DNA from: a virus
Length of the DNA: 45,333 nucleotides
IMG/VR virus record: IMGVR_UViG_3300047494_000194
Location: 1 to 45,333 of that record
Reading direction: 5' to 3' (one strand)
The translations under genes were made by a program, and so were the position numbers. Below, in pieces: positions 1 through 45,333 of the stretch. The notes beneath the pieces were generated by a model, which worked only from the letters and a program-made list of their open reading frames with translations, was not told the DNA's origin and ran no database searches. Numbering within the stretch: position 1 is the stretch's first letter; each line of letters begins with the position of its first letter.

Positions 1-435
1 GGTGCCGGCTCCAGCGCGACCGTCCCGCAGGTGCAGTATGAAGATCTCGGCATCACGTTGAAGACGACACCGACCGTAATGCGCTCGAACCTCATCCAGT
101 TGCACATCGACCTGAAGCTCGAGGCGCTGCAGGGCGCGAGCCTGAACAACATTCCCGTACTGACAAGCAGCAACTTCGTCTCCGACATCACGGTGCAGGA
201 CGGCCAGACCGCGATCATGCTTTCGGATGTCTCGAAGTCAGAGGCGGCCAGCATCAACGGCCTGGCTGGTGTGGGCGAGCTGCCGGGCTTCTCGGAGACG
301 CTGTCCGACAACTCGAGGGATACGGATCGCGCAGAGCTGATCATGCTGGTGACGCCGCACCTGGTGCGCCGGCGTGCGAACAATCTGGCCAGCCGCGCCA
401 TTCCCTTCCATAGCTCGGTGCCGGCAGAGTATTGA
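1..435 (+). CDS. secretin C-terminal part (type II/III secretion or pilus outer-membrane channel), 5' truncated by window
   Basis: The frame is open from base 1 and ends at TGA 433-435, so only the C-terminal ~144 residues are present. They carry the usual end of a secretin: a VQYEDLGITLKTTPTV-like beta segment, a VTVQDGQTAIML strand, a LPGFS turn, and the closing ELIMLVTPHLV strand. Secretins form the outer-membrane gate of type II/III secretion, type IV pili and Flp pili. Which system this one serves cannot be read from the fragment. It is a host gene lying outside the prophage, followed by two tRNA genes. Confidence 0.85.
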   Translation, partial: GAGSSATVPQVQYEDLGITLKTTPTVMRSNLIQLHIDLKLEALQGASLNNIPVLTSSNFVSDITVQDGQTAIMLSDVSKSEAASINGLAGVGELPGFSETLSDNSRDTDRAELIMLVTPHLVRRRANNLASRAIPFHSSVPAEY

Positions 436-512
436 GTCTGCGCGACCAGGATCCTAATGCCCGGCAAACGTTGACCTGAAGCCTCAACACCGATATAGTC
501 ATAGAGGTACGA

Positions 513-587
513 GCGGGAGTAGCTCAGTGGTAGAGTGCTTCCTTGCCAAGGAAGATGTCGCCGGTTCGACCCCGGTCTCCCGCTCCA
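513..587 (+). tRNA. tRNA-Gly (anticodon GCC), CCA encoded
   Basis: Cloverleaf with acceptor GCGGGAG (513-519) pairing CTCCCGC (577-583), discriminator T and encoded CCA to 587. The anticodon loop is TTGCCAA, with GCC at 545-547, reading glycine GGC codons. The T arm contains GGTTCGACCCC. Host gene, just upstream of tRNA-Cys. Confidence 0.95.
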
Positions 588-637
588 AACAAACCCCCAT
601 CTGCGGTACACTTCACACACAATTCCGCTTTATCCGA

Positions 638-712
638 GGCGCGGTACCCAAGTGGTAAGGGAGAGGTCTGCAAAACCTTTATGCGTCGGTTCGATCCCGA
701 CCCGCGCCTCCA
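638..712 (+). tRNA. tRNA-Cys (anticodon GCA), CCA encoded; prophage integration target
   Basis: Acceptor GGCGCGG (638-644) pairs with CCGCGCC (702-708), then T and CCA (710-712). The anticodon GCA is at 670-672 in the loop CTGCAAA. Its 3' two thirds is the left copy of the attachment repeat, so the phage rebuilt an intact tRNA on insertion. Confidence 0.95.
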
Positions 713-715
713 CAC
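662..715. repeat. attL: attL core, 54-bp exact direct repeat of 44686-44739
   Basis: Bases 662-715 run from the anticodon stem through the T arm and CCA of tRNA-Cys plus three bases. They are identical to 44686-44739, and the bases on either side differ (g661 against t44685; t716 against c44740). This is the classical signature of tyrosine-recombinase integration into a tRNA 3' end and fixes the prophage limits. Confidence 0.95.
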
Positions 716-758
716 TTTCAATAACTTAGAAGACTTCAGCGGGTCTCTTCTGGGCGGT

Positions 759-777
759 GTAGGGGAAATTGTAGGGG
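759..777 (+). repeat. arm-type site candidate near attL
   Basis: Two GTAGGGG units joined by a 5-bp AAATT spacer form a 19-bp sequence. An almost identical 19-mer (one base different, same orientation) lies at 44564-44582 near attR. It is 44 bp inside the attL core and just past the stop of the left recombinase. Likely binding site of the integrase amino-terminal domain. Confidence 0.55.
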
Positions 778-796
778 TGGGTGGTGGGGCTGCTGG

Positions 797-1705
797 CTAG
801 AACCTCAGCGAGTCGTTTGGCGCGTTCACCAGGTCCTGTTTGCCGCCCAGGTACCTGTCCGTCGTCATCGAGCTGGCGTGGCCCAGCATGAATTGAATTT
901 GCTCGATCTCCTGACCGCTTCGCCGGCAAAGCTTGGCGCAGGTTCGGCGCAGATCATGCGGCGTGAAGTCCAGCACGCCGATCTTCTTTGCCGCGCTCCT
1001 GACAATCTCCATGATGGTGTCGTTGCTCAATCCCTCCGGATCGAGGGTCAGGCGCCGCAGCAGACGACCTTCACGGATGCCCGATCCGGCCATCCAGGTA
1101 GCGATCGCATCGAACGCGAACGGCGGCAGGGCCACCGACCGCGTCCGACCGCCCTTGCCGCGTAGGTTGCGGATGATCCATCGGTCGCCTTCCATGTCCA
1201 GATGCTCCACGGTCAGGCGCCTCAGCTCATCTTCCCGGAGCCCTGTGCCCAGCAGTACGGCGATGACGCAGTAGTTGCGCAGGTCACGCGGCGTGGTCCG
1301 GGAGTATACGTCCAGCAGCTCCCTGCATTGCGGCGTGGTCAGCCAGGTTCCTGTCTTGATGCCGTGGTTGGGCAGCCCCTGCACGTCGAGCAGCTGTGCC
1401 GCCTCGTCGGCCGAGATCATTTTCTGCCGGCGAGCTTCCTTCACCAGTTGGCGAACCCCGGTGAATCGCACGTTGATGGTGCCGGGGGAGAGGTTTTTGC
1501 GATGCATCTCCAGGCGCCAGTCGATCAGCAGCAACCTGGTGAGCTGGCGGCCGTCGGCAAAATCGTCTAGCGCGTCGATGCCTTTTGCGTACGATCGCCG
1601 GGTATGTACGCTCTTTGTTTGCCTCAAAACAGTTCGGGCGGCCACCGATAGTGCGGGGCCGAACGAGAGCGCGTCGGGAGCGGGGACGAAGGCCAGAGAT
1701 GCCAC
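797..1705 (-). CDS. tyrosine recombinase (left-end integrase, XerC/D-like)
   Basis: A 302-aa tyrosine recombinase of ordinary length. An N-terminal SAM-like domain (about residues 20-95) precedes a catalytic domain with Arg157 (GTGLREDE), Lys184 (RGKGG), His250 and Arg253 (HDLRR), His276 (LGHAS) and nucleophile Tyr285 (TDRYLG), all present. The GTG start is chosen because GGAG lies five bases upstream. The gene reads toward attL and ends 81 bp from the core. It is only distantly like the right-end integrase, which has the more usual int/xis setting, so this enzyme may be a second integrase, a resolvase for a circular form, or a relic of another element. Confidence 0.9.
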   Translation of the reverse strand: MASLAFVPAPDALSFGPALSVAARTVLRQTKSVHTRRSYAKGIDALDDFADGRQLTRLLLIDWRLEMHRKNLSPGTINVRFTGVRQLVKEARRQKMISADEAAQLLDVQGLPNHGIKTGTWLTTPQCRELLDVYSRTTPRDLRNYCVIAVLLGTGLREDELRRLTVEHLDMEGDRWIIRNLRGKGGRTRSVALPPFAFDAIATWMAGSGIREGRLLRRLTLDPEGLSNDTIMEIVRSAAKKIGVLDFTPHDLRRTCAKLCRRSGQEIEQIQFMLGHASSMTTDRYLGGKQDLVNAPNDSLRF

Positions 1706-1814
1706 GGGAGCTCCAGTTTAGCCGGGAAGTGATTTTATGCAAAATCCCGCAAATTTCGAGTTACGGCTAGCCCTGGACGTAATACCCTTACTTTGCAAAC
1801 CGGAGGATGACGCG

Positions 1815-2438
1815 ATGGCTAGGCCGTTTCCGTGGATCAGCAGGCTTCCGGACATCCGGCGATCGGTGTCGAACTCCAAGAGGTCCGGTTACACGCGCAG
1901 GGAGCTTGAGGTGCTGTTCGGGATCTCGGCGCGCGCCGCCGGCCGGCTGCTTGAGCTGCTGGCCGGGCTTGCGATCAATAACTCGCACATGGTAGAGCGG
2001 GACAAGCTACAGACATTCCTGGAGAGCGTTGCCACGGCGCCAAGTGTTCCGCGAATCGTCGAGGAGCTCCGCGGCGACAAAGCGAACCTCAGCCGAGTGA
2101 AGATGCGTCATTTTGTCCCGCATGATCAGGATGAGGTTCCCGTGACGTCCCTGCCCCAGTCGATCCGATTGCGGCCCGGCCGTTTGGAGATCGAGTATGT
2201 CTCCTACGAGGATCTGTTGCTGCAGCTTTACCTGCTCTCGAAGGCCGCCCAGGACGATCCGCTCGCCTTCGAGGCGCGCTGCGAACCGCGGCAGGCCGAA
2301 CTCAGCGACGAGGCCCGTGACGCCCGCTACATCCAATCCGAGATCGAAAGAATGGACCGTGAGATCGCCGCGCGTAGAGCCGGCCGTCCGCCAAACGCAG
2401 AAACGCCGCCCCACCCCCGAAGGGATGAGGCGGCATAG
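1815..2438 (+). CDS. uncharacterised helix-turn-helix-like protein
   Basis: A 207-aa protein starting at ATG 1815 with GGAGG 7-8 bases upstream; the frame is open further upstream but lacks a ribosome site there. Residues ~28-55 (YTRRELEVLFGISARAAGRLLE) look like a winged or simple HTH. The C-terminus is charged and helical (~165-207). It is divergent from the left recombinase across a ~110-bp gap. An excisionase or regulator paired with that recombinase is possible, but I do not recognise the family. Confidence 0.7.
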   Translation: MARPFPWISRLPDIRRSVSNSKRSGYTRRELEVLFGISARAAGRLLELLAGLAINNSHMVERDKLQTFLESVATAPSVPRIVEELRGDKANLSRVKMRHFVPHDQDEVPVTSLPQSIRLRPGRLEIEYVSYEDLLLQLYLLSKAAQDDPLAFEARCEPRQAELSDEARDARYIQSEIERMDREIAARRAGRPPNAETPPHPRRDEAA

Positions 2439-2440
2439 CA

Positions 2441-2469
2441 AGCCAGGCCCAGGACGCGCGATCCTGGCT
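2441..2469. terminator. stem-loop between convergent genes
   Basis: AGCCAGG (2441-2447) and CCTGGCT (2463-2469) form a 7-bp stem. The gap separates the rightward gene ending at 2438 from the leftward late block ending at 2478. There is no clear U tract on either strand, so it is at best a weak bidirectional terminator. Confidence 0.4.
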
Positions 2470-2477
2470 CAATCGTA

Positions 2478-2981
2478 CTAGATCGTGGGATAGCCCAACG
2501 TCTTCGCCTGGGTGTTGTACTGCTTCTTGAACTCGTTCGCGTTCTTCGGCGCCTTGGTCCACGTAGGCGCCACGCTGCGGGTTACGTTCGCCTTGGTGAT
2601 GGTTGCGCTCGCGGTCGGCGCCGGAAACGCCGCCAGCACCGCATCGACTGTGTCGACGATCAGATCCACCAGGCCCTGCGCCTTCGCGCTCACCGGGAAC
2701 AGGTTCAGATCCGACTTCACCAGCGCACCGGCCTCGGCCAGCTCATCGGTCGGCGTACCGCTCTTCCAGTTCGCCACCTGGCCGGAGAACGTCGTGAAGT
2801 CCGTCTGCAGCGTGGCCGCGGCCTCTGTCTTGCCCTCAAACGTCTCAAACGATGCGGCCGCCGTGCCGGCCACTGCCAGCAGCGCAGCGGCCGTCTGCTG
2901 CTCAACACAACCCGCCAGCCCGATCGCTACCACCACCGCCGCGACAATACCCGCCACCTTACCCCAAATCCGCTTCTTCAT
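2478..2981 (-). CDS. phage-encoded lipoprotein, possible lysis protein
   Basis: A 167-aa protein with a lipoprotein signal: basic MKKR, hydrophobic stretch ~8-22, and lipobox LAGC with Cys25. It should be exported and lipidated. The rest is Ala/Thr-rich and helical, with no family I recognise. It is the last gene of the late block, after two small membrane proteins, where phages often place holin and spanin genes. An outer-membrane spanin or other lysis role is inferred from position only. AAGGAG gives the ribosome site, and the leader AAGGAGACACGATG is the same as that of the exported protein at 26909. Confidence 0.75.
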   Translation of the reverse strand: MKKRIWGKVAGIVAAVVVAIGLAGCVEQQTAAALLAVAGTAAASFETFEGKTEAAATLQTDFTTFSGQVANWKSGTPTDELAEAGALVKSDLNLFPVSAKAQGLVDLIVDTVDAVLAAFPAPTASATITKANVTRSVAPTWTKAPKNANEFKKQYNTQAKTLGYPTI

Positions 2982-3009
2982 CGTGTCTCCTTCGCCTCAT
3001 CTCGCCTGG

Positions 3010-3255
3010 TTAGTCCAACAGATCCTGCAGCGGCGATTTCCGCAGGTAAAGCCGTACACATACACCCGCCGCGCCCAAAACCGTGGCGGCAAACTTCAGC
3101 ACTCCGGCGCGCGTCGTCAGGTCCGCTGCCGGCAGCGCCAGCACGGCCGAAACCGTCCCGATCGCCACCGCCACCTCCAACCCCTGCAACCACCCGCGCA
3201 CCTTCGCCGGCAGCCGGTTCCAGGCCGCCGCCATCGTCACAAACATCGCGTCCAT
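3010..3255 (-). CDS. small two-helix membrane protein, holin candidate
   Basis: An 81-aa protein from ATG 3255, preceded by GGAGGA with good spacing; longer upstream frames have no ribosome site. Two hydrophobic segments (about residues 24-45 and 50-70) are followed by a charged tail (LYLRKSPLQ), the topology of a class II holin. It sits between another membrane protein and a lipoprotein. The lysis role is inferred from size, topology and position; no endolysin is seen nearby. Confidence 0.65.
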   Translation of the reverse strand: MDAMFVTMAAAWNRLPAKVRGWLQGLEVAVAIGTVSAVLALPAADLTTRAGVLKFAATVLGAAGVCVRLYLRKSPLQDLLD

Positions 3256-3266
3256 TGCTTCCTCCG

Positions 3267-3479
3267 TTACAACTTCCAGCCGGCCGCATGGCCCACGAAC
3301 GCCACCACGATCGCGCCCAGCACCGTCAGCATCGTCGCCATCATCATGGCCCGCATGGCGCGGATATCCTTCGCCCACCGTTCCAGCCGATCGAGCCGAA
3401 TCGTCACCGGCGGATTGTCCGCGCCATCTCCGATGTACAGATCCACATACATCTTCTCTACCTTCTCAACTGCACCCAT
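3267..3479 (-). CDS. small membrane-anchored protein (possible lysis accessory)
   Basis: 70 aa. A soluble N-terminal half (~1-42, charged, probably helical) leads to one C-terminal transmembrane helix (~46-64). This soluble-helix-plus-anchor layout resembles XhlA-type lysis proteins, though no sequence match is claimed. A purine-rich GAGGGATGGGG tract precedes the ATG. It is followed 11 bases later by the holin candidate. Confidence 0.6.
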   Translation of the reverse strand: MGAVEKVEKMYVDLYIGDGADNPPVTIRLDRLERWAKDIRAMRAMMMATMLTVLGAIVVAFVGHAAGWKL

Positions 3480-3525
3480 GGCCCCACCCCATCCCTCTAC
3501 TGAAAACCCGCACCAAAAAGAAGAA

Positions 3526-6500
3526 CTAGTTGTTCGTCAACTGCGTGGCGACCGCCGCGATGTCGTAGACCGGGCTGCCTGCGATTGCAGCCGCTACCTG
3601 AATATTCGAGGTCGCCGCCACGTTGATACTCTGGGTGACCGACGCCACGCTCGCTGCACCCAAAGTCGTGCACGCCGCCGCCGTGGGCGTGATCGTCTGC
3701 GTCGTGCCACTCGGGTCCGTGTAGGTGATCGACAGCGTAACCGTGGCCGCTGAGACCGCCGTATCGCAGGTTACGTTTGCACTCACCTGCCAGAGAGACG
3801 GATTGCCGGTCGTCGCCAGGGTTGTTGCGGTGGTTGCCCCAGTCCGCTCCCGCGATACGAAGTTGTGGGGGGAGAAAAGCGGCGCATATCCGCTCAGTTG
3901 CCCGAACGCAACAGCGTCGGTTGAGGCTGTACCGTTCGCCATGCCCGTAACCTTCTGCGAGTTCATCGACAGAGGTCCACTCGTGCCGTTGGCCAGGCCC
4001 GCCGCCGAGACTCCCAACCATTGCGTGAAGGAGGTATGGGCGTAGTTATAGAGGCCGAAGCCTATCGTCGCTCCCGCCGAGGTCGTCCAAACGTCCGCGC
4101 TGAAACCCGGACCCGCCGATAATCCCATAGCGTTTGAACCGTTGTCATAAACGCTGTAGTCGCAGCCGTCTATCTTGCCGCTCGTCCCAAGTCCGCAAAG
4201 GTTGTTTCCAAAGCTAATGCCTTGCGTGAGGGTGGGACGAACGCCCGTCGTCACAACCAGGTCGAAGATGCCGGGATTCACCGGCAGGCAGTGGTATCCC
4301 GTTGCGTTGTTCGTGCTGGCGAAGGACGCGGAGCCACCGTGGTAGACGAGGTAGCACTCGCCGCCGTTGGCGTCGGAAATGGTGTGCGTCATCCAGAACG
4401 GAGAATTATTGTAAGCAGGCGGGGTCGGAACGCTGCCCGACCCGTTGAAGTCGCACAACTGCACGCCAGAGCTGTATGTCGCGACGCCGTAGTAGTTGAG
4501 GCCGGGAGCGCACGCTCCACCAGACGGGACCACGTTCAGCGGGTTTATGTTGCAGTTCTGGTCGATTGTGGATGTCGAGTTCGGACAAGGAAGCGTCGTG
4601 GCCACTGGCGTCTGCGCAGCGATAGAGTCGGCGAACTGCGAGAACACCATCGAATGAATGTCCTGCGACCCATTTGTGTTGAAGTGAACGCCGGTCGCCC
4701 AGTAGCCCGAAGAGGCGTTGTACGTCGCTCCCCACCGGTCCTGCACGTTGGTGCAGGCAATGTTGAGGGTGCCGCACATGGTCACAAACGCAGCCGTGTA
4801 CGGGGCGAAGGACGCTGCCGAGGCCGTACTGTTCACCGGCCCCAGCGCAAACAGCACCGAAGGCGGGTTGTTCGTGGACAGCGCCTGCTCATGGGCGATG
4901 AACGCCGTGACCCAGGTGGTGTAGTTGGTCGTGCCAACCGAGTTGTCCACCTCATTTGCCTCACCCATGAAGATGACGCCCTGCGTGCCGTTGACGAGGA
5001 TATCGGTGAAGGCATTCTCCGTCGTTGGCGCTGACCCAAAGCTCTGCGCGTAGGCCGCACCGAGCGCCACGTTGCTCACGCTAACCCCGACACTTCCCGC
5101 CGTCCCCTGCGCGCCGTAGATGTAGCAGTCTCCCGACGCCGTGACCGTCACGCTATGCGTGTTCAGCGGCAGGGTTGTCCCCGCATCGAAACGCCGCGCC
5201 GTGTAACCTCCATTCACCGCACCAGCGACCGCACCGGATGTCGAGTTCGCCGTCCCGAGCGAGGTCGTCCCATCCGCCTGCAACACGCATCCACCCGACG
5301 AACCGCTGGTCGCGTAGTAGAGGTGGAAGGTGTCGAACGGGATGTTGAGGCTCGTGCTGCTGAACGTTGCCACCGCACCCGTCGCAAGGTGCATCAGGCT
5401 GTTGTTTGCGCCCGAATTCTGCGTCGGACCAAGTGACGAGACGGACGTGTCGTGTGTGCCGCTGATGGTCCAGTAGTCGCTGTCCGCAGTCGCAGGCGAC
5501 GCCTGAGAGATCATCACCACCGGAACCAGTCCCGTTCCATTGGACCCGTAACGCGCCACGAGTGCCTTGTAAAGCAGGTCAGGCCAGCGAAACCCCAGCG
5601 CAGGCCCATCGCTGGAGTTGTGCTGGTCGTAGCGTGAATACGAGTCCTCCGCAACCACGATGTTGCAGGGAGCGGCTGCGCAGTTATGCAACGACGCGAG
5701 CCAGGTCTGAAGCGCAGGCCGAGGCACCGCAGACAACTCGAACATCGGCTGTGTCGCCAGCACGTTCCCGATCAGCGTTGACGGCGCACCCGGCAATCCC
5801 CCGCCGCCGCTCTGCGCCACGCACGTATTGCTCTGCGGTTGCCACACAAACCCCGCCGTGTTGCATCCCGTCTGTGTCTGGATCGCCGCCGCGATGGCCG
5901 AGGCCGTCACCGATCCCGCCACACCCAGTTGCGTATAACCAGTCCCATCCGCCGTCGCGCTGATCTCAACCTTCGTCCCCGCCGCCACCGCAACCGTCGC
6001 GCCCGTCGCCCCGCCGGCGTTCACCGTCTGCGCCGTCGTGTTGTTGATGACGTAATCGCCGCCCAGCGGATATACAAGCGACTGCGGAGCACTCAGCGTG
6101 CCGACGATATTCTGATTCCGGTACCACGGCGCAGCCGCTGCCGAGTTCGCCGTCACCGTGCAGCCCGTCGCCGTCAGTACCGTGCAGGTCGCGTTCGTCA
6201 TGGTCACCGTCGTGTTGCCCAGCGAACTATTTCCTGGGCTCGGCACATACAGAGGACCGCCCAGCTGCACCTGCGCCATCGCTGGCGACGCCAGCAGCAG
6301 CAGCGACGCCAGGCGCACTTTACGCCGGCGCAGAAACGGAAAGAACAGGAAGCTCGCCACCACCAGGGGAAACGTCCCGCTCAGCACGTTCGTGCTTTCG
6401 TACAGGTACAGCGACGTCGTCGCACCGTTCTGGTTCACAAACGCCACCGCCGTCGGCGCGTTCATCGGGAAGGCGAAACCACCACTCGTAAACGTGTGCG

Positions 6501-7476
6501 ATCCGCCGGCCAGCAGCACATAACACTTCTGCGAGCTCGCCGTGCAGGTGTAGCTCCCCTGGTTGCCCAGGCCCCCGCTCGTCAGCGTGCCCGTAGCGCC
6601 CGCGAGCACCGCGTTGGTGCCCGAGGACGTCGCCGCCGTCGCGCCGGCCGTCCCGGCGCCCGCAAACGTCCGCGCTGCGCACCCCAGCCCCTGCGTCGCC
6701 GTCTGCGTCGTCGGTCCCACGGCCGTCAGGGTGAAGGTGAAGCTCGTAACGCCCTGCCCTGCGGTGCAGTAGGTGTGCGCCAGGCTGCCCGAGGTGAACG
6801 GCGTGCTCAGCGTCGTGGTGTTCGTCCCATCGCCGATCGTCGCGCTCGCTGGCGTCGAGGTATACGCCGCCGTGAAGGTTGCCGGCGAGCTCGTCACCGC
6901 GCCCGCTTCCACCGTCCCGCACACCGCGCAGGTAAAGGTCGAGATCGCAAACAGTGGAGCCTGGTTCACCGTTACCATGCCGCCAGAGTTCACCAGCTGG
7001 ATACCGTTTCCCTGTACCAGATTCAACAGCGTCTGCGAACCATTCGGCACGCCGTTCGTCTGGAGCGTCGGGCCGCTTCCGCCGCTGCCCCCGGCTATCG
7101 AGAAGTTATAGGGGCCGAAGCTCTGAACCCCCACCTTCAGCGTGTACGCATACTGCCCGGGCAGGAACCATGCTCCGAAATTGCCCTGGAAGTCCGCCGT
7201 CGACGCGCAGCTCGCCGTCATCTGCAGCACCACCTGCGCATTCGTCGGGCACGCCGTCGTCGACGTCGCCGAGTTATACGTCGTCGCCAGCGTTGAGCAG
7301 CTCGCGCCCGAGCAGCTGTAGAACGTCACGCCTGCGCCGGGAATGGCCAGCAGCGGCACCGAAAAGCCCTGCCCTGCCGTCGTCGTCGCGATATAGTCAA
7401 AGCGATAATTCTGACCCAGCGCCGCCACCGGCAGCAGCAACACCAGCATCCGCAAAAAGAACCCGAGTACCTTCAT
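3526..7476 (-). CDS. Sec-exported phage fibre with SGNH-hydrolase-like domain
   Basis: A 1316-aa protein with ribosome site GGAGGGG. It opens with a Sec signal peptide (~1-21, ending AALGQ), then a fibre-type domain (~25-128, ending in the FLPGQYAYTLKVG...FGPYNFSI pattern). A hydrophobic segment plus RRRK follows (~368-386), then a second signal-peptide-like stretch (~387-402). An SGNH-like region has block I AEDSYS (Ser612), block III MGEANE (~837-842) and block V GVHFNTNG (His931). Near the C-terminus (~1180-1205) MNSQKVTGMANGTASTDA resembles the linking motif of tail fibres. Many cysteines lie in close pairs (CSGASC, CAVC, CAAAPC), which fits disulfides outside the cytoplasm. Glycan deacylation by the SGNH domain is inferred; block I has Glu instead of Gly before AspSer. 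Confidence 0.75.
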   Translation of the reverse strand: MKVLGFFLRMLVLLLPVAALGQNYRFDYIATTTAGQGFSVPLLAIPGAGVTFYSCSGASCSTLATTYNSATSTTACPTNAQVVLQMTASCASTADFQGNFGAWFLPGQYAYTLKVGVQSFGPYNFSIAGGSGGSGPTLQTNGVPNGSQTLLNLVQGNGIQLVNSGGMVTVNQAPLFAISTFTCAVCGTVEAGAVTSSPATFTAAYTSTPASATIGDGTNTTTLSTPFTSGSLAHTYCTAGQGVTSFTFTLTAVGPTTQTATQGLGCAARTFAGAGTAGATAATSSGTNAVLAGATGTLTSGGLGNQGSYTCTASSQKCYVLLAGGSHTFTSGGFAFPMNAPTAVAFVNQNGATTSLYLYESTNVLSGTFPLVVASFLFFPFLRRRKVRLASLLLLASPAMAQVQLGGPLYVPSPGNSSLGNTTVTMTNATCTVLTATGCTVTANSAAAAPWYRNQNIVGTLSAPQSLVYPLGGDYVINNTTAQTVNAGGATGATVAVAAGTKVEISATADGTGYTQLGVAGSVTASAIAAAIQTQTGCNTAGFVWQPQSNTCVAQSGGGGLPGAPSTLIGNVLATQPMFELSAVPRPALQTWLASLHNCAAAPCNIVVAEDSYSRYDQHNSSDGPALGFRWPDLLYKALVARYGSNGTGLVPVVMISQASPATADSDYWTISGTHDTSVSSLGPTQNSGANNSLMHLATGAVATFSSTSLNIPFDTFHLYYATSGSSGGCVLQADGTTSLGTANSTSGAVAGAVNGGYTARRFDAGTTLPLNTHSVTVTASGDCYIYGAQGTAGSVGVSVSNVALGAAYAQSFGSAPTTENAFTDILVNGTQGVIFMGEANEVDNSVGTTNYTTWVTAFIAHEQALSTNNPPSVLFALGPVNSTASAASFAPYTAAFVTMCGTLNIACTNVQDRWGATYNASSGYWATGVHFNTNGSQDIHSMVFSQFADSIAAQTPVATTLPCPNSTSTIDQNCNINPLNVVPSGGACAPGLNYYGVATYSSGVQLCDFNGSGSVPTPPAYNNSPFWMTHTISDANGGECYLVYHGGSASFASTNNATGYHCLPVNPGIFDLVVTTGVRPTLTQGISFGNNLCGLGTSGKIDGCDYSVYDNGSNAMGLSAGPGFSADVWTTSAGATIGFGLYNYAHTSFTQWLGVSAAGLANGTSGPLSMNSQKVTGMANGTASTDAVAFGQLSGYAPLFSPHNFVSRERTGATTATTLATTGNPSLWQVSANVTCDTAVSAATVTLSITYTDPSGTTQTITPTAAACTTLGAASVASVTQSINVAATSNIQVAAAIAGSPVYDIAAVATQLTNN

Positions 7477-7491
7477 CCAGACCCCTCCAGA

Positions 7492-7519
7492 AACACAAAG
7501 GCCGCCCCGAAGGACGGCC
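7492..7519 (-). terminator. intrinsic terminator upstream of fibre gene
   Basis: On the minus strand an 8-bp stem (GGCCGUCC with GGGCGGCC, one G-U pair) closes a UUCG loop and is followed by UUUGUGUUU. It lies between the 814-aa ejection-type gene and the exported fibre gene, so it probably limits readthrough and sets the fibre and lysis genes apart as their own expression unit. Confidence 0.75.
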
Positions 7520-7569
7520 CGCTAAAAACCTAGACATTTCCCGACTACGTCATCGTTGAGGCGCAGTGA

Positions 7570-10014
7570 CTACTGCCGGCGTTCTTTGCCTGGCGGCGAA
7601 GCCGCGCCCATAAACAAAGCGCCGCGACCGGGCTTGGTTAGAACCGGCTCTGAAGCAGGCTTCTGCGTCATCAGCCAATCCACGAACCGCGGTGAGTTCA
7701 TCAGCCTGGCCGCGCCGTACTGCATCAGGTTATAAGCAGGCGGCGCGAGCATGGCTCCGACTGCGGCCACTGGCTCATGGGCGACGATTGCACCTGTCGC
7801 TACTGCGGGCGCCCCGAACGCTTTCGCCATCTCCCGGATCTTCTGAGCCTTCGGCGCCGTTCCGCTTCGATTTTCGTTGTAATCCAGCATGTTCGAAACG
7901 TTCGCGATCCCGTTCAGCTTGCCCGGCCCACCCGGAGACTCGCCGAACAGCGCGCCCCGGTAGTCCTCGGGCAGCTTATTCAATTTGCTGCCAAACGCCG
8001 GAAAATTCGGTTCGCCATTCTTGTTGTCGCTGAGCAGCTTTTCCGTAGTTCCCTTCTGGATCGCACCCACGCCCTCCGGGCCGATCCGCTGCGCGAGATC
8101 CCGAAATGCGCTTCCCGTTTGTGGCCCAACTCCCTGCACCAGCGTCTCCGGAGCCTTGTCATATGCCGCCGCACGGAACGGCTCGATATCCCGGTAAGCC
8201 GAGGCGATGTCGCGCATCGGGGCGTGTGCCGAACCGAAGAGCGAATTACGATTTTCCTCAGGCATCTTCTCCAGACGGCCGCCGAAGCCGTCGAGCTTGT
8301 ACTCCCCCGTCTCATCGCGTCCCAGCAGCCTCTCCGCGACTCCGCGGCGCACGATCCCCAGCCCTTCATCGCCGACACGTTTGCCCATCTCCCGCACCGC
8401 CTCAGGCGATGTGCCCCCGATGCCCTGGGTCAACGCATCCGGCGACTTCCCTCGCACCGCATGGTAGTACGGGCTCGACGGGTCGTCGTAGGTCTCCTTC
8501 ATGTCGCGCCAGATATCGTTTGCCTTCAGCCAGGCCTCGTTGCCCTTCGGCGGAAGCGACCTTGCGATTCCCTCGTGCGTCGCCTGGATCTGCCGATCGA
8601 TATCGGCGGCAGCGGCACCCTTCACCAGCTCCGGGTTGTTCGCATTGACGTCCAGCAGCCTCGAACGCATATCAAGCAGGTTTCCCACTGTCGGCCGCTG
8701 CGGGGCAGTCCCATTCGCTGCCGGTCGGTCTGGGTTCGCCGCGCTGTCGAGAAGCGAGAAAGCGCTCGTCTTTGGCTTCTGCTCCACCCCGATATTGGCG
8801 ATGTCCTGCAAAATCCCTTTCGTCTGTTTCTGCGCGAGGTGAGGAATCAGCGTGTCGACGGGCTGATTCTGCCGCAGGATCGTACGCGCTGTGCCACGCA
8901 TCGGATCCAGGCTCTTGATAGGCTGGTCGCCATACGCCTCTCGAATCGCCTGTTCCTGCTCGCCGCCCGTTTCATGCAACTTGGCCTGATTTTCACCGAG
9001 CAGCGCCTGCTGACGGACTCTCGCGGCCTCGCCGGTATGCGGGGACATGCTTTCAACCAGGCCGTTTGCGCGGTCCTGCAGATCAAGGAACGGCTGCTTC
9101 AGCTTCGACTGGATCAGACTGCCGCCGGTCTCCGTATCAAGCGGCGATTGTGCCTGCGTGAGTTCGTCCTTGGCGCGCGTCAGCGCACGCAGGTTCGCAC
9201 CCTTCGCGTCGGCATAAACGCCCGAGCCGGCCGCGCTTCCCTCATTCCAGTGCCGTAGCGCATTGAGCGGCGCGCTATTGGTTGCCTCGGCAGCATTCGG
9301 GCTCACTCCCAGCCGCTTCGCAGCCTGATACCGCCCCGCCGGCGTCATACCGTCCGCGCCGGGAATCGGAGCGTTCACATCGCCTGCCAGCAAACTCTTT
9401 GCGGCGACTGGTACCTTGCCCGCACCCCGCAGTGCCCCGCCCATCAGCTCGCCGCCGAGTAGATTGCCGCCCAGGTCCCCGAGTAAGTGCGGTATCGCTG
9501 CGCCGGCCCCATTCTGTTGGAAATCGTTCTTGACCCCGTCGGCCATCTCGTCCAGGACATCCTTCGTCCCGGTCAGCTTGTGGTACAGCATCGCCGGCGG
9601 CGTAATGTCGACCGCCAGGCGTCCCATCCCCTTCACCGTGTCGATCGGGTGCAGAAACGGCTGCAACGTTGCAGCACCGGCGTGCGACCCAAAATTCTGC
9701 ACTGCCGCCGCCGTCCTGGAGCCGCCGGTGTCCGAGCCATCGCTCGGAACCTCGCGCAATGCGTACTGCAGACGGCTCGTTCCCGCCGGCAACGCATCCT
9801 TCCCGAAGATCGTTGGCTTCACATAGCTCGTATCCACCTTCGGGATCCCGGGCAGGTCAGTCCCCGGAGGCAGACCTGCAGGATGAAGAGCTGCGGCCGG
9901 CGCGCTCTGGTACTTCTGCCAGGGCGCGCCGCCGTTCTGCTGCACGTCCGAAGGCTGCACCGCGCCGGGAGCGGCCACCGGCTGATTCTGGTACTTCTCC
10001 CAAGGTCCAGGCAT
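7570..10014 (-). CDS. internal virion/DNA-ejection-type protein with PWEKYQ motifs
   Basis: An 814-aa protein. The N-terminus has two short aromatic repeats, GPWEKYQ (~3-9) and APWQKYQ (~30-36), which I know from large internal-virion or ejection proteins of short-tailed phages. A Gly/Ala-rich, membrane-interacting-like stretch (~165-200) precedes long helical charged segments (~270-640). A hydrophobic Ala-rich stretch near ~735-770 could insert in membranes. Two paralogous ~90-residue segments (DALTQGIGGTSPEAVREM... and ETLVQGVGPQTGSAFRDL...) suggest an internal duplication around 525-680. The start overlaps the previous stop as TAATG. Confidence 0.7.
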   Translation of the reverse strand: MPGPWEKYQNQPVAAPGAVQPSDVQQNGGAPWQKYQSAPAAALHPAGLPPGTDLPGIPKVDTSYVKPTIFGKDALPAGTSRLQYALREVPSDGSDTGGSRTAAAVQNFGSHAGAATLQPFLHPIDTVKGMGRLAVDITPPAMLYHKLTGTKDVLDEMADGVKNDFQQNGAGAAIPHLLGDLGGNLLGGELMGGALRGAGKVPVAAKSLLAGDVNAPIPGADGMTPAGRYQAAKRLGVSPNAAEATNSAPLNALRHWNEGSAAGSGVYADAKGANLRALTRAKDELTQAQSPLDTETGGSLIQSKLKQPFLDLQDRANGLVESMSPHTGEAARVRQQALLGENQAKLHETGGEQEQAIREAYGDQPIKSLDPMRGTARTILRQNQPVDTLIPHLAQKQTKGILQDIANIGVEQKPKTSAFSLLDSAANPDRPAANGTAPQRPTVGNLLDMRSRLLDVNANNPELVKGAAAADIDRQIQATHEGIARSLPPKGNEAWLKANDIWRDMKETYDDPSSPYYHAVRGKSPDALTQGIGGTSPEAVREMGKRVGDEGLGIVRRGVAERLLGRDETGEYKLDGFGGRLEKMPEENRNSLFGSAHAPMRDIASAYRDIEPFRAAAYDKAPETLVQGVGPQTGSAFRDLAQRIGPEGVGAIQKGTTEKLLSDNKNGEPNFPAFGSKLNKLPEDYRGALFGESPGGPGKLNGIANVSNMLDYNENRSGTAPKAQKIREMAKAFGAPAVATGAIVAHEPVAAVGAMLAPPAYNLMQYGAARLMNSPRFVDWLMTQKPASEPVLTKPGRGALFMGAASPPGKERRQ

Positions 10015-11549
10015 TACTGTTTCTCCCAGTTCTTCTGGTCTGCTGGATTGCCACCCTTGAAGCGGTATCCGTCGACGACATCACCGGCCTTTGGAGGGCC
10101 CGCCGGATTCCCTCTTCCGTCGCCTGCCACTGCGGCCGCAGCTCCCTGCGTTCCCTTGCCGTGCACCGTCCCGGCCTTCGCGAAGCCCTGCGCGGCCCGC
10201 TCCGCCTCGTCCAGCGCGGCGTTCAAGCCCTCCGGCGTGTACTTCGGATCGGTGATGCCGTGCAGCGCCTGGGTAATGTACTGGCCGCGTCCGCCAAACA
10301 CGCCGGCGCTGTGATCCGCCAGGTATTGCGCCGCCGTGTTGTACGTCACCGCATCCGGATCGGACGATCCCAGCCACGCCTCCGCGTTCTGCTGTCGCCC
10401 CGCCACCGGCCCGAAGTACTCGGGATGGTTCTTGACGATCTTCCGCATCTCCGCCACGCGATCGAGGGCGCTCTGCGCGAGATCTCCCTTGCCCCGCTCC
10501 GCTGCCGTCGGCTGCGGATTGAAAAACTTCTCCTGGTTGAATCCGAACTCCTGTGTGCTCAGCCCCAGGCGCCCGGCCGCCGTCTGCGCATTCTGCCGCG
10601 CCACCTCGATCCGCTGTGCCGCCAGCCTGTACTGCGGGCTGTTCGGATCGGCCTGCAGCTTTCGCAGCTCCGTCGTCGCCTGCGCGAGCTCGTCCTGCGA
10701 AGACTTCAGATCGTGCACCGCCTGCTGGCTCTCCGACATCTCGTCATAGCGCAACGGCCGCAGTTTCTGGCCCGTCGCGTCCGTCTCGTCCGGAGCATAG
10801 CCGTGCGCCGCCAGGTTGGCGCGGTACTTGTCCTGGTTGTTCTGCTGCGTCGCCTGGTGGTTGCTCTCCACCTCGTTCTGCTTCTCCTGGGCGAGCGCCG
10901 CCTGCGCCTGCCGCAGCTGCGGCGTCAGCTCCAGATTCTTTGTCTGTGCTTGCTTCTCCGCATTCGCCTCGTCCTGGTCCACGGTTCCGGCGGCCTGCTT
11001 CACCAGCAGCGCGTGATGATACGTCGTCCCCGGAAGCAGAGTCGCCGCGATCGGCGCCACCGAGCTCAGCCCCACATCACCCAGCGTCGCCAGGGCCTGC
11101 GCGCCGCCGCCAAGAATCTTCCCCAGCAACGGATGGTTCGGCATCGCGCCCTCCACCTTGCCGGCGATCTGCGAGATCCCGCTGCCAGTCTTGATAAGCC
11201 GATTCTCTTCGTTCTTATCCCCCTGCAGCGTCCCGCGCGCCCAGGGCATGCCCATCACGCTCGGCGGTGCCGGAGGAGTCATCACCTCCTGCCCAGCCAG
11301 GGAAGGCGCAGGAGCCATCGGGTGCGTCAGCAACCCGGTCGACGGCGCAGTCGGCTCCGGCTGCTTCGGCGGTACCAGCGAGGCGCGTGGAGCTGCCGGC
11401 GGCGGCGTCATCGGAGCCCCCGGCCCAGCTCCCTGCACCGGTAATTGCGCCGGCGCATTCTGGCTCGCGCTGTGCGCCTGCAGCAGCGCACTCTTCGCAT
11501 CGGGCGAAAGCCCGTTGATCTCGTCCAGGAGTGGATTCGTCATCGCCAT
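10014..11549 (-). CDS. internal virion-type coiled-coil protein
   Basis: 511 aa. A Pro/Ala-rich N-terminal third (~25-105), a hydrophobic Gly/Ala segment (~140-175), then a long Gln/Ala/Lys-rich coiled coil (~185-340). The end, with GDVVDGYRFKGGNP and NWEKQ, matches the C-terminal signature often seen on phage internal virion proteins. It overlaps both neighbours by TAATG, so the three genes 12112-7570 are translationally coupled and probably assemble together in the virion core. Confidence 0.65.
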   Translation of the reverse strand: MAMTNPLLDEINGLSPDAKSALLQAHSASQNAPAQLPVQGAGPGAPMTPPPAAPRASLVPPKQPEPTAPSTGLLTHPMAPAPSLAGQEVMTPPAPPSVMGMPWARGTLQGDKNEENRLIKTGSGISQIAGKVEGAMPNHPLLGKILGGGAQALATLGDVGLSSVAPIAATLLPGTTYHHALLVKQAAGTVDQDEANAEKQAQTKNLELTPQLRQAQAALAQEKQNEVESNHQATQQNNQDKYRANLAAHGYAPDETDATGQKLRPLRYDEMSESQQAVHDLKSSQDELAQATTELRKLQADPNSPQYRLAAQRIEVARQNAQTAAGRLGLSTQEFGFNQEKFFNPQPTAAERGKGDLAQSALDRVAEMRKIVKNHPEYFGPVAGRQQNAEAWLGSSDPDAVTYNTAAQYLADHSAGVFGGRGQYITQALHGITDPKYTPEGLNAALDEAERAAQGFAKAGTVHGKGTQGAAAAVAGDGRGNPAGPPKAGDVVDGYRFKGGNPADQKNWEKQ

Positions 11550-12112
11550 TAGCCCAGCTTCCCAAACGCACCGCCGCTGGCTGCTGTGCCGGCTGCGCCC
11601 ATGCCCGTCTGCAGGATCTTCAACCAGGGGTTATTCGCGTCCGCCTCGTTTGCGACGCCCAACGCCTGGTTGCTCAGCCCCAGCGCCTGGTTGCTCGCCC
11701 CCAGCGTCGTGCCGTACAGCCCCTCTTCCCCGCTCAGACCCTCCTGCTGCTGTTGCTGTTTCAGTCCGGCGTTGCGCACCTGCGTGCCTACCGCAACGTC
11801 GCTCGCCTGCTGTCCCGCCTGGCGTGCGCTCTGCGCGATCGCCGCGTCGGCTGTGCCGGCATTCTTCGTCCGCGAGGCATACAGCGCGCCCTGCCCTACA
11901 GCACCCGACTGGCCGCCGCCGGCCGTCTGTAAGCCTGCCGTGGTCATCGCCGCCAGATCTGTTGGCGAGTATCCCGCCGGGTGCGACGCCTCGGCCGCCA
12001 GCTCCGGCGAAAGCGATCCGTACAGATTCGCGGCATTCCCGGCCAGCGTCGACGACTGCGCCGCCGCCGTCCCGGAGTTCCCCAGTGCGTCCCCTGCTAC
12101 ACCCTTTGGCAT
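11549..12112 (-). CDS. small internal virion-type protein
   Basis: 187 aa from ATG 12112, two bases past the upstream TAG. A GTG start at 12151 would overlap the upstream gene by 37 bases and lacks a ribosome site. It is Ala/Gly/Gln-rich and helical, with a Gln run (~117-122) and a repeated SNQALGLSNQALGVANEA pattern (~146-163). Composition and coupling to the two larger genes downstream suggest a third ejection or core protein. No family is recognised. Confidence 0.6.
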   Translation of the reverse strand: MPKGVAGDALGNSGTAAAQSSTLAGNAANLYGSLSPELAAEASHPAGYSPTDLAAMTTAGLQTAGGGQSGAVGQGALYASRTKNAGTADAAIAQSARQAGQQASDVAVGTQVRNAGLKQQQQQEGLSGEEGLYGTTLGASNQALGLSNQALGVANEADANNPWLKILQTGMGAAGTAASGGAFGKLG

Positions 12113-12114
12113 CC

Positions 12115-12507
12115 CTACGTCACCCGATAACCCTTCCAAGCCGGCAGCCACCCAAAGCGCCGCTCCATCGTTCGCCCATGTGTCTTTTCAATCTGCGGGG
12201 GAATGAACGCGCTCGCCTCGCGATAACCCAGAAACCGAAGCACAGCCCGCATCCCCTCATGCAGCAACGCAATCCCGCGCAGCCGCACCATCACCGGCCG
12301 CCGCGGGTCGCACACCATCACCATCTCCACCGCTCGCTTCGCCCCGCACACCGCGAACGGACAATCCGTCGCGTCGACCACCACGTCGACGCTCAACCAC
12401 TCCTCCGAAAGGAAATCCGGAAAGCCGCCGTCGAACTGGTAGTCCAGGCCGTCGTAGATCGCTTGCAGCACCTCGACGTCGCGCTTCTCGAACTTCCGTC
12501 TATGCAA
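12115..12507 (-). CDS. small protein with GNAT-like features, virion-cluster
   Basis: 130 aa. The order of segments (VEMVMVCDPRRPVMVRLRGIALLHEGMRAVLRFLGYREASAFIP ... ERRFGWLPAWKGY) loosely follows a GNAT acetyltransferase fold, with a helix leading to the LGYRE turn. Small proteins with this fold occur beside ejection proteins in T7-like phages. No acetyl-CoA loop is clear, so a structural or assembly role is as likely. It overlaps the upstream gene by eight bases. Confidence 0.5.
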   Translation of the reverse strand: MHRRKFEKRDVEVLQAIYDGLDYQFDGGFPDFLSEEWLSVDVVVDATDCPFAVCGAKRAVEMVMVCDPRRPVMVRLRGIALLHEGMRAVLRFLGYREASAFIPPQIEKTHGRTMERRFGWLPAWKGYRVT

Positions 12508-13060
12508 GCGCCTTCCTCACCGGCGGCGCGCCCGTCAGCGAGCGGAACGCCACAATTCCATGCCCGCTCAGACCCTCACCTGGCCGCCCCGTCCCGCTGC
12601 CCTGCGAGCTGCCAAGCGCTGTCTCCACGCCGCCCGTCACCGCGATCGGCGTCGCCCCGCCGTGGTACACCGGCGCCCCCGGAGATCCGGTCGGGTACTG
12701 CGCAAACGCCCGGAAGAACAGCGTCTTCGCCCCCGTCGCCACGTCGTGCTCGCGCGCGGGCCCCATGTACACCGGAAACGCGTTCGTGAAGTGGCTGTTC
12801 GTGCTGTACTCCGCGTGATACTCGATTCCTCGGTAAAACTCGCCCGGATGCGTCACCGAGATGTGGTGCCCCGAAGCCGTCGGCGTCACCGTGATCGCCG
12901 AGAGCGGCGGCGGCGCCTGCGGCTGACCCTGCGGGTCCGCGTTGGTCTGTTGCGCGATGTTCTGCGTTTGCGTCTGCATGGCTCGCAGCGTCTGGTAGAG
13001 CTGCACCCCGATGCGCGGAATCGAACGGATCTCCGCCAGATACTTCTCCACCTGGTTCAA
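12500..13060 (-). CDS. virion-associated protein with fibronectin-III-like domain
   Basis: 186 aa from TTG 13058-13060, which overlaps the TGA of the large tail gene and has GAGG nine bases upstream; GTG at 13102 is an alternative. A short helical N-terminus (~1-40, Gln-rich) is followed by a beta-rich segment (ITVTPTASGHHISVTHP ... YHAEYSTNSHF ... TLFFRAFAQYP, ~50-145) with the strand pattern of a fibronectin type III fold. It follows the large nozzle-like gene, so it is probably a tail accessory. Function unproven. Confidence 0.6.
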   Translation of the reverse strand: MNQVEKYLAEIRSIPRIGVQLYQTLRAMQTQTQNIAQQTNADPQGQPQAPPPLSAITVTPTASGHHISVTHPGEFYRGIEYHAEYSTNSHFTNAFPVYMGPAREHDVATGAKTLFFRAFAQYPTGSPGAPVYHGGATPIAVTGGVETALGSSQGSGTGRPGEGLSGHGIVAFRSLTGAPPVRKALA

Positions 13061-16000
13061 CGCGCGGAGCCTCGCGACGGGATCTTCGCCTTCCGGAACC
13101 ACGGGATCAGCCGCTCGAGCTGGTACCGGCAGTCCGTCCCCCCTGCCAGCGGCACCGGTTGCATCTTGATAAACATGCGGTTCGCCTCCGGATTGCCGCC
13201 GCCCATCTCCATGTCGAAGTACGTGCAGCTCGGCCGCGTAAACGTGATCGGCCACTGGTACGGCAGCCCGGCGACATACTGGTTGCGGAAGAACGTGAAC
13301 ACCACGTTGCCCACGCAGGTAAAGCTGGCCGCCATCGCCGCCAGGATCTTCTTCTGCGAGCCAAGCTGCAGACCTTCCTCCTGGTCATGCGTCGGCAGCG
13401 CGCACGTGACGTAGTAGCTACCGATCTGCCCATAATCGTCGTCCGTGCTCATCGCCGGATTCAGCAGGTAAACATTCCCGTAGCCCGACGCTTCCCCGTC
13501 CGGCAGCAGCCCCGCAAAGAAGCACGTCGTCAACTCGTTCGCGTCGCGATACATTCGCGCGGCCCCCATGAACTGCCGCTGCCAATAGCACCACTTCCGC
13601 GTGTTATCCGTCGCCACCAGTTTGCCGGCGAGCGAAGGATGAAACGGCGGCGAGCTCGCGATCGTCTCCGCCCGGTCCAGCTCCCGATAGTTCATTGGGT
13701 ACACCATCGTCGGCGCCGTCGCACCCGGACCGATCGGCAGCCCAAAGTACACCACGCGCGCGACCGGATCGTTCAGCGTCCACGCCGTCAACGCCGCGGC
13801 CATGTTGATCTGCAGCGGATTCGTGGATCCCGGATCGTTCCAGTTCGGTTGGATCTCCTGCGAGATCTTCCACTGGTCGCCGCCCCCGAAGATCCGCGCG
13901 CCCGACTCGCTCGACCAGCAGGCCCACTCCTCGCCGCCCGAGGCCGACCCATCATCCGCCTGCGCCTGCGTCAACGCGAACGCCGAAAGAATCCCGCAGT
14001 TCGCGGCCAGCTCGTTCACAGCCCACCCCGCCGGTTCCGTGGTGCCGTTGTCGATCACCTCGTGCAGCCGGCCGCTCGGCTCCCGCGTCCACAGGCATAG
14101 CGTTCCGCGCACAAATGCGGCCGCCATCACCTTGCGCACGTCGTTCGTCGGCCCATACTTCCCGCTCAGCCCATCGAACCCCTCCGGGTTATTCACGTAG
14201 CTGTCGAACAGCAGCGTCTCCAGGTAAGGCGTCGCCTCGTAGATGCAGCTTCCCTCGTCCACCACGATCGTGCCGGACGTTCCCTGCAGCGTGTACAGCA
14301 TGTCGATCGGAATCGTCGCCGGAGTCGCCGCGCTGAACGTCGCCTCGTACCAGCCGGCCCCGGACACAGCGATCGTGGCGGCCGACGAAAAGCCCGTCGA
14401 CGCGCTCGAGAGCGTCACTCGAAAGGTGCCGTTGCCGGTCAGGTAATACCGAATGGTGTAGAGCGTGTTCGCCGTCCCGATCGGCGCGCCATAGCAGTCC
14501 TGGTAAAAGCTCTGGCTTAGCTGGCCGGGGCCCGTTGCGGTCGTAATCTGCCAGGCCCAGCCATTGAAGCGCCCAGCGACCACCGCGCCGCCCACACCCG
14601 TCGCCGTCCATCCGGAAGGCACCGTCGGCGCCGATGGCAGCACACCCCCATCGAAGCCCATGTTCAGCATGGTCTGCAGCCGGTTGCGCTGGCCGGCGGT
14701 TCCCAGGCGTTCATCGTCCGTCAGGAAGAAGAGCGCGCCATCCAGCACGATCTGCGCCGCCAGGTTGTTGCCTGGAATGCTCGTGCCCAGCGCCGCGAAC
14801 AGCGTATTGTCGCTGAAGTCCAGGATCGCGCTCGTCGACGTGTTGTCATTCAGCACCGTCGACGTCGACACAACCAGCCCGTTCACCTGCGCCGGCACCG
14901 GGATGTAGAAGAAGCGCGAACCCAGTGCGCCCGTCAGCTCGAAGATCCGGCCGACGATATTGGGCGGCCCCGTGGCCACGTTCGTCAGCGCCAGGTACTG
15001 CCCGCCGTTCGCCTCGAAGGTTACCGGCGGCGAGGGCTTCGTAATTGCGCCCTGACGCGTCAGAAACGACATCTGCAGTTGATGCAGGCCAGGTGCCACC
15101 TGGCCGAACGGTGTGATCGTCCCCGTCGATCCCGTCGTCGCGTCCGGCCCGTACTGCTGATACTCGAACGCCGTCGGGCTCGGCACTGCGGTCACGTAGA
15201 ACGTGCCATCCCAGGCAAAGCTCACCGTGCCGCCGGAGCCCCAGGTTCCATCCGGATAGGTGATCGCCACCTGAAACGACGTTGCCGATGGCGACTGGAT
15301 CACCTCAAACGTGTTGTAAAGGTCGTTGGTCGACGCCGATGGCCACACCAGGCTCACCGTGCCCCCGGCAACCGGCGCATCCGTCGTCTCCTGCACGCCG
15401 ATCTGGTAGGTGAAGGTGGTGGCGTTCGGCACCGTCAGCACCGTCCACTGGCCATCGCCATAATGCGGCGAGGTCCCCGATCCCAGGATGTTCACCACAC
15501 TCCCCGGATTTAGCCCGTGCGCGGTATTCGTCACGATCGTCGTGATTGTGCCGAAGGTCTGCGAGCTCGCGATGCCGCCGCCCACCGCGGCCGTCGGCAC
15601 CCCGTCGATCACCACCTCGTTATTCGGCAGCAGGCCATGCGGCGCGGCCGTCGTGATCGTCGCGATGCCCGGATTGTCTTCGTTGTTGATAACAATCGAC
15701 GCAACCCCGCCGCCTACCTGCGTCGCCGCCACCCCCGCGACCAGCGCCTGGTACCCGATCTGCAGGTTGTGCGGCGCCGTGGTCTGTCCGCTGACGGTGT
15801 TATTCGATCGCGAAAGCGACAACCCGCCGCCTGGATATACCACGCCCGAACCGCCCGTTCCCGCAGCTGGATTCGGCGAGAAGAATGCGAAACTGACATA
15901 GCTGCCCGCGACGTTCACGAAGTTCACCGTGTAGGTGCCGTTCAGCGCAGGAAGCGACGATCCGGAGAGAATCATCTGATCGCCCATCGCCACCGGCGGC

Positions 16001-16608
16001 AGCACGGTGAACACCACCACAAGCTGCCGGTAGATACCAAGCAGAGGCCGGCCGGGCGTCGACGAGACCACGGTATAGGTCGTGCCAGAGCCGCTCACCG
16101 CCAGCGCCACAGCCGGATAGCTCACATTGGCCACCATGGGCGGCGCGCCCGGCCCATCCTGCGTCACGCGATCGACGTTCGTCCCGTCGAATTGCAGCGG
16201 CACTTCCTGCCCATGCAGCCCGTCCGAGATCGCGATGAACTCGCGTCCGAACGCCGTGATCGATTTCGCGCAGGTATTCGGCGTCGTCGAGAACAGCAGC
16301 GTCGCCACGCCGGGCGCGCCCGTCACGTCCTCCACGTAGAACCTGCCAGTCGAACTCAGGTAGAGGTTCTTGATGTCGCCTGAATCCGTGACGAAGCTCT
16401 TCCCGTAGTTGATCGTCGCGCCCGCCTCGAGCGGTGGGTCGAAGATCTTCTGGAACGCAGGCCTGGTCCCGACGTTGCCTGGCGCAAACACGTTGTCCGG
16501 GCAGTCCGGAGACACGCCCACCGGCAGGTTCTCCGGCGCGGTCTCCGTCACCCAGCTCCCGAACACCTCAACGGAGCATTCCGCCGCCCCGTTCGGATTG
16601 TTCGCCAA
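13057..16608 (-). CDS. very large tail/nozzle-like structural protein
   Basis: 1183 aa, beta-rich. The HGL...V.I.G pattern (APHGLLPNNEVVIDGV and AHGLNPGSVVNILGSG) occurs at ~323-372 and is known from tail proteins of several phages. The C-terminal part (~840-1100), with WACWSSESGARIFGGGDQWKIS and WTLNDPVARVVYFGLPIG, resembles tubular/nozzle proteins of short-tailed phages. It lies between the adaptor-like gene and the ejection genes, the usual place for a tail nozzle. Assignment is by length, order and motif, without a specific family match. Confidence 0.65.
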   Translation of the reverse strand: MANNPNGAAECSVEVFGSWVTETAPENLPVGVSPDCPDNVFAPGNVGTRPAFQKIFDPPLEAGATINYGKSFVTDSGDIKNLYLSSTGRFYVEDVTGAPGVATLLFSTTPNTCAKSITAFGREFIAISDGLHGQEVPLQFDGTNVDRVTQDGPGAPPMVANVSYPAVALAVSGSGTTYTVVSSTPGRPLLGIYRQLVVVFTVLPPVAMGDQMILSGSSLPALNGTYTVNFVNVAGSYVSFAFFSPNPAAGTGGSGVVYPGGGLSLSRSNNTVSGQTTAPHNLQIGYQALVAGVAATQVGGGVASIVINNEDNPGIATITTAAPHGLLPNNEVVIDGVPTAAVGGGIASSQTFGTITTIVTNTAHGLNPGSVVNILGSGTSPHYGDGQWTVLTVPNATTFTYQIGVQETTDAPVAGGTVSLVWPSASTNDLYNTFEVIQSPSATSFQVAITYPDGTWGSGGTVSFAWDGTFYVTAVPSPTAFEYQQYGPDATTGSTGTITPFGQVAPGLHQLQMSFLTRQGAITKPSPPVTFEANGGQYLALTNVATGPPNIVGRIFELTGALGSRFFYIPVPAQVNGLVVSTSTVLNDNTSTSAILDFSDNTLFAALGTSIPGNNLAAQIVLDGALFFLTDDERLGTAGQRNRLQTMLNMGFDGGVLPSAPTVPSGWTATGVGGAVVAGRFNGWAWQITTATGPGQLSQSFYQDCYGAPIGTANTLYTIRYYLTGNGTFRVTLSSASTGFSSAATIAVSGAGWYEATFSAATPATIPIDMLYTLQGTSGTIVVDEGSCIYEATPYLETLLFDSYVNNPEGFDGLSGKYGPTNDVRKVMAAAFVRGTLCLWTREPSGRLHEVIDNGTTEPAGWAVNELAANCGILSAFALTQAQADDGSASGGEEWACWSSESGARIFGGGDQWKISQEIQPNWNDPGSTNPLQINMAAALTAWTLNDPVARVVYFGLPIGPGATAPTMVYPMNYRELDRAETIASSPPFHPSLAGKLVATDNTRKWCYWQRQFMGAARMYRDANELTTCFFAGLLPDGEASGYGNVYLLNPAMSTDDDYGQIGSYYVTCALPTHDQEEGLQLGSQKKILAAMAASFTCVGNVVFTFFRNQYVAGLPYQWPITFTRPSCTYFDMEMGGGNPEANRMFIKMQPVPLAGGTDCRYQLERLIPWFRKAKIPSRGSAR

Positions 16609-16611
16609 GTG

Positions 16612-17004
16612 CTAGCTCCCCAGCAGGAAGAGCGCTTCGAAGTAGAGCGTGGCCGCCAACAGCCCGGCACTGTAGGCCGAACCCTGCGTGTACTCCTGCA
16701 GTGGAGCTCCGGCCGACGCCCCGCTCCCCAGCACCACCAGCTGCCCGTTCGAAGGGTTCGTCCCCACCGCATACTCGTACTGGTAGCCCGTCGGCGCCGA
16801 ACCCGCAGCCGGCTGCTCGTAGATAAAGACCCGCACCGGCGGATAGTTCGACTGCACGCCATAGAGCGCCAGGTTCAGCACGTCGCCGTGCGTCGCCCCG
16901 CCGCCGTAGTTGCCCGTCAGAGCAATCGTGCCGCGCACGATCTGCGTGGCATCGGTGGAGTCGTTTACCGGCAGGCCGGTCAAAAGCTTAGCTGTTGCTG
17001 ACAT
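16612..17004 (-). CDS. small virion protein, decoration-like
   Basis: 130 aa, Gly/Thr/Tyr-rich, predicted mostly beta, with no signal peptide or membrane segment. It ends three bases before the large tail gene starts and has GGAGAAT as ribosome site. Composition resembles small head or tail decoration proteins. No family recognised. Confidence 0.6.
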   Translation of the reverse strand: MSATAKLLTGLPVNDSTDATQIVRGTIALTGNYGGGATHGDVLNLALYGVQSNYPPVRVFIYEQPAAGSAPTGYQYEYAVGTNPSNGQLVVLGSGASAGAPLQEYTQGSAYSAGLLAATLYFEALFLLGS

Positions 17005-17035
17005 CGTATTCTCCTATTAATCCGTTTATTTCGGG

Positions 17036-17851
17036 CTAATACCGGCAGCTGCGGCCCGCACCGCGATGCCGGCCGCTGAACCCCTTGCGCGACACGTTGA
17101 CACGCTGCTTCATGCTCACTTCCACGTTGAAGATCAGCGTTGCATCCTTCTCGGCCGCATCGATGAACGTGGCGGCGTCCATATCGCCGCGCGGTGCTGC
17201 AAACTCCGCCGCAATATAGTTCGCCAGCGCGTTCTTCGCCCGCATGATCGGCACCGGCTGCTGGTACCAGGGAACGTCCCCCATGGTCACCGGATCCGGC
17301 AGATAGCTCGCGTACCAGATCTCCAGATCCATCTGGTTCGTCGATCCCGGCATATACAGCCCGTCGTCACTCCAGTTCCACTCGCTGTTGAACGGACGCT
17401 TTCGCCCCTGCTGCAGCCGGCCATCCACGGCCATTGCCATCGGCAGGAACGGCCGGTTGGAACCCGCTACCCGCTCCCGCACTTCGAGCGGCAGGATGAA
17501 GTCCTGCGGCAGCACCAGGTACTGCGGCGGGTAGAAGTAGCTCTGCCCGTCGTAGAAGAACGTCCAGTTCAGCAGTGTCTCACTCGACGGATCCAGGTTT
17601 CCCACCACCGGAAACCCAGTCAGGATGCAGCGCTTACGAAACCGCCGCATTCCCGTGTTCGCCAGGAAGCCCTGCAGCGCCCGCCAGCCAGCCCACGCCA
17701 TCTCCTGCGTGAACGGCTGGTTATCCGTCAGCACCTCGCCGCCCAGGCTCACGATCGCATCGTTGATGCGCACGCGCGTCAGGTTCAGGACGCTTTCGAA
17801 GGTGTCGTACGGAGGGGCTGGCCCTACCGGGGATGCCGGCCCGATCGCCAC
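17036..17851 (-). CDS. head-tail adaptor-like protein
   Basis: 271 aa. The N-terminal part (ESVLNLTRVRINDAIVSLGGEVLTDNQPFTQEMAWAGWRALQGFLANTG) and the middle (YLVLPQDFILPLEVRER) follow the pattern of adaptor or tail-tube-A-like proteins of short-tailed phages, which sit between portal and nozzle. The C-terminus is Arg-rich. Its stop abuts the next gene region and its start follows the previous stop with no gap. The call rests on pattern and position. Confidence 0.6.
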   Translation of the reverse strand: MAIGPASPVGPAPPYDTFESVLNLTRVRINDAIVSLGGEVLTDNQPFTQEMAWAGWRALQGFLANTGMRRFRKRCILTGFPVVGNLDPSSETLLNWTFFYDGQSYFYPPQYLVLPQDFILPLEVRERVAGSNRPFLPMAMAVDGRLQQGRKRPFNSEWNWSDDGLYMPGSTNQMDLEIWYASYLPDPVTMGDVPWYQQPVPIMRAKNALANYIAAEFAAPRGDMDAATFIDAAEKDATLIFNVEVSMKQRVNVSRKGFSGRHRGAGRSCRY

Positions 17852-18652
17852 CTATTTCTTGCCCTTCGGCTTCGCCACGCCCGCGGAACCGGCTTCGAGC
17901 ATCGCCTCCTGCTCCGCGACATACTCCTGGTACTTCTCGGGGTTGATGATGTGGCCGCCCTCGCACATCGCCACGTCGGCATCGCTCATCCGGCCGCACA
18001 TCTTGCATTTGACCTGGCCGCTTGGTGTCGAGTCCGTCATCCACTTCTCGCTCATCAGGTTCAGCACCCACGCGGCCACGTAGTGCACCTTGGGCGTCAC
18101 CACCTGGCGGAAAAGCTTCTGGTCCGTGGCGAAGATCGAGCGGATCTCCGCCACGATCTCGCTGCAGCGATCGCGCAACGCCCGGTTCGCGTCGGCCAGC
18201 TCCTTCGCAGTCGGCGTCTCGCCCTCGGCCAGGAACACTCCGTAATGCCGCAGCGAATACGCCGGATTCCGCCCGCGGCCCTCGCCCACGATCTCCAGCG
18301 CGAACTGGCGGCCGTCGTCCATCAGCCGGTCCATCTCGGCCTCGCTCTTCACAATCAGCTCATCCATGATCGCGTCGATCGGCCGCGTCATCTCGACGTA
18401 GGGCTTGTATTCGATGCCCTGGTCCAGGCATTCTTTCTCGGTTGGACACGGCGGAATAAAGAACGTTCCCGTCGAGCCGGTAGGCACAATGTGAGCCCAG
18501 GGCCCCACGTTGAAAATCCGATACTTCTTCGAGTCCTTCAGCGTCTGAATCAGGCCCAGCATGTCTGGCACGCGCCGCTTGTTCGGGATGCTTAGCTTCG
18601 CCCTGCGCGCCTCTGCAGCCTGCTGCGCCGTTACCGATCCGTTATATGGCAT
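17852..18652 (-). CDS. uncharacterised virion-cluster protein with zinc-knuckle-like C-terminus
   Basis: 266 aa with ribosome site GAGGGA. The first half has mixed helices and strands (RRVPDMLGLIQTLKDSKKYRIFNVGPW). Charged helices lie at ~95-190. Near the end CKMCGRMSDADVAMC (~216-230) plus His234 could bind zinc. It lies between the capsid-side gene at 19365 and the adaptor. I do not recognise it. Confidence 0.65.
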   Translation of the reverse strand: MPYNGSVTAQQAAEARRAKLSIPNKRRVPDMLGLIQTLKDSKKYRIFNVGPWAHIVPTGSTGTFFIPPCPTEKECLDQGIEYKPYVEMTRPIDAIMDELIVKSEAEMDRLMDDGRQFALEIVGEGRGRNPAYSLRHYGVFLAEGETPTAKELADANRALRDRCSEIVAEIRSIFATDQKLFRQVVTPKVHYVAAWVLNLMSEKWMTDSTPSGQVKCKMCGRMSDADVAMCEGGHIINPEKYQEYVAEQEAMLEAGSAGVAKPKGKK

Positions 18653-18690
18653 TCAATTCCCTCTCTCAAAAACCTTGACATTCTTCAAAC

Positions 18691-19365
18691 CTAGCGAGAC
18701 ACGATCTCGATCTTGCCCTTCGGCCTTCCGCTGTCCAACACGCTGAAGCCGCTCGTAGGCAGCCCCAGCTCGTTCGCCGACTTCATCAGCGGCGCCGACT
18801 TCGTCTTCTTCACCATCCCGCCGATGTTCGCCGCCCGAATGCCGGCGACGGGCAGGAGCTCTTTCGCCTGGTCGTAGCGTTGTGCATTGTCCCAGGCATC
18901 CTCCTTCGCCATCGAGTCGAGCATGGCGCGCTGGTTATCGCGCACATCGTTCAACTCGGCCTTCTTCAGCAACCCGATCAGCTGGTCGATGTTTTCGTTC
19001 ACCGGGTCGCAGCCATCGAACGTGTGGCACCAGTTGTAGGCGCCCTGGTCCGGATACGGCCCCGTCAGCACCAGTCCCGTGTACGGATCCCGGTACGTCT
19101 GCTCGTACTGCTCCGGGGTCATCTTCGTGTGCGCATAGGCGCTGATCCACTTCTCAACGACCCACTTGTTGCCCAGGCCGCGATACATCGGGCGCGATTT
19201 GTAGCCCACAAAGCCATCCGCGAATGCCCCGCCCACCAGCTTGCGCACGCTCGGCGCAAACACGATCCGGAAGATCGGCTTGCCGTAAGGGTTGAGGCCA
19301 AAACGCGCCATATCGCGCGGAAAATGCTGCGGCTCGGGAACAACTGCGTCGGCTACGGATATCAC
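18691..19365 (-). CDS. uncharacterised protein downstream of major capsid
   Basis: 224 aa from GTG 19365, chosen because GAGG lies eight bases upstream. Starts further out (GTG 19455, ATG 19443) have no ribosome site. The central region is rich in aromatic and polar residues (MARFGLNPYGKPIFRIVFAPS, YRDPYTGLVLTGPYP), followed by Lys-rich helices. Genes just after the capsid in such phages often encode minor head proteins, but no family is recognised. Confidence 0.6.
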   Translation of the reverse strand: MISVADAVVPEPQHFPRDMARFGLNPYGKPIFRIVFAPSVRKLVGGAFADGFVGYKSRPMYRGLGNKWVVEKWISAYAHTKMTPEQYEQTYRDPYTGLVLTGPYPDQGAYNWCHTFDGCDPVNENIDQLIGLLKKAELNDVRDNQRAMLDSMAKEDAWDNAQRYDQAKELLPVAGIRAANIGGMVKKTKSAPLMKSANELGLPTSGFSVLDSGRPKGKIEIVSR

Positions 19366-19461
19366 GGGAATTGCCTCAGAGGAATAAAGTTGGGGAACCA
19401 GCAATGCCGCCCCGGAGACTCCGCGCGAAACCACGCGAAGCATCCAGGACGGCACGAAGTG

Positions 19462-20733
19462 CTAGTGGCCGAAGAGGCCCTTGGGAATGGTGATGCCGCT
19501 CAGGAAGGCGTTCTGCCGCGGCTGGTTGAAGACCGCGTTGCCCTCCCACACGATGTAGAACACCAGGCCGGAAGCGAGACCGCCCGACTGGCCGTAGATC
19601 GGGAACAGCGTCTGGCCGGCCACGTCGTAGAAGTCGACGGGCTTGGTCTCGACGCGTTCGCAATTCTCCAGCTTCAGGAAGTCGATGTAGCCAGGCAGCG
19701 CACGAGGATTCACGAGCATGTCGCGTCCCGCGATCTGCGTCGCCGCCTTCTTTTTCAGCATGTCGACGGACTGGTCGCCCTTCAGGTTGGCCATGTCGAT
19801 GTGCTGCACAAGAAGTGCATTCTGCTCCCACGCGTCGCGCTCCGAGACGTTGCAGTGCGCGATGATCTCGCCCTCCGTCGACTCATCGCCAAGCGAGAGC
19901 TCGTTCAGCGACTGGATCGCACGCACCACCTGCGGCGTCAGCGCGCCGTTCACCGGGATGGTCGGCGTGATGTACTTGCCGGGCCACGCCGAGCGCTGGA
20001 TCGAATACCAGTTCCCCGTATTCGTGCCAACCTGCGCGTAACGCAGGCCATACAGCCCAGTGTTCGACTGCGCGGACGCACCCGAAACAAACAGGCCCTG
20101 GCCCGCCGAGATCGCGCCGGCAGCAAGCGGGGTCTGGAACCAGACGGTGTTCGCCAGGATGTCCGAGGACTCGCAGTTCACGGTTACAACGAAAGTCCCG
20201 CCTACCGCGGTCCAGATGTCGTAATCCGTGCCGTCCAGGAAGAAGTTGGCGTTGTTGACCACGACGCCGACGATCTGGCCGCCCTGCGTCACCGTCGAAA
20301 CGATCGTGTCGACCTGGTTCGAAGCATTGCCCTGCAGGTTGATGTCCATGAAGTCCGCGAACTTCTTGGGCGCAATCGAACGGGTCAAGGTGGCGAAGTT
20401 CTCGATCGCCTTCTCGTCCGAATCGGTTGCATACTCCGCCTGCTTGGTGTAGCTCCACGCCGAGATGTAGCAGACCGTGGTCAACAGACCAGGAACCTGG
20501 GTAGGTCCGGAGCCGATGCCCATGTCCGCGCCATCCATGTTGCCGACGCTGTGCTTGCCGCCGGACGAAGGCATCGTCGGCAGCCGGGTCGGACGGTCGG
20601 AGACCGCCTTCACCTTGGTGTTTTTCTCGAAGCGCTTCCACAGCTTGGAGCTGCTCAGCGCAAGGTTTTCCAGCTCGGGACGCACCCGCTCCTGCTCGGA
20701 GGCCAGTGCGGCCGCTGCATTTGCAATAGACAT
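19462..20733 (-). CDS. major capsid protein (HK97-fold-like)
   Basis: 423 aa with an AAGGA ribosome site. A helical N-terminus (~1-45) leads into a beta-rich body; the segment KKFADFMDINLQGNASNQVD and the C-terminal ...PVDFYDVAGQTLFPIYGQSGGLASG...IVWEGNAVFNQPRQ fit capsid proteins. Length, position after a scaffold-like gene and before adaptor genes, and a stable stem-loop upstream support the call. No protease-like prodomain is seen. Confidence 0.75.
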   Translation of the reverse strand: MSIANAAAALASEQERVRPELENLALSSSKLWKRFEKNTKVKAVSDRPTRLPTMPSSGGKHSVGNMDGADMGIGSGPTQVPGLLTTVCYISAWSYTKQAEYATDSDEKAIENFATLTRSIAPKKFADFMDINLQGNASNQVDTIVSTVTQGGQIVGVVVNNANFFLDGTDYDIWTAVGGTFVVTVNCESSDILANTVWFQTPLAAGAISAGQGLFVSGASAQSNTGLYGLRYAQVGTNTGNWYSIQRSAWPGKYITPTIPVNGALTPQVVRAIQSLNELSLGDESTEGEIIAHCNVSERDAWEQNALLVQHIDMANLKGDQSVDMLKKKAATQIAGRDMLVNPRALPGYIDFLKLENCERVETKPVDFYDVAGQTLFPIYGQSGGLASGLVFYIVWEGNAVFNQPRQNAFLSGITIPKGLFGH

Positions 20734-20940
20734 AGAAATCCTTTATCTACAAAAGGGGATTTCGCCGTCGCGCCCTTTGGGTTAGCCGGGGCTCTGCTAT
20801 CGTTGGTGCGAACTCTGCGGTGGTGCAGTACTGCGTCGGATTTCCGCCAAAACCAGGTGTTGTATGGGTGTCGCATCCCAGGGTCTTCGCCGTCCGTTGT
20901 TACATGTGTTACGCGGCGGGGCCGAAGCCCCGCCCGCTTC
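20734..20940 (-). other. 207-bp leader of the capsid gene
   Basis: No gene is visible. It contains a very stable stem-loop at its upstream end (20915-20934) and the AAGGA ribosome site at its downstream end. I find no convincing -35/-10 pair. It probably serves to adjust capsid mRNA level. Confidence 0.4.
20915..20934 (-). other. 8-bp stem with cUUCGg tetraloop
   Basis: The minus strand reads GGCGGGGC-UUCG-GCCCCGCC, a perfect 8-bp GC stem closed by the extra-stable UUCG loop. It begins just after the stop of the 85-aa gene. No U tract follows, so it is more likely an RNA-processing or stability element, or a leaky terminator, than a full terminator. Confidence 0.7.
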
Positions 20941-21198
20941 CTAGAACTGCCTGCTGATCTCCAGCAGCTCCAGCAGCTCTTCAAATTCGGGATGCTTCTC
21001 CAGGAGATACAGCGCACGCTGCGCACGGCTGAACTCACGCTCGCTGCGGCGAATAGTGTGCTGCAGGCGGTAGCCCAGCGGCGCCTGTTTCGTGGCCGTG
21101 CCCTGATCGGTACACGCTTCCGTCGTATACGGAGAAGGTGCAGCGCTGCCAATTCCCTTCTCTGCCTGCTGTTTCAACACAACGTCATCCTGATACAT
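20941..21198 (-). CDS. small helical protein between scaffold and capsid
   Basis: 85 aa, ATG with GGGAG upstream. The C-terminal half is a charged helix (REFSRAQRALYLLEKHPEFEELLELLE). Small helical genes at this position can be scaffold accessories or capsid cement. No family recognised. Confidence 0.6.
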   Translation of the reverse strand: MYQDDVVLKQQAEKGIGSAAPSPYTTEACTDQGTATKQAPLGYRLQHTIRRSEREFSRAQRALYLLEKHPEFEELLELLEISRQF

Positions 21199-21241
21199 GC
21201 ATCTCCCTCAACTCCGGCGAAGGTCGCCACCCCGATAAACC

Positions 21242-22687
21242 CTATTTCCAGGAAACTTTGGTGTTTCTGCCCTTCACATAGGCCTGCTTCTTCAGCAGCA
21301 TCGCGTGCGTCGTCCGATTCAGATCCACCGTCAGGCCCTGCGTACTCGGGTGCCCGGCAATCCACTCCACCCCGTCGCCGCCGCCAGCCTGCGCGCCGGC
21401 TGTCTTGACCGCCGCACCCTTCACTGCGGCGGATTTCACCGCCGCCTTCGGCCGCTCCGCGACGACGTCGTCGACCGCCCGCCGCACCGCGCCCGGAATC
21501 AGCTTCTTTCGCTCCGACTCCAGCCGCTGGAGAAACGCCTGCTTATTTCCAGCCTTCAGGTACCCGCGCATCGTCTCGCCATAGCCCTTGTTGCCCGCCA
21601 GCCGGATGTCGAGCTCCTCGCCGACCTTCACCAGAACCTTCTTACGATCGGCGTCGTCCAGTTTGTACTTCTTCCCGGCCGCATACTTGTCCGCCTCGGA
21701 GTTCACCGAGCGGATCCCCGGTTCGAGCGCTTCCGTGTTCCAGTTTTGCAGGGTAGCCGTCGTTTTGAGCTGCTCGTTCTGCTGCCGCAGCGTCTCCACC
21801 TCGTCGCCCGGTTTGCCATTCGCGCCGGCCTTGCCTCCGGCCTGCTGCTCCCCGGGCTTTACCTCGGCCGGCTTCTTCGCCGCCAGGCCGCGCAGCGATT
21901 GCGACCAGCCGTAGATTGCCTCGATCGCATCCACCACCTGCGTCTTCGCAGGACCATCCGGAAGCTGCGGCAGGAACGTGGCCAGCACGCGGAACTGCAG
22001 CGGCACCTCGGCCTGGTTCATGTGGTTCAGCACCGTCCCCGCCACGTAGGCGCTGAACCCGTCCGGATTCGTCTGCGCATACTTCGCGAACACTTCCGGT
22101 GCCAGCCGGTCGAACGCCTCGGGCTTCGCGGTGGCCAGCTTCTCCACAAACGCCGGGCTGCCCTCCGTGTACGCCTGGTCCAGCTCGCGGAAGTACCCGC
22201 GCTCCGCCAGCGTGTCGGCGATCGCCTTCTCGACCGGCACCGAAGGATCCTCCGACAGCTGTTTCACCGCCGTCAGCGTCTTCGTCACCTGCTCGATGCC
22301 GCCCTCGGGAAGGCTCTTCTCGATCCCCTGTAGCTTGTGGATGGCCTTGTTGATCGACTTCTGCAGGTGCGGATCGAGCGCCTTGATGCCGTCCTTCACC
22401 GCATTCCAGAGCTTGGTCCCCGAAAGCACCTCGCCGGCAGCTCCTTCGCCCCCAGCTCCGGCCGCGCCGTCGCCGGCGGGCAGGCCTTCGCCGCCGCCAC
22501 CCTCGCCGCCTGTGCCGTCTTCGCTCGCGCCACCCTCGTCGCCGGCGCCGCCGGTATCGCCCAGGTCCGCCTCGTCGCCGGCACCCGTATCCCCGAGGCC
22601 GCCGCCAATGTCGCCGCCACCCTCTTCGCCCACCGCCCACATCGTCTCAATCACGCCGGGTACCGGCACGTCCATCACATCAAGCAT
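21242..22687 (-). CDS. scaffolding-like protein
   Basis: 481 aa. The N-terminus is strongly acidic and Gly-rich (~15-88), the middle is helical (~90-265), and a coiled-coil-like region with QQNEQLKTTATLQ (~288-320) is followed by a Lys/Ala-rich basic tail. This charge split, and the position between portal and capsid, fit a scaffolding protein. It overlaps the 96-aa gene upstream by eight bases. Confidence 0.7.
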   Translation of the reverse strand: MLDVMDVPVPGVIETMWAVGEEGGGDIGGGLGDTGAGDEADLGDTGGAGDEGGASEDGTGGEGGGGEGLPAGDGAAGAGGEGAAGEVLSGTKLWNAVKDGIKALDPHLQKSINKAIHKLQGIEKSLPEGGIEQVTKTLTAVKQLSEDPSVPVEKAIADTLAERGYFRELDQAYTEGSPAFVEKLATAKPEAFDRLAPEVFAKYAQTNPDGFSAYVAGTVLNHMNQAEVPLQFRVLATFLPQLPDGPAKTQVVDAIEAIYGWSQSLRGLAAKKPAEVKPGEQQAGGKAGANGKPGDEVETLRQQNEQLKTTATLQNWNTEALEPGIRSVNSEADKYAAGKKYKLDDADRKKVLVKVGEELDIRLAGNKGYGETMRGYLKAGNKQAFLQRLESERKKLIPGAVRRAVDDVVAERPKAAVKSAAVKGAAVKTAGAQAGGGDGVEWIAGHPSTQGLTVDLNRTTHAMLLKKQAYVKGRNTKVSWK

Positions 22688-22970
22688 TCGTTACTCCTGT
22701 TTTCATCGATGCAAAGGCCTCGGCCACGAGCCTTTCGATATCTTCTTTAGTCGCGTTCGGCGGGATATCCGTGCATACAATAAAGCCGGGATCGCACATC
22801 CGGTATACCCCGAACGTCCAGCAGACCCAGCCGCTATCGATATCTATGCGCGGAAACAATATCTGCCCTTGGAACTCAGCCACTCTCGTCATTGCATCGT
22901 TGTGCTTGCTGACGACTTCTTCCAACGTCATCGCGATACCGGCTACAACCTCACGACAAGTCATAATCAC
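22680..22970 (-). CDS. small uncharacterised protein between portal and scaffold
   Basis: 96 aa from GTG 22968-22970, which overlaps the portal stop as GTGA and has GGGAGG six bases upstream. ATG 22931 is possible but lacks that site. An N-terminal helix (~14-35) is followed by strands with Trp and Cys (GWVCWTFGVYRMC). Function unknown. Confidence 0.6.
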   Translation of the reverse strand: MIMTCREVVAGIAMTLEEVVSKHNDAMTRVAEFQGQILFPRIDIDSGWVCWTFGVYRMCDPGFIVCTDIPPNATKEDIERLVAEAFASMKTGVTNA

Positions 22971-25417
22971 GCCGTACCTCCCGGCCCAGGCGGCGCCGCA
23001 TTCTGCTGCACCTGCCCCGGAGCTTCCGGAGCCGCTTGGATTCCCGCCTGCTTATTCATCGCCGCCTGCCCCGCCGGTCCCTCATCCTTGAAATTGATCG
23101 ACTCGCTCGGAGGCTTCGGCGCCATCGCCGCAGCGGCCGCCGCCTGCGCCAGAAACTGGTCATGCACGCCCTTGTGAAGGCGAACGTTCAGAATGCCCAT
23201 CTGCGAGCGCATCACCTCGTCCGGCGTACCGATGTTCTGCCGGATCCAGCAGTCCTCGCTCGAGAGATACTCCTGGCACTTCGCCGACTCCCACTTGTGG
23301 TAATCGTCGGCCTCCGGCATCAGGCTCGGCAGCTGCGCCGGCGGAGGAGCATACGGCGGTGCCGGCATTCCCTGCCCCAGCGCCGTCAGCGTCTCCTTCG
23401 CGTGCTGCACGTTGTACGCCGCCACCGCGGCCGAGTTGTCCTTTGGTGGTTCCTGCAGCAGGACCTCCAGCTCGCGTGTCTGCTTCTTGTAAGCAATCGC
23501 AGGTGTCAGCACCAGGTTCGGATTCCCGTTCAGCCGCAGGATCTCCTCCCAGTTGTCCGGAGACTCAAACAACGCGGCCCCGATCGGGCTCTTCGCCGCC
23601 ATCGTCACCAGGTTCGTCAGGTTCTGCCTCAGCGCGGCCGTCGACTCCGGGAAACTCGAATCCGCCGCGGGCTTGCACCGGAAGCGCCCCTTCTGCAGCT
23701 TCTCCATGTGCACCGTGACGTTCTTGCCGTCCTTGCCCACCACCGGGATCGACTTCGCGTGATCCGGGTTCTTCGACGCCAGGAGCGCCGCCTTGCCAAA
23801 GATTCCTGCAGCCATCCGCTGCACATTGCTCCACGCCGGCCCCAGCACACCCGTGGCCTGCGTCCGGTCGATCGCCTGCCCCGTCGCCGTCTGGTCGGCC
23901 TTCGACGAGCCCTGCAGGGCGTCCAGCGCGCCGATCACTTCCTTCAGCAGCTGCTTCAGGGCGTCCATCGCCTCAACGAACGACGCCGGCACATCGAATC
24001 CCTCTTCCGTGTAGAACTGGTTCCCGTCCATCGCCTGCAGCGGGTTGCCCTCTTTCACCAGGACAAAGCTGTGCGGCTTCGAGCGCTGGTTCGCAATCGC
24101 GTCAAAGTCCTGCATGCTGCCCTTGAAGTAGGTCACAGGCCAGCCGTTCTCGTAGTTCTCCCGCTCGGCGTTCTTGTAGTCGTTGAAGGTGTCCTGGATC
24201 ACCTTGCCCGGCTCCATCAGTGCGCCGCCGGTAAATCCATCCCGCTCCGTCGGGAAGCCGATGTCGATCGCGTCGTCCATCGCCTCCGCCCAGGCCTCGG
24301 AGTATTCCTTGCCCAGATACTTCAGGTGCGCACCTTCGGGGAACAACTGCCGCAGCTTGTCGCGCAGGGTCGGCTGCTCGCCTTCCTTCTCCGCCGTCGC
24401 CTCCGGAGTCGGATCGTCGGGCATCTGGAGAAACGGCTTGTCGCAGCATCCATCCTCAAACGCCGCCGGCCGCAGCCAGCCGTGCATCTCCGTCACCAGG
24501 TGCGCAAACAGGTCGCCCGTCAGCGCGTAGCCCTTGCGCGCCTGGCGAACCCCCAGCCTGGCGTACCGTTCGTACTCGCTTTCGCCGATCCCCGGCTCAC
24601 CCGCCGTAATCTTCCCGCGGATCCAGCTGTTCGCCGCCTTCGCCACCAGCACGTCCGGATCTTTGAACAGGTAGCAGTACAGCATCTCCTGGAACGAATC
24701 GCACGCGATCGGCACCTTGCTCTCGAGCGTGCCGAAGATCTCGCACGTCTCCATCTGGCGCGGCTCGCCTGCGTCGTTCTCGCCCCACCGCTGCTTGTTG
24801 CGGCTGGTCAGCGTCCAGGATACGACGCGCCCGCTCAGCTCCATCATTCGCGTAATCTGCTGCTGGGTCTGCGGGAAATCGTTGTTCGACTCAAAGAAGT
24901 GCCGATACCCCTCGGCCGTCTCCGCGGCCTCGATATCCTCCGGACTGCCCGGACGGATCGGCTCAAAGTCCACCGGCGGCGGATTCTGCGTCAGCACCGC
25001 ATCGATCACGCGCCGCGCCGTGCGGAAGATGTTGTACGCGCCCATGTACTCCGGGCACTCCATCTCGCGGCCCTCGCCCAGGTCGATGATCGCGCCGGCC
25101 GTGCCGATCTGGTACACCCCCGTCCCATAGTTCGGGTAAAAGTGCTGCACCCCATCGTCGTAAAACCGCAGGCAACGGTCCATCAGGACCTCGATCCGGC
25201 GATCGAACGCGTCCCGCATCCCGAACTTCCGCACCAGCGCCGACAGCGCGTCCTTCAGCTGGTCCGGCAGCTCCCGGTTATTCGTGCCGTACGTCGGCGG
25301 CATCTCCGGATCCGCAATCTCCGCCGGATGGTCCTCCTCGGCAAAGTCCGCGTCGTTGGTCCCGTCCGGCGTCGCGAACTCCTCGCCCGCCGCCATCAGG
25401 TTGAGCAGCTCAGGCAA
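22967..25417 (-). CDS. portal protein
   Basis: 816 aa, a usual size for portals of short-tailed phages. The N-terminus (~50-200) holds conserved helices (LVRKFGMRDAFDRRIEVLMDRCLRFY). The segment KADQTATGQAIDRTQATGVLGPAWSNVQRM (~490-520) is the portal stem/crown type. The C-terminus is Ala/Pro/Gln-rich. Chosen start TTG 25417 overlaps the upstream stop by eight bases; ATG 25396 is an alternative, as neither has a strong ribosome site. The portal ring feeds DNA through the capsid vertex and binds the terminase. Confidence 0.85.
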   Translation of the reverse strand: MPELLNLMAAGEEFATPDGTNDADFAEEDHPAEIADPEMPPTYGTNNRELPDQLKDALSALVRKFGMRDAFDRRIEVLMDRCLRFYDDGVQHFYPNYGTGVYQIGTAGAIIDLGEGREMECPEYMGAYNIFRTARRVIDAVLTQNPPPVDFEPIRPGSPEDIEAAETAEGYRHFFESNNDFPQTQQQITRMMELSGRVVSWTLTSRNKQRWGENDAGEPRQMETCEIFGTLESKVPIACDSFQEMLYCYLFKDPDVLVAKAANSWIRGKITAGEPGIGESEYERYARLGVRQARKGYALTGDLFAHLVTEMHGWLRPAAFEDGCCDKPFLQMPDDPTPEATAEKEGEQPTLRDKLRQLFPEGAHLKYLGKEYSEAWAEAMDDAIDIGFPTERDGFTGGALMEPGKVIQDTFNDYKNAERENYENGWPVTYFKGSMQDFDAIANQRSKPHSFVLVKEGNPLQAMDGNQFYTEEGFDVPASFVEAMDALKQLLKEVIGALDALQGSSKADQTATGQAIDRTQATGVLGPAWSNVQRMAAGIFGKAALLASKNPDHAKSIPVVGKDGKNVTVHMEKLQKGRFRCKPAADSSFPESTAALRQNLTNLVTMAAKSPIGAALFESPDNWEEILRLNGNPNLVLTPAIAYKKQTRELEVLLQEPPKDNSAAVAAYNVQHAKETLTALGQGMPAPPYAPPPAQLPSLMPEADDYHKWESAKCQEYLSSEDCWIRQNIGTPDEVMRSQMGILNVRLHKGVHDQFLAQAAAAAAMAPKPPSESINFKDEGPAGQAAMNKQAGIQAAPEAPGQVQQNAAPPGPGGTA

Positions 25418-25697
25418 AGGAAGCCCGTCCGCTCGAAACCAGCTTGTCCAGACGGTAGTACGTGCCGTGCTTCACCAGGTATTCCCGGCAGCCGACGCGG
25501 GTGTACTTCTCAAAACCTGCGGCCTTGATACCCTTCGGCAACGCGACACGGTCCCATATCCTGGCCATGTGGCGGAACTTCTCCAGCCAGACCTTTGAAC
25601 GTTTAGGCGTCTGAACGTCCTCGGCCTTCTCGCGCCGGGCCGATGGGCGATCGAACGATAGCATTGCCGAAAGCCTGCCAAATAATCCAAGTCTCAT
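25410..25697 (-). CDS. small basic protein before portal
   Basis: 95 aa from ATG 25697 with GGAGGAG five to six bases upstream. It is Arg/Lys-rich. The segment encoded at 25596-25619 (VQTPKRSKV) is built from an 8-bp repeat array found at other loci, so part of this protein may be repeat-derived. Function unknown. Confidence 0.6.
   Translation of the reverse strand: MRLGLFGRLSAMLSFDRPSARREKAEDVQTPKRSKVWLEKFRHMARIWDRVALPKGIKAAGFEKYTRVGCREYLVKHGTYYRLDKLVSSGRASFA
25596..25619 (-). repeat. phased octamer array A (3 units)
   Basis: Minus strand reads GACGTTCA, GACGCCTA, AACGTTCA, three tandem units with exact 8-bp period fitting RRCGYYYA. It lies inside the coding sequence of the 95-aa gene. Same family as arrays at 30415, 31986, 36785 and 37894. 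Confidence 0.7.
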
Positions 25698-25707
25698 TCG
25701 TCTCCTC

Positions 25708-26001
25708 CTAGTTCCGTAAGTGCCGCTCAACCGCCTTCGCGGTCACTTCCAGCTGGTGCACCTGGGCACTCGCGTCCAGGATGGCTTCGAACGCCTTCAT
25801 CAGCAGCTCGCAACAGAATGTCTCGCCCTCACTGCTGATGCCGTCGCAATAGGGGCACAGCAGCACCATGCGTTCGCCCGGCTTGCGTTCGCGCTGCATC
25901 TGCTCCGCAACGATCCGGACCTTATCGCGTCCCGTGACCTCGACGGTGTCGCCAGCGTTCGCGCGCTTCCGCTTCACAGACCGACTTTTCGATTTCGCCA
26001 T
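25708..26001 (-). CDS. small zinc-finger-like protein
   Basis: 97 aa. A Lys/Arg-rich N-terminus (~1-15) suits nucleic-acid contact. CPYC (~49-52) and CC (~63-64) can form one zinc site. The C-terminus is helical. It could be a small regulatory or packaging factor; no family is recognised. Confidence 0.6.
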   Translation of the reverse strand: MAKSKSRSVKRKRANAGDTVEVTGRDKVRIVAEQMQRERKPGERMVLLCPYCDGISSEGETFCCELLMKAFEAILDASAQVHQLEVTAKAVERHLRN

Positions 26002-26131
26002 TCACCAGCTCCCCCGCCAGACGGCATGCCTCTGCCAGGCACCTGCACTCCACCGTTTGTGCTTCATACTCCAGCTCCCACGGCCCATTGAGCGGATCCT
26101 CGGAGTCCAGCGGCGCCAGCCGGTAGCTCAT
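25922..26131 (-). CDS. small protein overlapping zinc-finger gene
   Basis: 69 aa, ATG 26131, overlapping the next gene by 80 bases in another frame. The N-terminal part (WELEYEAQTVECRCLAEACRLAGELVNGE) looks protein-like, but the ribosome site is weak and the overlap is long. It may be real, or the overlap may be a by-product of an insertion or deletion. Confidence 0.45.
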   Translation of the reverse strand: MSYRLAPLDSEDPLNGPWELEYEAQTVECRCLAEACRLAGELVNGEIEKSVCEAEARERWRHRRGHGTR

Positions 26132-26134
26132 AGC

Positions 26135-26271
26135 TCAACGATGCGGGAACTTCGGCTTGATGTGCTGGTTCATGTGCTGCCCGATGCTCGGTGCAGCAGC
26201 GTGTTTGTCTCCGGATCGTGACCCAGCGACGCGATCGCGCTGCTATTCACCGCCCGCATCTCAACCGCCAT
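26135..26271 (-). pseudogene. KTSC-domain gene remnant (internal deletion and frameshift)
   Basis: From ATG 26271 the frame gives MRAVNSSAIASLGHDPETNT, the start of a KTSC domain, and then runs out after 33 residues. In the next frame the downstream DNA gives AAPSIGQHMNQHIKPKFPHR, the normal end of the same domain, stopping at 26135. About 20 middle residues are missing and the two halves are out of frame. Complete KTSC proteins are ~60-70 aa and are often phage- or recombination-associated. The ATG overlaps the previous TGA. Confidence 0.6.
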
Positions 26272-26909
26272 CAGTAGAGAACGTGCGTCGTCGACGCATA
26301 CACCGAACCGCTCGCGGCCGCATAGCTCAGCGCGCCTGCGATGCCCGAGTAATCGAGCACCGTATAGGTTGTGGTCGCCAGCGAGCGGTAGGTCACCAAC
26401 GCCGTCAGGCCCGCCGTATGGCCGCCAGCCCACTGGAACCATAGCGGACTCAGCGTTACCATCCCGCCGCCCTTGCCAACCACATACTGCGCGGCCTCCT
26501 GCAGCCCGAAGTCGCCCGAGCGCACCAGGTCACCGTTGTTATGCGCGTAGGCGAAGGTCGCCGTCACGATACAGGTATTCAGCACACCTGGAGTCGTGCA
26601 GCTCACCGAAGACGGCGTCACCGTCTCGAGCGACGCCCCAATTCCCACTGTGATCGGAGCACTCGTCGAAACGGCCGTAAACGTCACACCGCTGCCGGTC
26701 GTGCTGCGTCCGTAAGCCAGCGTCAGCGAATAGGTCCCAGCCGAGTTCGAGCCGCTCGTCACCAGCAACGCCGGCGAACCCGCCGCCATGCCGTAAGCAA
26801 ACTCATCCGCGGCCGTCAGCCCCTGGAACGAGGTGCGGTTCTGCGCGAACGCCGCCGGCGCCGTCAGCAAGCCGATCAGTCCCAAAATCGAAATCAAAAT
26901 CCGTTTCAT
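26271..26909 (-). CDS. Sec-exported protein in the late block
   Basis: 212 aa with a textbook signal peptide (MKRIL, hydrophobic ~5-17, AFAQ cleavage ~20-23). The mature part is Ser/Thr/Gly-rich and beta-like, with one Cys pair (SCTTPGVLNTC ~104-114). The ribosome leader AAGGAGACACGATG is identical to that of the lipoprotein gene at 2981. It sits among head genes, so a surface or virion role is unclear. It could be a superinfection or host-surface-modifying product; no family recognised. Confidence 0.75.
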   Translation of the reverse strand: MKRILISILGLIGLLTAPAAFAQNRTSFQGLTAADEFAYGMAAGSPALLVTSGSNSAGTYSLTLAYGRSTTGSGVTFTAVSTSAPITVGIGASLETVTPSSVSCTTPGVLNTCIVTATFAYAHNNGDLVRSGDFGLQEAAQYVVGKGGGMVTLSPLWFQWAGGHTAGLTALVTYRSLATTTYTVLDYSGIAGALSYAAASGSVYASTTHVLY

Positions 26910-26963
26910 CGTGTCTCCTTTTTGTCATTTCCCGAAGCGAATCTGCTTCTCGCTTCTAGCTGC

Positions 26964-27428
26964 TCAGCCGCGAAAGCCGCCCAGCATCGCGCCGCCGCCG
27001 GGTTCTTCCCCGCCTGCCGCATGCGCCGGCCCTTCTCCGCCGCCGCCCATCGCCGCATCCATCGCCGAGTGCATCTCCTCCGGCGACTCATGCTCCTTCG
27101 TCTCGCTGTGCTCGCCGCCCTCGCTGATCGAGTGCGAGTGCATCCCCAGCCCGTCGTGGTGCGCGTGGAAGTGCGCCCCGCCGCCCATCATCTTGTGCGC
27201 GACGTGCGCCAGGGCGTGATGCCCGTCCGGATGGTCCATCGTCTCGCCGCCGGAGACGCTATGGAACGTGCCGTCGCCATGGTCGTGCAGCTCGTGCACC
27301 ACCTCGCCCTCACCCTCTTGCTTCCCGGCCTCCATCTTCGACTCGCCGCCCATCCTGCCGGCAGCCGCGGGCTTCTTCTCCATCGCCGGCATCGCGCCCA
27401 TCTTGCTCAGCCCGCCCAGGCCCGCCAT
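26964..27428 (-). CDS. histidine-rich, Gly/Met-rich protein
   Basis: 154 aa with many histidines (~45-100, e.g. HELHDHGDGTFHSV, HPDGHHALAHVAHKM, HFHAHHDGLGMHSHS) and Met/Gly-rich ends. No signal peptide is present. It should bind divalent metal such as Zn, Ni or Cu. The HGDGTFH core recalls a small phage-associated pattern, but I cannot assign a role. It overlaps the upstream gene by TAATG. Confidence 0.6.
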   Translation of the reverse strand: MAGLGGLSKMGAMPAMEKKPAAAGRMGGESKMEAGKQEGEGEVVHELHDHGDGTFHSVSGGETMDHPDGHHALAHVAHKMMGGGAHFHAHHDGLGMHSHSISEGGEHSETKEHESPEEMHSAMDAAMGGGGEGPAHAAGGEEPGGGAMLGGFRG

Positions 27429-27904
27429 TACTGGCTCACCGCGTCGGTCGCCGGAATCGCGCCGGAGTCGGGCTGCGCATCATGGAACTTGATCGCGTCG
27501 GCCTCGGCCTGCGTCGGCAGATTCGCAACCGGCCGCGTGTCGTCCGTCAGGCCCGCGCCCACGGACCCGGTCCAGGTCTCGGCCTCGCGGTAGCGCTCGC
27601 TCCCGCTCCCCTGCGCCTCAGGCGTCGCACCCACGTAAACGCGGCCGCTTGGCGCCAGGTACGTGGGAACACCGTGATCGAGCAGATACTCAATATCCGC
27701 GATCGTCGGCTTTTGTCCCTCCGGCTCGAACAGTGTATAGCCCTCCGGAACTCCATCGGCACCGACGATTTCGTTGGCAAACTCGACCAGCGCGGCGTGC
27801 ACCACCTTCTCGTGCCCCGCATACATGTGGATGATTCCCGCCGCCAAGAACGACTGCAACACCTTCGCCTTCGCCGCCACAAACTTCTCGCTCGCTTCAA
27901 ACAT
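27428..27904 (-). CDS. uncharacterised late-block protein
   Basis: 158 aa. N-terminal helices (~1-50) lead into a compact region with GVPEGYTLFEPEGQKPTIADIEYLLDHGVPTYLAPSGRVYVG; the C-terminus is acidic. TAATG overlaps on both sides show tight coupling with neighbours. No family recognised. Confidence 0.6.
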   Translation of the reverse strand: MFEASEKFVAAKAKVLQSFLAAGIIHMYAGHEKVVHAALVEFANEIVGADGVPEGYTLFEPEGQKPTIADIEYLLDHGVPTYLAPSGRVYVGATPEAQGSGSERYREAETWTGSVGAGLTDDTRPVANLPTQAEADAIKFHDAQPDSGAIPATDAVSQ

Positions 27905-28239
27905 TAGCTTCCCTCCGCCACCTGCACCTGCTTCAAATTCGCCTCTTCCACCAGCCGCCGCACCTCGGCCGAGCTGCGCGCCTTCACCGGCCGCGCCTTC
28001 TCATCCCCGGCCGACGCCAGCACCAGGTTCTGCTTGACCCCGGAGAGCTCCGCCAGCAGCGTCACATATCGCTCCTGCATCCTCTCCAGATCGTGAAGAC
28101 GGCATCCCGCAACCAGCTCCGACGAGCTCAATTCCGTGCGGAAACGTTCCGCCTTCCGGTTCCAATGCCACGCGAACGCTGTCGCAAAGAACGCCCACAG
28201 GAAGAAGAACGACGCCGCATACCCCGCTACCTGGCCCAT
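27904..28239 (-). CDS. membrane-anchored coiled-coil protein
   Basis: 111 aa. One N-terminal transmembrane helix (~6-24, FFFLWAFFATAFAW) precedes a charged helix, probably a coiled coil (~28-105). It overlaps the terminase gene end by 13 bases. It could act at the membrane in lysis or superinfection control; the sequence alone does not say. Confidence 0.6.
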   Translation of the reverse strand: MGQVAGYAASFFFLWAFFATAFAWHWNRKAERFRTELSSSELVAGCRLHDLERMQERYVTLLAELSGVKQNLVLASAGDEKARPVKARSSAEVRRLVEEANLKQVQVAEGS

Positions 28240-29912
28240 CCCGACCTCCGTGCCTTCCTCGCTGCCTCAAACGCGATCATCGCCATGGCCTTCGTATGCA
28301 CCGGCTGACCCTCCAGCGCATCCCACTTCTCCTTCGCCTGCACCGACTTCGGGGCAGCGCCGCGCGGGTTCAACATGCTCTTCGCCCCATACCGCAGCGC
28401 GTCCAGCACGTCGTCCGCCTTGGTCGGCTGCTTTAGAACGTCTTCCGCGCGCCCTGGATGCTTGGTGTCCCGCACCGCCAGCGGCACCGCCTCGATCACA
28501 TCCCCACAGCGCGAGCTCACAAACAAAAGCGGGGTATTCACGCTGTAGCCGCCTACCTCGCCGTCGTCCTCGAAGTCGTCGCTCGTCCTGGTCGGCGAAC
28601 ACTTGCCGGCCAGCACATCCGCCGTTTTTTTCATCATGGCGTACAGAAACCGCCAGCCGCCGATGCGGTTGTTGTCCGGCTGCTCCGGATACGGCAGCCC
28701 CAGACGACGCCCCTCGTCCGCGATCGTGTCCTGCTGCGAGTGGCCCTTCGAATCCTTCTCCCAGGCGTCCTGCCCCAGGAAGTACCGCGTGATGTACTTC
28801 CGCTCCGGCTCGGGCGTCAGGTTGCCCATCATCCGCACCAGATCGCCTTCTTCCGTCTCCTGAATCGTCAGGTTGCGGTACACCACCACCACCGTCACCG
28901 CGTCCGAGATCTCGACGTCGAACACCTGCGCAAACCGCTGCGGGTTCACCTTTCCGCTCACGAACCACTGCACAGAGGCGTGATGCACAAAGCCTGGATC
29001 GTGCGCCAGCCACCGGTTCCACCACGGCTGCACCAGCCGCTCTTCCTGCTCGGCCGAGAGAATCAGCCGGCTCTCGTCCCAAACGCCCGCGAAGTACTGC
29101 CCCGCGAAGCTGTCGAAGCTGCCCAGCAGGTGACCGGCCCGCAGACTCGGCGGAAGCGCGTTCATCTTGCGCCCCTCGCTCGTCTCGTCGATGAAGATCT
29201 CAAACCGCTGCTTGTCCGGCAGCGCGTAGAACTCATCCGGCGTGATCGGCCGCGTTGGATCCACTCGCGACGGCAGCCCCTGGAACCACATGAAGTTGTC
29301 CCAGCCAAACATGTGCACGAACGCGAAATTCCCCGCGCGCTCGTTCTTCCGGTACCGGCTCGGATCCTTCGTTCCCTGCGCGAACACCCGCCGCAGATAC
29401 TCCGTACCCACCCCGCCAGGGTTAAAGAACAGCCCCAGCTTGCAGTCGCCGATCGGCGCGTTTGGCCACCGGTTGGCCGTCTCGATGATGGTCAGCTCGT
29501 ATTCGCTGAACTGCTCCGCCTGGTCGACAAAGATGTCGTAGTACTCCGGACCCCACATCTTCCGGTCAACCGTCACCTGGTTCTCCGCAAAGATGAACCA
29601 GATGCTCGACTTGTTCGGCAGGTGAATCGCCTTATCCTGAGCCGAGTAGAACTTCTTCAGCTCCGGAACTTCCAGCCAGTACTTCTGGACGTGATTGACA
29701 TTCACGTCGTTCCACACCCGGCGCATGATCGCGCCAGGAGTCCCCGGGAGCGACAGGCGCCGGTCCAGCATAATGCGCCGTAGCCCGCCCGACTTGCCTC
29801 CCGCGCGAGCTCCGCCCCCGCCGATGATCTTCGGTGCGTTCAGTCCACGTTGGTAGAAAAGACGGCCGAGCTGCTCCTGCTTGGGCTGGTACTCGAGCTC
29901 GATCTCCGCCAG
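28227..29912 (-). CDS. terminase large subunit (TerL), probable non-ATG start
   Basis: 561 aa from CTG 29910-29912. Walker A is GGGGARAGGKS (~31-41, Lys40), and it lies before the first ATG (Met48), so the true start must be upstream. No ATG, GTG or TTG exists between the in-frame TAG at 29919 and that ATG; CTG with AGGTAGG five bases upstream is best. Walker B is DIFVDQAEQF (~126-136), where the usual DE is DQ. The nuclease has HDPGFVHHASV, RYFLGQDAW and the closing DDVLDALRYG signature. TerL cuts and pumps phage DNA into the prohead. Confidence 0.85.
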   Translation of the reverse strand: MAEIELEYQPKQEQLGRLFYQRGLNAPKIIGGGGARAGGKSGGLRRIMLDRRLSLPGTPGAIMRRVWNDVNVNHVQKYWLEVPELKKFYSAQDKAIHLPNKSSIWFIFAENQVTVDRKMWGPEYYDIFVDQAEQFSEYELTIIETANRWPNAPIGDCKLGLFFNPGGVGTEYLRRVFAQGTKDPSRYRKNERAGNFAFVHMFGWDNFMWFQGLPSRVDPTRPITPDEFYALPDKQRFEIFIDETSEGRKMNALPPSLRAGHLLGSFDSFAGQYFAGVWDESRLILSAEQEERLVQPWWNRWLAHDPGFVHHASVQWFVSGKVNPQRFAQVFDVEISDAVTVVVVYRNLTIQETEEGDLVRMMGNLTPEPERKYITRYFLGQDAWEKDSKGHSQQDTIADEGRRLGLPYPEQPDNNRIGGWRFLYAMMKKTADVLAGKCSPTRTSDDFEDDGEVGGYSVNTPLLFVSSRCGDVIEAVPLAVRDTKHPGRAEDVLKQPTKADDVLDALRYGAKSMLNPRGAAPKSVQAKEKWDALEGQPVHTKAMAMIAFEAARKARRSGWAR

Positions 29913-29918
29913 ACGCGC

Positions 29919-30272
29919 CTACCTTGCCAGGATGACGGCGCCGCTGCTCCCCGGATCCGTCGCGAAGCTCAGCCGCGCAAACGGCCCGATGCAGCGGAAG
30001 ATCCCCGCCGTGCCGGCCGCCACCGTAATCGCATCCGGCGTCTCCGAGTTCGTCAGCGCCTGGAAGTCCGCGTCGACGTCGTCCGGCGATACCTGCACCA
30101 CGGCCGTCACATTCGACCGGTTGAACACCGTCACCAGGTCAAAGCCGCTTGCGTCCCGCCCGATCGCCACTGCCGGCGTCGTGAACGGCGCAGAACCCAG
30201 GGTCCCGCTCACCAGCGTCTGCTGCTCCCCAACCCCCAGCTGCGTCGCGCGCCCTGCAACGTATTGGCTCAC
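29919..30272 (-). CDS. small protein between terminase subunits, structural-like
   Basis: 117 aa, GTG start overlapping the upstream TGA. It is beta-rich with a C-terminal GPFARLSFATDPGSSGAVILAR pattern that recalls small virion proteins. It lies directly before the large terminase, whose start follows its stop by six bases. Function unproven. Confidence 0.6.
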   Translation of the reverse strand: MSQYVAGRATQLGVGEQQTLVSGTLGSAPFTTPAVAIGRDASGFDLVTVFNRSNVTAVVQVSPDDVDADFQALTNSETPDAITVAAGTAGIFRCIGPFARLSFATDPGSSGAVILAR

Positions 30273-30430
30273 AGACCGTCACGCCTCGACGCAATCACGA
30301 ATGCCTGGCCAAACTGGTACGGCTGAATCTGCCCCGCCGCCAACAGCTCGCCCAGCTTGCGCAAGCCCTTGCGCCCCAGCGCCGCGATCTTCTCGTTTTC
30401 CCTGAAAATATTCAAACGTCTACCCCCCAC
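30269..30430 (-). CDS. 53-aa protein downstream of small terminase
   Basis: GTG 30430 overlaps the end of the small terminase gene; TTG 30415, with GGGGGG seven bases upstream, is an alternative giving 48 aa. The frame is MGGRRLNIFREN..., a basic amphipathic helix with ALGRKGLRKLGELLAAGQIQ, ending RRDGL. Its stop overlaps the next GTG. Unbroken coupling on both sides and sensible composition support a real gene. Function unknown. Confidence 0.55.
   Translation of the reverse strand: MGGRRLNIFRENEKIAALGRKGLRKLGELLAAGQIQPYQFGQAFVIASRRDGL
30415..30422 (+). repeat. single octamer B
   Basis: One AACGTCTA unit, with a weaker AATATTCA just before it, at the TerS stop. Same RRCGYYYA type as the arrays at 25596, 31986, 36785 and 37894, but a lone unit could be chance. 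Confidence 0.35.
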
Positions 30431-30998
30431 TCAAAATCGATTTGAACGAAACATGGAACGGATCGTCCTTCGTGCCATCAGGCCCCTGGCCCAGCAGCTT
30501 CTGGCGCTTTGCCAGCAGCTCATGCGCAGCCAGCCGGTTCGCAAACCGCACCTTGGTCTTGCGCACCAACGTGCCGTCCTCCAGCGTTCGCTCCGTCACC
30601 TCGAAGCCTGTCAAAGCCATCGCCTCATCGTCGCCCAGCTCCGTGACCGGCAGCAAAGATCCAAACGGGTTGAACATCCGCCGTGGATCGAAGGACGCCA
30701 GTTGGTCGATCCCGGCAAGCGTCCGCTCGGCCGAGATCTCGCGCTTCTCCATCGCGACTTTCGTCCGCGCCGCAATCGCCGCCGCAACCTTGACATTCTT
30801 CAACAGTCGCGAACCCTGCGAATCCGCCGTTTTCTTGCTGTAACCAGCCGCCATAGCGGCTTTCGTCGCATTGAATCCGTTCGCCAGGTACTCCAGCACA
30901 AACACCCGCTGCTTTGGCGAAAGTGCGTCCAGCGGATCGACCGGCGTAGCTTTCAGATCGGGCGCAATCTTCTTCTTCGCCGCCTTTTTAGCCGGCAC
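30420..30998 (-). CDS. terminase small subunit
   Basis: 192 aa. A Lys-rich tail (~1-15) is followed by the small-terminase HTH (LSPKQRVFVLEYLANGFNATKAAMAAGYSKKTADSQGSRLLKNVKVAAAI, ~26-75), as in Terminase_2 proteins, then an oligomerisation-type helical core. It binds packaging-start DNA and recruits the large subunit. Position just before the large subunit supports it. Confidence 0.85.
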   Translation of the reverse strand: MPAKKAAKKKIAPDLKATPVDPLDALSPKQRVFVLEYLANGFNATKAAMAAGYSKKTADSQGSRLLKNVKVAAAIAARTKVAMEKREISAERTLAGIDQLASFDPRRMFNPFGSLLPVTELGDDEAMALTGFEVTERTLEDGTLVRKTKVRFANRLAAHELLAKRQKLLGQGPDGTKDDPFHVSFKSILSGG

Positions 30999-31469
30999 CT
31001 ATTTGACGGCCTCGATCTTCATCGCCGGCGCGTTCATCTTCACCTGCAGCGCTCCGGCATACAGCACCGCGATCTTATCTTCAAGACTCTTCCGCAGCCG
31101 CTTCGGCAGGCCCATCAGCACCGCAAACACGTCGCCCACACGCTTATGCTTCGGCGGCGGAGGCACGTAGACCGGGGGCTTCTGCACCTCGAACAACCGC
31201 GGAAACAGCTCCGCCAGATTCTTCTCTTCGAGGAAGTTCTTCAAGATCGCCACGCCCACCTCGTCCACCGATGTCGTCGATCCGCGCGTCACCAGCACGC
31301 TCTTCCGCAGCCCGCTCAGCCGCTTCGATACCGTCGCGTTCGCTGGTACCGTCCCGCACTGGTCCACCAGGGCGATCAACTCCACCCGCTGCGCATCGAG
31401 CGCCACGCCCGCGGCCTCATACGCGTCGATCAGTGCATCCACTTCTTCAGGCGATTTTGGAATCTTCAT
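30999..31469 (-). CDS. uncharacterised early-packaging protein
   Basis: 156 aa from ATG 31469 (GGGGGATG upstream); ATG 31475 is possible. Helical N-terminus (IPKSPEEVDALIDAYEAAGVALDAQRVELIALV), a central stretch with TTSVDEVGVAILKNF and a Pro-rich KPPVYVPPPPKHKR segment. It overlaps the previous gene by 23 bases. No family recognised. Confidence 0.6.
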   Translation of the reverse strand: MKIPKSPEEVDALIDAYEAAGVALDAQRVELIALVDQCGTVPANATVSKRLSGLRKSVLVTRGSTTSVDEVGVAILKNFLEEKNLAELFPRLFEVQKPPVYVPPPPKHKRVGDVFAVLMGLPKRLRKSLEDKIAVLYAGALQVKMNAPAMKIEAVK

Positions 31470-32022
31470 CAGCATCCCCCACAATCCGAAAACTCGTACC
31501 GCCATACGCCGCCTTGCTGCGCAGCAGAATCGCCGCCCCCGTGAACGTCGCCCGTCTCAGCGTCCAGAGGTTCGCTCGCATATCGACCACATGCGCATCG
31601 GCCAGCTCGTAGCTCATGCCGAGCTCTTTGCCTTTGTCCGCACGCGAAGCGTCCAACACCGAACGAAGTTCCGGGAAATCCCTGGCGAAGAGGTAGCCGC
31701 TCACCATCAGCCGCTTCGCTTCCAGCTGCGCCCCGGTGATGATCCCGATCTTCTGCCTGGCGTTGTGCCCGTCCCACCCCGCTTTGTAATCTACCGCCAT
31801 GCCCATCAGGCTCGGCAGCGCCGCCTCGGCCGCCGCACGCGTCAACACCACGCGATGCCCGCGCGCCCCGCTGGGTGCCTTATCGCTCGCCTGGTCAACC
31901 AGCGTCAGGCATCCCCGAAACGCCAGCCGGTTCGGATGCCCGTGCACCACCGGCATCTCGATCGCCGCGCTAATCCGTTTGAGGCAGACCGCTTGAACGT
32001 CTGAACGCTTAGGCGTCTTCAA
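31447..32022 (-). CDS. prohead-protease-like protein (uncertain)
   Basis: 191 aa from TTG 32020-32022, overlapping the upstream TGA, with GAGG eight bases upstream. The pattern GHNARQKIGIITGAQLEAKRLMVSGYLFARDFPE then LGMSYELADAHVVDM, TFTGAAILLRSKAAY resembles a head-maturation protease, with candidate Ser137, His86 and His144. I do not have a firm family match. The first ~10 codons (TPKRSDVQ) fall in an octamer repeat array. Confidence 0.5.
   Translation of the reverse strand: MKTPKRSDVQAVCLKRISAAIEMPVVHGHPNRLAFRGCLTLVDQASDKAPSGARGHRVVLTRAAAEAALPSLMGMAVDYKAGWDGHNARQKIGIITGAQLEAKRLMVSGYLFARDFPELRSVLDASRADKGKELGMSYELADAHVVDMRANLWTLRRATFTGAAILLRSKAAYGGTSFRIVGDADEDSKIA
31986..32017 (-). repeat. 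phased octamer array C (4 units)
   Basis: Minus strand gives GACGCCTA, AGCGTTCA, GACGTTCA, AGCGGTCT in exact 8-bp tandem register at the start of the protease-like gene. Same family as the arrays at the par locus. Confidence 0.75.
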
Positions 32023-32243
32023 GCCGCAGGCCTCAGCTTGCGGATCTCGCGCCGCATCGCCCGCACGGCCTTCGCCTGGCGCGGATTGTGCGCGAGCTCC
32101 GTGCACTCCTTGTGCTCGTCCGCCAGGCACTCGCGCAGCAGCATCATGTGCTCCTGGTCGTAAAACTTCCGCGCCGGAACCTCCGTCTGCTCGTCGCAGA
32201 CATTGCAGCCGACACACTGCAGATCGAAGTTGACGACGATCAA
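32019..32243 (-). CDS. small zinc-finger-like protein
   Basis: 74 aa, ATG 32243 overlapping the upstream TGA (ATGA). Cys10, Cys13, Cys16 form a CVGCNVC knot, with one further Cys later (~39) and a basic C-terminus (RAMRREIRKLR). Probably zinc-binding; role unknown. Confidence 0.6.
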   Translation of the reverse strand: MIVVNFDLQCVGCNVCDEQTEVPARKFYDQEHMMLLRECLADEHKECTELAHNPRQAKAVRAMRREIRKLRPAA

Positions 32244-32740
32244 GCGGCCTGCTGCTCCCGCTGTCCCCGTCCCCAGGTCAACCCGTTCGACCGCACCAGC
32301 TTCCGCGCGTACCGCACGTCGGCCTCGCTCACCGCGGGGCCCACCGTCATCTTGTTCCGCCTGTCATGCTCGAAAGGCCACATGCGCAGCTTTGCCACCT
32401 CATGCCGTTGCCTGGAATCCATCAGCCCGATCGCCTCGTCCGCAGCCGATACCTCGCTGGCCGCCACCATCGTCGCCATGGTCAGCGTCGGCAGGCTCAC
32501 CCGCCCCGAGCTCACCGGCGGCAGATACCGGTAGCCCACGGTAACGCCGTTTCTGAGGACCTTCTCCGCCTGGCCCCGTGCCTCCAGCCGCTCCGCCAAC
32601 TCCCGCCGCACCGTCCGCTTGTCCCACTCGCGCCAGTCCGTCGCTGCCTGGTCGCACGCAAACAGCGCCACCGGCTCATACAACGACTGCCGGATCACGG
32701 CACCTCTTGAGCGAACGCGACGAGCGTGAATACGCGGCAT
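32240..32740 (-). CDS. first gene of late block, uncharacterised
   Basis: 166 aa from ATG 32740 with GGAGGATGT upstream. The N-terminus is basic (RIHARRVRSRGAVIRQS) and helical. It heads the leftward late operon, after a terminator-like hairpin. Could be a packaging or regulatory factor; no family recognised. Confidence 0.6.
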   Translation of the reverse strand: MPRIHARRVRSRGAVIRQSLYEPVALFACDQAATDWREWDKRTVRRELAERLEARGQAEKVLRNGVTVGYRYLPPVSSGRVSLPTLTMATMVAASEVSAADEAIGLMDSRQRHEVAKLRMWPFEHDRRNKMTVGPAVSEADVRYARKLVRSNGLTWGRGQREQQAA

Positions 32741-32790
32741 ACATCCTCCAGAAAACCCGGCAAATACCGGAGATAACGTGCAATAACGCA

Positions 32791-32816
32791 GAAAAGCCCA
32801 GCTTCGTGGGCTGGGC
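32791..32816 (-). terminator. intrinsic-terminator-like hairpin upstream of late block
   Basis: Minus strand: GCCCAGC-CCACGAA-GCTGGGC, 7-bp GC stem, 7-nt loop, followed by UUUUC. It lies between any leftward late promoter and the first late gene, so transcripts would stop unless antitermination occurs, as in lambdoid phages. Confidence 0.6.
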
Positions 32817-32831
32817 AAGGACTTGGGTTTT

Positions 32832-32926
32832 GGGCGCACTTTGGCTATACTCAGCCGGCCTGCTCAGGAGTGAGGCCTTCGTGATCCGATGTTCCGGGCG
32901 CACTCGTTTCAATTTTGGGCGTGCTG
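32832..32926. repeat. three GGGCGYRCT repeats, operator-like
   Basis: GGGCGCACT at 32832-32840 and 32896-32904, and GGGCGTGCT at 32918-32926, all plus strand. The last two are 22 bp apart, about two helical turns. Likely a regulator site; which protein binds is unknown. Confidence 0.4.
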
Positions 32927-33066
32927 AAAAGACGTTCCAGGAAAGAAAAGGCCCGCCCCCACCGAGGCGTGAGAACCAATGTACCCCACCGACCCGTTTT
33001 CCGCAAGCAACTTTCCGGCGCATCATCGCAAAATTAGGAAAATTACATACATGAGTCCCTTTCTGC

Positions 33067-33095
33067 TTTACAGGTAATCACCGCTCAAGTATATT
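33067..33095 (+). promoter_or_regulatory. sigma70-type promoter for gene at 33131
   Basis: TTTACA (33067-33072), exactly 17 bp, TATATT (33090-33095). The sequence is AT-rich against a GC-rich genome. The gene starts 36 bp downstream with ribosome site GGAGGA. Confidence 0.65.
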
Positions 33096-33130
33096 TATCT
33101 TCAGTGGCAGCTAGCCACCGGAGGAACAAC

Positions 33131-33682
33131 ATGCAAATCTACGGTAAGGTGAAGTGCGAAACGGAGAAAGCTATCCTGTTCAGCATCTACGATCAAACGA
33201 ACGAACTCCCCGAGGCGTTTCACGGGAAGGAGCTTTGGTTCCCTTTATCGCAGTGTCTGGGCGGAGTGCAGCGTCATACGGACGGCCTTCGCGGGGACGC
33301 GATCTTCGCTCCGCAGTACATTCGCGTTTCAGATGTCATCCTCTTGCTGAAGGCGAAAGAGTTAGGATGCTACGCCGAGCTGAAAGCTAAGTTCGATGCC
33401 GAGGCTGCCTCCCGTAAGGCTGCAGAAGATGAACAGGCGGCGGAAGTCGCCGAATATCTCGCGAACGAGACGGCCGGCGATCTTCGCCGTATGATCCAAA
33501 ATACACGAAATTCGATTGACGATCTCACCGCCGAAATCAATCGCACAGGTCGGTTTGCTGCATGGGGGCCGCTGAGCAAAAGCCAGATCGAACGCCGCCG
33601 CAAGACGATGTGTGGCTACGAAAAGAGCATGGCCATCTACGTGGCCCGTTTGGCCGCGAAGGAGGCCACCGATGCCGCGTAA
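33131..33682 (+). CDS. uncharacterised early-right protein
   Basis: 183 aa from ATG 33131 with GGAGGA five bases upstream. An N-terminal beta region (IYGKVKCETEKAILFSIYDQ...ELWFPLSQC) is followed by an acidic coiled coil (~75-130). It reads rightward from the strongest promoter in the area, between two leftward blocks, so it may be expressed in the lysogen. No family recognised. Confidence 0.65.
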   Translation: MQIYGKVKCETEKAILFSIYDQTNELPEAFHGKELWFPLSQCLGGVQRHTDGLRGDAIFAPQYIRVSDVILLLKAKELGCYAELKAKFDAEAASRKAAEDEQAAEVAEYLANETAGDLRRMIQNTRNSIDDLTAEINRTGRFAAWGPLSKSQIERRRKTMCGYEKSMAIYVARLAAKEATDAA

Positions 33683-34046
33683 ACCGAAAATGATCGCTGG
33701 CCCACCAGCCGCTCGGCCCTGGACGGCGGCGGAGCTGGCCACACTTCGCCGCAAGTTTCCCGTTACCACGAACCGTGACCTCGCCGAGCTGCTGCAACGT
33801 GGGATCAAGTCGATCATCTGGCAGGGTGCAAAACTCGGGCTACTAAAGTCTCCCGAGCACCGCTCTGAGCAGTCGCGCCGCACAGCTCTGGCAACGATGA
33901 CTCCGGAGCACATGCGCATTATTGGTTCGACTGGGGGTAACATCGGCGGCAAAGCTCGCGCTGAATCGCTCAAACTCGCTGATCGAAAGAAGATAGCTAA
34001 ATCTGCAATCAAGGCTCGCTGGGCAAAAAGGGACTCAAATATATAA
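33672..34046 (+). CDS. Myb/SANT-like HTH DNA-binding protein
   Basis: 124 aa from ATG 33672, overlapping the previous stop, with GGAGG six bases upstream. WTAAELATLRRKFPVTTNRDLAELLQRGIKSIIWQGAKLGLLKSP (~17-61) is a Myb-like HTH as seen in phage endonuclease or regulator proteins; no HNH domain follows. The tail is Lys/Arg-rich. Likely DNA-binding regulator. Its end overlaps the leftward XRE gene by 12 bases. Confidence 0.65.
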   Translation: MPRKPKMIAGPPAARPWTAAELATLRRKFPVTTNRDLAELLQRGIKSIIWQGAKLGLLKSPEHRSEQSRRTALATMTPEHMRIIGSTGGNIGGKARAESLKLADRKKIAKSAIKARWAKRDSNI

Positions 34047-34550
34047 GCCCCCAAAATTACGCCCAAAGAGAAATCTGCCGGCGTCCGCCCGGCGGCCCAG
34101 AATCGGCGATCGACCCACCGTCACATCAGCATGTTTGGCGGCCTGCAGCATATGCTGCAGCGTCTCCGCCAGCCGCAGCAGCTCCGATGGCCGCATCTCG
34201 AGCGCGGCTGCCACCCTCTCCAGGTTCCACAGGGTAGGCATAGCCTTGTCGTTCTCGATCTTCGAAATGTACGTTCGCGGACACCCCATCCGCCGCGCCA
34301 GCTTCCGCTGCGGCAATCCCAGCTCCACCCGCACCGCCCAGAGCACCAGGGCCAGCGCCTGGCGCAGCAGCTCGCCCGAAGGGGTCTTAGGGCGTTTCAC
34401 GCGCACTGTGCGCCCTGCCGGCACCGGCACCGGCAACGGCCGCGGCTCCCGCAACAACGAACGCTTACAACGCCGGCACACCTGTGCGGCCGTCTCGAAC
34501 TGCACCAGGCGGCACCGCCGGCAGCGCACCGTCTTCCGATCGGGAGTCAC
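34035..34550 (-). CDS. zinc-ribbon plus XRE-HTH regulator
   Basis: 171 aa. Cys10/Cys13 and Cys25/Cys28 form a CxxC-x11-CxxC zinc ribbon. After a Pro/Arg linker, an XRE-type HTH covers ~66-120 (ELGLPQRKLARRMGCPRTYISKIENDKAMPTLWNLERVAAAL). The combination is uncommon. It is the last gene of the early leftward block and lies next to the late control region, so a late-gene switch is a reasonable guess. Start ATG overlaps the KH gene stop (ATGA). Confidence 0.75.
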   Translation of the reverse strand: MTPDRKTVRCRRCRLVQFETAAQVCRRCKRSLLREPRPLPVPVPAGRTVRVKRPKTPSGELLRQALALVLWAVRVELGLPQRKLARRMGCPRTYISKIENDKAMPTLWNLERVAAALEMRPSELLRLAETLQHMLQAAKHADVTVGRSPILGRRADAGRFLFGRNFGGLYI

Positions 34551-34855
34551 AGAACCGCACCCGATTCCGCCCGCGCCACAAAGTTCACCTCATACCGCAG
34601 GCCATACTTCGCGGCCGTCGCGCCGATGATCGTCCGCAACGCTCTCGCCGTCCTTCCCTGCTTGCCAATCACCTTGCCGAGATCCGCGTGCGCCACGGCG
34701 ACCGTGAACTCCGCGTAATCCGGCTCCCCAGCCTCCTGCCGGATCATCACCAGCTCCGGTGAGTCCACCAGCTCCGAGACCATCGCCCGCGCCAGCAGCA
34801 GCAACCGGCTCCTCCCGTCCCCTATCCCTATCCCAACTGCCTCGCACTCAACCAT
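34547..34855 (-). CDS. KH-domain RNA-binding protein (KhpA-like)
   Basis: 102 aa, ATG 34855 with AAGGAG about ten bases upstream. The single KH domain (~33-100) has the conserved ADLGKVIGKQGRTARALRTIIGA with the GxxG loop GKQG at 64-67, as in bacterial KhpA/YlqC. Such proteins bind single-stranded RNA and help mRNA or sRNA regulation. A host-type RNA chaperone in a phage early operon is unusual; it could modulate phage or host transcripts. KhpA partner domains (KhpB/Jag) are not seen here. Confidence 0.8.
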   Translation of the reverse strand: MVECEAVGIGIGDGRSRLLLLARAMVSELVDSPELVMIRQEAGEPDYAEFTVAVAHADLGKVIGKQGRTARALRTIIGATAAKYGLRYEVNFVARAESGAVL

Positions 34856-35099
34856 CGCTCTTAATCTCCTTTTTGACCAGAAACAACACCTGCGGCTTTG
34901 TCACCTCGGCCGCCGTCCCGCAGAACCGCGTGCAGCAGCAAAGCCCCTGCTCGCAATACGTCCGCAACCCCTTCACATGTTCTGAAAGCAGATGATGGCA
35001 GCACACGCACCGCGCCTCCGCCGGCGCCCGCGCCGCCGGCGAAAACAACGCGTCCCAGCTCGACGCCAGCGGCGCGCTCACGCCGTCCACGCCCCTCAC
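34848..35099 (-). CDS. small Cys-rich, zinc-finger-like protein
   Basis: 83 aa from GTG 35099 overlapping the upstream TGA (GTGA), GAGGGG nearby. CVCCHH..., CEQGLCCCTRFC give several Cys/His pairs for one or two zinc sites (~30-58). No family recognised. Confidence 0.6.
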   Translation of the reverse strand: MRGVDGVSAPLASSWDALFSPAARAPAEARCVCCHHLLSEHVKGLRTYCEQGLCCCTRFCGTAAEVTKPQVLFLVKKEIKSDG

Positions 35100-35404
35100 G
35101 CCTGCCCCTCTTCACTTTTCGTCACCCACACGTATTGCGCCGCCTTGCCCTTCCCCGCGTGAACCTTCCGGTGGTACACGTCGAAGCCATCCTCCACGCC
35201 CAGATCCGCCAGCCGCTTCAGCGCCGCCCCGCCGGCCGAGTCCGACGCAAACTCCACCAGCAGGCCTTTCTTCGCCTCCGCCAGATCCTTCAGCTCCTCG
35301 AAGATCGCCGCGTAGTAGCCCAGCCGAGGCTGCGCCGCCTCCACCAGGTCCTCCACGCTGAACTCCCGCGTCGCCGGCCGCTTCCGCAATGTTTTCGCTC
35401 CCAT
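35096..35404 (-). CDS. uncharacterised small early protein
   Basis: 102 aa from ATG 35404 (GGGAGG upstream; a GTG one codon earlier is possible). Helical in the middle (LVEAAQPRLGYYAAIFEELKDLAEAKKGLLVEF), with a C-terminal beta end YVWVTKSEEG. Unknown role. Confidence 0.6.
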   Translation of the reverse strand: MGAKTLRKRPATREFSVEDLVEAAQPRLGYYAAIFEELKDLAEAKKGLLVEFASDSAGGAALKRLADLGVEDGFDVYHRKVHAGKGKAAQYVWVTKSEEGQA

Positions 35405-35437
35405 CACTTCCCTCCCTCGGTTCGGAACCTACGCGGA

Positions 35438-36205
35438 TCAGAGCGTCCGCATATCCAGGTGCCAGGCAATCAAAAAGCTCGCCACACGCTCGCGCCCGTT
35501 CTCGCGAAGCACAATCTGTCCAAGAACAATCGGATCTTCCACCATCCTCACCTGCTGCGGAACCAGTCCGATCCGATCGAACAGCTTCAAGGCCATTGCC
35601 GCCTGCGTCGCCGACATCACGATCGGCACCGCGGCTGCAAACGGGAACTCGATAGCATCCCACTCCGTGGCCCTGATGAAATGGGTGTGCTCCATGGTTC
35701 CGGGTTTCGCCTCGAACGAGCTGCGCTCCTCCCTGATGAGCTGATTCGGAGATTCGTAGCGGCCTTCCCCGGCGGGCAGAATCTCTCCTGTCTCATCCTT
35801 CAGCATGGCGTTAGGCTCATAACCAGTGGCAGTCCTGATCGCCGTCTCGCGCGGCAGTGCACGCTTCACCCGGATTGCAAACTGGTCGCATGGCATGTTC
35901 GGCACGATCGTGAACCCAGCGTCCAGCGCAGCGACCAGCTTGTCGTAATACATGACCTGGCGCCTCAGCTTCTTCTCCGCCTTACCCAGCACATCAATCT
36001 TCCAGTTGTTGGCCATCGCGACATCGATTGCATCCTGCATCTCCTGATGCTCCAGCCTCAAACCGTCGAGTTTCACAGACAGGAATTCGCGAATCTGCCC
36101 GTTGGCTTCGACCATCTCTTCCCGACTTACCGCAACTGCATGTACTGTGCGCGGACCAAGTTCCGCCGTACCCGTCACGACTTCAATTGACTGTTCGCTT
36201 TCCAT
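35438..36205 (-). CDS. uncharacterised early phage protein (255 aa)
   Basis: ATG 36205 has GGGAGG six bases upstream, so longer frames are ignored. The middle (KKLRRQVMYYDKLVAALDAGFTIVPNMPCDQFAIRVKRALP) looks like a conserved early phage protein I have seen but cannot name. A single-chain protein with no signal or membrane segment. Its start overlaps the small membrane gene stop as TGATG. Confidence 0.6.
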   Translation of the reverse strand: MESEQSIEVVTGTAELGPRTVHAVAVSREEMVEANGQIREFLSVKLDGLRLEHQEMQDAIDVAMANNWKIDVLGKAEKKLRRQVMYYDKLVAALDAGFTIVPNMPCDQFAIRVKRALPRETAIRTATGYEPNAMLKDETGEILPAGEGRYESPNQLIREERSSFEAKPGTMEHTHFIRATEWDAIEFPFAAAVPIVMSATQAAMALKLFDRIGLVPQQVRMVEDPIVLGQIVLRENGRERVASFLIAWHLDMRTL

Positions 36206-36336
36206 CACTTGCCTCCCTTTCTCAACTGCTCCGTCCGCCACTGCTCTTGCTCTCGCCGATTCCGTCGTAGCGAATTCCATCGCTCCAACTGATGCAGAAA
36301 CCAGCCCATCGCCAACCCAAACAGGATGTACTTCAT
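36205..36336 (-). CDS. 43-aa membrane microprotein
   Basis: MKYILFGLAMGWFLHQLERWNSL forms one short membrane helix, followed by a basic tail (RRNRREQEQ). It has an AAGGG upstream, overlaps the previous stop and ends as TGATG with the next gene. Too small for a known family; may tether early proteins at the membrane. Confidence 0.55.
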   Translation of the reverse strand: MKYILFGLAMGWFLHQLERWNSLRRNRREQEQWRTEQLRKGGK

Positions 36337-36773
36337 CGCCCGAACCCTTCCATCCACGCCGCATCGCCCGCCAGGATCACCAGCCGCGTCCAGGGCGCCG
36401 GATCCGGCACACCCGTCAGCACCACGAAGGCGTGCAGCACGCCCGGAATATTCAGGCTCGGGTTCAGCGTCCACACGCCCCCGCCCAGCGGGATCGCCTG
36501 AAACCGCACCAGCGCGCCGTCCACCATCTCCGGTTCCTCGCCCGACACCGGCACCGTCAGCGGATCCGAATCGCCCAGCAGCAAAACCAGCGCGCCCGTC
36601 TCCGGATCCCACCCGGCCCCGAGGCCCGTGTCCTCATCCGCCAGCCAGGGGCCGCCGTCTCCCCAGCGCACCACAAGCTGGCACACCGCACGCGACGGAT
36701 CGCCCATCTTCAAGGCCGCCTCCGTCACAAACTGGTACAGCTCCTCGCGACTCGCAATCACACTCGTAAACAT
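36333..36773 (-). CDS. uncharacterised protein after par module
   Basis: 146 aa, beta-rich, many Gly/Pro/Trp (WGDGGPWLADEDTGLGAGWDPETGALVLLLG). Preceded by GGAGG. It follows the RHH gene after a 24-base gap that contains octamer repeats. No family recognised. Confidence 0.55.
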   Translation of the reverse strand: MFTSVIASREELYQFVTEAALKMGDPSRAVCQLVVRWGDGGPWLADEDTGLGAGWDPETGALVLLLGDSDPLTVPVSGEEPEMVDGALVRFQAIPLGGGVWTLNPSLNIPGVLHAFVVLTGVPDPAPWTRLVILAGDAAWMEGFGR

Positions 36774-36784
36774 CCAGCCTCCTC

Positions 36785-36808
36785 AGCATTCAAACGTCTA
36801 AGCGTTCA
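36785..36808 (+). repeat. phased octamer array D, downstream edge of par module
   Basis: AGCATTCA, AACGTCTA, AGCGTTCA in exact 8-bp register, overlapping the RHH gene stop. With the array at 37894-37925 it brackets the parA/RHH operon, similar in layout to partition sites on some plasmids. Confidence 0.7.
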
Positions 36809-37085
36809 AGTACCGTTCCAGCAGCTCTTCCACCAGGTCCGAGAAGTCGCCGCCCCGCGCGTCCTCCCACTTCCGCTCCGCCCGCTTCCGCGTCTCGGTG
36901 CGCACATACACCGTCCGCCGCTCCCACTCCGGATCCACGCTCTTCGCCAGCTTCGCGCCTCGCGCAATGACGGCCCCTGGTACCGGCTTCGCGCCGGTCA
37001 AGGCCGTCGTGAACCTCTTCGGCACCGGCTCGCTCTCCGGCCGCAATCCCGCCAGCGCGGTCTTCAAGGTGCTCACGGTCTTCAT
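36798..37085 (-). CDS. ribbon-helix-helix protein, ParA partner candidate
   Basis: 95 aa. The C-terminal half (ERRTVYVRTETRKRAERKWEDARGGDFSDLVEELLERYL, ~55-93) fits a ribbon-helix-helix DNA-binding fold; the N-terminal half is a flexible basic arm (KRFTTALTGAKP). ParG- and omega-type partition proteins have exactly this arm-plus-RHH layout and bind short tandem repeats. It starts as ATGA over the 33-aa ORF and lies two genes after parA. Its stop falls in an octamer array. Centromere-binding is inferred. Confidence 0.7.
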   Translation of the reverse strand: MKTVSTLKTALAGLRPESEPVPKRFTTALTGAKPVPGAVIARGAKLAKSVDPEWERRTVYVRTETRKRAERKWEDARGGDFSDLVEELLERYLNA

Positions 37086-37183
37086 GGCTCGTTCTCCCAG
37101 TTCTCGACATCCTCGCGCTGGGTGAACTTCACCAGGTGAACCGTCTGCCCGGTGTTCGGCAGGTACTTGACGTCGATGCTCAT
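37082..37183 (-). CDS. 33-aa micro-ORF between parA and RHH genes
   Basis: MSIDVKYLPNTGQTVHLVKF...ENWENEP. ATGA overlaps join it to parA upstream and to the RHH gene downstream. Its codons give a mixed, protein-like composition. Could be a small partition accessory or only a coupling ORF. Confidence 0.55.
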   Translation of the reverse strand: MSIDVKYLPNTGQTVHLVKFTQREDVENWENEP

Positions 37184-37776
37184 GCCCTCAGCTCCTTCCC
37201 GGCCGCCACATACGCCGCCCACGCCCGCGCCGCGTTCTCGTCCTTCACGTCGCGCACGATCAGCCCCAGCCCCGCAGCCTTTTCGAACGCCTTCAGCCGC
37301 GGGATCTCCGCCCTGAACACCGGAACGTTCATCTCGCGCAGCAGCCCCCGCAACTCCGCCGCCGCGCCGGCCGCATCCGGAGCCACCATCGTCAGCAGCA
37401 CCTTGAAGTTCGCCGCGCCCAGGCTCTGCAGCGTGCGGATCGTCTGTCCCAGGCCATCCGTATCCAGCGCCGAAGGCTTCGCCGGAATCACCACCAGCTC
37501 CGATTGCTCGGCCGCCTCGCGCACGGTGTCTTCGCCCGATGCCTGGCCGGTATCGGCCACAACATGCGTGAACACAGCCCCCAGCCTCGCCGCGCCCGTC
37601 GTCGACGCCACCTTGAACGGCAGGCCGCTGCCCCGGCGCGACCAGGCCGTCGCATTCCTGGTCTTGTCGTCATCCAGCAGCAGCGTCGGCTTCAACGTCT
37701 GCAGATACGCCGCCAGGTGCACCGCCGTCGTCGTCTTACCCACGCCACCCTTGCTGCTCAGCACCGTGACGATCAT
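37180..37776 (-). CDS. parA: ParA-family partition ATPase
   Basis: 198 aa, a short type Ib-like ParA without an N-terminal HTH. Deviant Walker A KGGVGKTT (9-16, signature Lys9 and Lys14), a DDDKTRNATAWSR region (switch I), VVADTGQASGED, and LVVIPAKPSALDTDG (~95-110). Such ATPases move DNA by patterning on the nucleoid with an RHH partner. Here the ATG overlaps a 24-aa leader ORF, and a small ORF and the RHH gene follow. Presence in a prophage with integrases suggests a plasmid phase or a role in lysogen stability. Confidence 0.85.
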   Translation of the reverse strand: MIVTVLSSKGGVGKTTTAVHLAAYLQTLKPTLLLDDDKTRNATAWSRRGSGLPFKVASTTGAARLGAVFTHVVADTGQASGEDTVREAAEQSELVVIPAKPSALDTDGLGQTIRTLQSLGAANFKVLLTMVAPDAAGAAAELRGLLREMNVPVFRAEIPRLKAFEKAAGLGLIVRDVKDENAARAWAAYVAAGKELRA

Positions 37777-37847
37777 GGCCGCACCGCCGCAGTCGCCAAC
37801 TTCTCTTCCTGCTCAAGCCACTCCCGCTGCTCGCGTGTCTCCGTCAT
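37773..37847 (-). CDS. 24-aa leader micro-ORF before parA
   Basis: MTETREQREWLEQEEKLATAAVRP with GGGAG seven bases upstream; the TGA overlaps the parA ATG (ATGA). Highly charged helix. Could control parA by translational coupling. Confidence 0.5.
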   Translation of the reverse strand: MTETREQREWLEQEEKLATAAVRP

Positions 37848-37863
37848 CTTCGCTCTCCCTCAC

Positions 37864-37885
37864 TGCTCTGGTGTGCTGCTCTGGT
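37864..37885. repeat. direct repeat CTGCTCTGGT, two copies
   Basis: Identical 10-mers at 37864-37873 and 37876-37885, 12 bp apart, between the parA leader and the octamer array. Possible operator or extra partition repeats. Confidence 0.4.
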
Positions 37886-37893
37886 ATCGGGGA

Positions 37894-37925
37894 AACGCCT
37901 GCGCGCCTAAACGTCTAAGCGGTCA
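37894..37925 (+). repeat. phased octamer array E upstream of par module
   Basis: AACGCCTG, CGCGCCTA, AACGTCTA, AGCGGTCA in exact 8-bp tandem register, overlapping the stop of the initiator gene and lying about 50 bp upstream of the parA leader. Tandem 7-8-bp repeats are what omega/ParG-like RHH dimers bind, so this is the best parS/operator candidate. Confidence 0.7.
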
Positions 37926-39392
37926 GGTTCTTACCATGTAGTACAAACTCAACCGCGGGGCGCCTCGCGCCTTCATCAGCTCGCGCTCAACAAACTGGGT
38001 GCGCACCTGGTCGAGCTGGTCTTTGTTCATCCGGCCCTTGTACCTGGATAGCTCGAAGTCGGCCTTTGCCTCGAGGGCCGCCAGCTCGTAGTTCAACACC
38101 TTGTCCCGCAGCTCCGCGACGACCTCCTCTTCGATTGCCTGCAGCTCACGGTCGAGATCCTCGAGAAGCATCTTGCCCACGGCCGCCGCCAGCTCGCCCA
38201 GCCGGAGCCCGAATCGCGGATCGCACCCGGCCTCGTCCAGTGCCGTCGCGTTGCGGTCGATGAACGCGGCGAGCTCCTCGTTTGAGAATCTCCCACTCTT
38301 CACGCTCTCGGCCGGCACATGCACACCGACCGCGGCCTGGCCCCGCGCTGCCTGCTTCGCCTGGTCCCACGGCCAGGTTCCCGGGTCCTCCCAGTACGGG
38401 TTCTCGAAGAACGTCCGCGCCTTCCACGGCCCGAACCGAAGCAGCCCGGAAGCCAACGCCGCATGGTAATCGCGGAAGTTCTTCACCGCCAGCGTCGCAA
38501 TTGCGACCAGCCCATGCCCCGTGCGCTTCGCGCGCCGCGTCAGCGCCGCCTCGAGTCCCGACTTCAGCCGCGAGTTCAGCCCCAGCCCGCACTCGCCCAT
38601 CAGCCAGCGCGCCGCGATCCCGGCCTCGTCGGCGAAGCCCGGGTGGTTGTGCGTGACATCCCCGAACGGAAGATCCGAAACCACGCCCCCGCTTGCGGGG
38701 GTTGGGGGGGCTTTGGTCTCAATGGGAGAATAATGGGTTAATACATTAAAGGGCTCGCCCTCAATGTCACTTGTCACATGACAGGGTTGGCACGTGACAT
38801 GTGACATTTTGTCACCTGCAGAATCCTCCTCCGCGGTCGCGGAACCCCCGGTTTCAGCCCTTTTCGCCGCGATCGGCGACTCCGGAGCCAGATTGGCCCC
38901 GTTTGGAGCCGTTTCCGCCTCGTTTGCAAGTGACAAAATGTCACTTGCAGATTCGTCGTAGAACAGATTCCCGGAAGCCGCGATATCCACGCTCTGCGGG
39001 GTCTTTTCGAACTTCAGCACCCCATTCAGAAGTGACACTTTGTCACGTGACTCCAGGGCTCGCATCAGCCGCTCAAAGTTCTGCCACAGCGGGCTGCGGC
39101 GGCTCTTCTCGTTCGGCTTCACGCCCAGCTTCGGCAGATCCACAAAGTAGGCGTTGGCCATCGATCCGCGGAACACCTTCCGCTTCACCTTCAGCCAGCC
39201 CTGCTCCTCCAGCTCCGCGATCCGCCGTATCGCCTGGCGCACACTGCAACGGCTTCCATGCGCGATCGATTCGATCGACGGACACGCAAAGCCGAAGTCG
39301 TCCGCTTCATCGCAGATGACCATCAGCGTGTGATTCAGCGAGCCCTTCGCAGGGCCCCGCTGCTTCACCGCACCTGTCAACATCACGCTCAA
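37923..39392 (-). CDS. replication-initiator-like HTH protein
   Basis: 489 aa. The N-terminus (~20-90) is a winged HTH (HTLMVICDEADDFGFACPSIESIAHGSRCSVRQAIRRIAELEEQGWLKVKRK) as in lambda O-like and plasmid initiators. A long unstructured linker (~110-245) is rich in Ser/Thr/Pro. The C-terminal part (~245-489) is helical, with ARTFFENPYW, and may contact host helicase or loader. The linker DNA contains repeats and an AT-rich patch (38721-39051), as in lambda O. No phage helicase, primase or polymerase is visible, so host replication is probably recruited. Confidence 0.7.
   Translation of the reverse strand: MSVMLTGAVKQRGPAKGSLNHTLMVICDEADDFGFACPSIESIAHGSRCSVRQAIRRIAELEEQGWLKVKRKVFRGSMANAYFVDLPKLGVKPNEKSRRSPLWQNFERLMRALESRDKVSLLNGVLKFEKTPQSVDIAASGNLFYDESASDILSLANEAETAPNGANLAPESPIAAKRAETGGSATAEEDSAGDKMSHVTCQPCHVTSDIEGEPFNVLTHYSPIETKAPPTPASGGVVSDLPFGDVTHNHPGFADEAGIAARWLMGECGLGLNSRLKSGLEAALTRRAKRTGHGLVAIATLAVKNFRDYHAALASGLLRFGPWKARTFFENPYWEDPGTWPWDQAKQAARGQAAVGVHVPAESVKSGRFSNEELAAFIDRNATALDEAGCDPRFGLRLGELAAAVGKMLLEDLDRELQAIEEEVVAELRDKVLNYELAALEAKADFELSRYKGRMNKDQLDQVRTQFVERELMKARGAPRLSLYYMVRT
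38653..39051. other. candidate replication origin inside the initiator gene
   Basis: Three dyads GTGACA-N3-TGTCAC occur at 38801-38815, 38930-38944 and 39032-39046. The middle one extends to a 10-bp perfect inverted repeat around AAA (38926-38948). Extra half-sites lie at 38653, 38765, 38772, 38794 and 39047. A 30-bp AT-rich patch (38721-38750) lies beside them, and a CCCCCG/CGGGGG hairpin at 38686-38701. This iteron-plus-melting-element layout in an initiator linker matches lambda-type origins. Confidence 0.6.
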
Positions 39393-39637
39393 GCTGTCTC
39401 CCCCGCACTTCCCCCGGAACCGGCTTCACCCGAAGCAGCCTCCTCCTCCGCCGCAGCCGCAAGAAGTACCGACCCAGCCCAACCCACCGAATCCACCACC
39501 GCTGGCACCGGCCCGAACCACTTCTTCGCCCGCTCCCAACCCGCCTGGTCGACGGCGCCATACACTCCGCCGTTCCGCGCCCAGGTATCCGCCGCGGCAT
39601 ACGCCCGCTTCGCCGCGTTCCTCTGTTGTTTGGTCAA
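39389..39637 (-). CDS. small early protein before initiator
   Basis: 82 aa from TTG 39637 (GGAGG upstream). N-terminal basic helix (KQQRNAAKRAYAAADTWARNGG), Gly/Ala/Glu-rich tail. Overlaps the initiator start (ATGA). Unknown role. Confidence 0.55.
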   Translation of the reverse strand: MTKQQRNAAKRAYAAADTWARNGGVYGAVDQAGWERAKKWFGPVPAVVDSVGWAGSVLLAAAAEEEAASGEAGSGGSAGETA

Positions 39638-39655
39638 GACCTCACCTCCGGACGC

Positions 39656-39880
39656 TCACCAGGTTGGCCCGACACTTGCGGGGGGGGGGATTTCCTGGAA
39701 CGCACGTCGCCTGGTCAGTTCTCGGACCAGCAGCTCACCCTGCGCGGCGCGGCGCTCGAAGGCGTCTTCGCTATCGAGGTGCGCGCGCAGCTCGGCGTCC
39801 GTCATCAGGAAGAAGAGTTTGAACCGCACGTCGACGAGAAGATCAGGCATCAGCGTGGTTTTCTTCCTGGTCTCGCTCAT
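39656..39880 (-). CDS. small early protein with C10 tract at its end
   Basis: 74 aa, ATG overlapping the upstream TGA (ATGA). Helical (VDVRFKLFFLMTDAELRAHLDSEDAFERRAAQGELLVRELTRRR). The last codons run through ten Cs (39680-39689), encoding PPP. Slippage would change the end of the protein. Unknown role. Confidence 0.55.
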   Translation of the reverse strand: MSETRKKTTLMPDLLVDVRFKLFFLMTDAELRAHLDSEDAFERRAAQGELLVRELTRRRAFQEIPPPASVGPTW

Positions 39881-40176
39881 AGGCTCACCAGAACAAGCAG
39901 GCCGGCCAGCGTCCACAACGCAAATTTGATCTCTCTCGACATCACTCGCACCGCTCCCATCCCCGCACGCAGCGGATGTTCCATAAACCGATACACCGGC
40001 CGAAGCCGCGCGATCCACACCAGCGTCGGCACATCGAGCGCCGCCACCGGGAACGGCAACACCTCCGCCAGCCGCGGCCGGTACTCCGCGCGGATCGGCA
40101 CCACCTTCCCCGAAAGTAACTCGCGCTCGGAATGCGCCGGAAAACTCGTGATTGGAGTTCTATCTTTCATAGGCAT
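39877..40176 (-). CDS. first early leftward gene, membrane-anchored
   Basis: 99 aa from ATG 40176 (AGGA six bases upstream). A charged first half and a C-terminal transmembrane helix (~84-99, LWTLAGLLVLVSL) at the very end. It follows the early promoter directly. Role unknown. Confidence 0.55.
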   Translation of the reverse strand: MPMKDRTPITSFPAHSERELLSGKVVPIRAEYRPRLAEVLPFPVAALDVPTLVWIARLRPVYRFMEHPLRAGMGAVRVMSREIKFALWTLAGLLVLVSL

Positions 40177-40181
40177 AGCCA

Positions 40182-40209
40182 ATCCTATACATTTCACGTA
40201 TAGAGTCAA
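40182..40209 (-). promoter_or_regulatory. early leftward promoter with overlapping inverted-repeat operator
   Basis: TTGACT, 16 bp, TAGGAT read on the minus strand (40204-40209 and 40182-40187). The spacer holds CTATAC-N7-GTATAG (40185-40203), an exact 6-bp inverted repeat that would block RNA polymerase if bound. The CI-like repressor encoded 500 bp away is the natural candidate. Confidence 0.5.
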
Positions 40210-40310
40210 GCTTTTTGAACACATTCTGGTGCACAAGACGAAAAAGGCATCGCCGAAGCGGTGCCCCTCAGTAAATTCAAAATGGGAATTTTCCCCTATC
40301 CTCTGGGGCT

Positions 40311-40607
40311 ATGACGAAATTCTATAGAGAGTGGAAGGCCCCCGACCCGGCCAAACTAGAAGAGAAGCGCCTTCGCCGTCAGGCCGTGGATCACTTCAGA
40401 GAGACCCGTGATGAAGCCGGGCTGAAAGCCTATGTTCTCTCTCAACGCCCTGATATCCCGGAAGAGGAGATGGCCATTGTGCTCAAATACTTTCGCGACC
40501 AGATCGGGGCCAACCATCCGCTCCGTATCTTTGCCAGTCAAGAACATCCTCATCAGGAAGTGCTTCCCCAGGAAATAGACGATGCCATAACCGGCCGAGC
40601 ACTGTAG
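40311..40607 (+). CDS. uncharacterised small rightward protein
   Basis: 98 aa, ATG 40311 without a strong ribosome site. Helical (AVDHFRETRDEAGLKAYVLSQRPDIPEEEMAIVLKYFRDQ). Divergent from the early block. Convergent with, and overlapping, a doubtful leftward ORF. Role unknown. Confidence 0.5.
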   Translation: MTKFYREWKAPDPAKLEEKRLRRQAVDHFRETRDEAGLKAYVLSQRPDIPEEEMAIVLKYFRDQIGANHPLRIFASQEHPHQEVLPQEIDDAITGRAL

Positions 40608-40704
40608 TCTTCAGAATCGCTTTGTGAGCGGCCTCGAACTTTCTCACGCGGCGTTCGTAAATCGCCTGGCGTCGGCGATCTCTGCGGCGTTGTCGTTTAT
40701 TCAT
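40483..40704 (-). CDS. doubtful small basic ORF downstream of repressor
   Basis: 73 aa, ATG 40704, ten bases past the repressor stop. The N-terminal half is strongly basic (MNKRQRRRDRRRQAIYERRVRKFEAAHK). It overlaps the rightward 98-aa gene by 125 bases, so only one of the two is likely real. No clear ribosome site. Confidence 0.3.
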   Translation of the reverse strand: MNKRQRRRDRRRQAIYERRVRKFEAAHKAILKTTVLGRLWHRLFPGEALPDEDVLDWQRYGADGWPRSGRESI

Positions 40705-40714
40705 GCAACAAATT

Positions 40715-41350
40715 CTACCGCTTCCGATACTGCCGGTGCTCCACCATCACCCCGACAATCGCAATCTGCTGCCGGTCGCTGCGTAACACGCCATAGAGCG
40801 GATTCAGCGGATGCAGCTCGAAGACCGCTGACCCTTCAGCGTTCCGGCCCGCGTCGCGATACTGCTTGAACGTTGCTTCCCCGCTCTCGTCCGTCGCCAC
40901 CACAAAGTCCCCAGGCCTGGGTGAGATCGTCGGCGCGATCACCACCACGTCGCCGGCGGAGAACTTCGGCTCCATCGAATCGCCGCCTACCCGCATCGCA
41001 AATGTGCTCGGCGGATGCTCCAGGTCGGTAAGAACGAACTCGCGAACACCGTCATCGTCAGGTCTCGTATCGACCCCTTTCCACTGCCCTGCCTGAACAT
41101 AATCGATGACGGGGATTTTGCGCCAGCCTAGATGCGCGTCTTCCACGTTACTCTGGTTTGGAAAGAACGCGTCGATGGACAACCCGAGAGCGCCTGCGAT
41201 CTTTGTGCAGGTCTCCCAACTCGCCCCCGTCTTGCCCGACTCGATTCGCCAAAGGAAACTCTGAGAAATTTCTGCAAGCGTCGCCAGCTTCGTCGTCGAC
41301 CAACCCAGCTTCTCCCGGCGTTCTTTTATCTTCGCTCCCACACCAACCAT
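40715..41350 (-). CDS. LexA/CI-like autocleaving phage repressor
   Basis: 211 aa with AAGGAG nine bases upstream. N-terminal XRE HTH (~5-60: ERREKLGWSTTKLATLAEISQSFLWRIESGKTGAS), then a S24 peptidase domain: cleavage pair Ala87-Gly88 (YVQAGQW), catalytic Ser125 (GDSMEP) and Lys162 (ATFKQY). All key residues are present, so the repressor should be RecA-inducible by DNA damage. It holds lysogeny by repressing early promoters. Divergent cro-like gene starts 103 bp away. Confidence 0.9.
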   Translation of the reverse strand: MVGVGAKIKERREKLGWSTTKLATLAEISQSFLWRIESGKTGASWETCTKIAGALGLSIDAFFPNQSNVEDAHLGWRKIPVIDYVQAGQWKGVDTRPDDDGVREFVLTDLEHPPSTFAMRVGGDSMEPKFSAGDVVVIAPTISPRPGDFVVATDESGEATFKQYRDAGRNAEGSAVFELHPLNPLYGVLRSDRQQIAIVGVMVEHRQYRKR

Positions 41351-41453
41351 CGAATGATTCTCCTTGCTTTATGCATGAGAGGTATTGCATGATTGGTATA
41401 ACGTTGAGCTGAACATTTGGGATTAGCTTGGTTACGAAAGGGAGTTAAACACA
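41351..41453. promoter_or_regulatory. repressor/cro divergent control region
   Basis: 103 bp between divergent HTH genes. TGCATGA occurs twice (41372-41378 and 41386-41392), 14 bp apart, and GGTAT twice nearby (41381, 41395). TATAAC (41397-41402) could be a rightward -10, though a -35 is not clear. This is where operators for both regulators should lie. Confidence 0.5.
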
Positions 41454-41717
41454 ATGAACACCCCACTCCGCCGAGTTAGAGAACGGCGCGGAATCTCACC
41501 GGTCGATCTGGCTGCTGCGCTCGGTGTTACTCAGCCGACGATCAACCGCATCGAGAACGGCAAAGCCAAAGCCAGCACCAGGCTGGCAAACGATCTTGCC
41601 CGTTACTTCGATCAAGAGATCACCCGCGACCAGATCCTTTACCCCGAGGATTATCCCGAACCTGCCGAACGAAAAACGGCGCGCCGCGCAACCACCCGAC
41701 TCCGGGAAGCGAGCTAG
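41454..41717 (+). CDS. Cro-like XRE regulator
   Basis: 87 aa, ribosome site AAAGGGAG. XRE HTH (~5-55: RVRERRGISPVDLAAALGVTQPTINRIENGKAKASTRLANDLARYF). Size and position opposite the repressor suit a Cro/CII role. It heads the rightward block ending in xis and int. Confidence 0.75.
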   Translation: MNTPLRRVRERRGISPVDLAAALGVTQPTINRIENGKAKASTRLANDLARYFDQEITRDQILYPEDYPEPAERKTARRATTRLREAS

Positions 41718-41720
41718 CCC

Positions 41721-41786
41721 ATGCAGGCAATCCATATCGAGAACGCCGAGGCAAAGCGTCTCCTCAACGCTCGGAAGGCGGCATAG
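41721..41786 (+). CDS. 21-aa micro-ORF
   Basis: ATG 41721 follows the cro-like stop by three bases. Encodes MQAIHIENAEAKRLLNARKAA. It keeps the stop-3-nt-ATG spacing of the block. May be a coupling peptide. Confidence 0.4.
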   Translation: MQAIHIENAEAKRLLNARKAA

Positions 41787-41795
41787 CCAATGGCC

Positions 41796-41996
41796 TTATC
41801 GCGTGCGTCGATTTCGGGTAGCCAACCAGTAAATCAACTCTCCAAAGGCAGCGAGCACCAGCAGCGAACCACCAACCCCGCCTGCGGCGGAGGCCCATTC
41901 ATAACGTCCAGCCAGCGCCTGAAGCACGGAATGAAGGTGAAGGAGTATGGCGGCGGCGAGATAGATCAGGAGTCTTTTGCGGCTACTGGAAAACAT
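41796..41996 (-). CDS. small membrane protein, antisense within the rightward block
   Basis: 66 aa with GAGAGG five bases before ATG. Two hydrophobic segments (~8-28 and ~40-58). It reads against its neighbours, as superinfection-exclusion or immunity morons do. A rightward ORF (41790-42071) covers the same DNA and keeps the block's spacing, but its protein looks less natural. Confidence 0.55.
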   Translation of the reverse strand: MFSSSRKRLLIYLAAAILLHLHSVLQALAGRYEWASAAGGVGGSLLVLAAFGELIYWLATRNRRTR

Positions 41997-42074
41997 GCAT
42001 ACCTCTCAGGTGCGGGCAATATTTTTGGAACACCCAGAATACCCCACGCTCATTCAGAGAAGGAGGCCTAAGCG

Positions 42075-42338
42075 ATGCGTCTCGCCCGAGCTTCCCTCGT
42101 CCGTCACGGAACCCCTGACATGCCGGACATGATCCGCAAAGAGATCCCGTTGGGGGCAACCTATCTCGTGGATCTGGACAGCATCCGGCGGATGCCTTAT
42201 ACGGATCTGCGCACCGGCACCATCGTTTATCCACTCGCGGTCTACTGCGTAGACGACGCGACCAACTCGTTCGGATGGTTCCAGGTTCAGTTGCTGGATA
42301 TTGACGAAGGCTTGTACACGGCCGAGGAGGCCGCCTAG
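42075..42338 (+). CDS. uncharacterised small rightward protein
   Basis: 87 aa, GGAGG eight bases upstream. A compact beta pattern (EIPLGATYLVDLDSIRRMPYTDLRTGTIVYPLAVYCVDDATNSFGWFQVQLLDI). No family recognised. It follows the previous stop by three bases. Confidence 0.55.
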   Translation: MRLARASLVRHGTPDMPDMIRKEIPLGATYLVDLDSIRRMPYTDLRTGTIVYPLAVYCVDDATNSFGWFQVQLLDIDEGLYTAEEAA

Positions 42339-42341
42339 CGC

Positions 42342-42653
42342 ATGGCCAGGTTCAAAGCTATCTTCCAGTGCGAATTCGAGATCGACGCGGAAAACCTTGC
42401 CGCCGCGCACGCCTGGGCGTTGCAGCGCGCCCGCGATACGACCATCTTCGGCATCAAGGCCATCCGGGTCAGCGCCGGGATCATCCGCCCCTGCCGCTTC
42501 TGCGGCTGCACCGAGGACGACGCCTTCTTCCTCGAGGACAGCGAAACCTGCTCCTGGGCAGACGGCGAGCTCGACGTCTGCACCAACCCTGACTGCCTCG
42601 CCCAGCTCGAGGTCCACCACGCCGCCGGCAAGCCCCAGCCGGAGAAGGTCTAA
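42342..42653 (+). CDS. phage zinc-ribbon protein
   Basis: 103 aa. After an N-terminal beta region (FKAIFQCEFEIDAENLAAAHAWALQRA) a zinc ribbon follows: CRFCGCTEDDAFF, CSWADG, VCTNPDC (~51-85). Similar Cys-rich phage proteins are common but unassigned. Ribosome site GAGGAGG. Confidence 0.65.
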   Translation: MARFKAIFQCEFEIDAENLAAAHAWALQRARDTTIFGIKAIRVSAGIIRPCRFCGCTEDDAFFLEDSETCSWADGELDVCTNPDCLAQLEVHHAAGKPQPEKV

Positions 42654-42657
42654 GCCC

Positions 42658-43173
42658 ATGCTGACCACCCGCACTCCCGCACAGCTCTGCCCCGTCTGCG
42701 GACACATGCTTGATGCCGTCACGTCCGTCGGGGAAGATTGCACCCCGCGCCCCTTTGAAGCCCTGACCGTCTGCATCGGGTGCACAGCATTCCTCGCCTT
42801 CGGGGAGAACCTCCAGCTCTCGGCTCTCACTGCGGAAGAATTCGGAGCTCTGGACGATGAGACGAAAGCGTTGCTCCGCAAGGCCCGTGCAGTAATTCAA
42901 TCCTTGCCCGCGGGCCTGCCGAGTACCACCCGACGTCGAGGAGGCGAGCTGACTATGCCCAGATCTGTTCGAAGCCGCTTGATGGAGTGCGACGCGTTGA
43001 TCGCGGAGCTCCGATCCCCGATGTCGCAGCTGCACGCCCTCGACGGCGCGCGCAACCCGCAGTCTTCGCTCAAGGAGGTCGAGCGCGCGATCGACAAGAT
43101 CGTGAAGCTCCGCGTCGTCCTCTACGATCTCTACGCCCACTTCGAAAAGCAGTCCCAGAAGAAAGCGAGCTGA
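42658..43173 (+). CDS. zinc-knuckle plus helical protein
   Basis: 171 aa, ATG 42658 (GGAGAAGG upstream); longer frames ignored. CPVCGHM and CIGCTAF (~11-44) form a zinc site; the second half is a long helix pair (~105-165). An internal ATG at 42955 could give the second part separately. No family recognised. Confidence 0.55.
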   Translation: MLTTRTPAQLCPVCGHMLDAVTSVGEDCTPRPFEALTVCIGCTAFLAFGENLQLSALTAEEFGALDDETKALLRKARAVIQSLPAGLPSTTRRRGGELTMPRSVRSRLMECDALIAELRSPMSQLHALDGARNPQSSLKEVERAIDKIVKLRVVLYDLYAHFEKQSQKKAS

Positions 43174-43176
43174 CCC

Positions 43177-43419
43177 ATGCTTTCGAACCTCCGCAGCTTC
43201 CCCCACGCCAAGCCCCCCGCGAAGATCCGCGCGCTCGAGCTCTACCACACCATCCGCCAGGTAGCCGAGCGCCTCCACGCCGGCGAGTCCACCGTCAAGC
43301 GCTGGATCTCCACCGGCCGGCTCCGCCCCACCAAGATCGGCGACCGCACCCTCGTCACCGAGACCGATCTCCAGGCCTTTGTCCGCGCCTGCAATCCCGG
43401 CCAGGAAGCGCCTCGCTGA
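43177..43419 (+). CDS. excisionase-like HTH protein
   Basis: 80 aa. A MerR/HTH_17-type domain (~24-70: TIRQVAERLHAGESTVKRWISTGRLRPTKIGDRTLVTETDLQAFVRA) typical of excisionase-family proteins, placed directly before int. It probably steers the right integrase toward excision. Confidence 0.75.
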   Translation: MLSNLRSFPHAKPPAKIRALELYHTIRQVAERLHAGESTVKRWISTGRLRPTKIGDRTLVTETDLQAFVRACNPGQEAPR

Positions 43420-43432
43420 TAGCATTGCCTGC

Positions 43433-44554
43433 ATGCGCATCTACCGCCGCGGCAAGGTCTACTGGTACGAACTCATCTTCCGCGGCGAACGTTTCCAGCG
43501 CAGCTCCGGTTCGAAAAACAGGCGGCTCGCCGGCGAACTCGCCTCCGCCTTCCACACCTCGCTGCTCAAGGGCGAAGCCGGCATCGTCGAACGCAAAAAG
43601 CCCCCCGCCCTCGATGTCGCCATGAAGGCCTTCCTCGCCTGGTCGAAGCTTGAGCACGCCGCCAGCCCGCTCACCGCGAAACGCTCCGTCACCAGCTCCC
43701 GGCCGCTGCTCAAACACTTCGGGAAGATCTCGCTCGATCGCATCTCCGCCCAGGATGTCGAAGCCTACAAACAAGCCCGTTCCGCCCAGCTCGCCCGCGG
43801 CACCACACGCAAGGTAAAGCCCGCCACCGTCAACCGCGAACTCGCCTGCCTGCGCGAGATGTTCAACCACGCCATCAAGGGCCACCCGGATCTCCGTAAC
43901 CCCGTCAGCAAGGTCAAGTTCCTCGCCGAGAACTCCCAGAAGGACCGCGTCCTCACCTACGCCGAACAGCGCGCCTACCTCGCCGCCGCCACCGACACGC
44001 TCTTCGACGTGGCCACCATCATCCTCGAAACCGGCATGCGCCCGGAAGAGGTCTACACCCTGCGCACGTCGCAGATACACCTGGACCGCGGCTTCCTCCA
44101 GGTCGTCAAAGGGAAGACCAAAGCCGCCAGGCGCCGGATCGAGCTCACGGCCGAATGCCGCCGCGTCCTCGCCGAGCGCGTCGAGCGCGCCAGGTCGGCC
44201 AGGCCTGGCACCGGCCTGCTCTTCCCCTGTGAGACCGACCCGCAGCGCCCCATCCCAAAGGTCTCGAACGCCCACGAACGCGCCGTGCGCGATTCCGGCG
44301 TGCCTCGCTTCGTCCCTTACGATCTCCGCCACACATGGGCCACCCGCGCCGCCGAGAGCGGGGTCGACCTGGTCACGCTCGCCGCTATGATGGGCCACAG
44401 CCGCATCCAGATGGTCCTGCGCTACGCGCACCCGACCCAGACGCATCAGACCAGCGCCACGCGCCTTCTGGAGGCCTACAACGCCAGGCGCGAGGCGGAA
44501 GAACAGCGCCTCGGCGTCCCCGATCCGAAGCTGTACCTGCGCCGCCCGGCCTGA
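43433..44554 (+). CDS. int: tyrosine integrase (right end)
   Basis: 373 aa from ATG 43433; earlier in-frame starts lie inside xis. N-terminal arm-binding region (~1-50, VYWYELIFRGERFQRSSG), core-binding domain (~55-160), catalytic domain with Arg203 (ETGMRPEE), Lys228 (VKGKTK), Arg299 and His300 (YDLRHTW; the usual first His is Tyr296), His322 (MGHSR) and nucleophile Tyr331 (RYAHP). The gene lies next to attR with xis in front, the usual arrangement for the enzyme that integrated this phage. Confidence 0.9.
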   Translation: MRIYRRGKVYWYELIFRGERFQRSSGSKNRRLAGELASAFHTSLLKGEAGIVERKKPPALDVAMKAFLAWSKLEHAASPLTAKRSVTSSRPLLKHFGKISLDRISAQDVEAYKQARSAQLARGTTRKVKPATVNRELACLREMFNHAIKGHPDLRNPVSKVKFLAENSQKDRVLTYAEQRAYLAAATDTLFDVATIILETGMRPEEVYTLRTSQIHLDRGFLQVVKGKTKAARRRIELTAECRRVLAERVERARSARPGTGLLFPCETDPQRPIPKVSNAHERAVRDSGVPRFVPYDLRHTWATRAAESGVDLVTLAAMMGHSRIQMVLRYAHPTQTHQTSATRLLEAYNARREAEEQRLGVPDPKLYLRRPA

Positions 44555-44563
44555 ACCGAAATT

Positions 44564-44582
44564 GTAGGGGAATTTGTAGGGG
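44564..44582 (+). repeat. arm-type site candidate near attR
   Basis: 19-bp pair of GTAGGGG units, one base different from 759-777 and in the same orientation, ten bases after the int stop. Confidence 0.55.
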
Positions 44583-44590
44583 CTCCCTGC

Positions 44591-44676
44591 GTCTCCCTGA
44601 GTCTCCCTGCGTCTCACCCAACCCACGAAACCCCCGTCAATGAGCCACAGGGAGACTTACTGAGACTTAGGGAGAC
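44591..44676. repeat. 10-bp-phased GTCTC/GAGAC inverted repeats beside attR
   Basis: GTCTC starts at 44591, 44601 and 44611; GAGAC starts at 44652, 44662 and 44672. Both sets have exact 10-bp spacing and face each other, so the sites lie on one side of the helix. They lie between int and the attR core, where integrase arm and Xis sites are expected. Confidence 0.65.
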
Positions 44677-44685
44677 TACCCCACT

Positions 44686-44739
44686 AGAGGTCTGCAAAAC
44701 CTTTATGCGTCGGTTCGATCCCGACCCGCGCCTCCACAC
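44686..44739. repeat. attR: attR core, partial tRNA-Cys copy
   Basis: Exact copy of 662-715. It has the anticodon arm to CCA of tRNA-Cys but lacks the 5' half, so it is not a tRNA gene. Marks the right end of the prophage. Confidence 0.95.
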
Positions 44740-44759
44740 CTCTTCGCTGACCATCGGTC

Positions 44760-45254
44760 CTAAGGTAGTACCCACCGCGGCCGGACAAAGTGGCACGTGT
44801 ACCCGTTCGGAATCCGTTCCAGATAGTCCTGATGCTCTGGCTCCGCCTCCCAGAACGCCCCAGCCGGCGCCACTTCCGTCACAACATTGCCCGGCCACCG
44901 CCCCGAGGCATTCACCTCGGCGATCACGACCTCCGCAACCTGCTTCTGCCCATCGTTCGTGTAGAAGATCGCCGAGCGGTAACTCGTCCCAACATCGTTT
45001 CCCTGCCGGTTCTTCGTCGTCGGGTCGTGAATCTGAAAGAAAAACTCCAGCAGGTTGCGGTAGCTTACCTTCTCCGGATCGAAGACGATCTCGATCGCTT
45101 CGGCGTGCCCTTCGTGGTTGCGATAGGTCGCGTTGGCAACCTTGCCGCCCGTATATCCCACGCGCGTGGAGATCACGCCCGGAAAGCGCCGGATCAGATC
45201 CTGCATCCCCCAGAAACACCCGCCTGCGAGAACTGCTCGTTCGTTCGTAGCCAT
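44760..45254 (-). CDS. msrA: peptide methionine sulfoxide reductase A
   Basis: 164 aa with GGAGAAACGAG upstream. The catalytic motif GGCFWG at 11-16 holds nucleophile Cys13, and [27 protein letters not shown] and NDVGTSYRS follow in the right order. A later Cys (~154) may resolve the sulfenate. MsrA reduces methionine-S-sulfoxide in proteins. Host gene outside the prophage. Confidence 0.95.
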
Positions 45255-45289
45255 CTCGTTTCTCCATCTCTCTCGTTTTACGTGTCGCT

Positions 45290-45333
45290 CTACTGCGCCG
45301 CCATCTCGTCCGGCATGATCTGCGGAGCGACCC
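45290..45333 (-). CDS. 3' end of a host gene (partial)
   Basis: The frame ends [13 protein letters not shown] at TAG 45290-45292 and runs to the window end. Too short to identify. It lies upstream of msrA on the same strand. Confidence 0.35.

Follow-up and report, generated by a model that had tools for sequence, protein, structure and literature searches.

We find that an integrated temperate phage in all likelihood carries a type Ib (ParF/ParG-like) partition module, in which an RHH protein would act on the octamer boxes that flank its operon as candidate sites. The analysis covers the whole 45,333 bases of IMG/VR virus record IMGVR_UViG_3300047494_000194 (hereafter, the window). The operon and the arrays of boxes occur together on true plasmids, mostly at par, and the box covaries with a strand residue of the RHH partner. 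It is therefore very probable that this protein binds the arrays as its parS, centromere or operator.

A Coupled Par Operon in an Integrated Prophage

A repeat comparison within the window revealed two identical 53-bp repeats on the + strand, at 663–715 (attL, which is the 3′ part of a tRNA-Cys) and 44687–44739 (attR). A secretin fragment lies beyond the left repeat and an MsrA gene beyond the right one. Thus, the window is an integrated prophage of ~44 kb in tRNA-Cys, as the first-pass annotation had recognized, and this copy sits between its att repeats, not outside the chromosome. Other phage genes in the window are a portal gene, terminase genes and a CI-like repressor. The tyrosine integrases found at both prophage ends, at 797–1705 (− strand; PHROG 1, 1e-37) and 43433–44554 (+ strand; PF00589, 7e-24 on the longer ORF 43379–44554), differ from each other. 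Short tandem repeats of 10 and 12 bp are present beside attR (44558–44682).

The early region reads entirely on the − strand, in the order O-like initiator, 24-aa leader, parA, 33-aa ORF, rhh and a 146-aa gene. ATGA overlaps join the leader (37773–37847), parA (37180–37776), the 33-aa ORF (37082–37183) and rhh (36798–37085); those on either side of the 33-aa ORF lie at 37180–37183 and 37082–37085. This ORF is not general, being missing or replaced in relatives. The initiator, a phage O-like replication initiation protein with HTH_36 (37923–39392; PF13730, 1e-8; PHROG 391, 1e-9), is the upstream neighbor of par in relatives too (L005, L007, L008, L085 and L091, by tblastn). Four phage relatives (L002, L003, L008 and L085) have retained the 146-aa gene (36333–36773) directly behind rhh and its array. 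No sigma-70 promoters or terminators were found at par. A toxin-antitoxin reading of the locus was dropped, as no toxin-like gene adjoins rhh.

The parA product is 198 aa long, starts with MIVTVLSSKGGVGKTT, contains a deviant Walker A motif (KGGVGKTT) and has no N-terminal HTH. It matches PF01656 (9e-13), PHROG 164 "ParA-like partition protein" (7e-24) and, under that model's cut-off, NF041546 (1e-25); nearly full-length structure matches were obtained to PDB 3cwq, of the ParA family (8e-46), and to TP228 ParF (4dzz, 3e-8). Judged by these sequence features, it is a small, ParF-like (type Ib) ParA. Viral relatives were found on nine contigs (44–62% identity), and plasmid ParAs that are 40–52% identical come from Granulicella, Acidiphilium, Synechocystis, Nostoc, Thermus, Rubrobacter, Acidisoma, Planktothrix, Paludisphaera and an Abditibacteriota bacterium, with that of Granulicella (Acidobacteriota) the closest. 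Nearly all of these plasmids have a small gene overlapping parA or right behind it.

Is the 95-aa product of rhh, the candidate centromere-binding partner, an RHH protein? It is encoded directly downstream of parA and coupled to the operon through the 33-aa ORF, it is 43–54% identical to the partners of close phage relatives, and its C-terminal 45 residues align with plasmid partners. The window protein itself has no match in Pfam or PHROGs, and single-sequence searches with it against viral contigs and plasmids gave no matches. A Thermus plasmid homolog matches Omega_Repress (4e-5) and RHH_1 (0.004), and NCBI annotates a more distant partner, on Allocoleopsis pMIC7113.03, as "plasmid partition protein ParG"; compared with ParG (1p94), the homologous partner set gave an E of 0.78 only. 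An AlphaFold model of low confidence (mean pLDDT only 60) suggests a disordered tail, an extended stretch and then two C-terminal helices (63–77 and 81–93), as in an RHH monomer, and a Foldseek fold search with this model returned no significant match. The ATGA-coupled operon of a type Ib-like ParA, a 33-aa ORF and an RHH protein described in the first-pass annotation is therefore sound as to genes and overlaps, and its RHH call stands as a prediction from homologs and the low-confidence model. Searched against genome contigs, an RHH alignment retrieved two weak loci in unrelated MAGs, both without arrays; a nine-sequence alignment proved too diverse for this search. The N-terminus of the partner holds a conserved L..AFAGLK/R motif, a peptide that may contact ParA if the tail of ParG is taken as a guide (PMC7308502).

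Near the par locus lies a gene for a KhpA-like KH-domain RNA-binding protein (34547–34855, − strand; PF13083, 1.3e-17), as also in phage relatives L004 (2398–2616) and L005 (5744–5965). Such a cellular-type RNA chaperone gene seems an unusual cargo for a phage.

Degenerate Octamer Arrays at Par in the Window and on Plasmids

Arrays of octamers had been reported at both edges of the operon, at 36785–36808 and 37894–37925. Both are present and become longer when the unit is read as YRRRNNYY, an 8-bp box with dyad symmetry about its center and mostly CG in the middle. In this phase, array A4 spans 37892–37931, between the rep stop and the parA leader (five octamers, 27/30 pattern positions), and array A3, which covers the stop codon of rhh and precedes the next gene, spans 36783–36814, optionally from 36767 (four octamers, 23/24). 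We propose A3 and A4 as putative operator/centromere sites. Two distal arrays in the late/structural region had been missed, as had the 24-aa leader ORF: A2 (31986–32017), with three perfect octamers and one weak, lies just behind the stop of a 74-aa ORF, and A1 (25588–25619), with four perfect octamers (24/24), lies within a small ORF, near its 5′ end, ahead of the portal gene. The chance level was estimated from 100 dinucleotide shuffles of the window. Three YRRRCGYY units with at most 3 mismatches matched 19 times, against 2.2 expected and a shuffle maximum of 9 (0/100 shuffles reached 19), and triples with at least 22/24 positions numbered 8 against 0.12 expected. This confirms that the four arrays are real, chance giving about none.

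Phased YRRRNNYY octamers also lie beside the parA-rhh operon on Nostoc, Planktothrix, Acidisoma, Abditibacteriota and Thermus plasmids and in phage relatives. In the majority of phage relatives and of plasmids (L002–L005, L008, L012, L097–L100 and L102–L105, among others), the array score around parA was above that of every one of 300 simulations. Scores at the distant ParAs L013–L018 did not exceed the simulations, and in the wider set no clear array was found at the ParA loci L006, L013–L018, L137, L138, L140, L142 and L144. Whole replicons were then scanned for four units with one mismatch, alongside a reversed-pattern control that gave 0 throughout the plasmid set. On Abditibacteriota pIAD-21 (102.9 kb), the Acidisoma plasmid (84.7 kb) and Planktothrix p4 (61 kb), the only arrays were those at par. 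The same scan found arrays at par plus one stray match on Nostoc pTCL26-01_D, a second array besides par on Thermus pHB5002c, matches near par and ~55 kb off on Synechocystis pSYSX, and no array at par on the Rubrobacter plasmid.

Phage relatives carry arrays beside parA and inside or behind rhh, and often more away from par. In L002–L005 and in a Deinococcus plasmid (L141), an array is found within the coding sequence of the rhh linker, forming a translated centromere-like repeat. A distant phage relative (L012, record G010; ParA 35%) has at least 5 octamer arrays over 35 kb (16638–51990).

Covariation of the Octamer Sequence with a Strand Residue of the Partner

The β-strand of the partners reads X-φ-Y-φ-R/P, and residue X covaries with octamer positions 4 and 7. 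With Lys at X (n = 8), position 4 is G at a frequency of 0.92 and position 7 is C at 0.95; with Ser or Thr (n = 13), the frequencies are 0.22 and 0.17. The Lys difference persists against GC-matched Ser/Thr partners (n = 7; 0.28 and 0.15), and no difference between Lys and Ser/Thr partners is seen at position 3, another purine position. Positions 4 and 7 are dyad mates, as expected for one residue per monomer of a dimer. Partners with Lys at X come from two groups that stand apart on the ParA tree, the phage clade and the Thermus plasmids. On this tree, the window falls inside the phage Lys clade (100/99); its own partner, whose strand reads RRTVYV, has Thr at X, and the window boxes show no G4/C7 preference (0.42/0.25).

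The rule was noticed on a first set of loci, and loci were added later; those with at least 5 clean units matched the prediction (Thermus aquaticus with Lys, and three Ser/Thr plasmids, L141 weakly). The loci are related by descent, and p-values are not independent tests. Because this phylogenetic dependence remains, the covariation is strong, yet short of statistical proof, in suggesting that one strand residue sets the base preference, with Lys specifying G4/C7 and Ser/Thr not. By our reading of an alignment that has a one-residue gap there, X would match Thr29 of omega, whose part in the activity of that protein is the subject of a study cited by title in PMC9499535.

Discussion

What does a plasmid-type module do in an integrating phage? 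The first-pass annotation had taken the arrays for parS sites and the phage for one able to live as a plasmid. The plasmid-type module and, through plasmid co-occurrence and covariation, the parS/operator assignment hold up well; plasmid life fares less well. A true phage-plasmid, with the prophage maintained outside the chromosome by the module and with integration as an alternative or occasional state, seems rather unlikely to us. A rep gene adjoins par here and in relatives, the module is otherwise known from plasmids, and 8 of the 13 relative contigs show no integrase. However, these contigs are fragments, so an absent integrase means little, and the window has intact att repeats in tRNA-Cys, two integrases and an initiator of the O-like type that is common in integrating phages, with no iteron array found beside the rep gene.

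Alternatively, RHH and ParA could chiefly form a transcriptional switch for the prophage, through autorepression and control of late genes from the distal arrays, rather than in partition. The arrays at 36783, 37892 and 31986 do sit in intergenic gaps, several phage relatives have distal arrays, and omega of pSM19035 doubles as regulator and partition protein (PMC4498918). A repressor needs no ParA ATPase, however, and arrays on plasmids are largely confined to par; moreover, roles in regulation and partition are compatible, and we regard a switch in place of partition as improbable. That the arrays are host-type simple octamer repeats unrelated to the par proteins is very improbable. Array frequency outside the phage was judged on other replicons and on 246 genomes of one phylum, not on the window's own host; tandem octamers of the same loose pattern, as six-unit arrays, occurred in 15/246 of these genomes. 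The other 231 had none, and most of the chromosomal matches were near-perfect simple repeats also caught by the reversed-pattern control. The par arrays, by contrast, are degenerate with the R/Y pattern kept; they are concentrated at par in unrelated plasmids, and their sequence varies together with the partner.

In the partition reading that we favor, RHH dimers would bind cooperatively to the phased 8-bp palindromic boxes (YR-RRNNYY), one dimer per 8 bp. The two flanking arrays would probably act as operator for autorepression and as centromere, with A4, before the operon, as the operator and A3, behind it, joining A4 as centromere. The N-terminal tail, with its L..AFAGLK/R motif, probably engages and stimulates ParA, which would then carry the bound DNA across the nucleoid. 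In the late region, A1 and A2 may be extra landing sites of the RHH protein for partition, late-gene regulation or both. The arrays of the window are short, with 3–5 units; in pSM19035, ParA is fully activated only by at least 4 contiguous repeats (PMC9499535), and the window arrays are at that limit. The module would matter mainly for phage DNA that is off the chromosome, either excised or in a carrier state without integration. Its possible roles in an integrating phage are inheritance of the excised circle or carrier state, or late-gene control tied to the RHH protein.

With less than even confidence, we put forward a broader interpretation: the arrays may represent an undescribed and widespread class of partition sites, made of 8-bp near-palindromic boxes read by an RHH family through a one-residue code (Lys for G4/C7, Ser/Thr not) on plasmids of several phyla. 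Phages would have spread extra arrays into late genes and even into the rhh linker, and in an integrating prophage one protein would serve both partition and phage gene control. RHH partition centromeres are hard to spot by eye because they diverge fast. The YRRRNNYY box with its 8-bp phase, combined with the covarying strand residue, predicts the sites of many uncharacterized plasmid and phage par loci, among them those of Synechocystis pSYSX/pSYSM, and the recognition rule is testable by swapping residue or box. The window also raises the question of why a prophage that integrates should retain plasmid-type segregation, together with additional sites in the late region.

Comparison with Known Partition Systems

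Partition of type Ib is already known, as are operons with sites on either side and phages that have partition systems. The octamer-centromere family is apparently undescribed: no description of the octamer boxes or of the strand rule was found in the literature searched, outside which most subscription journals lie. The repeat of pB171 par2 differs from the window octamer, and the two are set apart by description. Like the window, pB171 par2 has sites on both sides of one parAB operon (parC1-parA-parB-parC2; element order, PMC4270457). N15 Sop resembles the window in being a partition system of a temperate phage with several centromere sites (PMC7205306; scattered sites, PMC5016525); however, N15 is a linear plasmid that does not integrate, and its Sop system relies on inverted repeats and an HTH-bearing SopB of type Ia, whereas the window is integrated and has an RHH-type partner.

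In delta/omega/parS of pSM19035, as proposed for the window, an RHH partner acts on contiguous short repeats, at several sites per replicon that overlap promoters (PMC9499535, PMC4498918). There, the repeats are 7-bp non-palindromic heptads (WATCACW) and the genes are separate, in contrast to the 8-bp near-palindromic boxes and single operon of the window. ParF-ParG-parH of TP228 shares with the window a small ParA without HTH, a small partner with a disordered tail and a C-terminal RHH (predicted in the window), and short degenerate box arrays, which in TP228 serve as centromere and operator (PMC7308502, PMC5016525). The sites of ParG consist of tetramer boxes set apart by AT-rich spacers, whereas the window arrays are continuous YRRRNNYY octamers with a CG center. 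Unlike TP228, the window has arrays on both sides of the operon plus two distal ones, extra coupled ORFs of 24 and 33 aa, and an integrated phage as its carrier.
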